Under the pieces are notes generated by a model. It was not told where the DNA came from. It saw only the letters and a program-made list of their open reading frames with translations, and did no database searches. Shown one piece after another: positions 1-64,000 of a stretch of DNA of 64,000 nt. Within the stretch, counting starts at the first letter, position 1. The number at the start of each line of letters is the position of its first letter. Where the stretch lies: NCBI GenBank assembly GCA_900472675.1, contig UCJA01000010.1:62001-126000 (forward strand), written 5' to 3'. This DNA comes from Hyphomicrobiales bacterium. GTDB lineage: Bacteria > Pseudomonadota > Alphaproteobacteria > Rhizobiales > Rhizobiaceae. A program made the translations under genes and the position numbers.

Positions 1-1
1 C

Positions 2-169
2 GCGGAAAGGATCTCCTTGAACGACAAGCAAAATATTGGCGCCCGCCCAGTCACACAAGCCGTCGGCCGCCCCGTGCCGCCGCAGCCCGTGCCTTTAGAC
101 TGGAAGCCGGATCCGTGTCTCCTGACGCGCCGGGAGATGAAGGCCCTGGTGGCCAAGGAACTTGGCTGA
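2..169 (+). CDS. C-terminal end of an unidentified protein (cut by window start)
   Basis: Reading frame 2 is open from the first base to a TGA at 167-169 and gives 55 residues of protein-like sequence. It is proline-rich in the middle (PVPPQPVP, then DWKPDP) and ends in a charged helix, LLTRREMKALVAKELG. No start codon is evident in the visible part, so the gene probably begins to the left. I do not recognise a family. The next gene starts 46 bases downstream on the same strand, so the two could be co-transcribed. Confidence is moderate because the call rests only on the open frame and plausible residue composition. Confidence 0.45.
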   Translation, partial: AERISLNDKQNIGARPVTQAVGRPVPPQPVPLDWKPDPCLLTRREMKALVAKELG

Positions 170-215
170 GACGCCGCCCACGGTTGTCCCAGCAAACATG
201 AGATAGGACATTCGC

Positions 216-410
216 ATGGATGAACTTTATTCAATGACGGTCTCGGACGAACGGCTGGATGACTGCCGCGACGTCGTCGAGCCCGATCTCCAGGACCTGG
301 TCCGCTCAGTAATAGCGTCCGGATTCTCTGCCGAGGAAGTGCTGATTGCGATCAGCGAACTGGTGTCGGAAGATTTCGCGGCAGTTGTGAAGGCGCCGAG
401 CGTCCACTGA
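216..410 (+). CDS. Small acidic helical protein, 64 aa, function unknown
   Basis: The ATG at 216 is preceded by AGGA with an 8-base gap, a good ribosome binding site. The 64-residue product is acidic and predicted helical, with no signal peptide or membrane segment. Residues about 36-49 read SGFSAEEVLIAISE. The same Gly-(Trp/Phe)-x3-Glu-x4-Ala pattern occurs in the small proteins at 20896-21165 and 48854-49114, suggesting a dispersed paralogous family. A strong terminator follows 28 bases after the stop. No function can be assigned. Confidence 0.6.
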   Translation: MDELYSMTVSDERLDDCRDVVEPDLQDLVRSVIASGFSAEEVLIAISELVSEDFAAVVKAPSVH

Positions 411-438
411 ACCAAGCCATCAGGCTTTGATGCCAAAA

Positions 439-471
439 GGGTGCCATCGTGAAGACGATGGCGCCCTTTTT
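439..471. terminator. Bidirectional rho-independent terminator
   Basis: A 12-bp stem (GGGTGCCATCGT at 439-450 with ACGATGGCGCCC at 455-466, one G-U pair) closes a GAAG loop and is followed by five T. On the minus strand the same stem is followed by TTTT, from the AAAA at 435-438. It sits between the convergent small gene (stop 410) and the M32 carboxypeptidase (stop at 471-473), and should end transcription from both sides. Confidence 0.9.
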
Positions 472-1985
472 CATGCCGTGAGCTCGTCCACCTTGCGCTT
501 CAGGTCGGCGATATAGGGCCCCGTCGAGAGGTCGCTGCCGGTCGCTTCCACGAGCAGCTGGCTCGGGGTTTTCGACCGGCCAAACTGGTAAACCTTGTCG
601 TTCAGCCAGGTCTTCAGCGGCAGGTAGTCTCCGGTTTCGAGCCCTTGCACGACCGGAGTGTCCTTGCAGGCGGCGGCAAAGAACTGCGACGACATCACGT
701 TGCCGATCGTATAGGTCGGGAAGGATCCCACCATGCCCGACGACCAGTGCACGTCCTGCAGCACGCCGAGGCGGTCGTCCGGCACGTCGAGCCCGAGCAT
801 TGCCTTCATCTTGTCCCGCCAGATCTCGGGAAGATCGGAGACGCGGATTTCCCCGGCGATCAGCCCCGCCTCGATCTCCGAGCGCAGCATGATGTGGAGA
901 TCATAGGTCAGCTCGTCGGCTTCGACACGGATGAAGCCCGGGCGGGCTCCGTTGACGGCACGCCAGAAATCCTCGGCTGTCACATCGTCCAGCTGGTCCG
1001 GGAAGGTCTGGCGCAGGTCGTCGAAATGCAGTTCCCAGAAGCGTCTGGAACGCCCGACGCGGTTTTCCCAGAGCCTTGACTGGGATTCGTGCGTGCCGAA
1101 ACTGGCGCCGCCGACGGCATAGAGGTTGATGAAATCGGTGGTGAATACTGATCGGCTGAAGGCTTCCGAAATGCCCTGCTCGTACATGCCATGGCCGGCC
1201 TCGTGCCAGACCGCGAACAGGCCACCCGGCAGCCAGGTCTCCCGGAAGCGTCCGGTGATGCGTACGTCGGACCGGGTAAAGGAGATCTCGAAGGGATGGA
1301 CAGTGTCGTCCAGGCGCCCCCGGTCGAAGTCATAGCCGAAACGGGAGGAGAGAAGGCTCGAAAATTCCCTCTGCTTCTCCACGGGATAGGCTCGCTCAAG
1401 GATCTCGCTGCGTACCTTGGCTTCGCGTGCCTGCGCCAGCAGCGGCAGCAGGCCCTGCCGAAGTTCACCGTAGAGCACCTGCAGGCGCGACCAGGTCATG
1501 CCCGGCTCATAGGTCGAGACCAGCGCGTCGTAGGGGTGTTCGCCGCCACCGAGCGCTGCCGCGATTTCCCGCTGCATTTCCATGCTGCGCTCAAGCATCG
1601 GGGCAAACCCGGCAAAATCGTTGGCGGCGCGGGCCTTGGCCCATGCCGCCTGCGCCACCGTCTTCAGTTCGGCCGCTTCGCCCACCAGGGCTGCCGAGAT
1701 CCGCGCAAGCGCCCCGATCGATTGTGCCGCCTGCTCCACGGCCAGAACACGCACATCGCTTGCCGGCAGCCCGGCGAGTTCTGCACGAGCGTCTTCGATC
1801 GCCCGCTGCAGCGCATCGCCGGTTGCCAGTTCGCGCGCCAGCCCGACCAGGGTGGCGATCTGCTTGCCGCGCGCGTCGATCCCGCCCGGCGGCATCATCA
1901 CCCGCGCATCCCAGGTCATCAGGTTCACGGCACAGAGGATGTCGTTGATCCGGGCGATCTCGTGCGAGAAAGCGGCATAGCTCAT
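471..1985 (-). CDS. M32 family metallocarboxypeptidase (carboxypeptidase Taq type)
   Basis: A 504-residue zinc carboxypeptidase expected to remove C-terminal amino acids from peptides in the cytoplasm. The family signatures are visible in order: HPF within DDTVHPFEISF, the DxRIT element SDVRITGRF, the zinc motif HEAGH near residue 250, HESQS shortly after, and GxxQDxHW (GVLQDVHW) towards the C-terminus. Length fits the usual ~500 residues. I start at the Met at 1985 (MSYAAFSHEI) rather than 16 codons upstream, because M32 proteins begin with this helix and the longer version would run into the preceding ABC gene. It is the last gene of the peptide ABC transporter operon (4-bp gap), which fits degradation of imported peptides. 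Confidence 0.93.
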   Translation of the reverse strand: MSYAAFSHEIARINDILCAVNLMTWDARVMMPPGGIDARGKQIATLVGLARELATGDALQRAIEDARAELAGLPASDVRVLAVEQAAQSIGALARISAALVGEAAELKTVAQAAWAKARAANDFAGFAPMLERSMEMQREIAAALGGGEHPYDALVSTYEPGMTWSRLQVLYGELRQGLLPLLAQAREAKVRSEILERAYPVEKQREFSSLLSSRFGYDFDRGRLDDTVHPFEISFTRSDVRITGRFRETWLPGGLFAVWHEAGHGMYEQGISEAFSRSVFTTDFINLYAVGGASFGTHESQSRLWENRVGRSRRFWELHFDDLRQTFPDQLDDVTAEDFWRAVNGARPGFIRVEADELTYDLHIMLRSEIEAGLIAGEIRVSDLPEIWRDKMKAMLGLDVPDDRLGVLQDVHWSSGMVGSFPTYTIGNVMSSQFFAAACKDTPVVQGLETGDYLPLKTWLNDKVYQFGRSKTPSQLLVEATGSDLSTGPYIADLKRKVDELTA

Positions 1986-1989
1986 GATG

Positions 1990-3021
1990 TCAGTGTCCTG
2001 TGGGAAGTTGGTCGGAGGATGCACCGGGGGCACCGAAATCCGTCAGGTGGCAGGCGGCCATCTGGCCCGGTCCGCGCGGCGTGAGAACCGGTCGTTCCAC
2101 CCTGCAACGGTCAAAGACGTGAGGGCAGCGGCCGGCGAAGGGACAGCCCGGCGGCAGGTCGAGCGGGCTCGGCAGTTCGCCGCGCAGCGCAACGTTGCGG
2201 TTCTTATGGGCGGGATCGAGCTCGGGGGCCGCTTCCAGCAGTGCCTTGGAATAGGGATGCCGCGGCGCACTGAACAGGGCCTCGGAAGGGCTGATCTCCA
2301 TGACCTGCCCGAGATACATGACGGCGACCCGGTGCGAGATGTGCCGCACGAGGCGAAGATCATGCGCCACGAAGACGACGGTCAGGTGGAGTTTTTCCTG
2401 CAGCTGCAGCAGGAGGTTGACCACCTGCGCCTGAACCGAAACGTCAAGCGCCGAAACCAGTTCGTCGGCGACGATGACTTCGGGCTCGACGGCCAGCGCC
2501 CGGGCAATGCCGATGCGCTGGCGCTGGCCACCGGAAAACTCGTGCGGATAGCGGCCGGCGGCGTCAGCCGGGAGCCGCACCAGGTCGAGCAGTTCCGCGA
2601 TGCGGCCGGGGATCTCGGGTTTGGGGCGCATCTTGTGGACCGACAGCGCTTCACTCAGCACCTGCGACACCGTCATGCGCGGGTTGAGCGAGCCGTAGGG
2701 GTCCTGGAAAATCATCTGGACGCGGCGGTTGAAGGCACGCCGCGCGCCGCCGCTGAGGTTGGAGATATCCTGGCCATCGAAGCGCACGACGCCTTCGTCG
2801 GCTTCGTGCAGCCGCACGAGACAACGGGCGAGCGTCGACTTGCCGCAGCCGGATTCGCCGACGATGCCGAGCGTTTCGCCGCGTTCCACGTCAAGCGTCA
2901 CATTGGTCAGCGCATGCACCGCAAGCTGCGGTTCGCTTTTGAAGCGACGCAGCAGCGAGTAGGGACCGCTGAACCGCTTGTAGACGCCGTTGACGGAGAG
3001 GATCGGGATATGTCCATTCAT
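1990..3021 (-). CDS. Oligopeptide/dipeptide ABC transporter ATPase (DppF/OppF type)
   Basis: A 343-residue second ATPase of a peptide importer. Walker A is GESGCGKST, the signature motif is FSGGQRQRIGIARALA, and the C-terminal oligopeptide-transporter Cys-rich element GCPFAGRCP is present. The Walker B region reads VIVADELVSALD, where most relatives have Pro instead of Leu after the Glu; the catalytic Glu is kept, so activity is probably intact. The start at 3021 (MNGHIPIL) overlaps the stop of the upstream ATPase gene (ATGA), implying translational coupling. Upstream in-frame codons are not protein-like. Confidence 0.93.
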   Translation of the reverse strand: MNGHIPILSVNGVYKRFSGPYSLLRRFKSEPQLAVHALTNVTLDVERGETLGIVGESGCGKSTLARCLVRLHEADEGVVRFDGQDISNLSGGARRAFNRRVQMIFQDPYGSLNPRMTVSQVLSEALSVHKMRPKPEIPGRIAELLDLVRLPADAAGRYPHEFSGGQRQRIGIARALAVEPEVIVADELVSALDVSVQAQVVNLLLQLQEKLHLTVVFVAHDLRLVRHISHRVAVMYLGQVMEISPSEALFSAPRHPYSKALLEAAPELDPAHKNRNVALRGELPSPLDLPPGCPFAGRCPHVFDRCRVERPVLTPRGPGQMAACHLTDFGAPGASSDQLPTGH

Positions 3022-4043
3022 AGGATCGGCTCCGCCGCGGCGACCCGCTCGTGGTGATGACAGGCGGCTCGGCGGCCGTCCGTGCCGACAAGATCGAGTG
3101 GCGGCCTCTGCTTGAGACAGATCTCGGTCGCGAAGCTGCAACGCGGGTGGAAGGCGCAGCCGTCCGGCAGGTCGGTGAGGTTCGGCGGCGTGCCATCGAT
3201 GGACTGCAGCATGGTGCGCGACTGGCCGGAGCGTGGCACCGAGCCCAGCAGGCCGCGCGTATAGGGGTGGTTGGGACAAGCGAAAACATCGGCGACCGTT
3301 CCGGTCTCGACGATGCGGCCCGCATACATCACCGCCATGCGGTCGCAGGTGGCTGCCACAACCCCGAGGTCGTGGGTGACGAGCACGACGCTCATCGCCA
3401 TCCGGTCGCGCAGGTCAAGAAGCAGCTTGAGGATCTGGTCCTGGATGGTGACGTCGAGTGCGGTGGTCGGCTCGTCTGCCAGAAGCAGCTTTGGCGAACA
3501 GGCAAGCGCGATGGCGATCATGGCGCGCTGGCGCATGCCGCCAGAAAACTGGTGCGGATACTCGTCGAGCCGGCGCTCCGGCGCGGGAATGCCGACGATG
3601 TTCATCAGTTCCAGCGCCCGCTCGCGCCGTTGCCGGCGATTGAGATCGGTGTGGGCAACGAGGTTCTCCTCGATCTGGGCACCGATCGGCAGCACAGGAT
3701 TGAGCGCCGTCATCGGCTCCTGGAAGATCATCGCGATCTCCCCGCCGCGCACCCGACGCAGTTCCTCGGCCGGCATTGCCACGAGATCCCGGCCGCCCCA
3801 TTCGACTCGCCCGGTGACTTTGCCGGGTTCGCGGATCAGCCGCATGATCGAGCGCAGGGTGACGCTCTTGCCGGAGCCGGATTCGCCTACGAGCCCGACG
3901 ACCTCGCCGGGCGCCACGTCGAAATCCACGTCTGCTGCGGCAATCGCTACGCCGCGCGAGGTATCGAAGGTGGTGGTGAGGCCGCGCACCAAAAGGCCAG
4001 GTGCGGTCTGCGGCAGGGAAGTTGGAACCGTCGACGCCGTCAT
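3018..4043 (-). CDS. Oligopeptide/dipeptide ABC transporter ATPase (DppD/OppD type)
   Basis: A 341-residue ATPase, partner of the following DppF-type protein. Motifs are Walker A GESGSGKSV, the Q-loop FQEPMTALNP, signature FSGGMRQRAMIA and Walker B LLLADEPTTALD, plus the C-terminal GCAFHPRCSFA element found in peptide importers. The Met at 4043 (MTASTVPTS) is chosen because it overlaps the stop of the upstream permease gene by 4 bases, as elsewhere in this operon. Confidence 0.93.
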   Translation of the reverse strand: MTASTVPTSLPQTAPGLLVRGLTTTFDTSRGVAIAAADVDFDVAPGEVVGLVGESGSGKSVTLRSIMRLIREPGKVTGRVEWGGRDLVAMPAEELRRVRGGEIAMIFQEPMTALNPVLPIGAQIEENLVAHTDLNRRQRRERALELMNIVGIPAPERRLDEYPHQFSGGMRQRAMIAIALACSPKLLLADEPTTALDVTIQDQILKLLLDLRDRMAMSVVLVTHDLGVVAATCDRMAVMYAGRIVETGTVADVFACPNHPYTRGLLGSVPRSGQSRTMLQSIDGTPPNLTDLPDGCAFHPRCSFATEICLKQRPPLDLVGTDGRRAACHHHERVAAAEPIL

Positions 4044-4885
4044 CGCCGCACCCTCAGGATTTCGGCGACGCCGTCGCCCGCCAGGCTGAAGCCGAGACCG
4101 GTCAGCACGATCGCGACCCCTGGAAACACCGAGATCCACCAGGCCGTGTTCATGAAATTCTTGCCATCGGCGATCTGCACGCCCCATTCGGCCGTGGGCG
4201 GCTGGGCACCGAGGCCGAGATAGCCGAGGCTGGAGCCGAGCAGGATGGCGAGTGCCATGTCGGTCATCCAGTAGACAATCGCGGGCGTGATGGCGTTGGG
4301 CAGCAGATGGCGAAAGACGATCCGCCATGGCGTATAGCCCATCACCCGGCCGGCATCCGCATAGTCGAGGCGCTTTTGAACCTTGATCTCGGACGCCACC
4401 AGCCGCGCATAAAACACCCAGCCGACGATACCGACGGCCACATACATATTGCCGAGCCCGGGGCCGAGAACCGAAACAATGGCGATCACCAGCACCAGAA
4501 AGGGGAAGGTGACCGTCGCATCCACCAGTCGACCGAACAGGGCTTCCCAGAAGCCGCCCACATAGCCCACAAAGGCGCCGACCAGCGTGCCGAACACGAA
4601 AGGTCCGACGGTGGCAAAGACGGCGATCTGCATGTCCACCGTATAAGCGTGGATCACGCGCGACAGCACGTCCCGGCCGAAGCTGTCGGTGCCGAAGGGA
4701 TGCGCCAAGCTCGGCGCCGCCAGCAGCGCGTTGTAGTCGAATTCATTGGGATCATAGGGAGCAAACAGCGTCGGCCAGACCGCCATGATCAGGCTGACCA
4801 ACAGAATGCTGCCGCCGGTGATGAGCGAGCGGGGCATGGGCTTGCCGCGCAGCATGGATCGTGCCGTTTTTGCAAGGGCGCTCAT
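4040..4885 (-). CDS. Peptide ABC transporter permease (DppC/OppC type)
   Basis: A 281-residue inner-membrane permease. The N-terminal membrane helix is followed by FAPYDPN and HPFGTDSFGRDVLSRVI, the hallmark of the DppC/OppC branch. Five further hydrophobic segments follow, with the ATPase-contact EAA-type loop DAGRVMGYTPWRIVFRHLLPN. It overlaps both neighbours by 4 bases (4043 and 4882-4885), so all transport genes appear coupled. Confidence 0.93.
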   Translation of the reverse strand: MSALAKTARSMLRGKPMPRSLITGGSILLVSLIMAVWPTLFAPYDPNEFDYNALLAAPSLAHPFGTDSFGRDVLSRVIHAYTVDMQIAVFATVGPFVFGTLVGAFVGYVGGFWEALFGRLVDATVTFPFLVLVIAIVSVLGPGLGNMYVAVGIVGWVFYARLVASEIKVQKRLDYADAGRVMGYTPWRIVFRHLLPNAITPAIVYWMTDMALAILLGSSLGYLGLGAQPPTAEWGVQIADGKNFMNTAWWISVFPGVAIVLTGLGFSLAGDGVAEILRVRR

Positions 4886-5820
4886 CGGGCAATCCTCGGG
4901 TCGAGCCAGGCCTGGAGGATGTCCGTGACGAGGAAGGTCAGGGAGACAAGGACGGCAAGAGAAATCGTCAGGCCCTGCAGGACAGGGTAGTCGCGGCCAT
5001 AGATGCTATCGATCAGCAGGCGGCCGGCGCCTGGTACGGCAAATACGGTCTCGGTGATCACGGCGCCGCCGAACAGTGTGCCGATCTGCAGCCCGAACAG
5101 GGTGACGGTCGAAATCAGGGCGTTGCGCAGGATGTGCTTGATCATGATCACCCGCGACCTGAGCCCCTTGGCGATCGCAAAATCCACGTACTCCGCATTC
5201 ATCACGTTAATGATCGAGGCGCGCAGATTGCGCATCAGCACGGCTGCGAAGCTGAGAGCAAGCGTCAGCGCTGGCAGGAAGAGGTGGTAGAGCTTGTCCG
5301 GCAGCGTGGTGCCGTAGCCGCCGACGGGAAACAGCTTCCACTGCGCGGCAAAAACCGTCAGCAGGATGATCCCTACGTAGAAGACCGGCATGGAGAGGCC
5401 GACCTGGAAGGTGCCGCGGATGACGCTGTCGGCGAGTTTCTCCCGCTTCATCGCCGCCACGAAGGCGAGCGGCACGGAAAGCACCAGCGCGATGACAGCC
5501 GACATCACCGTCAGCATCAGCGTCACCGGCAGGCGGTCGGCGATCAGTGAGGCCACCGAGACCTTGAGGCCGATGGAATTGCCGAGGTCACCCGTGACGA
5601 CCCGTTCGGCGAAATAGAAGAACTGCACGATTAGCGGCTGGTCAAGACCAAGCTCATGGTTGATGCGGTTGACGTCGGCATCCCGGGCGCGGTCGCCGAG
5701 CATTGCACTGGCCGGGTCGCCGGGCAGCATGCGCACCAGAACGAAGGTCACGACCAGGATGAAGATCACCGTCGGGATCATCTGCAGAAGACGGCGGATT
5801 ACGAAACTGAAAAGGGGCAA
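4882..5820 (-). CDS. Peptide ABC transporter permease (DppB/OppB type)
   Basis: A 312-residue inner-membrane permease of the DppB/OppB branch. It starts MPLFSFVIRRLLQMIPTV and continues with VTFVLVRMLPGDPA, the usual N-terminal signature. It has six hydrophobic segments and the EAA-type loop DFAIAKGLRSRVIMIKHILRN. It lies between the binding-protein gene (75-bp gap) and the DppC-type gene (4-bp overlap). The cargo, peptide or another compound such as an opine, cannot be read from the permease. Confidence 0.93.
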   Translation of the reverse strand: MPLFSFVIRRLLQMIPTVIFILVVTFVLVRMLPGDPASAMLGDRARDADVNRINHELGLDQPLIVQFFYFAERVVTGDLGNSIGLKVSVASLIADRLPVTLMLTVMSAVIALVLSVPLAFVAAMKREKLADSVIRGTFQVGLSMPVFYVGIILLTVFAAQWKLFPVGGYGTTLPDKLYHLFLPALTLALSFAAVLMRNLRASIINVMNAEYVDFAIAKGLRSRVIMIKHILRNALISTVTLFGLQIGTLFGGAVITETVFAVPGAGRLLIDSIYGRDYPVLQGLTISLAVLVSLTFLVTDILQAWLDPRIAR

Positions 5821-5895
5821 ACGCCGCTCCCGGATTACCTCTTGCGGAAAAAGCCGCGGACTCCATTTGCGGAGCCCGCGGAGCAGGTTGGGCCG

Positions 5896-7473
5896 TTATT
5901 TGTCTTTCCAGGTCTTGGCAAAGATGTTGTTGCCAAGCGGGATCTGCAGGAAGCCGTGAACCCTCTTGTTCAGAGCGACCGGGTAGGGGGTCTCGAACAG
6001 CGGCACGGTCGGACCCGTCGAGTTGTAGATCTCTTGCATCTTCGCATACTGCTCGGCGCGCTTCTTCGGATCCATTTCCTTCTGCGAGGCTTCGAACAGA
6101 GCGTCGGCCTCCTCGCTCTTCCAGCCCGAATGCAGGGCTTCGATGGTCTTGGAATTCACGAAGTAGGAGGTGATCTCGCTCGGGTCGGCGATGTCGTCCG
6201 TCCAGGCGGCATTGCGCATCAGGAAGGTGCCGTCACGGTACTGCTTGGTCAGCGTCGGATTGTCCACCTGCTGTAGGTCAAGCTTGATGCCGAGCTGCGA
6301 CCACATCTGCTGGACGGCGGTGGAAATGCCGATCTGGTCCTGGTTGCCGGCAAGCACCAGGATGCTGGTCGAGAAGCCCTTTTCAAAGCCGGCTTCCTTC
6401 ATCAGCGCCTTCGCCTTGGCGATGTCGTAAGGGTAGAGCGGCTTGTCACCCGTATGCAGCGGCGTTGCCGTCGACATGTAGGAGGTCTGCTGCGTGCCCA
6501 CGCCATGCGTGACGATCTGGATGATCGCCGGCTTGTTGATCGCATAGTTCATCGCCTGCCGGACCTTGGGGTTGGCCAGCGGGTTGTCCTTGCCGCCCAC
6601 CTGCGGACGTACGTTCATCGTCAGGTACTGGACGCGGGTCGAGGGAAACAGCTGCATGTCGAGGTTTGCCGCCGACTTCAGTTCCGCCACGCGCGAGTAA
6701 GGGATCAGCTCGGCACCATCCAGTTCGCCCGAGTTGAGCTTCAGGATGCGTGTCGCATCGTCCGGAATCAGTTCGAAATCGATGCCGTCCAGATAGGGCA
6801 GTGCTTTTCCGTCCTCGCCCTTGCCCCAGTAGTATTCGTTGCGAACGAGCTTCAACGAGGAGCCGCGGTCCCAGGACTTCAGCACGAAGGCGCCGGAACC
6901 GACCGGATGCTCGCCGAACGACTTTGCCTTTTCCGCCTCGGTGGCGCCTGCGGATGCCTCGAAAGCCTTCTGCGGCATGATGCCGGTGTTGAACACGGTC
7001 AAGGCTGCGAGGATCGCAGGGTCGGGATGCTTGAGCTTGATGGTGACGGTCTTGTCGCCCTCGGTCGTCACGTCATCGATGGACTCGATCATGAAGCCCC
7101 AGATGCCGTTGTCCTTCTTGGACGCGCGCTTCAGCGACCAGGCCACGTCGGCCGGCGTGATCGGCGAACCGTCCGAGAACTTGATGCCGTCGCGCAGCGT
7201 CAGGATGACGCTCGTGTTGTCGGCAGACATCTTGTACTCGCTGGCGAGGCCAGGCTGGACGCCCTTGCCATCATCGGTCGGCAAGAGCAGAGTGTCGTAG
7301 AGGTTGGACAGGATCCAGATGTCGACATTGGCGTCGTTGAGCACCGGATCAAGGAAAAGACTGTCGGCATAACGGCCGTAGGTCAGCGTGCCGCCCCGTT
7401 CCAGGGCGGATGCGGACAGGCTCGTTCCCAGCAGGAGCGTTGCGGCAAGGGCCGCAGTGATCAGGTTCTTCAT
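5896..7473 (-). CDS. Periplasmic solute-binding protein family 5 (DppA/OppA type)
   Basis: A 525-residue extracellular solute-binding protein feeding the adjacent permeases. It has a signal peptide (MKNLITAALAATLLLG, cleavage likely after SASA). The family-5 signature follows: GTLTYGRYADSLFLDPVLND near the N-terminus, LRDGIKFSDGSPITPADVAW, and VRQAMNYAINKPAI in the second half. The ATG at 7473 is preceded by AAGGGGAA at a good distance; the Met six codons upstream lacks this. It is the first gene of the minus-strand operon and faces the GntR regulator across an operator-bearing region. The substrate is inferred only from the neighbours: peptides or an amide-bearing compound. Confidence 0.93.
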   Translation of the reverse strand: MKNLITAALAATLLLGTSLSASALERGGTLTYGRYADSLFLDPVLNDANVDIWILSNLYDTLLLPTDDGKGVQPGLASEYKMSADNTSVILTLRDGIKFSDGSPITPADVAWSLKRASKKDNGIWGFMIESIDDVTTEGDKTVTIKLKHPDPAILAALTVFNTGIMPQKAFEASAGATEAEKAKSFGEHPVGSGAFVLKSWDRGSSLKLVRNEYYWGKGEDGKALPYLDGIDFELIPDDATRILKLNSGELDGAELIPYSRVAELKSAANLDMQLFPSTRVQYLTMNVRPQVGGKDNPLANPKVRQAMNYAINKPAIIQIVTHGVGTQQTSYMSTATPLHTGDKPLYPYDIAKAKALMKEAGFEKGFSTSILVLAGNQDQIGISTAVQQMWSQLGIKLDLQQVDNPTLTKQYRDGTFLMRNAAWTDDIADPSEITSYFVNSKTIEALHSGWKSEEADALFEASQKEMDPKKRAEQYAKMQEIYNSTGPTVPLFETPYPVALNKRVHGFLQIPLGNNIFAKTWKDK

Positions 7474-7516
7474 GGCATTCCCCTTGTTCAAGCTTTGGGC
7501 AGCTGTTCTTATTGGC

Positions 7517-7618
7517 TATAACGATTTCACGGGTCCACAGCTCTGTCAACCGGATTTATAGCGGCTCCAGGTGCTTGGTTGGCTTGACCGTTTGGGTTGC
7601 GAGGGTCTAATCGTTATA
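7517..7618. promoter_or_regulatory. 10-bp inverted repeat between the divergent operons
   Basis: TATAACGATT at 7517-7526 is the exact reverse complement of AATCGTTATA at 7609-7618. One copy lies 43 bases upstream of the binding-protein gene and the other 33 bases upstream of the GntR gene, so each promoter has a copy. The right copy overlaps the tighter palindrome at 7612-7631. I read these as binding sites of the GntR regulator next door, possibly allowing looping. The regulatory role is inference. Confidence 0.6.
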
Positions 7619-7631
7619 GTCATGTATAACG
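7612..7631. promoter_or_regulatory. Probable GntR operator palindrome
   Basis: CGTTATA at 7612-7618 and TATAACG at 7625-7631 form a perfect 7-bp dyad around a 6-base centre. It ends 20 bases before the start codon of the GntR-family gene, where a bound protein would block the promoter or early transcription, so autoregulation is likely. The half-site TATAACG recurs at 7517-7523 near the transporter promoter. Confidence 0.7.
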
Positions 7632-7651
7632 GTCCATGCTGATTGGCTTTC

Positions 7652-8653
7652 ATGGAATTCTTTGTCGACCGCGACCTGCCGGTCCCCCTGCGCACGCAGC
7701 TTCAAGGGCTGATCGAATACGGAATCTCCGGCGGTGAGCTGGGGCCGGGCGAAGCCTTGCCGTCCGTGCGGGAGCTGGCGGAAAAGCTCGGCGTTGCGCC
7801 GATGACGGTCAGCCAGGTCTATGCGGACCTGAAGGCAGTCGGCCTGATTGAGACGCGGCCCGGCGCCGGCACCTTCGTCAGCGAGCAGCGGCCGGCCGGC
7901 CGGCGCGATCCCGGCGTCCTGCACCGGCATATCGACGAGCTCATCGACGAAAGCCGGCTGCTCGGCATCCGCTCGGCCGAACTTGTCTCCATGGTCAGTG
8001 CACGCGTCTTTTACCGCGAAAGCGTCGGCTCACGCCTGCGCATCGTCGTCGTCGGCCTGTTCCAGGATGCGACCGCCAGCTATGCGCGGTTTATCGCCGC
8101 CCGCCTCGGTCGCGACGTGACTGTGGAGCCGATCACCGTTTCGGCGCTCGAACGCGATCCCCAGGTACAGGCGCTGGCCAATTCCGCCGATCTTGCCGTG
8201 ACCTTCGCCAACCGCCAGAAGCAGGTGGCGACACTGGTTCCGAATTCCCGCGTGGTCAGCATCAGCTTCACGCCATCCGAAGAAACCCGACGGGCGCTGG
8301 CCACCCTGAGTTCGCTCGCCCGCATCGCCCTGGTGTCGCGTTTCCCGGAGTTCCTGCCGGTGATGAAGACCGGCGTGCAGCGCTTTGCGCCGCATGTGGC
8401 CGAGATATCGGCCGGCGTGCTCGGGGGGCAGGGGCTGGATACGACGATCGCCGCGGCGACAGTGGTCGTCTATGCCTCCGGCGCGGGAGAAGTGGTGGCG
8501 GAGATACCCGCCGGCATGCAAGCGATCGAATACCGGCATGCGCCGGATGTTGCAGATATCGAGCGGGTGATCGTGCCGATCATGCGGGCTGCCGGCGTCA
8601 CGTCCCAGCCCGGGGAGACGCCGCAGCCCGACACCGTCAATGAACAAGCCTGA
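7652..8653 (+). CDS. GntR-family transcriptional regulator with long effector domain
   Basis: A 333-residue regulator. Residues about 10-75 form the GntR winged helix: PLRTQLQGLIEYGI, LPSVRELAEKLGVAPMTVSQVYADL and the closing wing GLIETRPGAGTFV. The rest (~250 residues) is an alpha/beta ligand-binding region of a kind I do not recognise; it does not look like the usual FCD, UTRA or aminotransferase domains. The ATG at 7652 is preferred over an in-frame TTG three codons upstream, though no strong ribosome site marks either. It is divergent from the peptide transporter and leads the catabolic operon to 12502, so it probably controls both. Confidence 0.85.
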   Translation: MEFFVDRDLPVPLRTQLQGLIEYGISGGELGPGEALPSVRELAEKLGVAPMTVSQVYADLKAVGLIETRPGAGTFVSEQRPAGRRDPGVLHRHIDELIDESRLLGIRSAELVSMVSARVFYRESVGSRLRIVVVGLFQDATASYARFIAARLGRDVTVEPITVSALERDPQVQALANSADLAVTFANRQKQVATLVPNSRVVSISFTPSEETRRALATLSSLARIALVSRFPEFLPVMKTGVQRFAPHVAEISAGVLGGQGLDTTIAAATVVVYASGAGEVVAEIPAGMQAIEYRHAPDVADIERVIVPIMRAAGVTSQPGETPQPDTVNEQA

Positions 8654-8668
8654 GAGGACAAAGCGGCC

Positions 8669-9370
8669 ATGAAGATATCGGAATGTAGCTGGCAGCAGAT
8701 CGAGGACTATCTGAAGACCGACGACCGGGCGATTCTGCCGCTTGGCAGTACGGAACAGCACGCGGGCCTGTCGCTGTCGGTGGACTCGATCCTGTCGGAG
8801 AAGGTCGCGGCGGATGCAGCCGCGCCGCTTGGCATCCCCGTGTTTCCGGTCGTCGCCTATGGCGTCACGCCCTACTTCCTTGCCTATCCCGGCACCATCA
8901 GCATCCGCATCGAGACCTACATCCGGCTGGTTGCCGATATTCTCGACGGGATGCGCCGCCAGGGCTTCCGTCGCATCCTGATCGTCAACGGGCATGGCGG
9001 TAACCAGCCGGCCGGCAGCTTCGCCGCCGAATGGATGGCCGACAATCCGGACACGGTGGTGAAGTTCCACAACTGGTGGAACGCGCCAAAGACCTTCGCC
9101 AAGGTGCAGGAGACGGATACCGTCGCCTCGCACGCCTCCTGGATGGAGAATTTTCCCTGGACGCGGCTTGAGGGCGCCATCCAGCCGACCCAGCAGAAGC
9201 CGATGATCGACCTTGCCCGCATGCGGGTCATGCCGCCAGATGCGGTCAGGGCCTATCTGGGCGACGGCAATTTCGGCGGATATTACGAGCGGCCGGACGA
9301 CGAAATGCAGGCCATCTGGAAGGTGGCGGTTGAAGAAACCCGTGATCTCCTGGAAGGGGGCTGGTCATGA
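8669..9370 (+). CDS. Creatininase-family amidohydrolase
   Basis: A 233-residue metal-dependent amide hydrolase of the creatininase family, which includes creatinine amidohydrolases and enzymes acting on formamides and lactam-type bonds. The metal-binding pattern shows Glu29 and His31 in PLGSTEQHAG, Asp39 in SVDS, and His109 in VNGHGGN. The length fits the family. The substrate is not known. It lies 15 bases after the GntR gene and overlaps the next gene by 4 bases, so it likely hydrolyses a compound brought in by the divergent ABC transporter. Confidence 0.88.
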   Translation: MKISECSWQQIEDYLKTDDRAILPLGSTEQHAGLSLSVDSILSEKVAADAAAPLGIPVFPVVAYGVTPYFLAYPGTISIRIETYIRLVADILDGMRRQGFRRILIVNGHGGNQPAGSFAAEWMADNPDTVVKFHNWWNAPKTFAKVQETDTVASHASWMENFPWTRLEGAIQPTQQKPMIDLARMRVMPPDAVRAYLGDGNFGGYYERPDDEMQAIWKVAVEETRDLLEGGWS

Positions 9371-10386
9371 CCCCGCCCATCCTGATCTGGGGCGCCGGCG
9401 CGATCGGCGGAACACTGGGCGCAGCCTTCATCCGGGCCGGCGAAGAGGTGATCTTCGTCGACAACGTCCAGGCGCATGTGGATGCCATCAACGAAAAAGG
9501 GTTGAAGATCGTCGGCCCGATCTTCGAGGATACGGTCAAGGCAATTGCCTGCATGCCGGATGAACTCATGGGCGTCTTCGAGCGCAGCTTCCTTTGCGTC
9601 AAGGCGCACCACACGGAAGATGCGGCCCGCGCCATGGTCGAGCACATCGCCTCCGACGGTTATATCGTCTCGGCCCAGAACGGGTTAAACGAACGGGTCA
9701 TCGCCCGCATTGCCGGCCAGAACCGCGTTGTCGGCTGCTTCGTCAATTTCGGCGCTGATTACCTGGAGCCGGGCGTCGTCCAGTACAGTGGCCATGGCGC
9801 TGCGGTGATCGGCGAACTCGACGGCCGCTTCAGCGATCGGGCCGAGGATATCTACCAGCTGATGAAATCGCTCGAGCCGAAGGCGCTCATCACCAGCAAT
9901 ATCTGGGGCTTCCTCTGGGGCAAGCTGGTCTATGGTACGCTGCTGTTCGGCACGGCGCTGACCGACGATAGCATCGCCGATGTTTTCGCGGACGTGACGG
10001 CACGGCCCGTGCTGCGCAAGCTGGCGCTGGAAGTGGCAACGGTCGCTGCCATCAACAACATCCAGCCGGAACCCTTCGACGGGTTCGATCCCGTCGCCTT
10101 CGGGCCGCTGGCAACGCCGGAGCAGACCGACAAGTCCTTCGACGACATGGTCGTCCACAACCGCAAATCCGCCAAGTCCCATTCGGGTATCTGGCGTGAC
10201 CTCGCCGTGCGCAAGCGCAAGACCGAAGTGGATGCGCAGGTGCTGCCGGTGGTCGAGATCGGCCTGGAAACGCATGTGCCGACGCCGCTGACCGCGCGAC
10301 TGATGGAGATGATCCACGAAATCGAGGATGGCAAGCGGCCGCTGTCGCGCGCCAACCTCGATGAACTTGCAAAGGCTGCCCCATGA
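9367..10386 (+). CDS. Ketopantoate reductase (PanE/ApbA) family oxidoreductase
   Basis: A 339-residue NAD(P)-dependent 2-oxoacid reductase-like protein. The N-terminal Rossmann motif is ILIWGAGAIGGTLGAAF, followed by CVKAHHTEDA, where the family contacts cofactor. A central NIWGFLWGKLVYG element carries the Lys and Asn typical of the PanE active site. It overlaps its neighbours by 4 bases on each side. The catabolic context argues for a paralogue acting on another hydroxy or oxo acid rather than pantothenate synthesis. Confidence 0.85.
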   Translation: MTPPILIWGAGAIGGTLGAAFIRAGEEVIFVDNVQAHVDAINEKGLKIVGPIFEDTVKAIACMPDELMGVFERSFLCVKAHHTEDAARAMVEHIASDGYIVSAQNGLNERVIARIAGQNRVVGCFVNFGADYLEPGVVQYSGHGAAVIGELDGRFSDRAEDIYQLMKSLEPKALITSNIWGFLWGKLVYGTLLFGTALTDDSIADVFADVTARPVLRKLALEVATVAAINNIQPEPFDGFDPVAFGPLATPEQTDKSFDDMVVHNRKSAKSHSGIWRDLAVRKRKTEVDAQVLPVVEIGLETHVPTPLTARLMEMIHEIEDGKRPLSRANLDELAKAAP

Positions 10387-11129
10387 ACATCGGTTTTGAC
10401 AACAAGGTTGTGATCGTGACCGGCGCGGCCCACGGATTCGGACGCGCGATTGCGCAGAATTTCGCCGACCGCGGTGCTGTGGTGCATGCCTGCGACATCA
10501 ATGCTGACGGTCTTGAGGAAACGGTTGCGCTTTGCGGTCCGCGGGCGAAATCCCATATCCTCGACGTCGGCCAGCGGGCGCAGGTGCAGGCAGCGGTGGC
10601 GCAGATCGGCGACGTCGATATTCTCGTCAACAATGCCGGTGGGGTGCGTGGCCAGGTCGGCCGTCCGATCGAGGAGATCTCCGAAAGCGACTGGCAGGGG
10701 ATCTTCGACGTCAATCTTTCGGGTGCCTTTTTCATGAGCCAGGCGGTCGCGCCGGCCATGAAGCGGAAGCAGGCGGGCCGTATCGTCAACATCTCGAGCG
10801 GTGCCGGGCTCGGCATTTCGCTCACGGGAATCCAGGCCTATGCCAGCGCCAAGGCCGGGCAGATCGGCTTGACCCGCCAGCTTGCCCATGAACTCGGACC
10901 CTGGAACATCACCGTCAACAATGTCGCCCCGGGCTTCGTGCGCTCCAATCCGAGCACGGAAAAACAATGGGATGCCATGGGGGAGGAGGGGCAGGCGCGC
11001 CTTCTCCAGAACATCGCCCTGAAGCGGCTCGGAACAGCCGATGACATCGCCGCCATGGTGATGTTCTTCGCCTCCGATCAGGCAAATTGGATAACCGGCC
11101 AGGTGATCAGCGTCGATGGTGGAAAATGA
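10383..11129 (+). CDS. Short-chain dehydrogenase/reductase (SDR)
   Basis: A 248-residue classical SDR, NAD(P)-dependent. The cofactor motif is VTGAAHGFGRAIA, followed by DILVNNAGG, the catalytic Ser in VNISSGAG, and Tyr/Lys in AYASAKAG. The C-terminus ITGQVISVDGGK is typical. It is coupled to both neighbours by 4-base overlaps. It probably oxidises or reduces an intermediate in the same pathway as the PanE-like protein; the substrate is unknown. Confidence 0.9.
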   Translation: MNIGFDNKVVIVTGAAHGFGRAIAQNFADRGAVVHACDINADGLEETVALCGPRAKSHILDVGQRAQVQAAVAQIGDVDILVNNAGGVRGQVGRPIEEISESDWQGIFDVNLSGAFFMSQAVAPAMKRKQAGRIVNISSGAGLGISLTGIQAYASAKAGQIGLTRQLAHELGPWNITVNNVAPGFVRSNPSTEKQWDAMGEEGQARLLQNIALKRLGTADDIAAMVMFFASDQANWITGQVISVDGGK

Positions 11130-12502
11130 GCGTCGAAACCTATCTGGAAGACCATTATCCTGACGCGCTGGATGACCTGAAGGCCTTCTGCCGGCTGCCG
11201 AGCGTCAGCACCGATCCGGCCTATGCCGAAGGGATCAGGGCGGCGGCAGGCTTCGTCGCGGACCGATTGACGCGGGCCGGTTTCTCCGGCGTGCAACTTC
11301 TGCCGACGGATGGGCATCCGGCGGTGTTCGGCGAGATCATCACCGATCCGGCTCTGCCAACCTATCTGGTCTATGGCCATTACGATGTGCAGCCACCGGA
11401 CCCGCTGGACAAGTGGCAGAGCCCACCCTTCGAGCCGACCGAGCGCAACGGGCGGCTCTACGCACGCGGTGTGTCCGACGACAAGGGCCCGCTGCTGATC
11501 CCCATCCTGGTGGCTGAAGCCTTTCTCAAGACCGAGGGCCGGCTGCCGGTGAACCTCAAGGTGCTGATCGAAGGCGAGGAGGAATCAGGCAGTCCGCATT
11601 TCGAAGACGTCCTGACGGCGCATCGGGAAAAGCTCAGCTGCGATCTGGTTCTGTCGGCAGACGGCGCCATGTGGCGGTCCGATCGTCCGTCCATCACAGT
11701 CGCCAGCCGTGGCCTGGTTGCGCTCGAAGTGACGGTGACGGGCGCGGGCAAGGACCTGCACTCCGGCCGACACGGAGGCGGTGCTCCGAACCCTATTGCA
11801 GCCCTTGCGGGCCTGATGGCCTCCATGCATGGGCAAGACGGTCGTGTCAGCGTCGACGGCTTCTGGGATGGCGTCACGCCGCCCGATCCGAAGATCATCG
11901 CCGCCATTGAGGAGGCAGATATCGACGCCGCTGCCTATTACCGCGAGATCGGGGTAGAGGGAGCAGGGCCGATCGCCACCGGGCGGGAGCTGCTGATGCG
12001 CCAGTGGCTGGAGCCGACCCTGGAATTCAACGGGATCTCCGGCGGCTACCAGGGAATGGGCACCAAGACGGTGATCCCGAACACGGCGAGCGTCAAGATC
12101 ACCTGCCGGCTGGTGGCGGGGCAGGTGCCCGACCAGGTCCTGGGTGCCATTACCCGTCATCTCGAGGCGCGGTTACCGAACGGCGTTACGCTCGACGTTC
12201 ATCGCCACGGACCCGGCAGCGCCGCGGATTTCGTGGATCCGGACCTGCCGGCGCTCAAGATTTCGGAGGAGGTTCTGGGCGAACTTTTGGGCGCCACGCC
12301 CCTGCGGGTCGCCATGGGTGCAACGGTGCCGATCGGCAGCGCCTTCCGCAAGCACCTGGGCTGCGCCTCGATCTTCTTTTCCTTCTCCACCTCGGACGAG
12401 GATTACCACGCGCCGAACGAGTTCCTTCGGCTCGACAACTTTAAGATCGGGATGAAAGCCTGGGCACGGCTCCTGCACCGTCTCGGTGCATCCGGCGGCT
12501 GA
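11126..12502 (+). CDS. M20/M25/M40 family metallopeptidase (dipeptidase-like)
   Basis: A 458-residue two-domain zinc hydrolase of the M20 dipeptidase branch (CNDP/ArgE/DapE relatives). Metal ligands and catalytic residues appear as YGHYDVQPPDPLDKW (His, Asp), IEGEEESGSP (catalytic and metal Glu), LSADGAMW (Asp) and a C-terminal His in DYHAPNEF. The ATG at 11126 overlaps the SDR stop (ATGA). As last gene of the operon it would cleave a dipeptide or acylated amino acid, fitting the peptide transporter and M32 enzyme across the divide. Confidence 0.9.
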   Translation: MSVETYLEDHYPDALDDLKAFCRLPSVSTDPAYAEGIRAAAGFVADRLTRAGFSGVQLLPTDGHPAVFGEIITDPALPTYLVYGHYDVQPPDPLDKWQSPPFEPTERNGRLYARGVSDDKGPLLIPILVAEAFLKTEGRLPVNLKVLIEGEEESGSPHFEDVLTAHREKLSCDLVLSADGAMWRSDRPSITVASRGLVALEVTVTGAGKDLHSGRHGGGAPNPIAALAGLMASMHGQDGRVSVDGFWDGVTPPDPKIIAAIEEADIDAAAYYREIGVEGAGPIATGRELLMRQWLEPTLEFNGISGGYQGMGTKTVIPNTASVKITCRLVAGQVPDQVLGAITRHLEARLPNGVTLDVHRHGPGSAADFVDPDLPALKISEEVLGELLGATPLRVAMGATVPIGSAFRKHLGCASIFFSFSTSDEDYHAPNEFLRLDNFKIGMKAWARLLHRLGASGG

Positions 12503-12522
12503 TACTGAAGCAACCGGAACGT

Positions 12523-12551
12523 GCACCTGTGCCATATCCGGGCACAGGTGC
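12523..12551 (+). terminator. Perfect 11-bp stem-loop after the M20 gene
   Basis: GCACCTGTGCC at 12523-12533 pairs exactly with GGCACAGGTGC at 12541-12551 around a 7-base loop, 21 bases after the M20 stop. No T-run follows, so it is either a rho-dependent or processing-type 3' end, or a weak terminator. The stem is long enough that chance is unlikely. Confidence 0.55.
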
Positions 12552-12628
12552 CTCCGGCTTTAAGGCTGAGGAAGCCATAGCGTTTGCTTTTGGTGTAACC
12601 TTTTTCGCAGCCGACGCATTGTCGAGTC

Positions 12629-12721
12629 ATGACGAGACGGCTCAGAAACTACCTACTGGCGTTTGCGATTTCGATGGTGATGTGGATCGCCATCCTGACG
12701 ATGATCGCCTGGCTATGGTAA
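12629..12721 (+). CDS. Possible 30-residue single-span membrane protein
   Basis: An ATG at 12629 opens a 30-codon frame ending in TAA. The product begins MTRRLRNY and continues as one uninterrupted hydrophobic helix with several Met and Trp residues, ending AWLW. A positively charged N-terminus plus a ~20-residue hydrophobic stretch is the typical form of bacterial small membrane proteins. The ribosome site is weak, which lowers confidence. It lies alone between the M20 gene and the minus-strand small ORF. Confidence 0.35.
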   Translation: MTRRLRNYLLAFAISMVMWIAILTMIAWLW

Positions 12722-12792
12722 TAACGGCTTCAAGCGCCGCTACGCTCATGCATCCCTCAATCCGTAACCGCCCGGCTATGCCGCATGCCTGT

Positions 12793-12936
12793 TCAGTCCA
12801 CGCGCCCGATCTTGAGACGTGGCGGGAGTGTCTGGCCGTTGTCCGGTGCCGGCTCCGGCTTGGGGCGTTCGCGGTCGATCAGGCGCCATTCGCGCTCCAG
12901 CTTATCGACCAGGCTCTGCGGTAGGGTCTCTGCCAT
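12793..12936 (-). CDS. Small charged hypothetical protein, 47 aa
   Basis: Starting at the Met at 12936, just after a GGGAGAG ribosome site, the frame encodes MAETLPQSLVDKLEREW and a charged proline-rich tail ending LKIGRVD. An upstream extension to 13002 lacks this ribosome site. It has no membrane segment or known motif. The ribosome site and a helix-forming start make a real gene plausible; the function is unknown. Confidence 0.5.
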   Translation of the reverse strand: MAETLPQSLVDKLEREWRLIDRERPKPEPAPDNGQTLPPRLKIGRVD

Positions 12937-13404
12937 GCTTCTCTCCCGTGTGTGAAAAAAGGAAATCACGGGCAATCCGCCTCTGCAACCGAAAGTAAAC
13001 ATTAAGCTTAGCGGGTGAGGTTAACGCGCAGATCCATCGTCATTCTGGGATGTACTGTCGAGAACTGACTATAGATACCGCGCTGCAGCAGACGGTCGGT
13101 CGATCAAATGACAAGGACCACCCCGTGCCCGAGGGTGGGCCGCGGCTCAAACTGCAACGGCGTGGCTGCCCCGGATCCGGATTTGTTCGAGCGATTTTGC
13201 CGGCCCTGCAATCCTAGCCGTGTATTTAAGTCAGATCTAATTGTTTATCTATGTATATGTCGACGCTATGCCTTGCTGATTAAAGATTAACTTCCGATTT
13301 AAGCAGTTTTTACCATTTGCTAACCTTGATCTGAAATATTGCGGACAAATCAACCCCAAGCTGCTTTGGCCGACTTTTAACCGCTGAGTGGCAGAGAGAT
13401 AAGT
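12937..13404. other. Intergenic region, no gene seen (468 bp)
   Basis: Between the minus-strand 47-residue gene and the NodT-type gene I find no convincing coding frame. The right half is AT-rich for this genome (about 13210-13390) and probably holds the promoters of both divergent genes. I see no clear -35/-10 pair or palindrome that I would defend. Confidence 0.5.
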
Positions 13405-14823
13405 ATGCTGCACCCTCGGTTTGCAATGCTCCTGCTTATTCCCCTGCTGCCCGGCTGTGTGGTGGGACCAGACCACAGGCCGCCAACGATCGCGCTGCCG
13501 CATGCCTATGCCGAAGGGCGACAGTCCGCCAATGGCGATCCCAAGGCGACCGCTTGGTGGAGTGCTTTTCGCGACGCCCGCATGAGCGGCTATATGCGAG
13601 CGGGCCTGGAGCAGAACCTAGACGTCCAGCAGGCGCTGGAGCGGGTGATCGCAGCACAAGCTGACGTCACGATCGCCGGTGCCGGTAGCCTTCCCGCCCT
13701 GACCGTCTCAGCCTCCGACGCGGCAAGTGGCGTTCGTGGCAACAGCGAAAGCAGGAACACGCAGAACCTGGCATCCGGCGGTCTGGATGCATCCTGGTTC
13801 CTCGATCTGTTCGGCGCCTACCGCCGCTCCAAGGAGCGCGCCCTGGCCGACCTGGATGCTGCCTATGCCAGCGTGAATGTGGCGCGCCTGACGCTTCTGT
13901 CCCAGGTCGCCTCTGCCTATGTCGACGTCCGCTATTACCAGCAACGCGTGTTGGTCGCGCGCCAGAGCCTCGCATCGCGGCGCGAAACCGTGAAGCTGAC
14001 GCGTCTTCAGCTCGAGGCGGGTGCGGCGGCGCGCTTGGACGTGGTGCAGGCAGAAGGCCTTGTCTATTCTACCCTGGCCGAAATTCCAGGACTTGAAACC
14101 GATGTCTTACGTGCCACGCACCGGGTCGCGACCCTGTTGGCGCGGCCGGCCGCGGATCTGGATACGGACCTCAGCCGGGATCCTCGCCAGCCTGTGGCAT
14201 CGGCCAATATCGATGCGGGCGTGCCCGCCGATCTGTTGCGCAATCGTCCTGATATCCGGGCTGCAGAGCGGAGACTGGCATCAGCCGTTGCCAATATCGG
14301 CGTTGCGCAGGCTCAGCTCTACCCGGCACTGACACTGGGTGGCGCTGTCACCGCCAATGCGCTGGCCGTCAAGGGAAGCGGCAATGCCAATCTGCTGTCC
14401 TGGTCGTTCGGTCCTGCCTTGAGCCTTCCGATTTTCGACGGCGGCGCTCTTCGGGCAAACGTCACGGTGGCGCAGTCGCAGGCGCGCGAAGCCTATCTGG
14501 CCTGGAAAGCTACCGTGCTTAATGCCGTCGAGGAGGTTGAGAACGCCTTGGCGGCCTATCGTCGCGACAGCCAAACCCTTTCGGCCTCGCGCAAAGCCGT
14601 GCAAAGCTACCAGGAGGCGCTGCAGCTGGCGACGTCCAGCTATCGCGACGGCGCCTCATCCCTTCTCGACGTGCTTGACGCGCAGCGACAGGTTTCGGCG
14701 GCTCAGGTCGGAGTTGCTGATGCCTTGCGAGAGATGGCGCAGGATTATGTGGCACTCAATGTCGCAATCGGTGGCGGCTATGCAGCCTTCGATCCACCCG
14801 TCGTCAAGACCGCCGCAAGGTAG
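13405..14823 (+). CDS. NodT-family outer-membrane efflux lipoprotein (TolC-like)
   Basis: A 472-residue outer-membrane factor of RND-type tripartite efflux. The N-terminus has a lipoprotein signal with lipobox LLPGC (Cys18), then VVGPDHRPP, the usual start of NodT/OprM-type proteins. Two repeats of the outer-membrane efflux domain follow (about 55-250 and 275-460); the second contains RPDIRAAERRLASAVANIGVAQAQLYP, split here for clarity as RPDIRAAERR and AQLYPALTLGG. No membrane-fusion protein or RND pump is adjacent, so it must pair with a pump encoded elsewhere. A convergent gene overlaps its last 20 bases. Confidence 0.9.
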   Translation: MLHPRFAMLLLIPLLPGCVVGPDHRPPTIALPHAYAEGRQSANGDPKATAWWSAFRDARMSGYMRAGLEQNLDVQQALERVIAAQADVTIAGAGSLPALTVSASDAASGVRGNSESRNTQNLASGGLDASWFLDLFGAYRRSKERALADLDAAYASVNVARLTLLSQVASAYVDVRYYQQRVLVARQSLASRRETVKLTRLQLEAGAAARLDVVQAEGLVYSTLAEIPGLETDVLRATHRVATLLARPAADLDTDLSRDPRQPVASANIDAGVPADLLRNRPDIRAAERRLASAVANIGVAQAQLYPALTLGGAVTANALAVKGSGNANLLSWSFGPALSLPIFDGGALRANVTVAQSQAREAYLAWKATVLNAVEEVENALAAYRRDSQTLSASRKAVQSYQEALQLATSSYRDGASSLLDVLDAQRQVSAAQVGVADALREMAQDYVALNVAIGGGYAAFDPPVVKTAAR

Positions 14824-15133
14824 AGCTGTCGCGCGACATCGACCAGGACTGAGACACGATCCGGAACAATCGCAGGAACGCGCGGTGCAAACCTGACGGT
14901 GTGAAGGTCGCCACCGGTTCTGGCTGCTTTGCAGCGGCCTGGACATAGGGAGTGCCGCCCTCGATATCGGACGCCGATCGGGCCGACAGCTCCGACAAGA
15001 TGTGACGGTCGAGGATGAGTCCGAGGACATTGTCCTTCTTGTCCCGCAGGCTGAGGAACACTTCATCGTCCTTACCGAAAGTCAGGTCGACAATGGCCGA
15101 GGCCTTGAATGGCCCGAAAAATGTTCTTCCCAC
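14804..15133 (-). CDS. Hypothetical protein, 109 aa
   Basis: The ribosome site decides the start. AAGGAGG (complement of 15142-15148) lies 8 bases before a GTG at 15133 but only 2 bases before another GTG at 15139, so 15133 is the better start. The N-terminal two thirds reads like a small soluble beta/alpha domain (FGPFKASAIVDLTFGKDD, then EVFLSLRDKKDNVLGLILD). No known motif is recognised. The end overlaps the convergent NodT gene by 20 bases. Confidence 0.6.
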   Translation of the reverse strand: MGRTFFGPFKASAIVDLTFGKDDEVFLSLRDKKDNVLGLILDRHILSELSARSASDIEGGTPYVQAAAKQPEPVATFTPSGLHRAFLRLFRIVSQSWSMSRDSSTLRRS

Positions 15134-15354
15134 TGTCACGTCCTCCTTGCGGTATGATCACGAGTGTGAACGAACCCTTAACAAGATGCAACTATATTGT
15201 CTTGAGTATACAGATAATAATGGCGCCGCAACATTTGCAGAAGCATACAATGTGATTTTTGCTGCATTGCGGAATCTAAGGAAATGCCATGTTGAACTTT
15301 GATCACCATCAATAGACATCTCTATTCTGGAGTTACTGGCTGCCTCGGACGATA

Positions 15355-17163
15355 CTAGAAGCCGGCTTTGCGTAGCCCTTCCCGGTACAGTTCTTTCTGC
15401 CATTGTTCCTTAACGGGCAGCATCGAAAGCCATTTCGCCAGCTCGAAATAGGGATTGAGCTGTAACGCTCTCTTGCGATGCTGGCGGGCCTGTTCGAGAT
15501 CGCCGGCCATGGCGTAGCTCGCCGCCAGCAGGCGCTGCGCGGGTGCCGGATCCGACATGCGTTCGATCCAGGCGACGGCCTCCTCGAAGTGCCCCAGGAA
15601 ATAGCTGGCGCCGGCCGCAACCCAGTAATAGTCGTCCGGCGGCATGGGGTTGAGAGACAGACCTTTTATCGCCTTGGCCAACCCCTCCGCGGGCTGGGAC
15701 GCATGCACGAGTGCATCCCCATGGCCGCAGATCGTATCCGCAAGATGGGGTCCCAGCCGCTCGGCGTGATCAAGAACCTCGAGACTGTGATCGACGTCAC
15801 CGAGGTAAAGCCACGCCATGCCAAGCTCCCGATGCGCCATGGGAAGTTCTGGCGCCTTCGCGACCGCAGCCAGCGCGTAATCGCGGGCCTTGGTGAGGAA
15901 CGCCGGATCGCCGCTGGCTGTCAGAACCCATTCCCAGGTATAGGTTCTGGACAGGGCTGCGAGCGCCGGCGCGAAGTCTTCCCGCAGCTTCAGCGTCTCG
16001 TACAGCGCCCGGCGGGCCCGGCGCACCTCCTGCAGGCTGCTATGTCGCAGATGCTGGCTGCCAACCAGGTATGAGTGGTATACCTCCGGGTCTCCGCGAT
16101 AGTCAGCAAGCTCCTCCTCGCTCGTGTGGAGCTGGAGGCTGATGTATCGGACGATCATCTCCGCCATGGCTTTTCGGTGGAGGAAGAAATCGCCGGCTTC
16201 GAGCCGGAACCGTTCTGCCCACAGCACGCTGTCGGTCGGCAGAAACACCAGCTGCACGTAGAGACCCTCGCTGCTTATTGCGGCATCCACCACATAGGAG
16301 ATGCGGTATTTTTCAAGCTGGGCAATCCTGTCTGGATGGGACCGGATGCGGGCGGCGGTGTGAGGCGCCACAACGGCGACCTTCCGCAGGGCGCAGAGCC
16401 CGATGGTAATATCCTCGAAAAGCGAATGAACCAGCGACGATCGACCGGGCTCCTCATCCGGCGGAAGCAGCACCAGGCGTGGAATGAGGTCCGAGGGCGG
16501 CCAGAGCGACTGTCCGGCGCCGGGAGCGCTCCTGAGCGCGGCGGCCGGACTTTGGCGTGTGCCCTCGCCGTTGCGCCGATGGATCTGAACGAGCGTCCCC
16601 GCCACTTCGTAATCCTGGGGCACATACTCCAGAAAAAGCTTGGCGCTTTCCTTCCAGAGGGATTGCTGTTCAGGCATTTTGGCTGCCGCACGGGTGTCCA
16701 GCAGTACCTGGCGAAAGCGCTGCAGCCATCGATCCTGCTGGATGCTGATCCAGGCGTGGGCACCCTCCAAAGGCGCGTTTTCCAGGAACCGGGCCTGAAG
16801 AAGCTCGAAGATCTTTCTCAAGAGATCCTGAGACGACGGGGTGCTTTCGGCGAACACCTCGAAATCCGCAGCGATGCTATCGGGATCAAGTTTCGCCGCG
16901 TCGTTCGAGAAGGAAAGGGGGATTTCCCATCCTTCGACGGCGCACCGGCGGACCCGCTCCACCAGTTTTCGAAAGCTGGCCAGGGCGGTCGGCAAGGTGT
17001 TGCCGTGAAAGAGGGAAACCAGCCGCTCCCGTGGGATCTCGGTGCGGTTTTCGATCATCATATAGGCGATGAGCACGAGCGCCCTCTCGGGCAAGGGAAC
17101 GGTGCGGCCCTGCTCATCGCGCAGGGCGGGCTTGCCGAACGTCTGCAGATAAAATCTGGTCAT
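15355..17163 (-). CDS. SARP-like transcriptional regulator with TolB-like and TPR regions
   Basis: A 602-residue protein. Residues ~1-90 resemble the winged-helix domain of SARP/CadC-type activators (FYLQTFGKPALRDEQGRTVP, then ALVLIAYMMIENRTEIPRERL). Residues ~95-215 resemble a bacterial transcriptional activation domain. Residues ~240-350 resemble the TolB N-terminal-like domain found in TPR-bearing regulators (LFEDITIGLCALRKVAVVAP, SYVVDAAISSEG, VLWAERFRLEAGD). The rest is TPR-like helices. I start at the Met at 17163 behind GAGGGG. It is divergent from the GDP-mannose genes across 489 bp and may control the polysaccharide locus; that role is inference. Confidence 0.75.
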   Translation of the reverse strand: MTRFYLQTFGKPALRDEQGRTVPLPERALVLIAYMMIENRTEIPRERLVSLFHGNTLPTALASFRKLVERVRRCAVEGWEIPLSFSNDAAKLDPDSIAADFEVFAESTPSSQDLLRKIFELLQARFLENAPLEGAHAWISIQQDRWLQRFRQVLLDTRAAAKMPEQQSLWKESAKLFLEYVPQDYEVAGTLVQIHRRNGEGTRQSPAAALRSAPGAGQSLWPPSDLIPRLVLLPPDEEPGRSSLVHSLFEDITIGLCALRKVAVVAPHTAARIRSHPDRIAQLEKYRISYVVDAAISSEGLYVQLVFLPTDSVLWAERFRLEAGDFFLHRKAMAEMIVRYISLQLHTSEEELADYRGDPEVYHSYLVGSQHLRHSSLQEVRRARRALYETLKLREDFAPALAALSRTYTWEWVLTASGDPAFLTKARDYALAAVAKAPELPMAHRELGMAWLYLGDVDHSLEVLDHAERLGPHLADTICGHGDALVHASQPAEGLAKAIKGLSLNPMPPDDYYWVAAGASYFLGHFEEAVAWIERMSDPAPAQRLLAASYAMAGDLEQARQHRKRALQLNPYFELAKWLSMLPVKEQWQKELYREGLRKAGF

Positions 17164-17652
17164 CGACCCCTCAAGCTTCAGCAATCCAATGACGTGCCCC
17201 GCCATCACGCAATCAAGAGTCTTCACATGACTAGTAATGCAAGTTTAAATTCAGAAATATACGTGACTAGTATGGGAAATATTTCAGTTTTACGACATGG
17301 TAGGATGCTTATGCAATATGAAGACAAAAATAATATCGAATGGACATTGTCTTTGCCGTCGATCTTCTTGAAGTCCTGGCGGGGTGTCTATTGTGGGAAG
17401 GCGGTCTGCCGCGGCGGGATCCGAACCCATCATCAGGCGCTGGCGCGGGGCCGCACCCGAGGCGATGCCGCCCCAGGCGATTTGCCAGTGAGATGTTGTT
17501 ATTTACAAATGCGGAAGGTAGTGTCACGATACACTAACTATTCTTAATTGCGGACAATGATATATTCGCTATTGACCGGGTCATTCGAATGTATAGTTTC
17601 CGGTATCTGTGTCTCGGATGATATTGCGGCAGACGTACAGGGTGTATTGCGT
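17164..17652. other. AT-rich divergent intergenic region (489 bp)
   Basis: The region between the regulator and phosphomannomutase starts, AT-rich at both ends with a GC-rich middle (about 17360-17490). No convincing gene is seen. Frames that extend the phosphomannomutase upstream to 17548 are not protein-like. It must carry promoters for both directions and is long enough for regulator binding. Confidence 0.5.
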
Positions 17653-19092
17653 ATGAAATTCGGCACAAGCGGACTCCGCGGTCTTGTTGTTGATCTGGAA
17701 GGCCGGACGTCCGCCCTTTATGCACGAGCATTTGCCGAGCATCTGTTGCGGCGTGGTCTTGCGGCGCCTGGAGACCGCATCCTGGTCGGCCGGGACTTTC
17801 GCAGCTCCAGCCCTGGCATATCCGCCACCTGCATTGGCGCCCTTTCGCGTGCTGGTCTCTCGCCGATCGACTGCGGCACGATCCCGACGCCGGCGCTTGC
17901 GCTCTACGGACTGACGCTGGGCGCTGCATGCCTGATGGTCACTGGCTCGCATATCCCGGACGACCGCAACGGCATCAAATTCTATCTGCCCGATGGTGAG
18001 ATCGACAAGGATGACGAAGCGGCCATTTCCGCAATCGCATTGGCGCTTGGGGACGAGGAGATCGACATCGCTCCGGGCGAAGCGCCGGATGGAAGCGAAG
18101 CGGCAAAATCCCTGTTCGTGGCGCGCAACGCGATCGTACTCTCAGACAACGCCCTTTCCGGATTGACGATCGGCGTCTACCAGCATTCCACCGTAGCGCG
18201 GGACCTGTTCGTCGAGGTGTTGACCGGCTATGGCGCTGAGGTCGTGGCACTTGGCCGGTCGGAACGGTTCATCCCCGTCGATACGGAAGCGGTTTCCGCG
18301 GATACCGTCCAGGCGCTTCAAGCGTGGGCCGCCGAGCATCGGCTGGATGCGATCGTGTCTGCCGATGGCGATGGCGACCGGCCTCTGGTGGCAGACGAGC
18401 ACGGCGAGCCGCTGCGGGGCGATCTGCTCGGCCTGGCCGCTGCACGCTTTCTGGGCGCCGGCGTTGTGGTGACGCCCGTTACCTCCAATTCCGGCATCGA
18501 AGAGGCCGGCAGCTTCTCGGTCATCCGCACCCGGGTCGGTTCTCCCTTCGTGATCGCCGGCATGCAGACAGCAAGCTCTGACGTGGCGGATGCCTCAAAG
18601 GCTGGCATCGTGGGATTTGAGGCAAACGGCGGCACGCTGACCGACAGCGCATTCGTGGTTGCCGGCGGCACGCTTGCACCGCTCCCGACCCGCGACAGCT
18701 TCCTTCCCGTTCTGGCCGTCCTTGGGCTTGCTGTCGAGCGGGGCGTGCCGCTGTCCGATCTTGCAGCATCCTTCCATCTTCCGTTTGCCGCTTCCGACCG
18801 GCTGGAGAACGTTCCGATCGAAACCAGCGGGGCGCTGATGGCGCAGCTGCGGGCCTCGCCCGAGGCGCTGGCAACCTTCGTCGCGCCACTCGGCACCATC
18901 GCCGACACGAGCGACATCGACGGATTGCGGATGACGCTATCCGACGGACGCATCCTGCATTTTCGCCCGTCCGGCAATGCGCCGGAAATGCGCTGTTACG
19001 TAGAGGCCGAGACGCAGGCGGCGGCGACGAGCCTTCTGGAAGACGGTCTTTCCCTGGTCCGCCGCTTCGCGGCGGCGCATCCCCATCCATAA
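17653..19092 (+). CDS. Phosphomannomutase / phosphohexomutase family protein
   Basis: A 479-residue alpha-D-phosphohexomutase expected to interconvert mannose-6-phosphate and mannose-1-phosphate. The four family loops are visible: the N-terminal KFGTSGLRG, the phosphoserine loop VTGSHIPDDRNGIKFY (Ser with the following His), the metal loop ADGDGDRP, the sugar loop GFEANGGTLTDS and the phosphate loop RPSGNAPEMRCY. The usual SHNP is SHIP here. The Met at 17653 directly precedes the conserved start. The neighbouring ManC gene uses the product, so the pair makes GDP-mannose for the polysaccharide. Confidence 0.9.
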   Translation: MKFGTSGLRGLVVDLEGRTSALYARAFAEHLLRRGLAAPGDRILVGRDFRSSSPGISATCIGALSRAGLSPIDCGTIPTPALALYGLTLGAACLMVTGSHIPDDRNGIKFYLPDGEIDKDDEAAISAIALALGDEEIDIAPGEAPDGSEAAKSLFVARNAIVLSDNALSGLTIGVYQHSTVARDLFVEVLTGYGAEVVALGRSERFIPVDTEAVSADTVQALQAWAAEHRLDAIVSADGDGDRPLVADEHGEPLRGDLLGLAAARFLGAGVVVTPVTSNSGIEEAGSFSVIRTRVGSPFVIAGMQTASSDVADASKAGIVGFEANGGTLTDSAFVVAGGTLAPLPTRDSFLPVLAVLGLAVERGVPLSDLAASFHLPFAASDRLENVPIETSGALMAQLRASPEALATFVAPLGTIADTSDIDGLRMTLSDGRILHFRPSGNAPEMRCYVEAETQAAATSLLEDGLSLVRRFAAAHPHP

Positions 19093-19123
19093 TCCCGACA
19101 GAGCGGCGACGGAGACTAGTGTC

Positions 19124-20548
19124 ATGAGCAACAAAATCGTTCCGGTCATCATGGCAGGCGGCAAGGGCACCCGTCTGTGGCCCTTGTCGCGGGCATCGGC
19201 CCCCAAGCAGTTCATCCAGTTCGTCGGCGACCTGACGCTGTTCCAGGCGACCCTCGTCCGGGTCAGCAATCCGGCGCTCTACGAGCCGGCCGTCGTCATC
19301 ACAAACCAGGATTTCCGCTTCCTGGCCGCGGACCAGGCGCGCGAGCTCGGCGTGACATTGTCGGCCATTCTCCTCGAGCCAGTTGCCCGCAACACGGCGC
19401 CTGCGATTGCCGCGGCGGCGGCCTTCGTCGCCAGCCGCTTCGATGAGACAGCTATCCTTCAGATCCTCGCCTCGGATCATGAGATCGTTGCCGACGAAGG
19501 CTACGACGAGGCGATCCGCATCGCCCGCGAGACGGCCGCATCCGGCAAGCTCGTGACCTTCGGGATCACACCCACCGAGCCTGCCACCGGCTTCGGCTAC
19601 ATCGAAGCGGGGGAAAAACTCTCCACCGGTGCCTTTGCGGTGAAACGCTTTGTGGAAAAGCCTGTCCTTGCAGCAGCCGAACAGATGATTTCTGAAGGCG
19701 GCTATTTCTGGAATGCCGGGATCTTCATGTTCGCCGCCGACCAGGTGATGCGGGAAATGAAGAAATACACCCCGGGTGCCGCAGATGCGGCAACTGCTGC
19801 GGTCAAGAAGGCTACCGTCGACCTCGATTTCATCCGTCTCGACGCCCAGGCCTTCGCCACCAGCCCGGACATCTCGATCGACTATGCGGTTATGGAAAAG
19901 ACCTCCAACGGCGCGGTCGTACCCTCTTCCTTCACCTGGTCGGACATGGGCAGCTGGGATGCGGTCTGGAAGCTCGGACAGAAGGACGATGACGGGAATG
20001 TCGTTACCGGCAATGCTACAGCCATGGAAACCCGCAACTCGCTGATCATGTCGCGCCACGGCCATCTGGCGGTGCAGGGGCTGGACGGGGTCGCGGTGAT
20101 CGCCAGCGAGGACGCCGTCTACGTCGGGCGACTGGACGACAGCCAGAATGTAGGTCGGCTGGTCAAGCAAATGGCCGCAGCCAAGGGCACGGCCTCCCTC
20201 ACCGAGGTTCATCCAACCGCCTACCGTCCTTGGGGCGGCTATACCTCCGTGCTGAACGGCGATCGCTTCCAGGTGAAGCGCCTGTTCGTGACACCCGGCA
20301 AGAAGCTGTCTTTGCAGAAGCATCATCACCGGGCCGAGCACTGGATCTGCGTCAAGGGCACGGCGGAAGTGACGATCGGAGACGAGATCCGGGTGCTGCG
20401 CGAAAACGAAAGCGTCTATATTCCTCAAGGGGAAATCCACCGGCTCGCCAACCCGGGCAAGATCATGCTGGAACTGATCGAGGTGCAGACGGGCTCCTAC
20501 CTCGGCGAAGACGACATCATCCGCATCAACGACGAATTCGGACGGTAG
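19124..20548 (+). CDS. manC: Mannose-1-phosphate guanylyltransferase / mannose-6-phosphate isomerase (type II)
   Basis: A 474-residue bifunctional enzyme. Residues 1-~290 are the nucleotidyltransferase domain with the signature VIMAGGKGTRLWPLSR and APKQF, then FVEKP and WNAGIFMF. Residues ~350-474 are the cupin isomerase domain: RPWGGYTSV, LQKHHHRAEHW with metal-binding His residues, and the C-terminal ELIEVQTGSYLGEDDIIR. It converts mannose-1-phosphate and GTP to GDP-mannose and can isomerise fructose-6-phosphate. A GGAG ribosome site precedes the ATG. It is coupled with phosphomannomutase 31 bases upstream. Confidence 0.95.
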   Translation: MSNKIVPVIMAGGKGTRLWPLSRASAPKQFIQFVGDLTLFQATLVRVSNPALYEPAVVITNQDFRFLAADQARELGVTLSAILLEPVARNTAPAIAAAAAFVASRFDETAILQILASDHEIVADEGYDEAIRIARETAASGKLVTFGITPTEPATGFGYIEAGEKLSTGAFAVKRFVEKPVLAAAEQMISEGGYFWNAGIFMFAADQVMREMKKYTPGAADAATAAVKKATVDLDFIRLDAQAFATSPDISIDYAVMEKTSNGAVVPSSFTWSDMGSWDAVWKLGQKDDDGNVVTGNATAMETRNSLIMSRHGHLAVQGLDGVAVIASEDAVYVGRLDDSQNVGRLVKQMAAAKGTASLTEVHPTAYRPWGGYTSVLNGDRFQVKRLFVTPGKKLSLQKHHHRAEHWICVKGTAEVTIGDEIRVLRENESVYIPQGEIHRLANPGKIMLELIEVQTGSYLGEDDIIRINDEFGR

Positions 20549-20895
20549 CAGAGAGCCTGGCATCTGCCCGCCCCGCGCAGGCCGGGAGCCTCGACGCCAG
20601 AAGCGTCGGGGCGGCGTTGACCTGTGCTTCGCGATCCCACCGACCCGGCCAGGATCTATACTGTTGAGCGGGCAATCGAATATAGCATTCGATCTAACAA
20701 ACCTGTGGCGCGGAAGATACTAATCATGAATTTATTGATGTCACGCTCGTGTCACGCGCTGCAGTCTTGAATTCCTGCTAAAGTAAAAGCTCCGGAACTC
20801 GTTATCCTTTTTTCGTCTCTGCTGATTTCTGGGCTCAAGAATCTTCCTGATCGAAGCCTTGGCCAACAACGAACACCGTCAGGAGCAGATTTATC
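20549..20895. other. Intergenic region after manC (347 bp)
   Basis: No gene is seen. A modest hairpin (CGACGC/GCGTCG, about 20590-20610) follows manC. The right half is AT-rich and includes a stretch of T at about 20805-20815 shortly before the small gene at 20896, which probably contains that gene's promoter. Confidence 0.4.
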
Positions 20896-21165
20896 ATGGA
20901 AGTCATACCGCCTCCCCACATTGCCCGTCTGGGCGCCAAACGACTGGATGCATGCCGCGCCGCCCTGGGCGCTGCGTTTCTCGAACTCGCTGATCGTGCC
21001 GTTACAGCGGGTTGGAACGAGACCGAAATTGCCTTAGCGCTTGCCGACATCAGCGAAGCCCATGTTGAGTCCGTCGCGAAGATGTTGGACATGAGGGCGG
21101 CATCGCCGTCAGGTGCCGTCTCCGCGGCGAAGGGGCACCACAGCCCCAAAGTTTCGATGAGCTGA
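20896..21165 (+). CDS. Small helical protein, 89 aa, paralogue of two others in the window
   Basis: An AGGAG site 10 bases before the ATG supports the start. Residues ~16-65 form a helical region with LDACRAALGAAFLELADRAV and TAGWNETEIALALADISE. This matches the small proteins at 48854-49114 (AIESDFLELAKG and VGWTLEEAEVAIGEL) and 216-410. The C-terminal ~25 residues are a low-complexity Ala/Ser/His tail. It has no membrane segment. The function is unknown; the shared motif suggests a small regulatory or adaptor helix bundle, which is only a guess. Confidence 0.55.
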   Translation: MEVIPPPHIARLGAKRLDACRAALGAAFLELADRAVTAGWNETEIALALADISEAHVESVAKMLDMRAASPSGAVSAAKGHHSPKVSMS

Positions 21166-21572
21166 GCATCTTATAATCGAACTATGTGCAGGCGTACCAA
21201 GGTCCCAGACGTTCCGGTGGGACCACGCCTGCACACCCCCGGCACGGGGGAGTTCAAGGTCCTGATCAGCAGAGGAGATAAGCCACGGCTGCATGACGCA
21301 GCGCGACGACAAAAGCAGGCCACCCGCATCGCATGTCACTGTGGTGCCGCCGTTGTCCATCGTTGGGGATGCTTCCTACGGCCGGACGGGACCTGCAAAC
21401 AAGGCTAAAGTTCCAGTACTGCCCGCCCACCTTTCGACGATCGTCGCGGAGCAGGCAGGAAAATCACGCAGAGGAGACGAGACTTAAGAGAGACAAGCCA
21501 CAGAGACTTTGCCGGTGACTGTTTCGTATCTTGCCGGCTTCCCCCGTTCATGAGTTCGGATTGGAGAAACGC
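21166..21572. other. Intergenic region with an imperfect direct repeat (407 bp)
   Basis: No gene is firmly supported. GCAGAGGAGA occurs at about 21269-21278 followed by TAAGCCAC, and again at about 21468-21477 with the AAGCCAC part displaced by roughly 16 bases (to about 21495). A 64-codon frame at 21293-21487 lies between them, but its proline-rich, low-complexity product and distant ribosome site make it doubtful. Confidence 0.4.
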
Positions 21573-22301
21573 ATGTCTCAGTTTTCAAATGCAAATGTCT
21601 GGCTGTCAGATCTGTCAGATATGGATGTCGAAGGCATTGTTGGCCAGATCGAAAAAACAGGCATCTTCTGTGCCCAGGACTTCCTGTCGCAGGAAGATCT
21701 CGACCGGATGAAGACTTTCGTATCCACCTCCCTTACGCGCGCCGGCAAGGAATCCGTTTCCCTCGGAAGCTCGCAACTGGCCGGATCAGGCTTGGAAGAG
21801 CTCGCCGAAATGCCAAAGTTCAAGGCGCTGTTCTCCCGACTTTACACAGCCGCGCTAAAACGGCCCGCGCCGGACGTGACGTTCTACCAGATCCTGCGCT
21901 GCCTGACGGGCAAGACAGTCGCCAATCATTCCCTGATGTTCCACTATGATTCCTATGTGATCACGGCCCTTCTGCCCGTCGAGATCCCGGCGGTCGGCAA
22001 GCGAGGCGACTTCCTGCTCATCCCGAATACGCGAACGATCCGGTGGAGCTATCTGCGAAACCTTGCCGACAAGGCTGTGATCGATAACCGGTTGATGCAG
22101 GGTTATCTGCGCAAGCGCGCCTCCAGCCCCTCCATGCAGCGCGTGAGTATGGTGCCCGGCAATCTCTATCTGTTCTGGGGATACAGGACCATCCACACCA
22201 ATGAACCGGTCGATGAGGGAGCGGTGCGGGCAACGGCCTTATTTCACTATGCCGATCCGCACGCAGGCAGTTTCGTCAAACGAAGTCTCCGCCGCGCCTG
22301 A
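21573..22301 (+). CDS. Putative Fe(II)/2-oxoglutarate-dependent dioxygenase-like protein
   Basis: A 242-residue protein. I infer the fold from the metal-binding pattern: His-x-Asp in MFHYDSY (about residue 129), a distal His in IHTNEP (about 210), and an Arg shortly after in VRATALFHY, the arrangement of 2OG oxygenases. The N-terminal GIFCAQDFLSQEDLDRMK resembles the start of phytanoyl-CoA-hydroxylase-like proteins. A GGAG ribosome site precedes the Met at 21573. Placed in the polysaccharide locus, it may hydroxylate a sugar or lipid-linked intermediate; the substrate is unknown. Confidence 0.6.
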   Translation: MSQFSNANVWLSDLSDMDVEGIVGQIEKTGIFCAQDFLSQEDLDRMKTFVSTSLTRAGKESVSLGSSQLAGSGLEELAEMPKFKALFSRLYTAALKRPAPDVTFYQILRCLTGKTVANHSLMFHYDSYVITALLPVEIPAVGKRGDFLLIPNTRTIRWSYLRNLADKAVIDNRLMQGYLRKRASSPSMQRVSMVPGNLYLFWGYRTIHTNEPVDEGAVRATALFHYADPHAGSFVKRSLRRA

Positions 22302-22853
22302 CGACCGGATATCACCCCACGACTGCGTCAGTTTCATAGCAACGGCCTCGCCTTGATCCAAGGCGAGGCCAGGACCGCTGATGTCATCTGGCGCTGGGAC
22401 CCGCCCCTTTGTAAGGGCTCTCCCGGGATCTTCACCCATCAAGCAAGCAACGTGAGTTGAGATGATATTTAAGATCATCGCAACTCAACGCAGCTATATG
22501 TCGTGAATGTTCTGAATATGTATTCAGATCCACGTTTATCGTCGTTGAATATTCTATCTGCACGCAAGGGCCATCGCATTTAAGCGGAACCATCCTCCAG
22601 CACGCCACGCGCTCAATAATCTATCGTATCTAATTTAGACAAAACGAACTTATGTAACCAGGAATTGTTTTCCTTTTCAAGTTTAAATTTAGAATACCTT
22701 GTAAATACATTTCTATATAAGGTATAAATATAGTAACGCGATAAATAAATCGGCAGCAACCATAAGATGATCTGATCATTCCTGTGACGCGGGACTGATT
22801 GGCTAGAATTTCTTTGGCCGTCACCATGTATAAGTCAGCGGGTAGGGGTCTGT
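22302..22853. other. AT-rich intergenic region (552 bp)
   Basis: Apart from the stem-loop at 22344-22370 I find no supported feature. From about 22460 to 22800 the sequence is markedly AT-rich compared with the coding DNA. Minus-strand frames here give Tyr/Ile-rich, non-protein-like products. It likely contains the promoter for the DUF707 gene. Confidence 0.45.
22344..22370 (+). terminator. Perfect 11-bp stem-loop after the dioxygenase-like gene
   Basis: GGCCTCGCCTT at 22344-22354 pairs exactly with AAGGCGAGGCC at 22360-22370 around a 5-base loop, 43 bases after the stop codon. There is no T-run on either side, so termination would need Rho or the structure protects the mRNA end. Confidence 0.5.
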
Positions 22854-23756
22854 ATGATCGAGTTGCGTAGTGTGCGTTCAAGTGAATCTTGGAAGGCGCT
22901 TGCCGTCGTCCGTTGCGGCGACAACAGCCTCCATCGAAGCTGGGCAGGGGGAGATCGTAAGTTCGATGTCGCTGTCAGCTATTTCGGCTCCGATTCCGAA
23001 CGATCGTTTCCGGAAGCCCGCTATCTGCATCGGTTCAAAGGCGGCAAGTGGAACGGGATCTTTGACTTCTTTGCGCAGTATCCAGAGACGCTTGAACAGT
23101 ATGACCTGTTCTGGTTCCCGGATGACGACATCCAGGCAACGGCCAAGGACATCGATGCTCTCGTAGAGCTTGGGCGGACCGAGCAGCTGGACGTTTTCCA
23201 GCCGGCTCTGGACCAGCAGTCCTACTATTCGCATCTGATTACCCTGCGTCATCCCAGTTTCACGATGCGCTACACGAATTTCGTCGAGATCATGGTGCCT
23301 TTCGTCAGCAAGCGGCTTCTGAAGGAAACATTGCCGATGCTGAAGGACAGCAGAAGCGGTTTCGGCATGGACTTCGTCTGGCCGGAAATAGCCGCCCGCG
23401 TGAGCAAGGGTCCGTTTTCAGCTGCGATCATCGACAAGGTCAGCGTGAGGCACACCCGACCGGTCGGTGGCAGTCTTCACCAGCTGATGAGCCGCAGTGG
23501 CGGACCGAGCACGCTTGACGAACTGGGCATTGCCCTTGACGGAGCCAGCGGCAGGCGCCGCTCGCTGATCAACGGCGTACCGGTGCCTCGGGTGGACATT
23601 TTGTACGGCCGAAAAAACAACGGCAAGACGGTCAAAGGCCTGCCTCTCGCGGCCATGGTTGCCGCCGACATGCTGCTCCTGCAGACCAACAGCGTCCAGC
23701 CGATTGCCCCTAACTTTGCGATGCGCCACGCATTGAAGTGTGCCATCCGAGGCTGA
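22854..23756 (+). CDS. DUF707-family protein, glycosyltransferase-like
   Basis: A 300-residue protein resembling the DUF707 family, which is widespread in polysaccharide loci and plants and looks like a GT-A-type glycosyltransferase. It has an N-terminal beta strand WKALAVVRCGDNSLHRSW, then FDVAVSYFG, a YPETLEQYDLFWFPDDDI segment with an Asp triad that would bind metal-nucleotide sugar, and VWPEIAARV further on. AGGGG lies 6 bases before the ATG. No signal peptide is seen. The donor and acceptor sugars are unknown, and enzymatic activity is inferred. Confidence 0.7.
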   Translation: MIELRSVRSSESWKALAVVRCGDNSLHRSWAGGDRKFDVAVSYFGSDSERSFPEARYLHRFKGGKWNGIFDFFAQYPETLEQYDLFWFPDDDIQATAKDIDALVELGRTEQLDVFQPALDQQSYYSHLITLRHPSFTMRYTNFVEIMVPFVSKRLLKETLPMLKDSRSGFGMDFVWPEIAARVSKGPFSAAIIDKVSVRHTRPVGGSLHQLMSRSGGPSTLDELGIALDGASGRRRSLINGVPVPRVDILYGRKNNGKTVKGLPLAAMVAADMLLLQTNSVQPIAPNFAMRHALKCAIRG

Positions 23757-23886
23757 CGGGACAGGGAGTGTTCCCGCCTGGAGCCGTCGGACAAAGGGGC
23801 CATGGGCCTGGGTCTAAGTGGTTGTCGTCACATAACATTTGGTAAAATCAGGAAGCCGAGAGCGTCCAGTCAAAGGATTCGAAGGG

Positions 23887-25128
23887 ATGGTGTCACTATA
23901 CGACGGATGTAAGAGTTTTAACCCGGCCCAAGTTGTTCATGCTCGTCGTGTTGAGGATATCAGCCGGGCGATCAGAGCGGCTTCGAGTTCGGGGTTCGCT
24001 CTTAGGCCAATGGGGTTGGGATATTCCTGGTCCGAGCACTCCTTTACGCGCGGTGTCTCGCTTCATCTCGATGCGATGCGCAACTTTTGCACGGTTGATC
24101 GGGCGAGAAAAACGGTCACTGTCGATGCTGGAGTGCGCATGGGCGATGTCACGCGCGCGCTTGCCTTGCATGGGCTGTCGCTGCCATCGCTGGCCTTTCT
24201 GCCGGAAATGACGGCTGGCGGCGCCGTGGCGACTGCCACGCACGGCACGAATTGTCGCAGCGGCACGATGTCGGATTTCGTCAACTCCATTGACCTCGTT
24301 CTTGCCTCCGGGGAACAGAAGCAGTTCAACGCTGCGTCGGTGCCTGAGGACGACATGCGGGCCGCGCGGGTCGCTGTCGGCATGTTGGGCGTCATGACCC
24401 GCATCGAGTTTCAGGCAATCGACATGCCATGGGTCCGCTCCGCCAGATTTGAACTGGATCTCGATGTGTTCATGCGAGATCGGTTGGCCATCCTCGGTCG
24501 GTACGATCATGTCTGGGCGCATTGGACGCTGGGACGAAACATCGTACGAATTGACTGCCTCGAGACCCGGACCAAGCCCGCCGACGGGTTCTATCCCTAT
24601 GTCAACTACCGCAACGCGAGTTGGGTAGAACGTCCGAGATCCCCGATCAAGGATGTCTTCCTCCCGGCGTGGCGCAAGTTGCACGACGTCATTCGGCCGA
24701 GACTATCCGTGACGAGGCCCAGGTCGAAAACCGTGGCTCGCAACAGCATGCAGTATGCAGTTCCGACCTACCGGTGGGAAGCGGTCGTCGACACCATTGC
24801 AAATTCGGAGTTCGCCAAGGCGAATGCCGGACAGATCATGGAAATGAAATTTGTCCAGGGAAGCGATCGCTCTTTCCTTGGCCCCAATGCCGGCCAGAAT
24901 GCAGTCTGCTTCAACGTCTACTGGAATGTTCCAAGGGAAGAACTGACCAGCAGGCTCATTCCCTTCGAGGAACTGATGCAGGGCTTTGACGCACGTCCGC
25001 ACTGGGGCAAGGATCACACCACGCCGACGGTCGCTTACATGCGCAAAGCCTACCCGCAGTGGCAGCGGTTTGAGACCGTCAGGAAAAAATACGACAAGGA
25101 CGACGTGTTCCTTACCATCAAGCCTTAA
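23887..25128 (+). CDS. FAD-binding oxidoreductase, sugar-lactone-oxidase type
   Basis: A 413-residue flavoprotein of the D-arabinono-/L-gulono-1,4-lactone oxidase group. The FAD-binding PP-loop domain covers residues ~15-190: HARRVEDISRAI, LRPMGLGYSWSEH, TVDAGVRMGDVTRAL and the signature GGAVATATHGTN. The C-terminal half corresponds to the ALO cap domain and ends KKYDKDDVFL. The ATG at 23887 has AAGGA about 9 bases upstream; an in-frame TTG at 23839 would add 16 residues and cannot be excluded. In this locus it may oxidise a sugar or polyprenyl-linked sugar, as DprE1-type relatives do. Confidence 0.75.
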   Translation: MVSLYDGCKSFNPAQVVHARRVEDISRAIRAASSSGFALRPMGLGYSWSEHSFTRGVSLHLDAMRNFCTVDRARKTVTVDAGVRMGDVTRALALHGLSLPSLAFLPEMTAGGAVATATHGTNCRSGTMSDFVNSIDLVLASGEQKQFNAASVPEDDMRAARVAVGMLGVMTRIEFQAIDMPWVRSARFELDLDVFMRDRLAILGRYDHVWAHWTLGRNIVRIDCLETRTKPADGFYPYVNYRNASWVERPRSPIKDVFLPAWRKLHDVIRPRLSVTRPRSKTVARNSMQYAVPTYRWEAVVDTIANSEFAKANAGQIMEMKFVQGSDRSFLGPNAGQNAVCFNVYWNVPREELTSRLIPFEELMQGFDARPHWGKDHTTPTVAYMRKAYPQWQRFETVRKKYDKDDVFLTIKP

Positions 25129-25270
25129 CGCGCCAGGAGGGCGTTCTGCGGCCCCGCATCAGCGAAAGAACCGGCAGTCCGGACATGCTCCGGCTGTCGG
25201 CGCATGCGCTTGTGCCAAAGGCCTGCCATATCCGCGGCGCGGTCGATAATTCCACGTTATGGGAAGTTGA

Positions 25271-26683
25271 TCACGCCATGGTCTGCGTGTGAACCGGCAA
25301 TGGCGCGCCGGCCGTCTCTTGCTCTTCCTGCCTTTGTGGTAAAGCGCATGCCAATCCAGCCATGATGAAGAAGAGCAAGCCCAGGTCAACAGTTGGGCCC
25401 GCCACCAGAGCCCCGATCAATGCGCACAGACAGCCGTTACGTGCGGCAAGGTGAGTGTCCGAGACGGCGGTTCGCGGCGGCAGTTTGGGTATCAGGACGG
25501 CGAGCAGGAAAAAGATACCGAAGAACAAAGTTCCAGGAATACCCACGTTCGACAGAAGAGCAAAAACGAAACTGGAGGTCCGGGCGGTGCCAAGCCCGAC
25601 GCCTAGACCGTAGGAATCGAGGAAATTCTGGTATCCGTGGAAGTTCCAAGATGCGCGTTCTATCCCCGACGCGGACGTCGCTTTGCTGAAAAGAAGCAGA
25701 TCGAAGTAGTTGTAGAGCAGCCGGTAGACCTCATCGTTGAGCAGGATCATCATTGCGATCAGGAGCACAGCCGGCGGGGCAAACAGGACGATAGCAGCGC
25801 TCGTTCGCGTTCCGGTTCGCCCTCCACACCGGGCAAGGCTGGTGAGATAGAGAACGCAAAGACAAACAGGCAGGCCAAGAAGTCCGGTGGAAGAGGTCGA
25901 GCGAATGATCAGCACGGACGATATCAGGAACAGCAGCGCATTGGTCCAGCTATAGCGCCCGCACAGCCATAGGGTCCCGGTAAAGCCAATGGCGCCAAGG
26001 CTGATGCCGGCAAAGGCTGAGGCCTCCGGCCAGGATCCAACCACGCGCTTGACGCCCGCCACTACATCGTCGTCATGGAACGTATACTGCGCATTACGGA
26101 TGTAGCCGAACAGCGATTGCAGGGAGGTGCCGGCGGTTGCGAGGTCGAGAATGCCGAACAACGCATTGGCTGCCGTGAAGGCCATCACCCCCCAGCACAC
26201 AGCGCGGAAACCCCGCATGGTGGAGCCGATCGCAACGATCAGGACGAAGGTGACGAGATCGGCAGTCAGATAAACGGCCTGCGTAAAATTGCTGGACACC
26301 GGACCGAGCGGTACTGTTCCACCGGTTTGGGGATATTCGGACGTCCCAAGCGGAATGATCTCCGTCATCTTGGCAAGCATACGCGGTGCGAAGTAGCCAA
26401 GAATGACGCCGTAGACGAGGAGACATGCCAACCACATGGCCGGTTTCCCAATCTGGAGGGAGCTGACGGCAGCCTTGGCCTTGGTGGAATAGGAGAGGGT
26501 GGAGAAAGCCAGAAAGGCGAGGAACAAATGGCCGGGCTGGATGCCCGTGGAGCCGATGAGCACCGCGGCAGCGCCGCCGAAGACGGTAAAGACCGAGAAA
26601 GCAATGACAGTCGCCGTGTAGCCGCTCAGCAGGCAGATCAGACCGACCACGATGGTGAAAATTCCGACCGGTTCCAGGTTCAT
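25271..26683 (-). CDS. Polysaccharide polymerase-like integral membrane protein (Wzy/O-antigen ligase type)
   Basis: A 470-residue, strongly hydrophobic protein with roughly ten to twelve membrane segments. It has the large periplasmic loop near residues 330-375 that characterises Wzy and WaaL-type proteins (SATSASGIERASWNFHGYQNF broken here as GIERASWNF and LDSYGLGVGLGTARTSS). GGAG stands 8 bases before the ATG. It is the last gene of the minus-strand polysaccharide operon, so it probably polymerises the repeat unit in the periplasm. Sequence identity in this class is low, so the call rests on topology and context. Confidence 0.7.
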   Translation of the reverse strand: MNLEPVGIFTIVVGLICLLSGYTATVIAFSVFTVFGGAAAVLIGSTGIQPGHLFLAFLAFSTLSYSTKAKAAVSSLQIGKPAMWLACLLVYGVILGYFAPRMLAKMTEIIPLGTSEYPQTGGTVPLGPVSSNFTQAVYLTADLVTFVLIVAIGSTMRGFRAVCWGVMAFTAANALFGILDLATAGTSLQSLFGYIRNAQYTFHDDDVVAGVKRVVGSWPEASAFAGISLGAIGFTGTLWLCGRYSWTNALLFLISSVLIIRSTSSTGLLGLPVCLCVLYLTSLARCGGRTGTRTSAAIVLFAPPAVLLIAMMILLNDEVYRLLYNYFDLLLFSKATSASGIERASWNFHGYQNFLDSYGLGVGLGTARTSSFVFALLSNVGIPGTLFFGIFFLLAVLIPKLPPRTAVSDTHLAARNGCLCALIGALVAGPTVDLGLLFFIMAGLACALPQRQEEQETAGAPLPVHTQTMA

Positions 26684-26847
26684 CGCATCATCTCCGCCAC
26701 ATTCAAAGGCCGCTCTTGGCTTGCGGGCAGGCCATCCGTGGAGCGCTGCATATCAGGCGTCCGGCCTCGGTCACCGTACCCTGCCGGAGGAAGGCATCCG
26801 TGTCCGGTAGTTGTCTTAGGTCTTGGCGACGCAGACACGCAGACAGT

Positions 26848-27837
26848 TTAATTGAATGCGTTTACAATATCCGGCTGCAGTCGCCTGATTTTCCTGAGTA
26901 GTTTGTAAGTTGTCGTGATCTTGGATGCAATATAGCGGGGCGCAGTCGAGCCGCCAAATCCCGAAAAAAGCAGGATTGCTCCCGGACTTGCTACGCCGTC
27001 GAAATCAAACAGCAGGCCACGCGCTGAGGCCCATTTGATGGCGTGCCAGATCAGCAAAGGGATTGCACCGTTGCCACTGTCCGATCGCCGTGTGGACATG
27101 AGGTAATAGCAGCTGTGCGCATCCCAGACGCAGAAGATGGCCGCTTTCGGCAAGCCATTCGCATCATGCGCGGACCACACGCGGCCGCGGCCCAGCTCCA
27201 GCGCCTTGGAGGCAATATTGCGACAAATGCCGACGTCGATATTCGCCTCGCGCTGTCGGGAGGCAATATTGGTCTCCAGCAGGTGAAAGAATGCGTCTGC
27301 ATCCATAGAGTCTGCAATCAATGTCGTTTCGGATGCACGGCGAATGACGTTGCGCGTCTTGTCCCGCATTGCGGCCCAAAGCTTCTTCTCGTCGCAGGCA
27401 GGAATTTCGAACGTGAATTGCACCGCGACCTCATATCCCTCCGCCTGGAAGGACAATGCATCCGTGACACCCCGGTGCATTTTCTGACGGAATGACGAGA
27501 GGTTCGGCAATTTGCGAATGAGTTCGCGCGTGATCGACTGGCGCTTGATGTAGCGGTTGACCTCGCTGCCTCTTCCGTCGTCGATGCCGGGGCCGAGAAA
27601 ATGTGTGAGCATCGGCATGTTGCTGCCGGTGAGACCGTAGCGGCTGTTCATGAGATAGGGGAGGCGGCCGACCACACGGTTGCCATCCGCAACCTCCACG
27701 AAACGGATCCGACCGTCCGTCGCAGCGTCCAGCCACCAATCCTCGTGAAATATAGTCGGTCTCAGAGGATCCGTGGGGCCAATCATCGTATTCGGATTGT
27801 ACTGTGACTCAAAAAAACTCGTACTCACCACGCTCAT
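26848..27837 (-). CDS. FemAB/GNAT-like acyltransferase of a polysaccharide locus
   Basis: A 329-residue protein with the two-half GNAT layout of FemAB-like proteins found in exopolysaccharide loci. An N-terminal substrate half contains GRLPYLMNSRYGLTG. The C-terminal half contains LWAAMRDKTRNVIRRA, SRQREANIDVG and the acceptor-side YYLMSTRRSDSGNGAIPLLIWHAIKWA, here split as YYLMSTRRSDSGNG and WHAIKWASARG, then FDFDGVASPG. The ribosome site GAGGAG is 8 bases before the Met at 27837 but only 2 before the Met at 27843, which fixes the start. It probably transfers an acyl or aminoacyl group to a sugar. Confidence 0.7.
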   Translation of the reverse strand: MSVVSTSFFESQYNPNTMIGPTDPLRPTIFHEDWWLDAATDGRIRFVEVADGNRVVGRLPYLMNSRYGLTGSNMPMLTHFLGPGIDDGRGSEVNRYIKRQSITRELIRKLPNLSSFRQKMHRGVTDALSFQAEGYEVAVQFTFEIPACDEKKLWAAMRDKTRNVIRRASETTLIADSMDADAFFHLLETNIASRQREANIDVGICRNIASKALELGRGRVWSAHDANGLPKAAIFCVWDAHSCYYLMSTRRSDSGNGAIPLLIWHAIKWASARGLLFDFDGVASPGAILLFSGFGGSTAPRYIASKITTTYKLLRKIRRLQPDIVNAFN

Positions 27838-28217
27838 TCCCATTTCTCCTCAAGATCATAATATCGATGCTGTTTCCATTCAGGAGATGAGTAACAAAAC
27901 ACTAATATTGCTTTTTGTTGTGTCAGTCAAACACATGATCTATTCAGATTTATATTTCGATGCTTATAGTGAACGCGCGCATTTTCTTGTGCTTGTCAAA
28001 GCGTCTTCTGACCCGCAAGTATCTTCACGGCAACGACCCAGCATTGCAAGCGATGAGGGCAATGGATGGAGGATGCGCTTCTTGCGGGGCCTAAGCCCGC
28101 ACGGCTGACACTGAATGGGCCATCATGGGGCGTCAGATGTCCCGGAGACTGGAAGCGTCAAACTACGTCGAGCCTGGGGCAGGTCGATTAAAGTCCGTCT
28201 GCTGCAGGACTGGGAAC
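27838..28217. other. Intergenic region inside the polysaccharide operon (380 bp)
   Basis: No coding frame is convincing on either strand. The part near 27860-27990 is AT-rich. The ribosome site for the FemAB-like gene lies at 27846-27851. A gap of this size suggests the FemAB-like and polymerase genes may have their own promoter. Confidence 0.45.
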
Positions 28218-28523
28218 TCAGGGATTGTTGATTTCCCGGGCGGAGCGAGGTTCCAGTTTGATCTCGGCCTCTCGTCTGCGGTCCGCCGGACGGCGGACAT
28301 ACATCATGTAAAACGCGATGTGTGTCGCCATATTGCCTGCGGACAAAGCCGTCGACACCAGGAATGCCCAGCCGAGCGACGGCAAAAACCCGAAGCCGGA
28401 GAAAAGGGCAGCAATAAAGAACATCGCGACCATGGCCACGGCAACGAGTGCGAAAATCAGTGTCGGCAGACCCGCCGCACAAATGGCGCCCATAAGCCCG
28501 GACAGGAGCAGCAGCCAGATCAT
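28218..28523 (-). CDS. Small integral membrane protein, 101 aa
   Basis: Three hydrophobic helices occupy residues 1-80 (IWLLLLSGLMGAICAAGLPT, FALVAVAMVAMFFIAALFSG, LGWAFLVSTALSAGNMATHI), followed by a basic cytoplasmic tail with RRPADRRREAE. I place the start at the Met at 28523, preceded by AAAGG at 6 bases; a TTG ten codons upstream is the alternative. Small membrane proteins of this size in rhizobial exo loci include exopolysaccharide repressors such as ExoX, but I see no firm similarity. The function is unknown. Confidence 0.6.
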   Translation of the reverse strand: MIWLLLLSGLMGAICAAGLPTLIFALVAVAMVAMFFIAALFSGFGFLPSLGWAFLVSTALSAGNMATHIAFYMMYVRRPADRRREAEIKLEPRSAREINNP

Positions 28524-28609
28524 CAGATGCCTTTGCGTCAGTGTCGATTGCAAGCAGACTTGATATTACAAGTCTGAGCGAACGACTCAAGGCAAATGAT
28601 ACTTGAGCC

Positions 28610-30037
28610 TCACTGGCTGCTGGGCGGTTGGCTTTCCTCTCCGCTCGCCAGGCTGCCGGATCCCGGCTTGTCGCGACGCTCCACCCGGATGACGTCACCC
28701 GGTATGACCGCGTCATCATCCTTCACAAGGAAGGTCTGGATGACGCCGTTGATCGCCCGGCTGATCTTGGTGAGCGTCACGGGCCGACCCTCACGGTCCA
28801 TGCTCGGCAAAACGCCAGGCGCGCGCATCTCGACATTGGCGAGCAGGGCCCGGGCTGTGCGCATCTTCTCATCGTTGGCAGACAGACGATCGCGCAGCTC
28901 CGAGGCTTCCATGAGCGCGTTGGACCGGTATTTCTCGCGCACATCCAGTGCGTCCTGATCGAGCTTGGCAAGATCCTGCTGGGTTTTCACAATCGCGAGC
29001 GCCACGTCCAGGTTCCGGCTTTCGAGATCGCCGACATTCTGGTTCGCACCGAGTTGGCGTGCGGAGACCGTCAGACCCTGCGAGACCAGCTTGTTGATCG
29101 AGTTCAGATCCTTGCTGGCCAGTTCAATCTGCTTGGCGAGCGACTCTTCCTTCAGCCTGAGAGAGTCCAGCTGGTTCTTGGCCAGGATTTTGGATTGGCT
29201 GATGGAGTTGAGTTCCGTGTTGACCGATCGAAGGCGGCTGTCCAGCAGGCTCTGCTCCTCGGACATCATTTTGGCAACGCCAGGCTCGCTTGCGTGTGAT
29301 GCGACGTCGTCCGGAAAACTGATCTTGACCTTGTCGCCCAGCACGGCATCGACGCGCGCCTGCCTGGCTGCAAGGCTGATGCGTTCCACTTCAAGTTCGC
29401 GGACCGCCCCCTGGCTGACCAGGGCATCGTGCTGAAGCTGCAGGATCTGTGGATCGGCCGATCCGGTGCCGCCGGCCATGCTGAGAGCCTGCACGACCGT
29501 CAGGCCGGGAATGAAACTATACTTGCCCGGTGTTCCAACCGCGCCAGTAACGAAGAAGGGACGATAGACGGAGACTTCCACGGAAGCGTTCGGACGCTTC
29601 TGAAGCCCGATCTGCCTTTGCAGTTCCTCGCCGATCGTCTCAGACACCTGGTCGACAGTGCGACCGCTGGCGGAGACGCTGCCAATGATCGGAAGCGAAA
29701 GATTGCCGGAGGCAGAGATCATGAATTCGCCGGTCAGCGGCACCCACTCGTAGGCGGTCCCGGTGCTGGGCCGCCACTCGTATACCCTGATCCGCAAGGT
29801 ATCCTGCGGCCCCAGAACGTACTCTTGGCTGCTGCTGCCGGCATTGGCCGGTGCCATCGTCAGCAGGCAAGCCACGGCGCCAAGCGCGGACCCAAGCCAT
29901 GCCGCCCTCAGTTGGGCGGGCCTGGGCAGGCCGGACAGACGCCAGACAGAGCCGGACCGATAGAAGACAGAGCCGAAACGGGATTTTGCCAAGCGGCTCT
30001 CCCTGGGTTCAGCCCCGAGCACATTTGCTGAAGTCAT
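28610..30037 (-). CDS. Outer-membrane polysaccharide export protein (OPX, ExoF-like)
   Basis: A 475-residue exporter. A signal peptide ends near residue 66 (CLLTMAPANA). The polysaccharide export domain follows (YVLGPQDTLRIRVYEW, SGNLSLPIIGSVSASGRT), then an SLBB-type domain (VTGAVGTPGKYSFIPGLTVVQAL split as VTGAVGTPGKYSF and PGLTVVQALSMAGG). A long coiled coil (~220-400) and a closing DDDAVIPGDVIRVERRD complete it. The N-terminal ~40 residues before the signal are unusual, so the true start may be downstream of 30037. It forms the outer-membrane or periplasmic channel with the chain-length protein at 34376. Confidence 0.85.
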   Translation of the reverse strand: MTSANVLGAEPRESRLAKSRFGSVFYRSGSVWRLSGLPRPAQLRAAWLGSALGAVACLLTMAPANAGSSSQEYVLGPQDTLRIRVYEWRPSTGTAYEWVPLTGEFMISASGNLSLPIIGSVSASGRTVDQVSETIGEELQRQIGLQKRPNASVEVSVYRPFFVTGAVGTPGKYSFIPGLTVVQALSMAGGTGSADPQILQLQHDALVSQGAVRELEVERISLAARQARVDAVLGDKVKISFPDDVASHASEPGVAKMMSEEQSLLDSRLRSVNTELNSISQSKILAKNQLDSLRLKEESLAKQIELASKDLNSINKLVSQGLTVSARQLGANQNVGDLESRNLDVALAIVKTQQDLAKLDQDALDVREKYRSNALMEASELRDRLSANDEKMRTARALLANVEMRAPGVLPSMDREGRPVTLTKISRAINGVIQTFLVKDDDAVIPGDVIRVERRDKPGSGSLASGEESQPPSSQ

Positions 30038-30055
30038 CCAATAAGGCTCCGTTGT

Positions 30056-31180
30056 TCAGGCGACATTGGCAGTCGCGGCAGGCCAGGACGTGTCCCCGGA
30101 CGCTGTCGAATTCACCATGGCCTTGAAGCGGTCCATGAAGACCGCGGTCCGAAAATCCGAAGCTCTGGCCACGGCATCGGCTGGATTGAAGTCCATGGCT
30201 TCCATGCGATGCACAGCGTCGATCATGGCTTCGGTGGACTGGGTGGTGAAGAACACGCCGGTCTTGCCGGCAACCACGGTTTCGGTTGCGCCGCCGCGAC
30301 CGTAGGCAATGACAGGCCGACCGCTCGCCATGGCCTCGACCGGCACTATACCAAAGTCTTCCTCTCCAGGGAAGACGAGAGCCTTGCAACGGGCATAATG
30401 ATGCTTGAGAACATCGAAAGGTTGTGGACCAAGTATACTGACGGTCGGACCCGCAATCTTGCGGATATGGTTGAGCATTTCGCCGCCGCCAATGACAATC
30501 AACTTGGCTTTCATCTGGTTGAAGGCCTCGACTGCCAGATCGGGACGCTTGTAGCTCACCAGCTCGCCGACCATCAGGTAGTAATCTTCCACCTCGTCGC
30601 GTGGCACGGGGCGGAAGGAATGCGTGTCGACCGGCGGGTAGATGATTTGTGAGTCGCGCCGGTAATAGCTCTTGATGCGCTGGGCGACCGTGGATGAATT
30701 GGCGACGAAATCGTCGACGCGCGCCGATGTGCCGACGTCCCAGTTGCGCAGATAATGCGCAAGGGGCGGCATCATCAGCCGGGTCATGCGGCCGGAGCCG
30801 TCATAATACCGGTTGTACATGTTCCAGATGTATCGCATCGGCGAGTGGCAGTAGCAGATATGCAGCGCCGGCGAGGAGGGAATGACGCCCTTGGCGGGCC
30901 CGGACTCGCTGCTTATCACCAGGTCGTATTGCGACAGGTCCAGCTGTTCGAGCGCCATGGGCATCAGCGGCAGGTACTTCTTGTACATGCGCGAAGCATA
31001 AGGCAGCGCGTTGATGAACGTCGTCTTGACCGTATGCCCCCGGATGATGGCCGAGACCGACGACGGGTCGTAGACATGGGTATAGATGTCGGCATCCGGG
31101 TAAATCCGGCACAGGGCCTCCAGGACCTTTTCGCCGCCACGCATGCCTACAAGCCAGTAATGGATTATCGCAACCCGCAT
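30056..31180 (-). CDS. Glycosyltransferase family 4
   Basis: A 374-residue GT-B retaining glycosyltransferase. The N-terminus MRVAIIHYWLVGMRGGEKVLE contains the glycine loop (MRGGEK), then ADIYTHVY and CYCHSPMRYIWNMY. The C-terminal donor-binding domain has YLMVGELVSYKRPDLAVEAF and the E-x7-E motif EEDFGIVPVEAMASGRPVIAY. I start at the Met at 31180. It is first in the minus-strand operon, 18 bases before the OPX gene, and probably adds a sugar (perhaps mannose, given the GDP-mannose genes) to the lipid-linked repeat unit. Confidence 0.9.
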   Translation of the reverse strand: MRVAIIHYWLVGMRGGEKVLEALCRIYPDADIYTHVYDPSSVSAIIRGHTVKTTFINALPYASRMYKKYLPLMPMALEQLDLSQYDLVISSESGPAKGVIPSSPALHICYCHSPMRYIWNMYNRYYDGSGRMTRLMMPPLAHYLRNWDVGTSARVDDFVANSSTVAQRIKSYYRRDSQIIYPPVDTHSFRPVPRDEVEDYYLMVGELVSYKRPDLAVEAFNQMKAKLIVIGGGEMLNHIRKIAGPTVSILGPQPFDVLKHHYARCKALVFPGEEDFGIVPVEAMASGRPVIAYGRGGATETVVAGKTGVFFTTQSTEAMIDAVHRMEAMDFNPADAVARASDFRTAVFMDRFKAMVNSTASGDTSWPAATANVA

Positions 31181-31361
31181 AGATACTCCAATGCCAAGTT
31201 CGTATGTCACCTATAAAAGCAATCTATGCTGGACCGGTTGGATTATTCAAGAGAAATACATCAATCCTTCAGTTAACCTTACAATCTAAATTGAGTATGT
31301 AATAACAACGCAACCCAATTATTCGGTGTTTTCCACATATTGAAGGGCTGGGACTGTATTG

Positions 31362-31381
31362 TCAAACTATTAACTGTTTGA
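31362..31381. promoter_or_regulatory. Inverted repeat upstream of the ExoY-like gene
   Basis: TCAAAC at 31362-31367 and GTTTGA at 31376-31381 form a 6-bp dyad with an 8-base spacer, 61 bases before the ATG of the initiating transferase, within an AT-rich 261-bp divergent region. The position suits an operator or an activator site. The regulator is unknown. Confidence 0.35.
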
Positions 31382-31441
31382 TAGCGTCTCCTACAGAAGC
31401 AGGTAAATCACAATATTAATCTGATCTTACGGAGCGCGTCG

Positions 31442-32146
31442 ATGACTGACGTCGATCTCAATGCCGTCGGTTGCCCGCAAAATGGGCAGCCGTTGGATGA
31501 GCTTATGAAAGAGAGAATGCCTGCCGCGGCGGGTGTCGCTGCATTTGCCAAGAGGGCTGTGGACGCTGCCTTGGCCTTCATCGCCCTGCTGGTAATATCT
31601 CCGCTTCTGGCAATGGCTTGCGTTTCCCTCTTTATTATACAGGGCGGTCCCGTGTTCGTTACGCAGAAGCGCGTCGGACGGCATGGCGTGATGTTTCCCT
31701 GCATCAAGTTCCGCACAATGGTTACCAATGGCGAGGAGGTTCTCGCCCGGCATCTGGCACTGAACCCGTCCGAGCAGCAGGAATGGGACACCAACCGCAA
31801 GCTTAGGGCCGATCCCCGTGTCACACCGTTTGGGGCATTGCTGCGCAAGAGCAGCCTGGACGAGCTTCCTCAGCTGATCAACGTGCTGGTCGGGGACATG
31901 AGCATGGTTGGCCCGCGGCCGATCACCATGGCGGAGGCCCAGTACTACGGTCCTCATTTCCCGGATTACCTCAGTGTACGGCCAGGGCTGACCGGTCTCT
32001 GGCAGATCAGCGGCCGGAGTGACACGAGCTATGCGGAACGCGTGAAGCTCGATGTCTCCTATGTGGCAAATCGCAGTCTCTGGGGCGATTTCGCAATCAT
32101 GGCGAAGACGATCCCCGCGGTCCTGTCTGCCCGCGGGAGTTACTAG
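31442..32146 (+). CDS. Polyprenyl-phosphate sugar-1-phosphate transferase (ExoY-like)
   Basis: A 234-residue initiating transferase that moves a sugar-1-phosphate from UDP-sugar to undecaprenyl phosphate at the inner membrane. It has one N-terminal membrane segment (AALAFIALLVISPLLAMACV) and then the catalytic core: PVFVTQKRVGRHG, KFRTMV, DELPQLINVLVGDMSMVGPRP and RPGLTGLWQISGRSD. The length is typical of the short ExoY type rather than the longer WbaP/WcaJ type. It begins the plus-strand half of the polysaccharide operon. The donor (galactose or glucose) cannot be told from sequence. Confidence 0.93.
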   Translation: MTDVDLNAVGCPQNGQPLDELMKERMPAAAGVAAFAKRAVDAALAFIALLVISPLLAMACVSLFIIQGGPVFVTQKRVGRHGVMFPCIKFRTMVTNGEEVLARHLALNPSEQQEWDTNRKLRADPRVTPFGALLRKSSLDELPQLINVLVGDMSMVGPRPITMAEAQYYGPHFPDYLSVRPGLTGLWQISGRSDTSYAERVKLDVSYVANRSLWGDFAIMAKTIPAVLSARGSY

Positions 32147-32342
32147 GATGCGCTCCCTGCGGGGTGCGTGACGCGGGACTGCGATCGGGTGAGGGAACCA
32201 TAGGGTTCTGCCCTTCAACATTACCCATCGAGCCGGGTTAGCGCGACGGGTGTCTGCCGAGAAGTTTTGTGCACATGGCACCATACGGTGCCGCGCGTTG
32301 TTCCGAGTTTGTGCGGCGAGTATCAAAGCCAAGGACGTCTGC

Positions 32343-34379
32343 ATGTCGTTATCGCCTGATTTTGCTGTCAACGGCCGGTTTCTCACCCAGACTCCGACCG
32401 GCGTTCAGCGCTATGCCCACAATGTCTTGAAAGCTCTCGATCGCCAGTTGAATCCGCTGCACCGGATCCAGCTGCTCGTTCCGCCGCAGACGGTCAATCC
32501 CAGCTTCAACGCTATTCACATGAGGGAGATCGGCAAGGGCCTCAGCGGCCACCTCTGGGAACAGGGCGCCCTTCCACTGTCTCATGGTGGCCCGCTCCTG
32601 AACCTGTGCAACACGGCCCCGGCGTTCAAATCGCAGCAGATCGTGTGCATCCATGATGCCAATGTCTTCACGGCGCCGGAAAGCTACGGTCTGCCGTTCC
32701 GGCTCCTCTATCGGACTCTGCAGCCCCTTCTGGTGAAGGGTGGAGCGCAGATCACGACTGTCTCGCATGCATCAGCCCGGCAGATTGCGCGTTACCTGCC
32801 GATCCGGCAGTCCGATATCGTCGTCCTGCCCAATGGTCACGAGCACGTCCACGGCTGGAAGGCCGATCCCGCCGGCCTCGCGCCCGAAATTGCGGCGGCG
32901 GTGCAGTCAGGGGCGCGCCCCTATATCGTCGCGCTCGGATCCCGTGCTCCCCACAAGAACCTCGACTTGGTGATCAAGATTGCGGACGCGCTGGAAGAGC
33001 GCGGCATCGACATCGTCATCGCAGGCGGAGATTTCAGCATTTTCAGGACAGAGGTCCTGGCACACCGCCCGAACGTCAGGCTGGCCGGCCGGGTGTCGGA
33101 CGATGGCTTGGCTTACCTGCTTCGACAGGCACTCTGCCTCGTGTTCCCGTCCTTTAACGAAGGCTTTGGCCTGCCCATTGTCGAGGCAATGGCCTTGGGA
33201 TGTCCGGTGATCTCCTCCGGATACTCAAGCATGGCAGAGGTTTGCGGGGATGCAGCGCTGCTTGCCTCGCCCTTCCGGCCGGACCAGTGGGTGGCGCAGA
33301 TCGATGCCCTGCGGGGCTCCCGGACGATGGCGGCGGATTTGCGGGAGAAGGGGCTCCAGCAGGTCCGCCAGTTTTCCTGGGATGCAACGGCGGCCGGCTA
33401 TCTGGATCTGATGCAGCGGGGCGCAACCGACGCGGTCCGCCATCCGGTCCGTGCACCGGCCCTGTCGCGGGTGGCGGTGATTGTCGCGACGCGGGGACGC
33501 CCGACCGTCGCGTCGCAGACGGTCAGGCTCCTGCTCGAGACGCAGACAACCAAGCCCGAGCTGGTCATTGTCTCCTGCGTCGAGCCGGGCGACGCGGGCG
33601 ACCTGCGTCAGGATGCGCGGGTCAAGGTGGTGATCTCCAAGCCAGGGCTTGCGGCCCAGCGAAATGCTGCTCTGGCCACGCTTCCTGAAGGCATCGACAT
33701 CGTGGTGTTCTTCGACGACGATTTCGTGGCCGACCCCGGCTGGCTTGCCGCGGCGCAAAGGATTTTCTCGGACGAGAGCAAGGTGGTTGCCCTGACGGGC
33801 CACGTGGTCGCGGACGGCATCAAGGGACCGGGCATTGTCTTTGAAGATGCGCTGGCGCTGCTGGACGAGGCGCCATCCCAGCAGATTTCCTGGCAGGAGC
33901 CTTTCAGTCCCTACGGGTGCAACATGGCCTATCGTGCGGAAGCGATCACGGGAGCCCGCTTCGACGAGCGGCTGGTGCTCTACGGCTGGCTGGAGGATCG
34001 CGACTTTGCGGCGTCGCTTGCACAAAAGGGCGGCCGGTTGATCAAATCCTCGGAACTTCGCGGCGTCCATATGGGTGTCAAAAGTGGCCGGGTCAGCGGT
34101 GAACGCCTCGGCTACTCGCAGATCATCAACCCGCTCTACATGCGCCGCAAGGGCACGATGACCAGCCGCGAGGCAGTCGGACAGATGATGCGCAACTTTT
34201 ATAGCAATGTTTCCCGCTACTTCTGGCAGGAACCGTTTATCGATAGGCGCGGACGGACGAAAGGCAATCTTCTCGGGATGAGAGATGCTCTGCGCGGCCG
34301 CCTTCAGCCTGAAAAAGCCGCTGCCCTGGGAGGAAGCAGACGCCCCCCGAGTACCCCAGTGGAAGGAAAACTGTCATGA
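32343..34379 (+). CDS. Two-domain glycosyltransferase: GT4 fused to GT2
   Basis: A 678-residue fusion. Residues ~1-370 are a GT4 enzyme: NGRFLTQTPTGVQRYAHN, ALGSRAPHKNLDLVIKI and the E-x7-E motif FNEGFGLPIVEAMALGCPVIS. Residues ~385-660 are a GT2 (GT-A) enzyme: VAVIVATRGRPTVASQTV, the metal-binding FFDDDFVADPGW, and YGWLEDRDFAASLA as the catalytic acid region. The Met at 32343 begins the first domain; the in-frame upstream stretch is not protein-like. The stop overlaps the next gene (ATGA). Two successive sugar additions by one protein are likely. Confidence 0.88.
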   Translation: MSLSPDFAVNGRFLTQTPTGVQRYAHNVLKALDRQLNPLHRIQLLVPPQTVNPSFNAIHMREIGKGLSGHLWEQGALPLSHGGPLLNLCNTAPAFKSQQIVCIHDANVFTAPESYGLPFRLLYRTLQPLLVKGGAQITTVSHASARQIARYLPIRQSDIVVLPNGHEHVHGWKADPAGLAPEIAAAVQSGARPYIVALGSRAPHKNLDLVIKIADALEERGIDIVIAGGDFSIFRTEVLAHRPNVRLAGRVSDDGLAYLLRQALCLVFPSFNEGFGLPIVEAMALGCPVISSGYSSMAEVCGDAALLASPFRPDQWVAQIDALRGSRTMAADLREKGLQQVRQFSWDATAAGYLDLMQRGATDAVRHPVRAPALSRVAVIVATRGRPTVASQTVRLLLETQTTKPELVIVSCVEPGDAGDLRQDARVKVVISKPGLAAQRNAALATLPEGIDIVVFFDDDFVADPGWLAAAQRIFSDESKVVALTGHVVADGIKGPGIVFEDALALLDEAPSQQISWQEPFSPYGCNMAYRAEAITGARFDERLVLYGWLEDRDFAASLAQKGGRLIKSSELRGVHMGVKSGRVSGERLGYSQIINPLYMRRKGTMTSREAVGQMMRNFYSNVSRYFWQEPFIDRRGRTKGNLLGMRDALRGRLQPEKAAALGGSRRPPSTPVEGKLS

Positions 34380-36043
34380 CTGTCGACCGATTCAGCCCTT
34401 TTAACCGTCCAACACGCTTGTGGCCTGTAGAGCAGACTGCCAAGGATTCCGGCGGCGAGGGGCCGATTGCGCTGCTCAGGGTGGCACTTGCGGTCGGCTG
34501 GCGTCACAAGATGCAGCTTTTCATCTGCATGGTGATCGGCCTGTCCCTGGCCAGCCTCTATGCCCGGTCTCTTCCGCGCATCTACAATGCCTCCGCGATG
34601 GTTCTTCTCGAGCCGCGCCAGTTCGCTGGCGCTACCAACAATCTTTTGCAGGTCATGGACCTGAACAGCGCGGAAAGCGAACTTCAGATCATCGTTTCGG
34701 AGCGGCTGCTCGCCGTCGTCTTTGAAAGCCTGGATCTGGCTGACGATCCCGAGCTTGGCCAGCAGCCGGATGGCCCGGTAAAAGCCTATCTGCGCACGGC
34801 CTTTGCTGATCTGTGGACGGGCGCCGCTGCATTTTGGGCCGCATCGGACGAAACGATGTCTGCCCCCGTTGAAGATCCTTCGGAAACGATCGCCTCCAAC
34901 TCGCCCGAAGGCCGTCGCCGTTTGGCATTTGCCAATTTCTCCAATCGCGTATCGGCCCGCCGTGTCGGTCAGTCCTACGTGGTGCAGATCGAATATTCGT
35001 CATCCAATCCAAATCTTCCTGCCAAGGTCGCGAACGCTATCGTGTCCGCCTACATTCTGCAGTCCGTGGCGGCGAAGGAGCAATTTGCGCGGGCAGGAAC
35101 GGAAACCCTGCAGGGGCGCCTCGACGCCCTGGCCGCGCAGGTCAATTCCGCCAAGGAAGCCATCAGCGGTGGTACCTTGCCGGCCGCTCCAACGCCCGAT
35201 GCCGACGCCAAGATCACCGGCGCAGCCCTTCCGCCGCTTAACCCTTCCAGCCCGCGGACCTCGTTGATCATGGCTCTGGGCGGCTTGCTTGGCCTGTTTG
35301 CCGGCATGACGGTTCTCGCGATCCGCAACGGTTTCGACCGCCGCATCAGAAGGCCGAACGACCTCTCCAAGGTTACCAACATTCCCTGCATTGCAGCGAT
35401 TCCCGATAAGGGCGCCAAGACGCACATGGCTGCCAGCATGGATTATGCCTCCAACCATATCTACGCGGTTGCCATCCGCGATTTGCGGACGTCCATCGAT
35501 ATTGCCTGCACGCCCGGTAAAAACAGCAAGCACTGCGTGATTGCGCTGGTGGGTTCCTCGGCCGACCTCGGCGTCTCCATGCTGGCCACCAGCCTCGGAC
35601 ATATGCTGAGCCGTGGCGGGCGCTCCGTGACCCTGTTCCAGTCCCGCACCTCTCACGAGGTCAGCGGTCCGGCATCGCTGGCACTTGCGGATGTCGCCAT
35701 GTCCGGAGGCTCTGTCGACCGGCTGACGTTCGAGACCCGCGACGGTATGCTGGTGATGCCGATCCAGTCCCGCGATCCGCGCTCCAATACATTCGCCGAT
35801 TACAAGCATCCGCGTATTGCGTCCATCATCGAAGCTGCCAGGCAGAGAGGCGATGTGATCCTCGATCTGCCGCCCGTGAACGCGTCGATGGACGCCCTTT
35901 CCCTGATGTCGCATGCCGATGTCGTGCTGTTGGTCACCAGGGCCGGTCGAACCACCTTCGATCAGCTGCGGGATGCTGAGCTACAGCTGAGACGGGCTGA
36001 TGCCAATCTCATCGGTATTGTCATCAATAAGGTGAAGTCCTGA
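34376..36043 (+). CDS. Chain-length determinant / co-polymerase (ExoP/Wzz type) with decayed kinase domain
   Basis: A 555-residue inner-membrane protein. Two membrane segments (about 45-65 and 295-315) flank a periplasmic Wzz domain. The second is preceded by PLNPSSP, the proline-rich mark of this family. Residues ~360-555 align with a BY-kinase ATPase, but the Walker A position reads VGSSADLGVSML with no Lys, the A' position VTLFQSRT has no Asp, and there is no C-terminal Tyr cluster. Only the B-like DVILDLPPV is kept, so it is probably a pseudokinase. A GGAAGGA ribosome site lies inside the upstream gene. Confidence 0.85.
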   Translation: MTVDRFSPFNRPTRLWPVEQTAKDSGGEGPIALLRVALAVGWRHKMQLFICMVIGLSLASLYARSLPRIYNASAMVLLEPRQFAGATNNLLQVMDLNSAESELQIIVSERLLAVVFESLDLADDPELGQQPDGPVKAYLRTAFADLWTGAAAFWAASDETMSAPVEDPSETIASNSPEGRRRLAFANFSNRVSARRVGQSYVVQIEYSSSNPNLPAKVANAIVSAYILQSVAAKEQFARAGTETLQGRLDALAAQVNSAKEAISGGTLPAAPTPDADAKITGAALPPLNPSSPRTSLIMALGGLLGLFAGMTVLAIRNGFDRRIRRPNDLSKVTNIPCIAAIPDKGAKTHMAASMDYASNHIYAVAIRDLRTSIDIACTPGKNSKHCVIALVGSSADLGVSMLATSLGHMLSRGGRSVTLFQSRTSHEVSGPASLALADVAMSGGSVDRLTFETRDGMLVMPIQSRDPRSNTFADYKHPRIASIIEAARQRGDVILDLPPVNASMDALSLMSHADVVLLVTRAGRTTFDQLRDAELQLRRADANLIGIVINKVKS

Positions 36044-36235
36044 CAAACCTCCACCCTGACCTGGCCTCGGTGGTCGCGCACTAGTCGATGCGCGGCCCGG
36101 TCCGCGGGTCGCTCGAGGTTTCGATTTTAACGGTGGTGGGACGGAATTTCCGAAGCGGTTCCAGCCCAGGATCGCATCGTACAATATGAGACACGCAGGA
36201 AGTGTTGAGCTCGACCTATCTCAGGGAGAGCCAAG

Positions 36236-37090
36236 ATGTTCGAAACAGCTTCCACAACACCGACAAAATTCGCCGAACTCGCAGATAGGACCATCGCGTT
36301 CCGGAAGTTCGGCAAGGGTGCGCCGCTTGTTCTGAACGTCAGGTTCCGAGGAACACTCGACTCTTGGGATCCATTGTTTCTCGATGAGCTCGCCAAGAAT
36401 TTCGAGGTCGTGATCTACGACTATAAAGGCCTTGGCGCCTCCACCGGAACGCCTACCTACGATCGTGCATCCTTGGTGAAAGATGCCGCTGACCTGATCG
36501 ACTATCTGGGCTTCGAAACGGTGGTCATCGGCGGCTGGTCACTCGGTGGCGTTGTCGCCCAGAAATTCACCGCCACCCATCCTGGAAAGATCTCGCATAC
36601 GATCCTGATCGGTACCGCACCGCCCGGCAAACCCGAAGTCAGCGGCGAGCGTCTCTTCATGGAAACGGCAATGCATCCACATAACGGTCTGGAAGATGAG
36701 ATCATCCTCTTCTTCGAGCCAAATTCTCAGCGGAGCAAAGAGGCAGCACGCCTTTCGAGCGATCGCATAGCCAGCCGCACATCAGATCGCTCACCAGAGA
36801 TACCCGAGACCGTCTTCCTGAAACTGCTGAGCGAAGCCCAGGACAGGACGACGATCTATCCAGATCCCGATGGCTCGGAAATGGAAAAGCTCTCTTCCGG
36901 ATCCCATCCCGTGCTGGTGATCAGCGGTGATCACGACATCGCTTGCCCGATCGGTAATTGGCTACCGCTGACAACCAGGTGGAAATCACTGCACCTGGTG
37001 ACAATCCCGCAGGCTGGGCACGGCCCCCAGCACCAGGAACCGGTTTTTTGCGCAGAGACGATCGCCTCTTTCGTGCGCAACACCCATTAA
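36236..37090 (+). CDS. Alpha/beta hydrolase
   Basis: A 284-residue alpha/beta hydrolase fold protein. The nucleophile elbow is GGWSLGGVV (Ser in GWSLG), the acidic residue is in ISGDHDIACP, and the catalytic His is in AGHGPQHQ. The oxyanion side is VLNVRFRGTLDSWDP. AGGGAGA precedes the ATG. It could be an esterase, haloperoxidase-like or C-C hydrolase; the substrate is unknown. It heads three same-strand genes with redox or detoxification character (to 39491), each with its own leader. Confidence 0.88.
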   Translation: MFETASTTPTKFAELADRTIAFRKFGKGAPLVLNVRFRGTLDSWDPLFLDELAKNFEVVIYDYKGLGASTGTPTYDRASLVKDAADLIDYLGFETVVIGGWSLGGVVAQKFTATHPGKISHTILIGTAPPGKPEVSGERLFMETAMHPHNGLEDEIILFFEPNSQRSKEAARLSSDRIASRTSDRSPEIPETVFLKLLSEAQDRTTIYPDPDGSEMEKLSSGSHPVLVISGDHDIACPIGNWLPLTTRWKSLHLVTIPQAGHGPQHQEPVFCAETIASFVRNTH

Positions 37091-37233
37091 GCCTCGGGTG
37101 GGTGGGGGCCGGTGACGTCAGCTCGCTGACCGCTTCAATGCCTGTCGTGCAGCACCAACGATCAAGCCAGGTAACGAAATTCGACGATGGCCCAGCCAGC
37201 GGCTGAACAGATATTCGGAAGGAGATGCGAGAT

Positions 37234-38340
37234 ATGAGCAAATTCGAGAGCAATGTTCCCGAATATTTCGACGGTATCGGCTATGCGGAAGCGATGGCAG
37301 GTCTACCTCTGAAAGCAATCCGGGTGCCTGTTCCAAAACCTGGCCCCGACGAGGTTCTTATCCACGTCTTCGCGTCGTCTCTCAATCCTCTGGAATACAA
37401 ACTCGCTGAACTGAACTTCTTCGGAAGAACCCCGCCCGTCATTCTCGGCTTTGACATTGCCGGCCGGGTCATTGCCACTGGCTCGCATATCAGCGAGTTC
37501 AAGGTGGGAGACGAGGTCACTGCCATGGCCGACTGCAACGGCAATGGTGGCTGGGCGGTTGGCGGAGAGGGTGGCTACGCTGTTGCCCGCGAATATCTGA
37601 CGATCAAGAAGCCGATCTCTTTGTCCTTTCGGGATGCCGCCGTCTTGCCCATCGGCTTTTTGGCGGCCTTTCTCGGGCTCTCTGGCCGCGTCAAGACGGG
37701 TGACAGTGTTTACATTCCCGGCGGCGGTGGTGGCGTCGGACACCTCGCAGTCCAAATGGCACGTACCCTTGGGGCTTCGCTCGTCATAAGCAGCGGCGGC
37801 AATCCGGAGTCGAGGGCATTTGCGCTGGCTTCCGGTGCACACGTGGTGCTGAATTATCGCGACGATGACGTCAAGGCCAAGGTCATGAGCCTCACGGACG
37901 GCCGCGGTGTGGACGTGGTGTTTGACCTGACATACAGCGAATCCAGCTTCGTTAAGACAGCCGAACTCGTTGCCAGAGACGGCGTTTGGGTCGTGCTGGG
38001 TGTTGGCCCCGGTCAGACGACCCGCAAGGTGGTCACGGAAAGCCCTGTGAAGGAGATCTTGGGACGGCGCGGCGCGGCATACGCGAACGCGAATGTTCTT
38101 CGTCCCTACACGGAACCGTCGACACTCGACGACAAGGCGAAGGCGCTTTTGCAGCTCGGGATGAAAATGGCGATGGAATGGGCTGAAAACTCGTTGGTCG
38201 TTCCACATATCGGCAAAACGATAGCAAGCACGACGAGCGAGATTAATCAGGAATTGCAGACTATGAAGTCCGGCAAGGCGCCGCTTGGAAAGATAGCCGT
38301 CATTGTCGACCCGCGCGGTGCGAGCGCAGCGCCCCGATGA
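37234..38340 (+). CDS. MDR superfamily NAD(P)-dependent quinone oxidoreductase/alcohol dehydrogenase-like protein
   Basis: A 368-residue zinc-independent medium-chain reductase. The N-terminal catalytic half has PGPDEVLIHVFASSLNPLEYK and ILGFDIAGRVIATG, lacking the zinc Cys/His set. The Rossmann half has YIPGGGGGVGHLAVQMAR and GRGVDVVFDLTYSE. The ATG at 37234 is chosen since GGAAGGAG lies 9 bases upstream, while the ATG at 37225 overlaps that site. It probably reduces quinones or enones with NADPH. The inserted segment ADCNGNGGWAVGGEGGYAV is characteristic of fungal-like quinone reductases. Confidence 0.88.
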   Translation: MSKFESNVPEYFDGIGYAEAMAGLPLKAIRVPVPKPGPDEVLIHVFASSLNPLEYKLAELNFFGRTPPVILGFDIAGRVIATGSHISEFKVGDEVTAMADCNGNGGWAVGGEGGYAVAREYLTIKKPISLSFRDAAVLPIGFLAAFLGLSGRVKTGDSVYIPGGGGGVGHLAVQMARTLGASLVISSGGNPESRAFALASGAHVVLNYRDDDVKAKVMSLTDGRGVDVVFDLTYSESSFVKTAELVARDGVWVVLGVGPGQTTRKVVTESPVKEILGRRGAAYANANVLRPYTEPSTLDDKAKALLQLGMKMAMEWAENSLVVPHIGKTIASTTSEINQELQTMKSGKAPLGKIAVIVDPRGASAAPR

Positions 38341-38519
38341 CACCAATCGCCAACGCTCAATTCCTCGGGATCCGAAACGCGGTATCCGTCGAGAAATAGA
38401 GCGATCGACAGACAAGGACAGGGGCGATTTGAGCGTCCCGACGCAAACATACAATACCGATGCACAACCATACGTCATGACATGGCAATCGACGAGAGTA
38501 CAACCTGAGAGGATTGTCC

Positions 38520-39491
38520 ATGTCCAACGTTTCAACTCCAAAGCTTTCCCGGCGCGGCTTCTGCATGTGCTGCGCCGGTTTGGCGTCCGCCGGTCTGGCC
38601 GGAGGCTGGCTTTCCCCACGGGAAGCCTTTGCCGAAGCGCATCAACTCGTGGGTATGATACGCGGGGCGGCAGCCAAGGCGGACATTACGACGCATAAGC
38701 TTCGTGGCAGCGTCTTTGTGCTCGAGGGTTCCGGCGGGAACATCGCGGTGTTTGCGGGTAAGCAGGGCAAGGTGATGATCGACGCAGGCATTACCGCCAC
38801 GCGAGCAAAAATCGAAAAAGCGCTCAGTGCTATTGGCAACCAGCCTGTAACCTATCTGGTCAACACGCACTGGCATTTTGATCATGCCGATGGAAACGAA
38901 TGGGTTCACGCCGCCGGTGCAAAGATCGTGGCGCATGACAACACGAAAAAGAGGCTGATGCAGACGCAGCGCGTTGAGGACTGGGATTTCTCATTCCCAC
39001 CGTCGCCAGCCGGCGCGATACCAAGCGAGACTTTCTCTACTGACCAGAGGGTCGAGTACGAAGGCTGCAGGTTAAATCTCGTTTGCTACGAGGCTGCCCA
39101 TACGGACAGTGACGTCGGTGTCCACTTCACGGATCAGAATATCCTCCACACGGGCGATACGTACTGGAACGGCATCTATCCGTTTATCGATTACTCGACG
39201 GGTGGAAGCATCGACGGAAAGATCGCGGCCTGCGCGAAAAGTCTCTCCATGGCCGACGATAAAACGATCGTCATCCCGGGACATGGCGCTCCGGTCAGCA
39301 ATAAATCTGAACTCAAGGCCTTTCATGACATGTTGGTTTCCGTGCGGGACAAGGTTGCGAAACTGAAGAAGAAAGGAATGTCGGTCGGCGAAGTCGCGGC
39401 TGCGCGGCCGACGGCCGAGTTCGACAAGCACTGGGGCCAGTTCGTCATCACCCCCGGCCTGTTTGCTGAGCTGGTCTACGAAGGCGTATAA
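38520..39491 (+). CDS. Tat-exported metallo-beta-lactamase-fold hydrolase
   Basis: A 323-residue protein. The N-terminus SRRGFCMCCAGLASAGLAGG is a twin-arginine signal, so a folded, probably metal-loaded enzyme goes to the periplasm. The metal motif is NTHWHFDHADGN (HxHxDH), then EAAHTDSDVGVHF (His), HTGDTYWNG (Asp) and VIPGHGAP (His). GAGAGGA precedes the Met at 38520. The family includes SoxH/quinoprotein-relay and glyoxalase-type proteins; the substrate is unknown. It follows the MDR gene with a 179-bp gap. Confidence 0.88.
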   Translation: MSNVSTPKLSRRGFCMCCAGLASAGLAGGWLSPREAFAEAHQLVGMIRGAAAKADITTHKLRGSVFVLEGSGGNIAVFAGKQGKVMIDAGITATRAKIEKALSAIGNQPVTYLVNTHWHFDHADGNEWVHAAGAKIVAHDNTKKRLMQTQRVEDWDFSFPPSPAGAIPSETFSTDQRVEYEGCRLNLVCYEAAHTDSDVGVHFTDQNILHTGDTYWNGIYPFIDYSTGGSIDGKIAACAKSLSMADDKTIVIPGHGAPVSNKSELKAFHDMLVSVRDKVAKLKKKGMSVGEVAAARPTAEFDKHWGQFVITPGLFAELVYEGV

Positions 39492-39539
39492 ACGGACGTG
39501 CCACTCCCGGGTAGGGCAGTGTCTTCCCAGCGATGTTCC

Positions 39540-40853
39540 TCAGGAATAGCGCGACAGCATCTTCATCAGCGGCACCCGGGCCCGCATGTTGGCGCAGAGC
39601 AGGGCCATGCCGCTGATCTTGCGCTGGGTGAAGAGCTTTTCAGCAGCCGGCAGGTGCCAGGTGGTGCGGTCGGCGAGCATGGGGGCCGCCTGGTCGCGAA
39701 GCGTCGTGACGATGTCTCGCTTGCCGAAATCGAAGAGACCGTCGCGATCCTCCTGAAGGTGCCGGACGGCGAGACGGAGCATCGCATCCAGCGCAGCGCC
39801 ATGGCGGGACATCTGTGCGGTGGAGATGAAACCCATGGTCACCAGCGCCTTCCGGATCGCCGCGACATCGCCCGCCAGCCCTGCGCGGAGCAAGGTGCGA
39901 TAGTCGTCGGCGGTTTGGGCCGTGACCGGACGCGTCGCGCCGAAGTCGAGAAGAACGATACGACCGCTGTCGCGCTGCCAGCGATAGTTGGCGAAGTTCG
40001 GGTCGGTCTGCATCAGGCCGAATTCAAACAGCTCCTTCAGCACCAGATCCAGCAGGGCTTCCATGGCTGCGTTACGCTCGATGTCTGATGCGCTGTTCAA
40101 CGTCTCGATGGGTGCACCGGGCAGGAAATCCATGGGGAGTACCGTCGGACGCAGCAGGTCGTCGATAGGTGTGGGCACGACAAAGCGCGTGTCGCCCAGA
40201 AGCAGCGCGCTATACCGCCGCATCTGGTCAGCCTCGCGCAGATAGTCGGCTTCCTCATGGAGCTGTTGCTTGGCGGCTGCCAGGTGCGGCGTGATATTGA
40301 GACTTGGCGGCCAAAGACCCGAGATCCGCAGCAAGGTCGCGACATTATCGATATCCGCGTCGATGCTTGCCGCAATTCCCTGATACTGCACCTTGACCGC
40401 AAGGTCCCGGCCGTCCGCGAGCGTGGCGCGATGAACCTGACCGATTGAGGCGGCGGCAATCGGTGTGGTGTCGAACTGGAGGAAGTGTCGACTCCATCCA
40501 GGCCCCCAGGCAGTGTCGAGGCTTTGCTGCAGCTGGGCTGGCGGCATAAAATGCGCCGTGTCTCGCAGTTGGCCGAGGATAGTGGTGAGCTCGGACGGCA
40601 GAAGATCGCCGGCATCAAGTGACAGCATCTGGCCAAGTTTCATCGCCGCACCCCGCATCCGGGAAAGCTGATCGGTCACCTTCAGCGCATTGGAGGGCGT
40701 GAGCAGCAGGTCGGACAGATGCGGCCGCTCCCCTCGCGAGAGCCGGCGCAGACCCTCGCCCATCATTCCAGTCGCGACACCGCCGGCGAGCTGACCCAAG
40801 GCTGCTAGCCGACCAAGACGGCCGTGGGGTACCGGGCGAAAACGATCCTTCAC
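39540..40853 (-). CDS. UbiB/AarF/ABC1-family atypical kinase
   Basis: A 437-residue member of the UbiB protein-kinase-like family, known to bind ATP and support quinone or lipid metabolism. The family marks are MKLGQMLSLD (KxGQ motif), AAASIGQVHRA (Ala-rich nucleotide loop), LAVKVQY (Lys), FGLMQTDPNFANY (catalytic Asp/Asn) and IVLLDFGATR (metal Asp). The GTG at 40853 overlaps the stop of the upstream DCC gene (GTGA) and has GAGG 9 bases before it. No flanking ubiquinone genes are present, so its partner is likely one of the flavoproteins in this module. Confidence 0.88.
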   Translation of the reverse strand: MKDRFRPVPHGRLGRLAALGQLAGGVATGMMGEGLRRLSRGERPHLSDLLLTPSNALKVTDQLSRMRGAAMKLGQMLSLDAGDLLPSELTTILGQLRDTAHFMPPAQLQQSLDTAWGPGWSRHFLQFDTTPIAAASIGQVHRATLADGRDLAVKVQYQGIAASIDADIDNVATLLRISGLWPPSLNITPHLAAAKQQLHEEADYLREADQMRRYSALLLGDTRFVVPTPIDDLLRPTVLPMDFLPGAPIETLNSASDIERNAAMEALLDLVLKELFEFGLMQTDPNFANYRWQRDSGRIVLLDFGATRPVTAQTADDYRTLLRAGLAGDVAAIRKALVTMGFISTAQMSRHGAALDAMLRLAVRHLQEDRDGLFDFGKRDIVTTLRDQAAPMLADRTTWHLPAAEKLFTQRKISGMALLCANMRARVPLMKMLSRYS

Positions 40854-41197
40854 TGGAAAAACCTCTGCAAGCGGGGCCGCACACGCAGGAAACCTCGGTA
40901 AGCCTTGTCGAACGATGGCGTGGCAGGAGGCCAGCCCGCGATCAGGCCGAGCGGGCGCAACAGCGGTATGGCGCGCCACATGGCGGCGAAGGCCGCCGCG
41001 CCCGACAGGAGCTTGCCCGCTTCTTCGGCATGAAAGCGCGACAGGATCTCAGCCCGATCGACGGGACACGATGCTGTGGGATCGCAGGCATCGATGAAGC
41101 GGATGGCGTTGCGTCGGTCCAGTTTTCGCATCATCGCAATCTCGCGCCGGCAAAGCGGGCAGCTGCTGTCAAACCAGACGGTGACCTGTTTTATCAT
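40850..41197 (-). CDS. DCC-family (DUF393) thiol-disulfide oxidoreductase-like protein
   Basis: A 115-residue protein with the DCC signature VWFDSSCPLCRREI, a thioredoxin-like CxxC (CPLC) after an Asp. It continues with RFIDAC and FHAEEAGKLLSGAAAFAAMWRAI, standard for the family. The Met at 41197 overlaps the photolyase-like stop (ATGA) and its own stop overlaps the UbiB-like GTG. It probably handles disulfide or thiol redox chemistry in the cytoplasm. DUF393 proteins are often found next to photolyase and quinone genes, as here. Confidence 0.85.
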   Translation of the reverse strand: MIKQVTVWFDSSCPLCRREIAMMRKLDRRNAIRFIDACDPTASCPVDRAEILSRFHAEEAGKLLSGAAAFAAMWRAIPLLRPLGLIAGWPPATPSFDKAYRGFLRVRPRLQRFFQ

Positions 41198-42402
41198 GAC
41201 GTGTGGTGTGCGGTGTTGATGAGCATGGGTATCTTTTCCTTGAGTTTGAAGAAGCCTTTGCGGCAATGGGGCCACGCGCGGCGATCCCAGCCGCGCAGAT
41301 GTTCGGCAAACAGAAGCTCTACGTGTTCGGCTTCGCGGCGCAGCAGCGCAATGCGGGTGGCCGTCTGGCCAACCGGGGCGAAACCTGTGACGACCTGCCG
41401 GCATCCTGCAGCCCTCGCGCGGGCAAGGGCGGACACAGTCAGCGGCCCAAGCCCGTCAGCGTCCGGCCACCGCCGCCGCGCGCGCGACAGAGCATCGTCC
41501 AGTGCGGTGCTGTCGGCAGCTGTCTCGGCCGGTATCACCGCAAGCCACCTGACCGGAAGGGGGTCCAGTTCAGGCACGGTTTCCAGCGACAGGTCCTCCA
41601 CCGAGATCAGGAGTGCGGTCGGCGACAAGAGGTCCGGCGCCCTGAATATCCGAGGCGGAGCCGGGGAGGGCACCGCGATGCTGTCGGCCGGAACCAGGGC
41701 GTCGCGGGCAAGACCCTGCGGCGCGAAACGGCCCTCGGTCATTTCCTTGATCCGATCGGCGTCGGCGAGATAGGCCTTTCCCGCTGTGTGCAGCCCAGCA
41801 ACCCATCGCCATGACAAGGTGTTGGAGGCTGGATCCGCGTCGATCAACCGGTCCAGCATGAACGCCGCGCCAAGCTCCCAGGGCAGGCCAAGCGTGAAGA
41901 TCCAGATGGATGCGAACTGCATGCGTGCCCAATTGTGCAGATAGCCGCTGGTTTCCAGTTCCGATACCCAGGCATCGAAACAGTCGATCCCGCTTCGCCC
42001 GCCTGTTGCCTCGCCATACCGATCCGCCAGTGACGAATCCGTCTCCAGTTGCTGGCGCGCGCGGTCCAGGGCTTCCAGGTAACCCGTCCAGACTGCCGGC
42101 CGCTGTTCCAGCCAGCCTTTCCAGTAGGTGCGCCAGAAGACCTCGCTGATGAACTTGTGGGCCAGAACTGGCCCATGCTGCGCCAGGACAGCGGCCACCA
42201 CCTCTTCTTCGGAGACCACCCGACGCCGCAATGCTGCGGAAAGCCGTGAGACATGATGATGGCCTCCCGGGCCGCCATCGAGGTTTCGCATGCGAGCGTA
42301 AGCCGACCCGGCCTTGGGCAGGAAGGCCTGTAGACGTTCCAGCGCATCCTGACGCGTCAGCGGAAAGCTGGGCTGCTCACATGGGGATGCGCCGGTTGCC
42401 AA
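41194..42402 (-). CDS. Photolyase/cryptochrome FAD-domain protein without antenna domain
   Basis: A 402-residue protein. Residues ~10-240 carry the FAD-binding helical domain of the photolyase/cryptochrome family: YARMRNLDGGPGGHHHVSRL, HKFISEVFWRTYWKGWLEQRP (two pieces: HKFISEVFW, TYWKGWLEQRP), SGYLHNWARMQFASIW, DADPASNTLSWRWVAGLH and GRFAPQGLA. The N-terminal alpha/beta antenna domain (usually ~130 residues) is missing. Instead a C-terminal ~150-residue region of alpha/beta character follows (WLAVIPAETAADS, RQVVTGFAPVGQTATRIALL). The start is a TTG with AGGA 7 bases upstream. The protein may be a light-dependent or redox flavoprotein rather than a repair enzyme. Confidence 0.82.
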   Translation of the reverse strand: MATGASPCEQPSFPLTRQDALERLQAFLPKAGSAYARMRNLDGGPGGHHHVSRLSAALRRRVVSEEEVVAAVLAQHGPVLAHKFISEVFWRTYWKGWLEQRPAVWTGYLEALDRARQQLETDSSLADRYGEATGGRSGIDCFDAWVSELETSGYLHNWARMQFASIWIFTLGLPWELGAAFMLDRLIDADPASNTLSWRWVAGLHTAGKAYLADADRIKEMTEGRFAPQGLARDALVPADSIAVPSPAPPRIFRAPDLLSPTALLISVEDLSLETVPELDPLPVRWLAVIPAETAADSTALDDALSRARRRWPDADGLGPLTVSALARARAAGCRQVVTGFAPVGQTATRIALLRREAEHVELLFAEHLRGWDRRAWPHCRKGFFKLKEKIPMLINTAHHTS

Positions 42403-42430
42403 GAGGAGTTCCTAACGTGTGCTTCATAGG

Positions 42431-42459
42431 AGTTACGCCCACGGTCGCCTGTTGGATCA
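42431..42459 (-). promoter_or_regulatory. Probable RpoE-ChrR (ECF11) type promoter of the photolyase-like operon
   Basis: On the minus strand TGATCC (42459-42454) is followed by exactly 18 bases and then TAACT (42435-42431). This matches the TGATC-N18-TA pattern established for the singlet-oxygen sigma factor RpoE of Rhodobacter sphaeroides, whose targets include a photolyase gene. Transcription would start near 42424, giving a leader of about 22 bases to the TTG start, with AGGA in between. No sigma factor gene is in the window. Confidence 0.6.
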
Positions 42460-42548
42460 GGGTCAGGTTACCCCATTGCGCCGCTCCTGATCCCCAGCGC
42501 CAGGCTTTGGCCAGGGCCGCTTGAAACCTCGAAATCCGAGCCGCAGCC

Positions 42549-42578
42549 TGATCGGCTTGCGGGTGTGATACGTATCGG
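42549..42578 (+). promoter_or_regulatory. Weaker ECF11-like promoter facing the renalase-like gene
   Basis: TGATCG (42549-42554), an 18-base spacer and TATCG (42573-42577) on the plus strand repeat the layout found on the other strand 90 bases away. Only the core TGATC and TA are conserved, so the support is mainly the matching spacing and orientation. The start codon of the flavoprotein is 42 bases downstream of the -10-like element. Confidence 0.35.
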
Positions 42579-42619
42579 TGGTTGGTGGGTTTGAGCCACC
42601 GCCGAAGATCGGATGAGAC

Positions 42620-43621
42620 ATGGCAAGACGGATACGGCTGGGCATTATCGGAGCAGGGATCGCCGGACTGACGCTGGCAAGAACGATGGCCGATGCCGAT
42701 TGTGCCGATGTCAGGATTTTCGACAAGAGCAGAGGCGTCGGCGGTCGGATGGCGACACGGCGAAGCGATGCTGGGGCATTTGATCACGGCGCGCAGTATT
42801 TCACCATCAGGGATGAGCGTTTCCGCGCGGCGCTGGAAACGGCGCGGGCCGACGGCGCGATCCAGCCCTGGAAAGGTGCGATGGTGACGCTGCCGGAAGG
42901 TGATCCGGCGGCGCAGTCGGCGACCGAGACGACGCGTTACGTCGGTAGCCCTTCGATGAACGCGCTTGCGAAAGCTATGGCGGCGGGTCTCGACATCCAG
43001 ACTGACGCGCATGTGGCGGCCATCACGGGCACACCCGGCCAGTGGTTCCTGCAGATCGGTGATCGCAGTGAGGGCCCGTTCGACTGGGTGGTCGCAGCGG
43101 CGCCGGCGCCGCAGTCCGCGTCGCTTCTTCCGGACGCGTTTACGCATCATGCGGCGCTGGCACAGGTCCGGATGAACGCCTGCTTTACCCTGATGATCCG
43201 CCAGACGGAGGATGCGGGGCTTCCCTTCGCCGCCGCCCGAGTCGATGATCCCGTCATTGGCTGGATCTCCCGCAATAACTCCAAGCCGGGACGGGGTGAT
43301 GAGCCCTGCCTCGTGGTCAACGCGACGGCAGAATGGTCGGATGCCAATCTGGAAGAGCCGCTGGACGATGTTCGCCGCAGCATGCTGGAGGCCCTCCGAG
43401 GCTATGTTCCCATCTCCACAAGCGAAGCGGAGTCTGCGATGATCCATCGTTGGCGCTATGCCAATGTCGAGCGGCCGGCCGGGCAGGCCTTCCTTCTCGA
43501 TGACGTGTCGCGACTGGCAGCCTGCGGAGACTGGTGCATCGTGGGGCGGGTCGAAGCAGCGTTTTTGAGCGCCATGGCACTGGGCGATGCACTTAAAGAG
43601 ATCTTGAAGGCAGCACCATGA
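42620..43621 (+). CDS. Renalase-like NAD(P)/FAD-dependent oxidoreductase
   Basis: A 333-residue flavoprotein. The N-terminal dinucleotide fold is LGIIGAGIAGLTLARTMADA with the ribose-binding acid in VRIFDKSRGVGGRMATRR; the latter run FDKSRGVGGRMATRR is the renalase/amine-oxidase-like signature, followed by FDHGAQYFTIRD. The C-terminal FAD closure is ACGDWCIVGRVEAAFLSA. The stop overlaps the DUF3429 start (ATGA). It runs divergent from the photolyase-like gene. Similar proteins oxidise off-pathway nicotinamide forms or amines; the substrate here is unknown. Confidence 0.85.
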   Translation: MARRIRLGIIGAGIAGLTLARTMADADCADVRIFDKSRGVGGRMATRRSDAGAFDHGAQYFTIRDERFRAALETARADGAIQPWKGAMVTLPEGDPAAQSATETTRYVGSPSMNALAKAMAAGLDIQTDAHVAAITGTPGQWFLQIGDRSEGPFDWVVAAAPAPQSASLLPDAFTHHAALAQVRMNACFTLMIRQTEDAGLPFAAARVDDPVIGWISRNNSKPGRGDEPCLVVNATAEWSDANLEEPLDDVRRSMLEALRGYVPISTSEAESAMIHRWRYANVERPAGQAFLLDDVSRLAACGDWCIVGRVEAAFLSAMALGDALKEILKAAP

Positions 43622-44046
43622 CAACCAGCCCGCGGACTATTTCCACGCTTTTGACCTACAGCGGGGCCCTGCCGTTCTGGCTGCTGGCATTTGCCCCCTC
43701 GACGGCTCTGGGTTTCCAGACGGCAACCGTCTTCCTGTCCTATGGGGCCGTGATCGCATCCTTCATGGCAGGAGCCCTGTGGGGCAGCGCCCAGAGCGGC
43801 CGAGGCGACCTCGTGGTGATCATCGCCAGCAACGTGCTGGCGCTTGTTGCCTTTGCAACCCTTGTTGCCGGGCCTTTGCCGATAGCATTGCTTGTGCAGC
43901 TGCTGCTGTTTGCACTCCTGCTGGTCGCCGACCATCGGGTCCATGCGGGGGAGACGGCGCGGCAGTGGTATTGGAAACTGCGCGTCAGGGTCACTGTGCT
44001 GGTCGCCCTTGCCTATTGCGTCATGCTCTTCCGCTACGCCCTGTAA
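43618..44046 (+). CDS. DUF3429-family membrane protein
   Basis: A 142-residue integral membrane protein with four or five hydrophobic segments (LTYSGALPFWLLAFAPS, VFLSYGAVIASFMAGALWG, LVVIIASNVLALVAFATLV, IALLVQLLLFALLLVA, VTVLVALAYCVMLF). The FLSYGAVIASFMAGALWG and WYWKLRVRVT elements match the DUF3429 pattern as I know it. It is translationally coupled to the renalase-like gene and ends 43 bases before the convergent monooxygenase. The function is unknown; the coupling suggests a membrane partner for the flavoprotein. Confidence 0.75.
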   Translation: MTTSPRTISTLLTYSGALPFWLLAFAPSTALGFQTATVFLSYGAVIASFMAGALWGSAQSGRGDLVVIIASNVLALVAFATLVAGPLPIALLVQLLLFALLLVADHRVHAGETARQWYWKLRVRVTVLVALAYCVMLFRYAL

Positions 44047-44089
44047 ACGTATGGCTGAAGAGGTGCTCATCGGCGATGATCTCGTGGTG

Positions 44090-45391
44090 TCAGTGCGCTG
44101 GCAAACGATAGCGCTCTCGCAGCGTTTCGGTCTGGACATCGGTTCGTAGGCCAAGTCTTGCAAGTTCGGGCATCACCAACGCGCTGAAGCTCTGCAAATC
44201 GGCGGGCATGACGGGACACATGACGTTGAAGCCGTCGGCAGCCCCGTTCTCGAACCACTCCTGCATGACGGATGCCACATACTGTCCTGTGCCCACGGTC
44301 AAGAGGTGTCCGCGACCGCTCGCCAAGCGAAGCAGAAGCTGCCGGAGTGTCAGAGCATCACGACGCGCGATACCGACAAGGGCCGCGACGCGGCTCTGGC
44401 TTGCCTCAGTCCCTTTAGACGGCTCCGTTTCCTCCGGCAGAGGCGCGTCGAGATCCAGTCCGCTCAGATCGCGGCCGAGGAAGGCTGACAGCTTGGCGAT
44501 TAGGTGCTCGTGGACGGCAAGCGCGTTCATCTCGGCCAGCCGGGCCTCCGCAACATCCTTGGTTTCGCCGACCACCGGAATGATGCCCGGCAGGATCAGC
44601 AGATGCGCGGGATCGCGACCCGCGGCTTTAGCCAGTTCTTTCATCTCGGCGTAGAAGACCTGCGCTTCGGGCAGCGAGGATTGAACGGTGAAGACGATAT
44701 CAGCATGGCGCGCGGCGAATGCCCGACCGGCCGGCGAAGATCCCGCCTGCGCCAGAACCGGATGACCCTGCGGCGAGCGCGGAATGTTCAACGGGCCTCT
44801 AGTCTGCACATAGGGGCCTACGTGGTCGATCCTGTGGACCTTTGCCATGTCCAGGTATTGTCCGCTACGCTGGTCGGCGAGTTGCGCTCCGGGCTCCCAG
44901 CTGTGCCAGAGTGCCTTGACCGCCGTTACGACATCTTCGGCCCGCGCGTAGCGGTCTGCATGGGCCGGCATGCCGTCGAGGCCGAAATTGTGGGCTTCGC
45001 GTGCATTCGAGGACGTGACGATGTTCCAGCTGGCACGCCCCTTGCTGATATGGTCCAGCGAGCCGAACCGGCGCGCCAGATGGAAAGGGTGATCGAAACT
45101 GGTCGATGCAGTGCCGATCAGGCCAATGCGGGTGGTCACCGCGGCGAGCGCCGAGAGGATCACGAAGGGGTCCATCGTGTTCGACAGATGCCGGTCGGCC
45201 CCCTCCTGAAGCGCCAGCACGTCGCCGAGAAACAGGGCGTCGAAGCCGCCCGCTTCGGCACGACTTGCAATATCAACCCAGTAATCGAGCGTCATGATCG
45301 CCAACGGGTCGCTTTCGGGCAGGCGCCAGGCAGCCTCATGGCTGCCCAGGCCATAGATGACCGCGTTGAGGTGCAGCCTACGCTCTGTCAT
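44090..45391 (-). CDS. LLM-class flavin-dependent monooxygenase (NtaA/SnaA/DszA group)
   Basis: A 433-residue luciferase-like monooxygenase of the two-component FMNH2 group that includes nitrilotriacetate and dibenzothiophene-sulfone monooxygenases. Seen are FDALFLGDVLALQEG, LEPF-like MDPFVILSALAAVT, GLIGTASTSFDHPFHLARRF (split as GLIGTASTSF and HPFHLARRFGSLD), GRASWNIVTSSNAREAHNFG and the cofactor-side PVLAQAGSSPAGRAFAA. No flavin reductase is adjacent. It is the last gene of the TPP-riboswitch operon, overlapping the binding-protein gene by 4 bases, which is an unexpected place for such an oxygenase. The substrate may be a thiamin-related compound. Confidence 0.88.
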   Translation of the reverse strand: MTERRLHLNAVIYGLGSHEAAWRLPESDPLAIMTLDYWVDIASRAEAGGFDALFLGDVLALQEGADRHLSNTMDPFVILSALAAVTTRIGLIGTASTSFDHPFHLARRFGSLDHISKGRASWNIVTSSNAREAHNFGLDGMPAHADRYARAEDVVTAVKALWHSWEPGAQLADQRSGQYLDMAKVHRIDHVGPYVQTRGPLNIPRSPQGHPVLAQAGSSPAGRAFAARHADIVFTVQSSLPEAQVFYAEMKELAKAAGRDPAHLLILPGIIPVVGETKDVAEARLAEMNALAVHEHLIAKLSAFLGRDLSGLDLDAPLPEETEPSKGTEASQSRVAALVGIARRDALTLRQLLLRLASGRGHLLTVGTGQYVASVMQEWFENGAADGFNVMCPVMPADLQSFSALVMPELARLGLRTDVQTETLRERYRLPAH

Positions 45392-46413
45392 CCGGCTGGC
45401 TGAAACGCGTTGCTGTAGTAGCTGGTGAAATCGGGCTTGCTGGACACCGGCTTGCCGTTGGCATCTTTCAGGATCTTCGCGTCGAACAGGTAGTTTCCCA
45501 TCGCCTCCATCTTTGCAGGATCGATTCGGCCGATGACGCCGTCGCGAGTGCGCAGATAATGGCCGTCGATCAGCGCCTGCAGCGAGGCCCGCACCAGGGC
45601 GCGGTCGGTCAGCGCATCGCTGTTGGCGGCGATCATCAGATCGACCGCTTCGTCGGGATGATCGGCCGCATAGGCGTAGCCTCTGGCGGTCGCCTGGGTG
45701 AAGGCTGTCGCGTCGGCCGGACGCTCCCTCAGGAATGCGCCGCTCGATCCGATCAGCGTCGTGTGTTCGTCGGGAGCGCCGTAATCGGCATAGCGGAATG
45801 CACCCTGCTTTATGCCTTCCAGCTCTGCCTTCACACCCTCCCAAGTGTAGACTTCGAGCGTGAAATCGACAGCCCCGTTTTCCAGCGCCTGATAGGCCGA
45901 GGTGCCGAGCGTGATCGTCTGGAACTCGCCCTTGCCGCCATCATGGCGGATCAGCGAGCCGATCAGCGCATTTTCCCAGGCGCTGCCGAAGCCGCCATAG
46001 GTGCGCCCGTCGAGATCCTTCGGGCGCTTGATATCGGGGCGATCCCCCTTGAAGACCAGGCGACCGGTTTCGGTCTGGACAACCGCATAAGTCGCGACCA
46101 GATCGGCGCCTGCGGTGTGCTGGGTGAACAGGCCGATCGAGCCGATGATCCCGAAATCGGCGACGCGATTGGCGACCAGTGTTGCGGCCGAGGTGTCGGT
46201 GTAGGGCAGGATCTCGACGGTAATGCCGGCATCCCGGTAGAAGCCTTTTTCGCGGGCGACGAACAGGCCGATGTGGTTGGTGTTCGGCGTCCAGTCGAGG
46301 GCCATCGTCACCGTCTTCGGTGATTGCGCTCGCGCAGCCAACGGCAATGTCGTTGCCGCGAGACCGGCGAGGGAGAGAAGCGTGCTACGGCGGGTCAACA
46401 GGGGCAGTTTCAT
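45388..46413 (-). CDS. thiY: NMT1/THI5-like ABC substrate-binding protein for a thiamin precursor
   Basis: A 341-residue periplasmic binding protein. A Tat-like signal (LTRRSTLLSLAGLAATTLPL) is followed by MALDWTPNTNHIGLFVAREKG, split here as MALDWTPNTNHIG and LFVAREKGFY, the classic opening of the HMP-binding ThiY/THI5 family. SAATLVANRVADFGI and YGGFGSAWE follow. It overlaps the ATPase gene (ATGA at 46410-46413) and the monooxygenase gene. The TPP riboswitch at the operon head supports a pyrimidine-type thiamin precursor as cargo. Confidence 0.88.
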   Translation of the reverse strand: MKLPLLTRRSTLLSLAGLAATTLPLAARAQSPKTVTMALDWTPNTNHIGLFVAREKGFYRDAGITVEILPYTDTSAATLVANRVADFGIIGSIGLFTQHTAGADLVATYAVVQTETGRLVFKGDRPDIKRPKDLDGRTYGGFGSAWENALIGSLIRHDGGKGEFQTITLGTSAYQALENGAVDFTLEVYTWEGVKAELEGIKQGAFRYADYGAPDEHTTLIGSSGAFLRERPADATAFTQATARGYAYAADHPDEAVDLMIAANSDALTDRALVRASLQALIDGHYLRTRDGVIGRIDPAKMEAMGNYLFDAKILKDANGKPVSSKPDFTSYYSNAFQPAG

Positions 46414-47180
46414 GATGATTGTCCTTCGTGGGGTCCAAGCAGGGTTTCCAGGATTGCGTTTTCGATGCGGGCGGCCTCGGCGCCGGCGGCGCCCTTGCGG
46501 CTGCGCGGGCGCGGCAGAGGAATGTCGACGACCTCCACAATGGAGGCGGGGCGGGGCGACAGGACGTAGATCCGGTCCGACAGGTGAACCGCTTCCCGCA
46601 CATCATGGGTGACAAGCATCGCGGTCCACTGGTGGCGCATCCACATGCCTTCCAGCCAGCGGTGCATGCCCGCGCGGGTCAGCGCATCGAGCGCCCCGAA
46701 AGGCTCGTCGAGCAGGAGCATGGATCGGTCCTGCACCACCGTGCGCAACAGCGCCGCGCGCTGGCGCATGCCGCCGGAGAGCGCAGAGGGGTAATGCTGC
46801 TCGAAGCCGGTGAGGCCGAACTCGGCAAACAGGGGTTCCACGCGCTTGCGCGCCTCGCGCCGGCTTAGGCCCTGGACTTCGAGCCCGAGCGTCGTGTTGT
46901 CGATGATCCGCCGCCAGGGCATCAGCGCGTCCCGCTGCGGCATGAAGGCAAAAGGGCTGGATGCGGTATCGAGGGGGCTTCCATCGAAGAGGATGTCGCC
47001 GCGGGAAGGCTTCAGGGCGCCGGTCAGCAGACGGAACAGCGTCGATTTTCCGGCGCCGGAGGGCCCTAGGATGGACACGAACTCGCCGGGGCGGATGGTG
47101 AGCGAGATATCCTGCAGAACCTGCAGGTCCGCATAGGAGGCGGCAATGGCCTTAAGTTCCAGGCGCGGCGGGATCGTCAT
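46410..47180 (-). CDS. thiZ: ABC transporter ATPase for a thiamin precursor
   Basis: A 256-residue ATPase of the nitrate/sulfonate/taurine/thiamin-precursor (NtrD/SsuB/ThiZ) group. Walker A is GPSGAGKSTL, the Q-loop is FMPQRDALMPWR, the signature is LSGGMRQRAALLRT, and Walker B is LLLDEPFGALD. The start at 47180 (MTIPPRLELK) overlaps the permease stop. The group fits the NMT1-type binding protein and the BPD-type permease beside it. Confidence 0.92.
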   Translation of the reverse strand: MTIPPRLELKAIAASYADLQVLQDISLTIRPGEFVSILGPSGAGKSTLFRLLTGALKPSRGDILFDGSPLDTASSPFAFMPQRDALMPWRRIIDNTTLGLEVQGLSRREARKRVEPLFAEFGLTGFEQHYPSALSGGMRQRAALLRTVVQDRSMLLLDEPFGALDALTRAGMHRWLEGMWMRHQWTAMLVTHDVREAVHLSDRIYVLSPRPASIVEVVDIPLPRPRSRKGAAGAEAARIENAILETLLGPHEGQSS

Positions 47181-47947
47181 CGGCCGCTCCCGAGCGAGGA
47201 TCGTGTCCAGGGCATGGCTAGGCGCTGGATGAGAAGCGTCAGACCGAACAGGACAAGCGTCAGGACGGCGCTCACCAGCACCGCCGCCAGGACGAGGTCG
47301 GGTCTGAAATTGTTCTTGGCATTCAGGATGTAGATGCCGAGGCCTTTGGCGGCGCCGGCATATTCGGCAAAGATCGCGCCGACCACGGCGTAGGTGATCG
47401 AGATGCGCAGGCCGGCGAAGAAATAGGGGAGGGCAGAGGGTAGCCGGGCGAGCAGGAAGCATTTCCATTTCGGAGCGCCCATCGAGGCCAGCAGCTGCTC
47501 GATTTCCTCTTCGGTGGACTGATAGCCCTGGGTGAGCGCCACCAGCATGGGAAAGAAGGTGACCAGTGCGACCAGCAGGATTTTCGGGGCAAGGCCGAAG
47601 CCGAACCACAGCACCACAAGCGGCGCGATCGCGACCAGCGGTAGGGTCTGGCTGATGATGAAGATTGGAAACAGGGCCCGCCGCAGGGGGTTGAAGAAAT
47701 CCACAAGCACCGACAGGAGGAAGGCCACCGCCAGCGAGCAGGCAAAGCCGAAGACGGTCGCCCGGATCGTCGGCAGGGTGTTTTCCCACAGCGGCTGCCG
47801 GTAGATCCAGGCCTGTTCGATCACGCGCGACGGTGCCGGCAGCATGGTCGGCGAAATGCCGGAGAGACGGGCATAGGTCTCCCATCCGAGCAGCAGAAGC
47901 GTGATGGCGATCAACGCGGGAAGGCCGCGGTAGAGCTGCATGAGCAT
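47177..47947 (-). CDS. thiX: ABC transporter permease for a thiamin precursor
   Basis: A 256-residue permease with six hydrophobic segments and the EAA-type loop EEIEQLLASMGAPKWKCFLLARLPSALPYFF (key part LASMGAPKWKCF...LPSALP). The pattern SPTMLPAPSRVIEQ and PIFIISQTLPLVAIAPLVVLWFGFG, split as SQTLPLVAIAP and LVVLWFGFG, places it in the SsuC/ThiX group. It ends overlapping the ATPase start. It is 37 bases downstream of the YkoF-like gene in the riboswitch-controlled operon. Confidence 0.92.
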   Translation of the reverse strand: MLMQLYRGLPALIAITLLLLGWETYARLSGISPTMLPAPSRVIEQAWIYRQPLWENTLPTIRATVFGFACSLAVAFLLSVLVDFFNPLRRALFPIFIISQTLPLVAIAPLVVLWFGFGLAPKILLVALVTFFPMLVALTQGYQSTEEEIEQLLASMGAPKWKCFLLARLPSALPYFFAGLRISITYAVVGAIFAEYAGAAKGLGIYILNAKNNFRPDLVLAAVLVSAVLTLVLFGLTLLIQRLAMPWTRSSLGSGR

Positions 47948-47984
47948 GTTGGGTATCGACCGTTTGGTGAAGTGACGGGAACCG

Positions 47985-48593
47985 TCAGAGCGGTGTCGGG
48001 CTGTTTGCCGATACGGTCAGGTCGATAGTGACATGGCCTGCAGGATGGCCGAAGCGCAGCAGCGCTTCTCCGACGGTCGCAAACACCGGTGCCGCATCAC
48101 CACGCAGCTTGGTGCAGAAGTTCTTCGATTTGTCGAAGACGCCCGAGGATTTCACGAAGTCGATGCAGCCATAGATCTCGTCCATGTGCTGATCAATACC
48201 GAGCGTGTAGAGCGAAAACTGCGCCGCAACGGACTGGCCCGAAAGAGCGGCGGAGGCGACGGTCGCCAATGCGCGCGCCTTGCGTTCGTCAAGCGGGGCC
48301 ATCGGACCGGTCAGTTCCGGGGTGTGGCACATGGGATCGTCCGGCTCGCCGGGGCATCCCCGCGAGATCGTCGCATGCAGCACGCAGTGCTTGCCGCTCG
48401 ATGCAGCAGCCACGAAGAGATCGCGCATGGCATCGAACACGACATCCGGCGTGCCGACGATTAGCGTCGATACGTCGTCGGTTTCGATCCGCAGTCGATC
48501 CCGGTAGGGGTCGAGGGCGCCAAGAGCGCCGGTGATCACAGCGATGAAATCATCGCTCATCGGGTAAAGGGAAATTTGTGCGCCGGAAAACAT
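47985..48593 (-). CDS. YkoF-like thiamin/HMP-binding protein
   Basis: A 202-residue protein resembling YkoF, a duplicated ~80-residue ferredoxin-like domain that binds thiamin or its pyrimidine. The first repeat includes GAQISLYPMSDDFIAVI and the second AAQFSLYTLGIDQHMDEIYG, an internal duplication (Q-x-SLYxL/M...). It is first in the operon, directly behind the TPP riboswitch, whose 3' stem overlaps the ribosome site. It may scavenge or deliver the precursor in the cytoplasm, since no signal peptide is seen. Confidence 0.85.
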   Translation of the reverse strand: MFSGAQISLYPMSDDFIAVITGALGALDPYRDRLRIETDDVSTLIVGTPDVVFDAMRDLFVAAASSGKHCVLHATISRGCPGEPDDPMCHTPELTGPMAPLDERKARALATVASAALSGQSVAAQFSLYTLGIDQHMDEIYGCIDFVKSSGVFDKSKNFCTKLRGDAAPVFATVGEALLRFGHPAGHVTIDLTVSANSPTPL

Positions 48594-48599
48594 CGCTTA

Positions 48600-48695
48600 A
48601 CCTCGCTCCGCTGGCATTATCCAGATCAGCTTGAGGGTCCATGATCATGACGATCACATCTCAGCCCCGGCCTTACGGAGCACCCCTGTCTCAGG
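48600..48695 (-). ncRNA. TPP riboswitch (thi box)
   Basis: On the minus strand the conserved elements occur in order: GGGGTGC (48686-48680), GGCTGAGAT with the CTGAGA pyrimidine-sensing loop (CTGAGA = 48664-48659), ACCCTC, and the pyrophosphate-sensing element CTGATCTGGATAATGCCAGC with its G (48629-48609), then GGAGCGAGG. The start codon of the YkoF-like gene lies only a few bases after this 3' end, so thiamin pyrophosphate probably shuts off translation by hiding the GGAG/GAGG ribosome site. This fixes the pathway of the whole operon down to 44090. Confidence 0.95.
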
Positions 48696-48853
48696 CCTTG
48701 ATAGACCAGGATCGGCTGCGGGCGCAAGTCATTTGGTTGTCGAAACAACGTTCCAGGCGTGAGGCGGATGTTTTGGGCAGCACAGGGGATGTGCTGGAAC
48801 TGGCGGATCATAGTAAAATTCTGACCGCCAGCCGAGAGAGTCGATAGCCGGAT

Positions 48854-49114
48854 CTACATCGCGGCCATGTCGTCCAAGAGGTTTTGCGCCAGCTCGCCGA
48901 TCGCGACCTCTGCCTCCTCCAGCGTCCAGCCAACGGATTCTGCGCGCTGTGCAAGACCAGCCAATACCGGCACCAGAGTGCCGCCGGCCGCATCGACGAT
49001 GTCATCCGGTTTCAGCCCCTTGGCCAATTCAAGAAAATCGCTCTCGATAGCTTCCTGGCACGCGATATCCCTGTCGGGATAAGCGCCCGCCTGCTTTGGC
49101 CTGTTCAATTTCAC
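48854..49114 (-). CDS. Small helical protein, 86 aa, paralogue of two others in the window
   Basis: Starts at a GTG (49114) with GAGGAT about 7 bases upstream. After a charged N-terminus come two helical parts, CQEAIESDFLELAKGLKPDD and LAQRAESVGWTLEEAEVAIGELAQNLL, here noted by the core SVGWTLEEAEVAIGEL. The first resembles LDACRAALGAAFLELADRAV of the protein at 20896, and the second shares the Gly-Trp-x-x-x-Glu motif with both other copies. It is soluble and acidic. No function can be given. It lies between the thiamin operon and the amidohydrolase operon. Confidence 0.6.
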   Translation of the reverse strand: MKLNRPKQAGAYPDRDIACQEAIESDFLELAKGLKPDDIVDAAGGTLVPVLAGLAQRAESVGWTLEEAEVAIGELAQNLLDDMAAM

Positions 49115-49257
49115 CGATCATCCTCGCTGCGCTGCGTATCCCGCCAAGGTGGCGGGAGACACAGTATTAGACGGCACACGGCGCGAATTGTCCACCTAGG
49201 CCGATTTCTTGACGACGAAGACAGGTCGCGGTTGCCTTCGCTTGCGGGCGACGGAAG

Positions 49258-50487
49258 CTAGGCGGAGCGATGGATTTCGCCGGCCTGCATCACAAGCTGC
49301 AGGTGGCGCAAGGCACCGAGGTCGTCGAGCGGGTTGCCCTTGACGACGATGATATCGGCGGCAAGACCGGTCGTCAGCGTCCCGACCTCCTGGTCGATGC
49401 CGATCACCTTGGCAGCAAATCCGGTTCCCGCTGTCAGTACCTCCAGGGTGGACATGCCGCCGCGGTGCATCAATTCCATTTCGAGCGGCAGGCCGTCGAA
49501 GGGCGTAAAACGCCAGCCTGCGTCGGTGCCTGCAACCAGGCGAACGCCTGCCTCGCGCAGCTTGCGGAATTGTTCGACATTGTCCTCCAGCAGGGTCTGC
49601 CAGCGGGAGAGGAAGGCCTCTTCTTCGGGCGTCAGCTTGTCCTTGGCGAGCATGGCGTTGACGGCCGAGCCGGCGACGGCAAGCGTACCGGTGACCGGAG
49701 TGCCGGACTTGGCAAGCTTCTCGGCGACCCTTGGGTCGAATTTCTGGTGTCCCTTCCCGTCGATCAGAAAGCCGGCGTGTTCGATCTGGTCGACGCCGGC
49801 ATCGACCGCGTATTCGATCGATTCCGCGCAGAGGCAATGGACCGCGATCTTCTTGTCGAGCGCGTGGGCTTCGTCGGCCAAGGCCGCCATCTCTTCGCGC
49901 GTGTAGGAGGCGCGCCAGGACAGGGTGTTGACGGTGCCGCCGCCGCTGCCCATCACCTTGATGAAGTCGGCGCCCTGCTTGACCATCTCGCGAACCTTGC
50001 GGCGCAGGTTGACTTCGCCATCGGCCTCGCCGCCGAAATACCAGGTGTGGCCGCCGGTGATGGTAATCGGCTGGCCGCAGGCGACGATGCGAGGGCCTTT
50101 GCCGTGGCCGAGAGCCAGGGCGCGCTTCAGGTGAAACACTGTTCCGCCCATGGCGCCAAGATCACGCACCGTTGTAACGCCGCCGGCAAGCGCGCGGGCT
50201 GCCGTAAAGCTGGAGGTGGCGACGAGCACGCCTTCCGGCTCCCGCACGGCGTCTTCCAGCGAGGTTCCGTCTCCCGGTAGGTTGAGGTGGACATGGGTGT
50301 CGATCATGCCGGGCATGATCGTGCTGCCGGGGTATTCGAGAACGGTAGCACCCGCGCTTGCGGCCTCAGGCACTTCGCCTGTGTAGACGCCGGTGATCCG
50401 GCCGTTTTCGACGGCGACCGTTGCCCCGATCACAGGCTCGGCGCCCGTGCCGTCGATTGTCCGGTCTGCCTTGATAAGTGTCTTCAT
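49258..50487 (-). CDS. Amidohydrolase (imidazolonepropionase/prolidase-like group)
   Basis: A 409-residue metal-dependent amidohydrolase. The N-terminal composite beta domain leads to the metal motif MPGMIDTHVHLNLPG (HxH), then GADFIKVMGSGG (bridging Lys), KIAVHCLCAES and VDQIEHAGFL (two His), and VAGTDAGWRF (catalytic Asp). The closing GTLTTGLAADIIVVKGNPLDDL, in pieces GLAADIIVVKGNPLDD, is typical. AGGAA stands 7 bases before the ATG. The adjacent MFS importer and TetR regulator suggest uptake and hydrolysis of one external compound, such as an N-acyl or peptide-like substrate. Confidence 0.9.
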   Translation of the reverse strand: MKTLIKADRTIDGTGAEPVIGATVAVENGRITGVYTGEVPEAASAGATVLEYPGSTIMPGMIDTHVHLNLPGDGTSLEDAVREPEGVLVATSSFTAARALAGGVTTVRDLGAMGGTVFHLKRALALGHGKGPRIVACGQPITITGGHTWYFGGEADGEVNLRRKVREMVKQGADFIKVMGSGGGTVNTLSWRASYTREEMAALADEAHALDKKIAVHCLCAESIEYAVDAGVDQIEHAGFLIDGKGHQKFDPRVAEKLAKSGTPVTGTLAVAGSAVNAMLAKDKLTPEEEAFLSRWQTLLEDNVEQFRKLREAGVRLVAGTDAGWRFTPFDGLPLEMELMHRGGMSTLEVLTAGTGFAAKVIGIDQEVGTLTTGLAADIIVVKGNPLDDLGALRHLQLVMQAGEIHRSA

Positions 50488-50574
50488 GGGTGAATTCCTG
50501 GTCTTTCCTGGAAAGAGGCGCAGCGGTTGCGCCTCCGGATGCTTCAGATGGGCGACGGGTGATCTCAGCTGCGC

Positions 50575-51891
50575 CTAGTCGAGAGAGCGGCCTCTGGTTT
50601 CCGGGGTCAGGAAGAGGTGCGTCACGATGCTGATGACGCAGATCGCCATGGCATAGAGCGCCACATACCAGACGCCGCCCATGCCATTCAGCCAGGTCGC
50701 CATGAGGGGAGCGGTCCCGCCGAACAGGGCGGCGCAGATGGCATAGGGGATGCCGATGCCGGAGGTCCGCACCGAAACGGGGAAGAGCTCGCTCAGCACC
50801 GTGCCGAGCACGCCGTTGTTCATCGACAGGAACAGCGCGCCGACAGCGGATACGAAGGTGAATGTCCAGAACGAGACCTGCCCGTCGAGGAGGGAGAGCA
50901 GCGGATAGACGAAGATAAGGAACAGGACGGCCGTGGCAAACAGCAGCGGCTTGCGACCGATCCGGTCTGAGATGTAGGCGAAGAGGGGGACGCCGATGAT
51001 GTAGACGACCGTCGAGATCATGTTGCCGGCAAAGCCATCCGACCGGTCCAATCCGCCGATCATGTTCGCGTAGGTCGGCAGGAAGATCAGCCAGAGATAG
51101 TAGAGAACCCCGTTCATCTGCATGACGAAAACGATGAGGGTTTCCTTGGGGTACTTGGCGACTGCGGCGAGGATGGAGCCGATGGAGCGGTTTGCCATGA
51201 GCTTGGCGTTGGCTTCGAAGGCCGGTGTCTCATCCAGGCCGCGACGCATGAAGAAGCCGTAGACCGACAGCGCTGCGCCGATCAGGTAGGGCACCCGCCA
51301 GCCCCATGCTTCCAGGGTTTCCGGCGAGAAGTATTTGGTCGTCAAAGTCGCGACAGCCGTTGCCGCCAGAACCGACAGGCCGATCGCGACCTGCTGCGGG
51401 GAGGCTGCAAAGGCGCGGTGCTTGACCGAGGCGTGCTCGTTCAGGAAAGTTGCCGAGATCTGATATTCGGCGCCGCCGGCAAAGCCCTGCAGAAGGCGCG
51501 AAAGGACGATGATGACAGGCGCAAGAATGCCGATCTGCGCATAGTTGGGGCAGAGGCCAATGAACAGGCTGCCTGCCCCGGACATGATGATCGTGGCGGC
51601 AAGAAGCGTGCGGCGGCCATATTTGTCCGCCATCGGCGACAGAATGATTGCGCCGATCGGACGGCCGATGAAGCCGATCGCAAAGGCCGACAGGCTGGCG
51701 ATCAGAGAGACGGCAGGATCGGCTGCCGGAAACATCTGCCCGGCAATGACGCTCGCCATCAGGCCGTAGATCGCCCAATCGAACCATTCGATGAAATGGC
51801 CGATGGAGCCGCCGATCAGCGTTTTCACCCGGCCATTCTTGCCGGTTGCGGGCACCGATGGTGACCCGCCCTTATCAATGATTGTCGTCAT
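50575..51891 (-). CDS. MFS transporter, metabolite:H+ symporter (MHS) family
   Basis: A 438-residue, 12-helix permease. The MHS opening GGSIGHFIEWFDWAIYGLMA, then the MFS motif GRPIGAIILSPMADKYGRRT and LLQGFAGGAEYQ are visible; the second-half repeat is YISDRIGRKPLL. I start at the Met at 51891; the frame from the TTG at 51900 adds three residues. It overlaps the end of the TetR gene by 17 bases. It probably imports the amidohydrolase substrate. Confidence 0.92.
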   Translation of the reverse strand: MTTIIDKGGSPSVPATGKNGRVKTLIGGSIGHFIEWFDWAIYGLMASVIAGQMFPAADPAVSLIASLSAFAIGFIGRPIGAIILSPMADKYGRRTLLAATIIMSGAGSLFIGLCPNYAQIGILAPVIIVLSRLLQGFAGGAEYQISATFLNEHASVKHRAFAASPQQVAIGLSVLAATAVATLTTKYFSPETLEAWGWRVPYLIGAALSVYGFFMRRGLDETPAFEANAKLMANRSIGSILAAVAKYPKETLIVFVMQMNGVLYYLWLIFLPTYANMIGGLDRSDGFAGNMISTVVYIIGVPLFAYISDRIGRKPLLFATAVLFLIFVYPLLSLLDGQVSFWTFTFVSAVGALFLSMNNGVLGTVLSELFPVSVRTSGIGIPYAICAALFGGTAPLMATWLNGMGGVWYVALYAMAICVISIVTHLFLTPETRGRSLD

Positions 51892-52579
51892 TATCTTCAA
51901 AGTTCCCCGTCGTGTGCGGATGTGGACGTTTCTTATTGGTGTGCGGCGGCACGGCCGGCTGAGGGGCGGGGCCCTGCAGATGGAAGCTCGCGAAGTCGGC
52001 CAGCATGGCGAGGTTCCGCTCGAAATATGCGGCGTCCTTGTCCATGAAGCGCTCGAGGCTCAGGCCGCGAATGGCGATCAGCATGAATTCGAAGATGTCC
52101 AGTGACTGGCCCGCCGAGCCATTCAGCGTCTCGACCCGTTCCAGCCAGGGCAGCACGATGTTTGCCATGGACTGCGAGCGGTGCTCGATGATGCGGCGGT
52201 GAACCTCCGGGTCGGTGCGGGTGCCGATAATGATTTCCCAGACCGCCCAGTATTCCGGCTGCCCGTAGATCTGCCACAGGTGGTCGACCATCTCGCGGAT
52301 GCCGGCCTTGCCGGAAATCGGGCCTGCGTTCTCGACCCGCAGTTTTTCCTCGATGGTGATCGACGACTGGTCGAGCACCGCCATCATCAGATCGTCCTTT
52401 GTCGGGAAGTGGTGGTGCAGGGCGCCGGTGGTGACGCCAGCCTCGGCGGCGATCATCTGGGTCGTCGTCTTTGCAAAGCCGACGGTTGCCAGAAGCCGGG
52501 CTGCGGCCGAAATCAAAACAGCCTGAGTTTCCGCGGTGCGGGCGATCTGCGATCGCTTGGGGCTTGAAGCAGTCTTCAT
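51875..52579 (-). CDS. TetR-family transcriptional regulator
   Basis: A 234-residue repressor. The N-terminal helix-turn-helix is ISAAARLLATVGFAKTTTQM with IAAEAGVTTGALHHHFPTKDDL, the classic TetR pattern. The C-terminal ligand domain is followed by an unusual His/Asn/Asp-rich tail (PHTNKKRPHPHTTGNFEDND). The Met at 52579 is chosen over one six codons upstream because the operator palindrome begins only 8 bases before it. First gene of the TetR-MFS-amidohydrolase operon, likely autoregulated. Confidence 0.9.
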   Translation of the reverse strand: MKTASSPKRSQIARTAETQAVLISAAARLLATVGFAKTTTQMIAAEAGVTTGALHHHFPTKDDLMMAVLDQSSITIEEKLRVENAGPISGKAGIREMVDHLWQIYGQPEYWAVWEIIIGTRTDPEVHRRIIEHRSQSMANIVLPWLERVETLNGSAGQSLDIFEFMLIAIRGLSLERFMDKDAAYFERNLAMLADFASFHLQGPAPQPAVPPHTNKKRPHPHTTGNFEDNDDNH

Positions 52580-52587
52580 GCCCCAAG

Positions 52588-52613
52588 TTACATACATATT
52601 GATTGGTATGTAA
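52588..52613. promoter_or_regulatory. TetR-type operator palindrome
   Basis: TTACATAC (52588-52595) and GTATGTAA (52606-52613) are perfect 8-bp inverted repeats with a 10-base centre, just upstream of the TetR start. The half-sites are nearly those of the known E. coli AcrR operator (TACATACA / TGTATGTA), so a TetR/AcrR-type protein binding here is very plausible. Binding would block the promoter of the regulator, MFS and amidohydrolase genes. Confidence 0.75.
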
Positions 52614-52720
52614 ATAGAAGCATTTACGGTTTTGCTTAAATTGGTTGCAGCGCTTGCCGCAAGGGATGAGCCGCCGCACGCAAAGCTGGCGTCAACGACG
52701 TCCTCCTCGACGCGGTGAAC

Positions 52721-52743
52721 GATGAGGTCCTGACGACCTCATC
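52721..52743 (-). terminator. Stem-loop after the GatZ-type gene
   Basis: GATGAGGTC (52721-52729) and GACCTCATC (52735-52743) form a perfect 9-bp stem with a 5-base loop, 11 bases beyond the stop of the minus-strand GatZ gene. No U-run follows on the minus strand, so it is a weak or Rho-assisted terminator. Confidence 0.5.
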
Positions 52744-52754
52744 CCATGCACCTT

Positions 52755-54041
52755 TCAAGATCGACAGGCTTCGAAATAGTCTTCCAGCACGAGGTCGACG
52801 GCGCCGAGGATCAGGCCCATCGCGGTGGGTTCAATCCGGCCGCTGCGGATTGCCGGATATAGTCCCCGCAGATGCTGGCTGATCATCGTCTCGGGAATGA
52901 TCGTTCCGTCGAGAACGGCGAGCAGGTCGGCGACGGCCCGGGCGATCCGGTCTTCCGGCCAGTAGTAGCGGATCCGGTCGCTGTAGGAATAATGCCGCTG
53001 CAGATGCTGATCGGCAGGGCTGCCGTGATAGTATTTGTCCCAGTTCTTCGGCTGGTCGAGCATGACCCGTTCCGTCGTCGTGGCGAGCGTCGTCTCGCGT
53101 GCCGTGGGAAACAGGAATGCGGCGATCTGGTCGAGGCCGTACAGCGCCTCGCGCAGAGCAAAGGTTAGTCCGGGGCCGACCTTGAGAATGGAAAAACCAT
53201 CCAGCACCAGTTGACGCAGCATGTCGCGGCTCTGGTAATCGGTGGAATGGGCTTCGAAGACCAGCTTCGGAAGCTGGTCCAGGCTTTGGCTGAGCGCACG
53301 CGCTTTTTCGGGTTGATAGCCGATGACGTTGTGGTTGCCAAACTCGACGCCGGGCTGGACCACAAGCCCGATCACGCGGGAAAACGCATCCGCCGCACCA
53401 GCCGCCTCGAACGCCTGTCGGTGGATTTCGAAGGTCTGGATCACGGCCTCGGGCATTGTGACCTCAAGCACGTCGAGCTCTTCCATCGCCCCGCCCGGGA
53501 TCGGCACTTCGGTGCCGATGACATAGACAGGCAGCGTTCCATCCGTGCCCATGATCGCGTGCTCGGCGGCAGCAGCCATCCGCGCGGCGCGGGATGCCGT
53601 CAACGCGTCGGCAAGTGCGACGGGTTCGCCCCGGCAGCCCATGCTGGTGTCGAGGTGCAGCTTGGTGAAGCCGGCCGCCGCATAGGCCCGGATCATCGCC
53701 TCCGCCTTGTCCATCGCCTGCTCGGCGTCGAGTGACTTCCAGGGATTGGGGCCAAGGTGATCGCCGCCGAGGATAAGCTCGGTCGTGGGATAGCCGGTGC
53801 GGGTGGCGATCTCTTCGACGAAACGCCTGAAATCTGCGGGCGTCATTCCCGTGTAGCCGCCGTCCTGGTTGACCTGGTTGCAGGTCGCTTCGATGAGCAG
53901 CGGCGAGCCAGCCTTCAGGGCATGGCGCATGGCGGCCTCGATGATGAGCGGATGGGCCGAGCAGATCGATGGAATGCCCTTGCTGCCCGCACTTCGGCTG
54001 CGCCAGGTTGCGATGTCCAGAAGAGGATTGGGCCTGCTCAT
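52755..54041 (-). CDS. gatZ: D-tagatose-bisphosphate aldolase class II, non-catalytic subunit (GatZ/KbaZ)
   Basis: A 428-residue GatZ/KbaZ-family protein. Signature stretches are GIPSICSAHPLIIEAAM, LLIEATCNQVNQDGGYTGM (in pieces IEATCNQVNQDGGYTG), LILGGDHLGPNPWK, LHLDTSMGCRGE and VFEAHSTDYQ. GGGGAG stands 7 bases before the Met at 54041. In enterobacteria it stabilises the catalytic KbaY/GatY aldolase; some pathway reconstructions give such proteins a tagatose-6-phosphate kinase role. No KbaY/GatY is in the window. It is divergent from the DeoR regulator across a strong palindrome. Confidence 0.93.
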   Translation of the reverse strand: MSRPNPLLDIATWRSRSAGSKGIPSICSAHPLIIEAAMRHALKAGSPLLIEATCNQVNQDGGYTGMTPADFRRFVEEIATRTGYPTTELILGGDHLGPNPWKSLDAEQAMDKAEAMIRAYAAAGFTKLHLDTSMGCRGEPVALADALTASRAARMAAAAEHAIMGTDGTLPVYVIGTEVPIPGGAMEELDVLEVTMPEAVIQTFEIHRQAFEAAGAADAFSRVIGLVVQPGVEFGNHNVIGYQPEKARALSQSLDQLPKLVFEAHSTDYQSRDMLRQLVLDGFSILKVGPGLTFALREALYGLDQIAAFLFPTARETTLATTTERVMLDQPKNWDKYYHGSPADQHLQRHYSYSDRIRYYWPEDRIARAVADLLAVLDGTIIPETMISQHLRGLYPAIRSGRIEPTAMGLILGAVDLVLEDYFEACRS

Positions 54042-54105
54042 GTCGTATCTCCCCAAGCGGCAAGTTCGGCTGATATAATCTGATCTGGTCATCGCTACTG
54101 TTAAA

Positions 54106-54147
54106 ATCGATCATGTTCAATCACTTTTACGATTGACATTGATCGAT
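54106..54147. promoter_or_regulatory. Long inverted repeat, probable DeoR-type operator
   Basis: ATCGATCATGTTCAATC (54106-54122) and GATTGACATTGATCGAT (54131-54147) are inverted repeats matching at 14 of 17 positions with an 8-base AT-rich spacer. The element sits midway between the divergent gatZ (start 54041) and deoR-type (start 54187) genes, so one regulator could control both directions. Assigning it to the adjacent DeoR protein is inference. Confidence 0.7.
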
Positions 54148-54186
54148 GTGAGATCATGATATGGGCAACAACAAGGGACAGTCCGC

Positions 54187-54969
54187 ATGAAGGACGATCG
54201 GCTGTCGGCCATCAGGCAGCATCTTTACAGTCATGGTTTCAGCCATATCCAGGCGATCGCAGACGCTGTCGGAGCGTCGCTGCCGACGGTGCGGCGCGAC
54301 CTGCTGGCGCTCGAGGCGGAGGGTGCCATCGTCCGCACCCATGGCGGTGCCCGCATCGCCGACACGGTGGGAACCGAAATCGCCTTTGAACTGCGCGAAC
54401 AGACCAATCTCGCTGCCAAGCGGGCGATCGCCGATGCCGCTTTCGAACAGCTTGTACCAAAGAGCGCGGTGTTTCTGGATGCCGGCACGACCGTGCTTCA
54501 GCTGGCGCGGCGGCTGCGGCTTGATCCCATGCCGCTGTCGATCTTCACCAACTGCGTGACGGTCGCCCAGGTTCTGATGGATGTGCGCGATCTGAAGATC
54601 ACCCTGATCGGCGGCCAGTTGCGGCCGGAAAACGCCTCCATGGTCGGGCCGATTGCCGAAAGCACGCTGGAACGCCTGTGGTTCGACCAGCTTTTCCTCG
54701 GTGCCGGCGCGATTGCAGAGGACGGCTGCATCTACAGTCTCGACGAACACGAGGCACGGGTGAACCAGCTGATGCTGGCGCGCTCGGCCGCAAAATCGCT
54801 GCTGGTCGATTCCTCGAAATTCGATCACCGGCTGACCTACCGGGTCGAGCCGCTGAATTCCGACCTTCACGTCTTCACCGATAGCAACCTGCCGGCGACA
54901 TGGAGGGCGCGGTTAAAGGACCTTTCCTGCTCGCTGACCGAAGTGCCTCTCCAGGAGGGCGGCCGCTGA
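54187..54969 (+). CDS. DeoR/AgaR-family transcriptional regulator
   Basis: A 260-residue sugar-phosphate-responsive repressor. The N-terminal helix-turn-helix is FSHIQAIADAVGASLPTVRR with the DLLALEAEGAIVRTHGGA wing, the DeoR signature. The C-terminal sugar-phosphate sensor shows FLDAGTTVLQLARRL, FTNCVTVAQVL and LLVDSSKFDH. AAGGGA lies 8 bases before the ATG. It heads the amino-sugar operon; its stop overlaps the kinase start (TGATG). Confidence 0.92.
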   Translation: MKDDRLSAIRQHLYSHGFSHIQAIADAVGASLPTVRRDLLALEAEGAIVRTHGGARIADTVGTEIAFELREQTNLAAKRAIADAAFEQLVPKSAVFLDAGTTVLQLARRLRLDPMPLSIFTNCVTVAQVLMDVRDLKITLIGGQLRPENASMVGPIAESTLERLWFDQLFLGAGAIAEDGCIYSLDEHEARVNQLMLARSAAKSLLVDSSKFDHRLTYRVEPLNSDLHVFTDSNLPATWRARLKDLSCSLTEVPLQEGGR

Positions 54970-55937
54970 TGGATCACGTTCTTGGTCTCGACGGCGGCGG
55001 AACCAAGACCTTGAGCGCGCTGGCGGACCAGACCGGCAGGGTTGTCGAGATCGTTCATGGGCCGAGCCTTGATCCAACCGCGGCAGGCGACTGGCCCGAT
55101 CTCCTGTCACGCCAGCTGACGCGGACATTGGAAGGCTCTGGCGCTCCGGCTGCCGCTGTGCTTGGCCTTTCCTTCCACGACGAGATCAAGCATTTCACGG
55201 CCATGCAAGAGGAGGTCGCCGCCAACCTGCTGCCGCACTCCAGGGTTGCCGTCGAAAACGACGTGCGTATCGCCTTCGACGGCGCTTTTGCATCCGGCGG
55301 CGGGATCCTTCTCCTGGCGGGGACAGGCTCGATGGCCTGGGCCAGCCTGAACGGTCCCGAAGACCGTCATTACCGCATCGGCGGCTGCGGCGACGTGTTC
55401 GGTGACGAAGGCAGCGCCTTCTGGATCGGTCGCGAGAGCCTGACGATCGCCAGCCAGGCTCTCGACGGCAGGCTTCCCGAAGCAAAACCCTTCGCGCAAG
55501 CCCTGCTGCGGAGGCTATTGATCCCGCCGGAGGGACTGATCGACTGGGTCTATTCCATCGACAACCAGCGGACTGCGATTGCCGATATCGCACGGTTGAC
55601 TGCTGCCATTGCCGAGTCCGGCTGTGCGACCGCCAAGGCAATCATCGATCGGGCCTGTGATCATCTGGCGCGGCATGTTGCAGCGGCAGAACAGTGTCTC
55701 GCCTATCCAGATGGTCGCCGTGCCGACTGGAGCTACGCAGGCGGCGTGTTCGGCAATGCGGCCATCCTCGACGGTGTGCGCCGACGCATCGGCACCATGC
55801 CGGTCGATCCGGTCCTGCCGCCGATTGGTGGAGCGCTGCTGCATGCTGCGCGTCTCGCCGGCTGGCCGGTCGATGCCGGTTTTATCGGCCGGCTCAAAGT
55901 TTCGTTGCAAGACCGTGTCCAATCCAAAACGCAATAA
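54969..55937 (+). CDS. BadF/BadG/BcrA/BcrD-type ATPase, probable amino-sugar kinase
   Basis: A 322-residue ASKHA-fold kinase of the N-acetylglucosamine-kinase-like branch. The phosphate-1 motif is VLGLDGGGTKTLSALAD, then VENDVRIAFDGAF, the adenosine region ILLLAGTGSMAWA, and GGCGDVFGDEGSAFWIG, conserved in GlcNAc/GalNAc kinases of this branch. The start at 54969 overlaps the DeoR stop. Expected to phosphorylate the sugar imported by the adjacent ABC system. Confidence 0.85.
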   Translation: MDHVLGLDGGGTKTLSALADQTGRVVEIVHGPSLDPTAAGDWPDLLSRQLTRTLEGSGAPAAAVLGLSFHDEIKHFTAMQEEVAANLLPHSRVAVENDVRIAFDGAFASGGGILLLAGTGSMAWASLNGPEDRHYRIGGCGDVFGDEGSAFWIGRESLTIASQALDGRLPEAKPFAQALLRRLLIPPEGLIDWVYSIDNQRTAIADIARLTAAIAESGCATAKAIIDRACDHLARHVAAAEQCLAYPDGRRADWSYAGGVFGNAAILDGVRRRIGTMPVDPVLPPIGGALLHAARLAGWPVDAGFIGRLKVSLQDRVQSKTQ

Positions 55938-55950
55938 AAGGGGAATGAAG

Positions 55951-57222
55951 ATGAAAAGACAGCTGAAACTCATGCTTTCTACCGCGCTCCTGCTGCAGGT
56001 CGCGATCACAGGTGTAGCCCTGGCCGACGAGGCCAAGCCGCTGGCCGGCCAGCACCTTTCCGTTCTTCTGCCGCCCTGGGGCACGCTGCCCAAGGACATG
56101 ACGGACAGCTTTACGGCAAAGACCGGCATCATCCTCGATACCCAGACGCTCGGCTGGGACGACATCCATACGAAGATCGTTACCTCGACCGTCGCCAACA
56201 CCGCTCCAGGCGATGCGACGGAAGTCGACTGGTCCTGGGTCGGCCAGTTCGGCGCGTCGAAATGGTACCAGCCGCTCGATGGCCTGGTCGCAGCGGATGC
56301 GATTGCCGACACACCGACTGCCAAGATTTTCACCTATGACGGAAAGCTGCTTGCCGTTCCCTACAACAACGATTTCCGTGTGCTGATCTACAACAAGACG
56401 CAGCTCACCAAGGCCGGCATCAGCGCGGCACCGAAGACGCCGGACGAGCTGTTGAAGGCCGCCAAGGCGATCAAGAATGCCAAGATCGCCACCTATCCGA
56501 TCGGCCTGCCGCTGTCGGCGACCGAAGGCACCTCCACGACCTGGTATCTGCTGACGAAGGCATTCGGCGGCGATCTGTTCGACAAGGACTTCAAGCCGCT
56601 CTTCGTCGATCCGAAGTCAGGCGGCTACAAGGCGCTCAGCTTCGAGATCCAGGCGCTGAAGGACGGTCTGATCGATCCGGCGATGACCGGCCTCAAGGAT
56701 GTCGAGGTGCAGGAATTGTTCAAGAGCGGCAAGATCAGCTTCGATATTGCCGGCTGGGCGGGCAACCTTGCCGTTTATGCCGACGCCTCCAAGTCGCAGG
56801 TCGCCAATGATGTTGCCGCGGCGCTGATGCCGTCAACGACCGGTGCCACACGCACGATCGGCCTGCCGGAAGCCATCGGCATCCCGACCGCGTCTACCAA
56901 CAGCAAGACGGCTGCTGCCTTCATCAACTGGATGCTGGAGCCTGAAACCGAAATCGGAAGCTTCAAGTCGCTCGGCAATCTGCCGCCGCGCCTGAGTGTC
57001 CTGAAGCAGCTGAACAGTGAGGGTGCGCTGAAGGATGGCGACGTTCTGCTGGCCCAGGCAGCAGCCGTCGAGCCGCTTTTCGCGCAAGGGACGCCCGGCT
57101 GGTATCCGGAATTCTCGTCTGCCGTCGCAACCGCCATCAACCAGGCGGCCAAGGGTCAACTGACCGTCGACCAGGCTGTGCAGCAAATTGCCGAGGCCGC
57201 CAAGACGGCGTCGCAGGAATAA
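55951..57222 (+). CDS. Sugar ABC transporter substrate-binding protein (family 1)
   Basis: A 423-residue periplasmic binding protein. A Sec signal (KRQLKLMLSTALLLQVAITG, cleavage about ALA-DE) is followed by LSVLLPPWGTLPKDM and a family-1 fold: VDWSWVGQFGASKWYQPLDG, AVPYNNDFRVLIYNKTQL, KSGKISFDIAGWAG. AAAAGGGG lies ~7 bases before the Met at 55951 but abuts the Met at 55945, so 55951 is preferred. It belongs with the two permeases that follow and the ATPase at 60082. Confidence 0.92.
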   Translation: MKRQLKLMLSTALLLQVAITGVALADEAKPLAGQHLSVLLPPWGTLPKDMTDSFTAKTGIILDTQTLGWDDIHTKIVTSTVANTAPGDATEVDWSWVGQFGASKWYQPLDGLVAADAIADTPTAKIFTYDGKLLAVPYNNDFRVLIYNKTQLTKAGISAAPKTPDELLKAAKAIKNAKIATYPIGLPLSATEGTSTTWYLLTKAFGGDLFDKDFKPLFVDPKSGGYKALSFEIQALKDGLIDPAMTGLKDVEVQELFKSGKISFDIAGWAGNLAVYADASKSQVANDVAAALMPSTTGATRTIGLPEAIGIPTASTNSKTAAAFINWMLEPETEIGSFKSLGNLPPRLSVLKQLNSEGALKDGDVLLAQAAAVEPLFAQGTPGWYPEFSSAVATAINQAAKGQLTVDQAVQQIAEAAKTASQE

Positions 57223-57243
57223 GACAGCTGGATTGTTGAGGCC

Positions 57244-58149
57244 ATGAGCGCGATGTTGTCATTCATAGGACCCCGCCGTCGTCACGGCGAGGTCGGCCTT
57301 GGCCTCGCCCTGGTGATACCGGTGGTCGTCATCATGGGTGGCCTGGTGCTCTTTCCGTTGCTGTCGACGATCGTGGACAGCTTCTACCGCATCAATCCGA
57401 TGCGGCCTGGCACGCCCTTTACCGGGCTTGCCAACTATGCCGAGCTGATGAAGGACGCGGCGGTGCAGCGCTCCTGGGTCAATACGGTCTACTACGTCAT
57501 CCTGGCCGTGGTGCTTGAAACCGCTGGCGGCCTTGGCGTGGCGCTGCTTCTCAACAAGCTCCGGCACGGCCGCCGCTGGCTGCTTGCAGCCGTGGTTCTG
57601 CCCTGGTGCCTGCCGCCTGTCGTCAATGCGGTCGTATGGCTATGGATCTACAATCCCAGCTACGGTCTGCTGAACGGCATGCTGCAGGCCAGTGGCCTGA
57701 CCTCGGGGTCGGTGGTTTTCTTCAACGATCCGAAGCTCGCTCTCCTGCTCGTCACCATCGTGCATGTCTGGCGGATGATGCCACTGACGGCGGTGATCCT
57801 GCTCGCTGCCCTCCAGTCCATTCCGGAGGAACTCTACCAGGCGGCGAAGCTCGATGGCGCCGGAGCGCTCAAATCCTTTCGGCTGATCACCCTGCCACTG
57901 ATTGCCAGCGGACTTGCCATCGCGCTCAGCCAGTCGACCGTCTTTGCCTTCAATCTCTTCGATGAAGCATGGATCCTCGCCGGATCGAGCCTCGATACCC
58001 GCACCGTCATGATCCAGGTCTACATGCTGGCCTTCCAGAACATGAAGTTTTCGCTCGGCATGGCGCTGTCGCTGCTGGCGATGCTCGCCTCGCTTCTGGT
58101 CTCGCTTGTCTATGTGCTCAAGGTCTATCGCGAAACGAGGTATGACTGA
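57244..58149 (+). CDS. Sugar ABC transporter permease (MalF/UgpA type)
   Basis: A 301-residue inner-membrane permease with six hydrophobic segments. Marks include VLFPLLSTIVDSFYRIN, FTGLANYAELMKD and the ATPase-contact EAA loop EELYQAAKLDGAGALKSFRLITLPL, noted as YQAAKLDGAGALKSF. It starts 21 bases after the binding-protein gene and overlaps the second permease (TGATG). Confidence 0.93.
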   Translation: MSAMLSFIGPRRRHGEVGLGLALVIPVVVIMGGLVLFPLLSTIVDSFYRINPMRPGTPFTGLANYAELMKDAAVQRSWVNTVYYVILAVVLETAGGLGVALLLNKLRHGRRWLLAAVVLPWCLPPVVNAVVWLWIYNPSYGLLNGMLQASGLTSGSVVFFNDPKLALLLVTIVHVWRMMPLTAVILLAALQSIPEELYQAAKLDGAGALKSFRLITLPLIASGLAIALSQSTVFAFNLFDEAWILAGSSLDTRTVMIQVYMLAFQNMKFSLGMALSLLAMLASLLVSLVYVLKVYRETRYD

Positions 58150-59027
58150 TGTCGCCGCGCAGCCTGAAATCCATTGGCGGGAAGGTCGGAACCGGATTTG
58201 CGATCACCGTCCTGCTCATCTGGTCGCTCGGCCCGATCTACTGGTCGGTCGTCACCAGCCTGACCTCGCCGACCGACCTCATATCGTCGACGCCGCGCTT
58301 CTGGCCGAGCCATGTCACGTTCGAACACTATGCCCGCCTGTTCGGCAGCACGAGCCTGTCGCAGGGCAACGAAGTGCAGTCGGTCTGGCCGCAGTTTTCC
58401 GCTGCGCTGATCAACAGCCTGATCACCTCCGCCGTAGCGACCCTGCTGACCGTCGGGATCGCAGCTTTCAGCGCCTATGCCTTCGTTCGGATGCGCTTTC
58501 CCGGGCGTGATCTCCTGTTCGTGCTGGTCGTCGCGACGCTCGCCATCCCCGCCTATACGGTGATGATCCCGCTCTACCGGCTGATGATTTCACTGAAGCT
58601 GGTCGACACCTATCTCGGCGTCAGCCTGATCTATGTCTCAGCCTTCCTGCCTCTGGCCTTATGGCTGATGCGCAGCGTCTATCAGGCCATGCCTCTGTCG
58701 CTGGAAGAGGCCGCCTGGCTTGACGGGGCGAGCAAACTCTACACGCTGGTGCGCATCGTCATGCCGCTCGCGGCCCCCGGGCTGATTGCCGCGGCAATCA
58801 TCACCTTCCTCAATGCCTGGGGCCAGTTCCTCATACCGCTGGTGTTTTCGCCAACGCTGGCGACAAAGCCTCTGACGGTGCTGATCCCGGAATTCGTTGG
58901 CCGCAACTACGTCGATTACGGGCTGATCAATGCCGCGGGCATTGTCGCAATCATCCCGCCGGTGCTGGTCGTCCTCCTTCTCAACCGCTTCCTGGTCAGC
59001 GGCCTGATGGCCGGCGCGACCAAGTAA
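58149..59027 (+). CDS. Sugar ABC transporter permease (MalG/UgpE type)
   Basis: A 292-residue inner-membrane permease, the second half of the transport channel. Marks are WSLGPIYWSVVTSLTSPTDL, FSAYAFVRMRFPGRDLLF and the EAA loop LEEAAWLDGASKLYTLVRIVMPL, noted as EEAAWLDGASKLYTL. Its start overlaps the stop of the first permease. The downstream SIS gene begins 33 bases later. Confidence 0.93.
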   Translation: MSPRSLKSIGGKVGTGFAITVLLIWSLGPIYWSVVTSLTSPTDLISSTPRFWPSHVTFEHYARLFGSTSLSQGNEVQSVWPQFSAALINSLITSAVATLLTVGIAAFSAYAFVRMRFPGRDLLFVLVVATLAIPAYTVMIPLYRLMISLKLVDTYLGVSLIYVSAFLPLALWLMRSVYQAMPLSLEEAAWLDGASKLYTLVRIVMPLAAPGLIAAAIITFLNAWGQFLIPLVFSPTLATKPLTVLIPEFVGRNYVDYGLINAAGIVAIIPPVLVVLLLNRFLVSGLMAGATK

Positions 59028-59059
59028 TGCAAATCGCTCAAACATCTAGGAATACACTT

Positions 59060-60013
59060 ATGAATGTGACTGAACGCGTCATCCAGGAACAGTTCCCGTT
59101 CTGGGCAGGAGCACTCCGTGTCGATCTGCCTGTCGTCGAGGCACCGCTTGTCGTCGTGGTCGGCTGCGGCACCTCCTACTATCTGGCGCAGACGATCGCT
59201 TCTGCCTTCAACCAGAATGGCCGCAACGCACTTGCCGTGCCCGGCGGCGAATGGGCACGCCGCCCGCAGAGCTATGTGGCGAACCGCCACGGCGTCTGCG
59301 TGCTTGCCCTGTCGCGCAGCGGCGAATCCACCGAAACCGTGCAGGCCGTCGATGCCAGCCGCGCTGCCGGTTTGCGCACCATCGCGATTACCTGCGAGAA
59401 GGACAGCGCGATCGCGCGGGCGGCGGAGACAACCGTCTACTTGCCGACGCATGCGGATGAGGGCGTCGTCATGACCTCGTCTGCCAGCCTGATGCTGATC
59501 GCGGGCCTGCGCATGGCCGGTGCTCTCCTTGACGATGCGATCACCACCGCTGCCCAAGCGCCGCTGGGGATCCTTGGCGAGATCGACACAGACCTCATCG
59601 CGGGCCGGGGGCATTTCGTCTACCTCGGCGCTGGCGCTCTCTATGGCATTGCATCAGAAGGCGCGCTGAAGTTGCAGGAGATGAGCCTCAGTTACGCGCA
59701 GACTTTTCACCCGATGGAATATCGGCATGGCCCGATCAGCCTGATCGACGAGCGCTCGCTGGTTGTCCTGCTCTACAGCGAGGACACGCGCGACGAAGAG
59801 GCCAAGCTTGCCCGTGAGATTCAAGATAAGGGCGGCAAGGTGATCGGACTGGGCGGCCCCGGTGACGTGTCCATCCCGCTCAAGGGTACGGGACTTGCCC
59901 GGCTTCCGGAAATGCTGCCGGCGCTGCAGCTCTTCGGCGAGCGGATTGCCGGATCAAAGCAGCTCGATACCACGGCGCCGCGGCACCTGACCAAGGTCGT
60001 CGTCCTCGCCTGA
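59060..60013 (+). CDS. SIS-domain sugar-phosphate isomerase/deaminase (AgaS/GlmS-isomerase-like)
   Basis: A 317-residue protein with two SIS domains. SIS1 contains VVVGCGTSYYLAQTIASAF and LALSRSGESTETVQA; SIS2 contains FVYLGAGALYGIASEGALKL and QTFHPMEYRHGPISLI. This layout matches AgaS and the isomerase half of GlmS, which convert aminosugar phosphates to ketose phosphates with loss of ammonia. The Met at 59060 follows TAGGAA at 7 bases; one 11 codons upstream lacks it. With gatZ nearby, galactosamine-6-phosphate to tagatose-6-phosphate is the favoured reaction. Confidence 0.85.
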   Translation: MNVTERVIQEQFPFWAGALRVDLPVVEAPLVVVVGCGTSYYLAQTIASAFNQNGRNALAVPGGEWARRPQSYVANRHGVCVLALSRSGESTETVQAVDASRAAGLRTIAITCEKDSAIARAAETTVYLPTHADEGVVMTSSASLMLIAGLRMAGALLDDAITTAAQAPLGILGEIDTDLIAGRGHFVYLGAGALYGIASEGALKLQEMSLSYAQTFHPMEYRHGPISLIDERSLVVLLYSEDTRDEEAKLAREIQDKGGKVIGLGGPGDVSIPLKGTGLARLPEMLPALQLFGERIAGSKQLDTTAPRHLTKVVVLA

Positions 60014-60033
60014 TGGCGTGTTGACGGTAAGCC

Positions 60034-60053
60034 GGACCGGTTTAGGCCGGTCC
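60034..60053 (+). terminator. Stem-loop between the SIS gene and the ATPase gene
   Basis: GGACCGG (60034-60040) and CCGGTCC (60047-60053) pair perfectly around a 6-base loop, 21 bases after the SIS stop and 29 before the ATPase start. Followed by ATTTCCTT, it could act as a leaky attenuator lowering ATPase output. Confidence 0.4.
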
Positions 60054-60081
60054 ATTTCCTTCGAACTGGGATTTCTGAAAA

Positions 60082-61173
60082 ATGGCGAACCTGGCGATAT
60101 CCGGCCTTAGGAAGAATTACGGCACGGTCGAAGTCATCCATGGGCTGGATCTCACCATCGAAGACGGCGAGTTCATCTCGCTGATCGGCGAATCCGGCTG
60201 CGGCAAGTCAACCCTTCTGCGGATGATCGCCGGGCTGGAGGATATCTCCGCCGGAACCATCTCCGTCAATGACCGGGTCATCAACGATGTCGAGCCGAAG
60301 AACCGCGACATGGCCATGGTTTTCCAGAACTACGCGCTTTATCCGCACCTGACCGTCGCCGAAAACATGGGTTTCAGCCTGAAGCTGCGCAATGTCGAGA
60401 AGGCGCAGATCAAGACTGCGGTCGGCGAGGTCGCCGAAATGCTCAATCTGACGCCCTATCTCGATCGGCTGCCCAGAGCGCTTTCCGGCGGCCAGCGCCA
60501 GCGTGTGGCCATGGGCCGCGCCATCGTTCGGCGGCCGCAGGTTTTCCTCTTCGACGAACCGCTGTCCAATCTGGATGCCAAGCTGCGGGTCCAAATGCGT
60601 GTCGAGATCCGCGCGCTGCAGAGACGGCTCGGGACAACGTCCATCTACGTCACCCATGATCAGATGGAAGCGATGACCATGTCCGATCGGATCGTCATCC
60701 TCAACAAGGGGCGGATCGAGCAGGTCGGTTCGCCGCTCGAGCTTTACGACCGGCCGGCGAACCTTTTTGTCGCCACCTTCATAGGCTCGCCAGCGATGAA
60801 CATCTTTCAGGCAATCGTCGAACGGGGCGAGGGGGGCACTCATCTCCGGATCGGTTCAGCACGGTTCAGGCTGCCACCGCAGTTCGACATCGGAAAGGAT
60901 GCCACCGTAACCGTGGGCATTCGCCCGGAGCATTTCGAAGTCTCGGAGCCTGCAGGAGCCGCCGGCGAGGACAAACTTGATTTCAGGCTCGAACTCATCG
61001 AGCCCACGGGTGCGGAAACCCATCTGTACGGCGCGGCGGCAGGGCAAATGGTGACGGTCGCAGTTCGGGATCGCCTCAGCTTTCGCACGCCCGCTCAGCT
61101 GTCCTTGTCTGCACGACCGGAGCACATCCATCTGTTTCGGGAGAAAGACGGCACGCGCCTGGGAACTCTCTAG
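60082..61173 (+). CDS. Sugar ABC transporter ATPase (UgpC/MalK type)
   Basis: A 363-residue ATPase that energises carbohydrate import. Walker A is GESGCGKSTLLRMIAGLE, the Q-loop is MVFQNYALYPHLTV, the signature is LSGGQRQRVAMGRAIV, and Walker B is FLFDEPLSNLDAKLR. The C-terminal TOBE/OB part has VGIRPEHFEV. It completes the transporter encoded at 55951-59027. Such ATPases can serve several sugar permeases. Confidence 0.94.
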   Translation: MANLAISGLRKNYGTVEVIHGLDLTIEDGEFISLIGESGCGKSTLLRMIAGLEDISAGTISVNDRVINDVEPKNRDMAMVFQNYALYPHLTVAENMGFSLKLRNVEKAQIKTAVGEVAEMLNLTPYLDRLPRALSGGQRQRVAMGRAIVRRPQVFLFDEPLSNLDAKLRVQMRVEIRALQRRLGTTSIYVTHDQMEAMTMSDRIVILNKGRIEQVGSPLELYDRPANLFVATFIGSPAMNIFQAIVERGEGGTHLRIGSARFRLPPQFDIGKDATVTVGIRPEHFEVSEPAGAAGEDKLDFRLELIEPTGAETHLYGAAAGQMVTVAVRDRLSFRTPAQLSLSARPEHIHLFREKDGTRLGTL

Positions 61174-61267
61174 TCGTCACTAGCCGATCTCACCGGGATG
61201 ACTTCCAGGGTTTGGAGGCGGTAAGATGCTGCCAGACGATTCTGCTGGTGAAATGAGGACCTGCCCG

Positions 61268-61453
61268 ATGCCTGAAGTACATGTTTTTTGCGCAGCCGGT
61301 CGAACACGTGAGCAGAAAGTGAAGCTCATGAAGAAGATCTCCGACGCTGTCGTCGAGGAGTTTGGCGCAGCGATCGGATCCGTGACAGTGCAGATCATCG
61401 AGGCCCCCCTTGCTGACAAAATGAAGGGCGGCATCCCCTTCGACGAGCGCTGA
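61268..61453 (+). CDS. 4-oxalocrotonate tautomerase-family protein, 61 aa
   Basis: A 61-residue tautomerase-like protein. The essential catalytic Pro follows the start Met (MPEVHVFCAAGRTREQK), and the family pattern REQKVKLMKKISDAVVEEFG with VTVQIIEAPLADKMKGG (noted as VQIIEAPLADKM) continues. The Met at 61268 has AGGA at 8 bases. The usual partner residue Arg11-type is present as Arg13/Arg15 region. It stands between two ABC operons and may isomerise an enol intermediate; the substrate is unknown. Confidence 0.75.
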   Translation: MPEVHVFCAAGRTREQKVKLMKKISDAVVEEFGAAIGSVTVQIIEAPLADKMKGGIPFDER

Positions 61454-61524
61454 AATACCAGATCCCATCCGGTGCATCATAACGATCAGCCGCTCGCTGT
61501 CGATCTTTCGATGCGCCCGACTGA

Positions 61525-61765
61525 TCGGCACATGACGCTGTTTGCCGCCTCTCTTGCATCGAGGTGCTCGCCTATGTTGCAGCAGGTCGAATCGTCGGCT
61601 ATGACGGGCCTGTCATGCAAACTTCATATTGCATGGGAGGCTACTGCATTGTGGAGGAAGCAGGCGGCCGGCATCTACCCTTTCCGGCAGACGGCGAAAG
61701 GCTCAGAACAGGTGCGCCTGTGTCGGCATACAGTCCGGGTGCAACGGGTGAGATAATACGGCGGG
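61525..61765 (+). pseudogene. Remnant of an inositol-monophosphatase-family gene (C-terminal part)
   Basis: In one frame the sequence reads CRLSCIEVLAYVAAGRIVGY, then CMGGYCIVEEAGGRHLPF and VSAYSPG. These match the C-terminal part of IMPase proteins (R..S...LAYVAAGR, W/Y...GG..IV.EAGGR, and the A..P ending). A stop at 61522-61524 precedes it, the N-terminal two thirds with the metal-binding DPLDGT and the start are missing, and the frame runs on into the next gene. I read it as a decayed relic, not a working gene. It may once have formed part of the ugp operon. Confidence 0.65.
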
Positions 61766-61813
61766 ATCGGAGGATCGCGCTTCGTTCGAAAGAAAAATGG
61801 GAGGAGACTATCC

Positions 61814-63118
61814 GTGAAGATCATCATCGCTTCGGCAATTGCTGCCACATCATCGCTGCTCATGGCCTCGAGCGCCCTGGCTGTCACCGACATTCAGTGG
61901 TGGCATGCCATGACCGGCGCCAACAATGAAGTGGTCGACCAGCTTTCCAAGGAATTCAACGACAGCCAGAAAGACTACAAGATCGTCCCGGTCTTCAAGG
62001 GGACCTACGCGGAAACGCTCAACGCCGGCATTGCAGCCTTCCGCGCCAAGCAGCCGCCAGCGATCATCCAGGTCTTCGACGCCGGCAGCGGTGTCATGAT
62101 GGGTGCCGAGGGCGCCATCATGCCGGTCGCAACCGTGCTCGAAAAGGGTGGTTACACCTTTAACAAGGCCGACTATCTGGCCGGCATCGTCGCTTACTAT
62201 TCCAAGCCGGACGGCACCATGCTGTCCTTCCCCTACAATTCCTCGTCGCCGATCCTCTACTACAACAAGGACATCTTCCAGAAGGCGGGTCTCAATCCGG
62301 ACAGCCCGCCCAAGACCTGGCCAGAAGTTTTTGAGGCCGCCCGCAAGATAAAGACCAGCGGTGCTGCTCCCTGCGGCTTCACCTCCACCTGGCTGACCTG
62401 GATCCAGACCGAGAACCTCGCCGCCTGGAACAATGTCTCCTACGGCAGCAATGAAAACGGCCTCGGCGGCACCGACGTCAAGCTTGCCTTCAACTCCGAC
62501 TTCTTCGTGAAGCATTTCCAGGCCATCGCCGATCTCGCCAAGGACGGCGTCTTCCGTTACGGCGGGCGTACCTCCGAAGCCAAGCAGCTCTTCACCTCCA
62601 AGGAGTGCGGCATCCTGACGGAATCCTCTGGCGGACTGGGCGATATCGTCAAGTCGGGCATGAACTACGGCATCGGCCAGCTTCCCTACTACGACGGTGA
62701 CGGCCGCCCGCAGAACACCATCCCCGGCGGCGCCAGCCTCTGGGTCTTCGGCGGCAAGAGCGATGCCGAGTACAAGGGTGTGGCGGAGTTCTTCCACTTC
62801 CTGTCGCAGACCAAGATCCAGTCGCGGCTGCATCAGGTGTCGGGATACATGCCGGTGACCATGGCGGCCTATGACGACACCAAGAAGTCCGGCTTCTATG
62901 ACAAGAACCCGGCCCGCGAGACCCCGCTCCTGCAGATGATGGGCAAGGCACCGACGGCAAATTCCAAGGGCGTGCGTCTCGTGAACCTGCCGCAGGTTCG
63001 CGACATCATGAACGAAGAGTTCGAATCCATGCTCGCCGGCAAGCAGGACGCGAAGGCGGCCCTGAACAAGGCCGTGGAACGCGGCAATGCCGCAATCCAG
63101 CAGGCTATCGGCAAGTAA
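61814..63118 (+). CDS. ugpB: sn-glycerol-3-phosphate-type ABC substrate-binding protein
   Basis: A 434-residue periplasmic binding protein. The GTG start at 61814 has GGAGGA 8 bases upstream. A signal peptide ([20 protein letters not shown]) leads to [20 protein letters not shown], the UgpB opening. [49 protein letters not shown] and [20 protein letters not shown] follow, all close to known UgpB proteins. Cargo is probably glycerol-3-phosphate or glycerophosphodiesters, supplying phosphate or carbon. It heads the ugp-type operon. Confidence 0.93.
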
Positions 63119-63131
63119 GCTCCCCGCTGCG

Positions 63132-63159
63132 CCGCGCGTGCCATCCAGGGCGCGCGCGG
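63132..63159 (+). other. GC-rich stem-loop between ugpB and ugpA
   Basis: CCGCGCGTGCC (63132-63142) pairs with GGCGCGCGCGG (63149-63159) with one G-T pair and a 6-base loop. It lies just after the ugpB stop and before ugpA. Structures here often protect the binding-protein message and thin out permease transcription, giving the high binding-protein ratio needed. Confidence 0.55.
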
Positions 63160-63185
63160 TTTCTCGATTCAGAACGGAGCTGCCA

Positions 63186-64000
63186 GTGCAAAGCGTCGTC
63201 TTTCCGAACAAGATTCTTCCCTATTTCCTGGTGGCGCCGCAGATCATCCTGACGGTGGTCTTTTTCTTCTGGCCGGCCAGCCAGGCCCTCTATCAGTCGG
63301 CCATGCGCGAAGACCCCTTCGGACTTCAAAGCACCTTTGTCGGCTTCGGGAATTTTGCCGCTATCCTGGCGGACGAAAACTATCTGCATGCCCTGAAGGT
63401 CACCGTGATCTTCAGTGCCGCAACGGCGCTGCTGTCGATGGGGATTGCCTTGCTTCTGGCAACCGCGGCCGATCTCGTCGTGCGGGGCAAGGGCTTCTAC
63501 CGGACGATGATGATCATCCCCTATGCCGTCGCGCCCGCCGTTGCCGGCATGCTCTGGCTGTTCATGTTCAACCCGGCGATGGGCACGCTCGCCTACATGC
63601 TGCGCCGCAATGGCGTCAGCTGGGATCCGCTGCTGGATGGCAATCAGGCCATGCTGCTGGTCGTGGTTGCGGCAGCCTGGAAGCAGATCAGCTACAATTT
63701 CCTGTTTTTCGTGGCCGGCCTGCAGGCGATTCCGAAATCGCTCCTGGAGGCTGCCGCGATCGATGGCGCCCGGGGCGCCCGCCGGTTCTGGACGATCATC
63801 TTCCCGCTGCTGGCACCGACCACCTTCTTCCTGCTGGTCGTCAACACTGTCTACGCCTTCTTCGATACCTTCGGGATCATCCATTCGGTCACCGGCGGCG
63901 GTCCCGCCAAGGCCACCGAAACGCTGGTCTACAAGGTCTACAACGACGGCTTCGTGAACCTCAACCTCGGCTCGTCGGCAGCCCAGTCCGTGGTGCTGAT
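63186..64000 (+). CDS. ugpA: sn-glycerol-3-phosphate-type ABC permease UgpA (cut by window end)
   Basis: The GTG at 63186 (GGAG 7 bases upstream) opens a frame of 271 codons that runs off the window. It reads [58 protein letters not shown], then [19 protein letters not shown] (EAA loop) and [19 protein letters not shown], close to UgpA. About 20 residues should remain beyond the edge. It pairs with the UgpB upstream and presumably a ugpE and ugpC further on. Confidence 0.92.

Follow-up and report, generated by a model that had tools for sequence, protein, structure and literature searches.

The window, a stretch of 64,000 nucleotides from a Hyphomicrobiales bacterium, contains two divergent operons with five open reading frames (ORFs), three directed leftward and two rightward. 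An ORF check found the genes, their coordinates, their overlaps and the 217-bp gap between the operons to be as a sequence-only reading had described them. The features, in order along the window, are:

39540..40853, minus strand: COQ8-type ABC1/UbiB atypical kinase, 437 aa, GTG start
40850..41197, minus strand: DCC1-like (DUF393) protein, 115 aa, CxxC close to the N-terminus
41194..42402, minus strand: NewPHL-type photolyase, 402 aa, TTG start
42434..42459, minus strand: leftward ECF11 (RpoE-ChrR) promoter-like site, TGATCC-N16-CGTA, 10/10 positions
42549..42574, plus strand: rightward ECF11 promoter-like site, TGATCG-N16-CGTA, 9/10 positions
42620..43621, plus strand: bacterial renalase, 333 aa
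43618..44046, plus strand: DUF3429 protein, 142 aa

The leftward genes overlap by ATGA (photolyase/DCC, 41194-41197) and GTGA (DCC/COQ8, 40850-40853), the rightward pair overlaps by ATGA (renalase/DUF3429, 43618-43621), and the gap between the operons extends from 42403 to 42619. Every one of the five proteins scored above the curated cut-off for at least one Pfam family. The parts had previously been treated as lacking a name, but NewPHL, renalase, and COQ8 are all families already known. The parts are of known kinds, and no report of their combination was found in literature searches; the extended regulon of Dufour et al. (2008) may list some of the genes.

The photolyase has its FAD domain at the N-terminal side (Pfam FAD_binding_7, residues 84-211), and a C-terminal alpha/beta Z-domain (residues ~262-402) is predicted with high confidence. 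The protein had been described as antenna-less, which is correct in that the usual N-terminal antenna domain is absent, but the reading as a photolyase FAD domain alone was rejected as incomplete because this second domain is well predicted. The Z-domain may be a displaced antenna domain; a structural comparison with photolyase N-terminal domains set against other Rossmann-like folds gave no proof of this. A previously unseen domain-swapped photolyase was also rejected, as NewPHL/Phr7 proteins with the same domain order have already been published. Residues E87, W90, N157, M161, N194, W198, and W200 are invariant in 63/63 aligned rows (the window protein and those from 62 of the 80 named NewPHL loci, with residues mapped via the alignment); they correspond to E274, W277, N341, M345, N378, W382, and W384 of the E. 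coli photolyase, which we take to be CPD-pocket and flavin residues. A tryptophan dyad is retained (W175 and W198, both invariant in the 63 rows), and no aromatic is conserved in the column that corresponds to W306, with W one column earlier in 10/63 rows. No cysteine is conserved across the family (the best cysteine column reaches at most 31/63 rows), in line with the absence of Fe-S cysteines reported for NewPHL/Phr7. The protein missed the cut-offs of both the DASH cryptochrome model (TIGR02765, 55.4 vs. 317.05) and the E. coli-type photolyase model (NF007955, 65.2 vs. 506).

Judged by domain order and residues against published descriptions, the photolyase is of the NewPHL type. The literature presents NewPHL/Phr7 proteins as enzymes of CPD repair that reportedly act on dimers in single-stranded DNA and have a Trp dyad rather than a triad and no Fe-S cysteines (PMC9426592, PMC13274461). 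The window protein resembles those described there (Emmerich et al., 2020, via the same two papers) in having an FAD domain followed by an alpha/beta domain, in its CPD-pocket residues, and in the absence of both a family-wide conserved cysteine and a conserved distal Trp; it differs in that its gene shares an operon with DCC and COQ8, runs divergently from renalase-DUF3429, and has ECF11-type promoter matches. A cryptochrome-like blue-light receptor with the COQ8-type kinase or the membrane protein as its signaling target would suit a flavoprotein of the photolyase/cryptochrome family whose neighbors are a member of an atypical kinase family and the DUF3429 protein. However, this is very unlikely given the invariance of the tested CPD-pocket residues, the repair function described for the family, the presence of ChrR as a stress sensor, and the many NewPHL genes that have no COQ8 or DUF3429 gene in the fetched flank. 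The sensing role that had been suggested for the module is likewise better assigned to ChrR, which is encoded elsewhere in the genome.

The UbiB-like protein matches COQ8B over residues 4-433 (E 1.7e-72) and, judged against other ABC1 proteins of known structure, is nearer to COQ8B (247.9 bits) than to the ABC1 protein 7cy2 (116.3 bits). It contains KLGQ (KxGQ), AAAS, QTDPNFAN (QTDPNxxN), and DFG, presumably the signature motifs of COQ8-type kinases. The earlier designation as UbiB/AarF-like stands for the ABC1/UbiB family, but the protein is COQ8-type, and canonical UbiB was ruled out by the TIGR01982 equivalog model (126.9 vs. a cut-off of 487.55 bits). It shares these motifs with COQ8A/COQ8B and near full-length homology with COQ8B; it differs from them in being bacterial, in its location in a photolyase operon, and in the presence of a second, more distant ABC1 protein in the genome, a probable canonical UbiB (C18:115374, 28% identity). 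From COQ8 homology we infer that the protein may carry out a lipid or quinone step. An operon for quinone biosynthesis or turnover, to which the photolyase would be incidental, could accommodate both the COQ8-type protein and the renalase, an amine-oxidase-type flavoprotein for which another substrate is possible. Such an operon is nonetheless unlikely, given the probable canonical UbiB elsewhere in the genome, the stress-type promoters, and the lack of any ubi gene noticed by eye near COQ8 in L036, L188, and L226-L231.

The DCC protein belongs to the DCC1-like (DUF393) thiol-disulfide oxidoreductase family, with its CxxC, and has no sequence match in PDB. The DUF3429 protein is probably a membrane protein, as judged from hydrophobicity by eye. 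Renalase activity is the oxidation of 2-/6-dihydro-NAD(P). The rightward flavoprotein is a full-length bacterial renalase, matching PDB 4zcc at E 3e-55 (residues 5-327 of 333) and PDB 3kkj near full length. It resembles the bacterial renalases of PDB 4zcc, 4zcd, and 5krq in near full-length homology and differs in its gene setting.

One promoter region had been proposed for all five genes. The 217-bp gap is indeed common to both operons, but it contains two separate, back-to-back promoter-like sites, each directed at its own operon, with -10 elements 31 bp 5' of the photolyase TTG start and 45 bp 5' of the renalase ATG. The consensus TGATCC-N16-CGTA comes from ChIP-seq in P. syringae (PMC5507510); the same promoter elements and spacing occur in Shewanella, where start sites have been mapped for rpoE2 and pgpD. 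The pattern TGATCS-N16-CGTA, with S at the sixth position allowed after the rightward site was known, matches only these two sites in the 64 kb, against an average of 0.20 in shuffles. Under a first promoter guess, with N18 spacing to TA, TGATCC followed by AGAAGA-like letters was seen upstream of several Rhodobacterales NewPHL genes, a pattern at odds with the published -10.

Outside the own genome, the perfect consensus lies within 160 bp of 7/147 module operon heads (background, 48/60,000 windows) and is absent within that distance from the other 140. The operons with it include three Rhizobiaceae NewPHL operons, where the motif position is nearly as in the window, and two Asticcacaulis operons. 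Among six head-to-head NewPHL-renalase loci, five (L205-L209) have no site of at least 9/10 in the fetched stretch, and the two 9/10 sites of L204 are situated elsewhere. In L036 the NewPHL operon has a 9/10 site only, and no site was seen 5' of renalase.

The own genome encodes ChrR (TIGR02451, 221.7 bits vs. a cut-off of 124.5), and the ORF upstream of chrR, which overlaps it, reads by eye as an ECF sigma factor. Across the order, ChrR is strong in 17/19 NewPHL genomes vs. 171/297 overall (uncorrected for kinship). Photolyase and cfaS are members of the RpoE-ChrR core regulon. In the own genome, the ordinary photolyase ORF has a 10/10 motif at its 5' end and the rpoE ORF a 9/10 motif at its own; a further 9/10 motif lies 129 bp before a cfaS-like ORF, where it overlaps other long ORFs. 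Each of the photolyase and rpoE motifs lies slightly within the longest ORF and carries weight only if the true start is farther downstream. Most of the own-genome motif matches listed fall inside long ORFs; a reversed-pattern control gave 8 vs. 58 matches, for which no significance is claimed because codon bias may favor the forward pattern. The locus is like the core RpoE-ChrR (ECF11) regulon known from Rhodobacter, Pseudomonas, and Shewanella in promoter consensus and spacing, in the presence of rpoE-chrR in the genome, and in the motif or near-match carried by photolyase and cfaS; it is unlike that regulon in that the table of eight core genes (PMC5507510) does not name NewPHL, COQ8, DCC, or DUF3429. 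The core table of the same paper contains an amine-oxidase-type flavoprotein, RSP_1091.

Each of the ten pairs of the five families is found, at most 1.5 kb apart, in one or more other loci. NewPHL is head-to-head with renalase in 6/18 other NewPHL genomes, NewPHL-DCC-COQ8 sets recur in Rhizobiaceae, and two Asticcacaulis plasmids carry renalase-NewPHL-DUF3429 plus COQ8, with perfect motifs. The DCC-NewPHL pairing is repeated in Rhizobiaceae, Gemmobacter, Sphingomonadales, and Caulobacteraceae loci, with an 8-bp overlap in L204 and L209. On whether the five genes rarely co-occur, the answer is divided: partial sets recur, but the complete set was found in one further locus only, L036 (Rhizobium sp. 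AC27/96), where it spans 8.4 kb with cfaS 1.4 kb beyond. By reading, the genes in between are presumably folE, an SDR gene, and a PhrB-type photolyase, and the name cfaS is likewise assigned by reading. None of the 80 named loci has a renalase 1.5 kb or less from NewPHL, and 3/6 DUF3429 matches there are farther away than that. Three of seven other COQ8-type loci (L228, L229, L231), found by the COQ8 search itself, have no module neighbor. NewPHL is absent at E<=1e-40 from the 12 other sampled genomes of the family, one of them of the same genus, and the module is therefore accessory.

It is quite possible that the five genes share a regulon for convenience, brought together by a common stress and common accessory DNA, with each product acting alone rather than in a joint pathway. 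Mix-and-match arrangements without fixed gene order, copies on megaplasmids, and absence from the sampled same-genus genome are consistent with this, as are known regulon members with unrelated activities at one locus (PMC5507510 tables). However, the stop-start overlaps in the window, and the 8-bp overlaps and repeated pairing of DCC with NewPHL, suggest some coupling.

We consider it probable that the five genes form a module for repair under photo-oxidative stress within the RpoE-ChrR (ECF11) regulon. A coupled photo-oxidative damage-repair set, as had been proposed, is supported by the RpoE-ChrR-type promoter matches in both directions and the recurrent family linkage; induction itself would proceed as follows. 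Singlet oxygen or organic hydroperoxides would release RpoE from ChrR, and RpoE-RNA polymerase would fire the two divergent promoters, yielding products that work in parallel on different damage. NewPHL with blue light would repair pyrimidine dimers in single-stranded DNA, and renalase would clear inhibitory NAD(P)H isomers formed by mis-reduction. The COQ8-type protein may mobilize or maintain quinone (or another lipid) in the oxidized membrane, the DCC1-like protein may supply thiol/disulfide chemistry, and the DUF3429 protein may be a membrane partner of the other products. A photo-oxidative-stress repair module of this kind would predict an extension of the singlet-oxygen regulon, and would give renalase, COQ8-type kinases, DUF393, DUF3429, and NewPHL a likely physiological setting (photo-oxidative stress, RpoE-ChrR); the bacterial roles of the first four have so far been unclear. 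What the human relatives of COQ8, renalase, and DUF3429/TMEM69 do is debated, and a small bacterial set offers a tractable place for studying the families' joint roles.

NewPHL has only a tryptophan dyad, and its photoreduction is reportedly poor. A redox-wired photolyase, in which NewPHL is kept reduced by the DCC1-like protein and/or renalase-managed electrons, and COQ8 and DUF3429 provide a link to the membrane quinone pool, such that respiration powers repair under photo-oxidative stress, is improbable. NewPHL occurs on eight plasmid records, with records H1, H3, H4, H5, and H8 examined. In Rhodobacterales loci, the wider synteny (clpP/clpX-like and other genes, by eye) resembles ordinary lineage synteny.

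The best reading of the module is a photo-oxidative damage repair set controlled by RpoE–ChrR, in which activities that run in parallel, on DNA, on NAD(P)H, and on quinone in the membrane, would be placed under one regulator. Isomers of dihydro-NAD(P) are the substrates of the renalase family, and COQ8 proteins have a lipid role; from this family knowledge, the same roles may be assigned to the module proteins. The sequence-only reading had described all five ORFs and the overlaps between them exactly, and all five proteins exceed Pfam cut-offs (FAD_binding_7, DCC1-like, ABC1, Amino_oxidase with NAD_binding_8, and DUF3429). In PDB sequence comparisons, the rightward flavoprotein matches the bacterial renalase 4zcc (E 3e-55, residues 5–327) and another renalase, 3qj4 (E 3.8e-07); the DCC protein gave no match in the PDB sequence search. 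The kinase-like protein matches COQ8B (E 1.7e-72, 247.9 bits) above the best non-COQ8 ABC1 protein (116.3 bits) and carries KLGQ, AAAS, QTDPNFAN, and DFG motifs, and is COQ8-type as judged from these sequence features. A second, more distant ABC1 protein in the same genome (C18:115374, 28% identity, 538-aa frame) is probably the canonical UbiB. A short COQ8-like stretch (54% identity to residues 362–434) also lies near a contig end (G000:C33:320870-321085, L182).

The RpoE–ChrR promoter derived from ChIP-seq is TGATCC-N16-CGTA (PMC5507510), and identical elements and spacing are given for Shewanella, where the transcription start sites of rpoE2 and pgpD have been mapped (PMC4336711). Two sites of this type lie between the divergent operons:

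42459–42434, minus strand, leftward ECF11 promoter-like site, 10/10 positions, TGATCCAACAGGCGACCGTGGGCGTA
42549–42574, plus strand, rightward ECF11 promoter-like site, 9/10 positions, TGATCGGCTTGCGGGTGTGATACGTA

The 64-kb window has no further match to TGATCS-N16-CGTA (mean of 0.20 matches in shuffled windows, with at least two matches in 2 of 100 shuffles), S having been permitted only after the rightward site had been inspected; the exact consensus TGATCC-N16-CGTA has one match. Across the genome, the looser TGATCS-N16-CGTW gives 58 matches, six of them counted as perfect, including the leftward site and one at the 5′ end of the ordinary photolyase gene, where it coincides with the first codons of the longest ORF. 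Two 9/10 sites are also of note: one falls slightly within the rpoE ORF in its longest form, and the other precedes a cfaS-like ORF by 129 bp but is covered by other long ORFs (all gene names by eye). For the photolyase and rpoE motifs, a promoter role would require that translation actually begins farther downstream. Because most other listed matches fall within long ORFs, the pattern by itself is weak, and the promoter argument rests on placement and orientation of the sites. ECF11-like motifs outside ORFs of at least 120 aa occur upstream of a flavodoxin-like reductase ORF (L121, G000:C14:338664) and a TetR-like regulator ORF (L138, G000:C22:39715; both named by eye), which are possible further regulon members. 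Some module members may already be in the lists of Dufour et al. (2008).

ChrR is clear in this genome (221.7 bits vs. a cut-off of 124.5). A strong match is present in 17 of the 19 NewPHL genomes of the order sample, this one included (G262 weak, G196 none listed), compared with 171/297 order genomes over the cut-off overall; the chance of at least 17 is 0.002, relatedness ignored. A partial ChrR-like match below the cut-off (46.8 bits, profile positions 120–201) lies on the contig of the window (G000:C21:146736-146975, L004).

Among the best 80 of 538 confirmed relatives, the 400 bp preceding the NewPHL match contain the perfect consensus at 3 loci (vs. 21/19,235 background windows) and a site of 9/10 or better at 9 (vs. 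213/19,235). Relative to where the match starts, the three perfect sites lie at −56 (L034), −76 (L035), and −60 (L038); that of the window lies at −57 from its TTG. Within 160 bp of module operon heads outside this genome, the perfect consensus is present at 7/147 (background 48/60,000; binomial p 5e-11, relatedness ignored and calculated after some cases had been seen) and absent from the other 140. The seven are these three NewPHL genes, DUF3429 in genomes G280 and G077, and renalase on two Asticcacaulis plasmids. Genome G024 (L217), in which NewPHL comes after an ordinary photolyase that has a perfect site 39 bp ahead of it, was left out since its operon head is a non-module gene. In G280, G077, and Asticcacaulis the −10 element ends only 8–9 bp before the listed start; therefore, either the true starts lie further down or the mRNAs would have almost no leader. 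Rhodobacterales loci (e.g., L057, L061, L068, L069, and L081) recurrently have TGATCC-N18-AGAAGA, a mismatch to the ECF11 −10, at ~70–290 bp ahead of the NewPHL gene when its longest ORF is taken.

The strongest rival explanation is that the module genes have their regulator alone in common. All ten family pairs lie within 1.5 kb somewhere outside this genome, COQ8–renalase in a single locus; these counts represent recurrence rather than frequency because loci were picked for holding one family (L204–L210 since adjacency had already been seen). The least biased figure is that renalase stands head-to-head with the NewPHL gene or operon, the arrangement also found in the window, in 6 of the 18 other order genomes with NewPHL-type matches (E ≤ 1e-40; hand count among 297, some split by contig ends): G021, G067, G080, G115, G134, and G277, with 0.1–0.5 kb between matches. 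The NewPHL operon begins with a DCC gene in G021, G067, and G134. Renalase (E ≤ 1e-30) is found in 61/297 order genomes, including 10 of the 18. For the best 80 of 538 relatives, matches within 1.5 kb of NewPHL were 15/15 for DCC (14 loci), 10/10 for COQ8, three inside and three outside for DUF3429, and 0/2 for renalase, both farther away. An ordinary ~510-aa photolyase-family gene directly follows NewPHL in L060, L077, L078, L083, L092, and L097; the 4-bp ORF overlaps in all except L060 suggest a two-photolyase operon.

COQ8-type genes were found in 2/297 order genomes at E ≤ 1e-40 (this one and G005, where the gene adjoins renalase–DUF3429) and in 7/385 class genomes at E ≤ 1e-60. Of the six others in the class, G470 and G565 have DUF3429–DCC–COQ8, G440 has DUF3429 ~1.3 kb away, and G308, G618, and G318 have no module neighbor at the COQ8-type locus. 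DUF3429 matches occur in 48 other genomes of the 297. Among 20 loci hand-picked from the better matches, a photolyase-family gene adjoins or lies within ~1.2 kb in eight and renalase adjoins in three; in five loci the amine-oxidase-type matches were weaker (E 4e-08 to 2e-05, ~1.4 kb off) and do not enter these counts.

The module is accessory in its distribution: none of the 12 other sampled family genomes, one of the same genus, has NewPHL (E ≤ 1e-40), COQ8-type (E ≤ 1e-40), renalase (E ≤ 1e-30), or DUF3429 (E ≤ 0.001) matches; module GC (0.61–0.64) is unremarkable. Plasmid loci include NewPHL and DUF3429 in divergent orientation (Novosphingobium ES2-1), COQ8–NewPHL (Peteryoungia), and a Niveispirillum NewPHL plasmid with 0/4 partner families. 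The two Asticcacaulis plasmids have renalase–NewPHL–DUF3429 and, ~1.2 kb on, COQ8 (record annotation and family matches), with the perfect consensus beginning 34 bp before the renalase start. Between their DUF3429 and COQ8-type genes lies a gene annotated as pyridoxine 5′-phosphate synthase (L232:4330-5382, L233:6654-7706); vitamin B6 is a singlet-oxygen quencher.

In Rhizobium sp. AC27/96 (L036), all five families lie inside 4476–12851, interspersed with folE, an SDR gene, a PhrB-type photolyase, and a DUF2256 protein; folE has a perfect ECF11 motif within its longest ORF. With one further gene,

L036:2094–3122, cfaS,

the stretch L036:2094-12851 is an apparent photo-oxidative stress island (non-module names by eye). 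Its order is cfaS, two small proteins, DUF3429, renalase, folE, SDR, PhrB-type photolyase, DUF2256, and NewPHL–DCC–COQ8.
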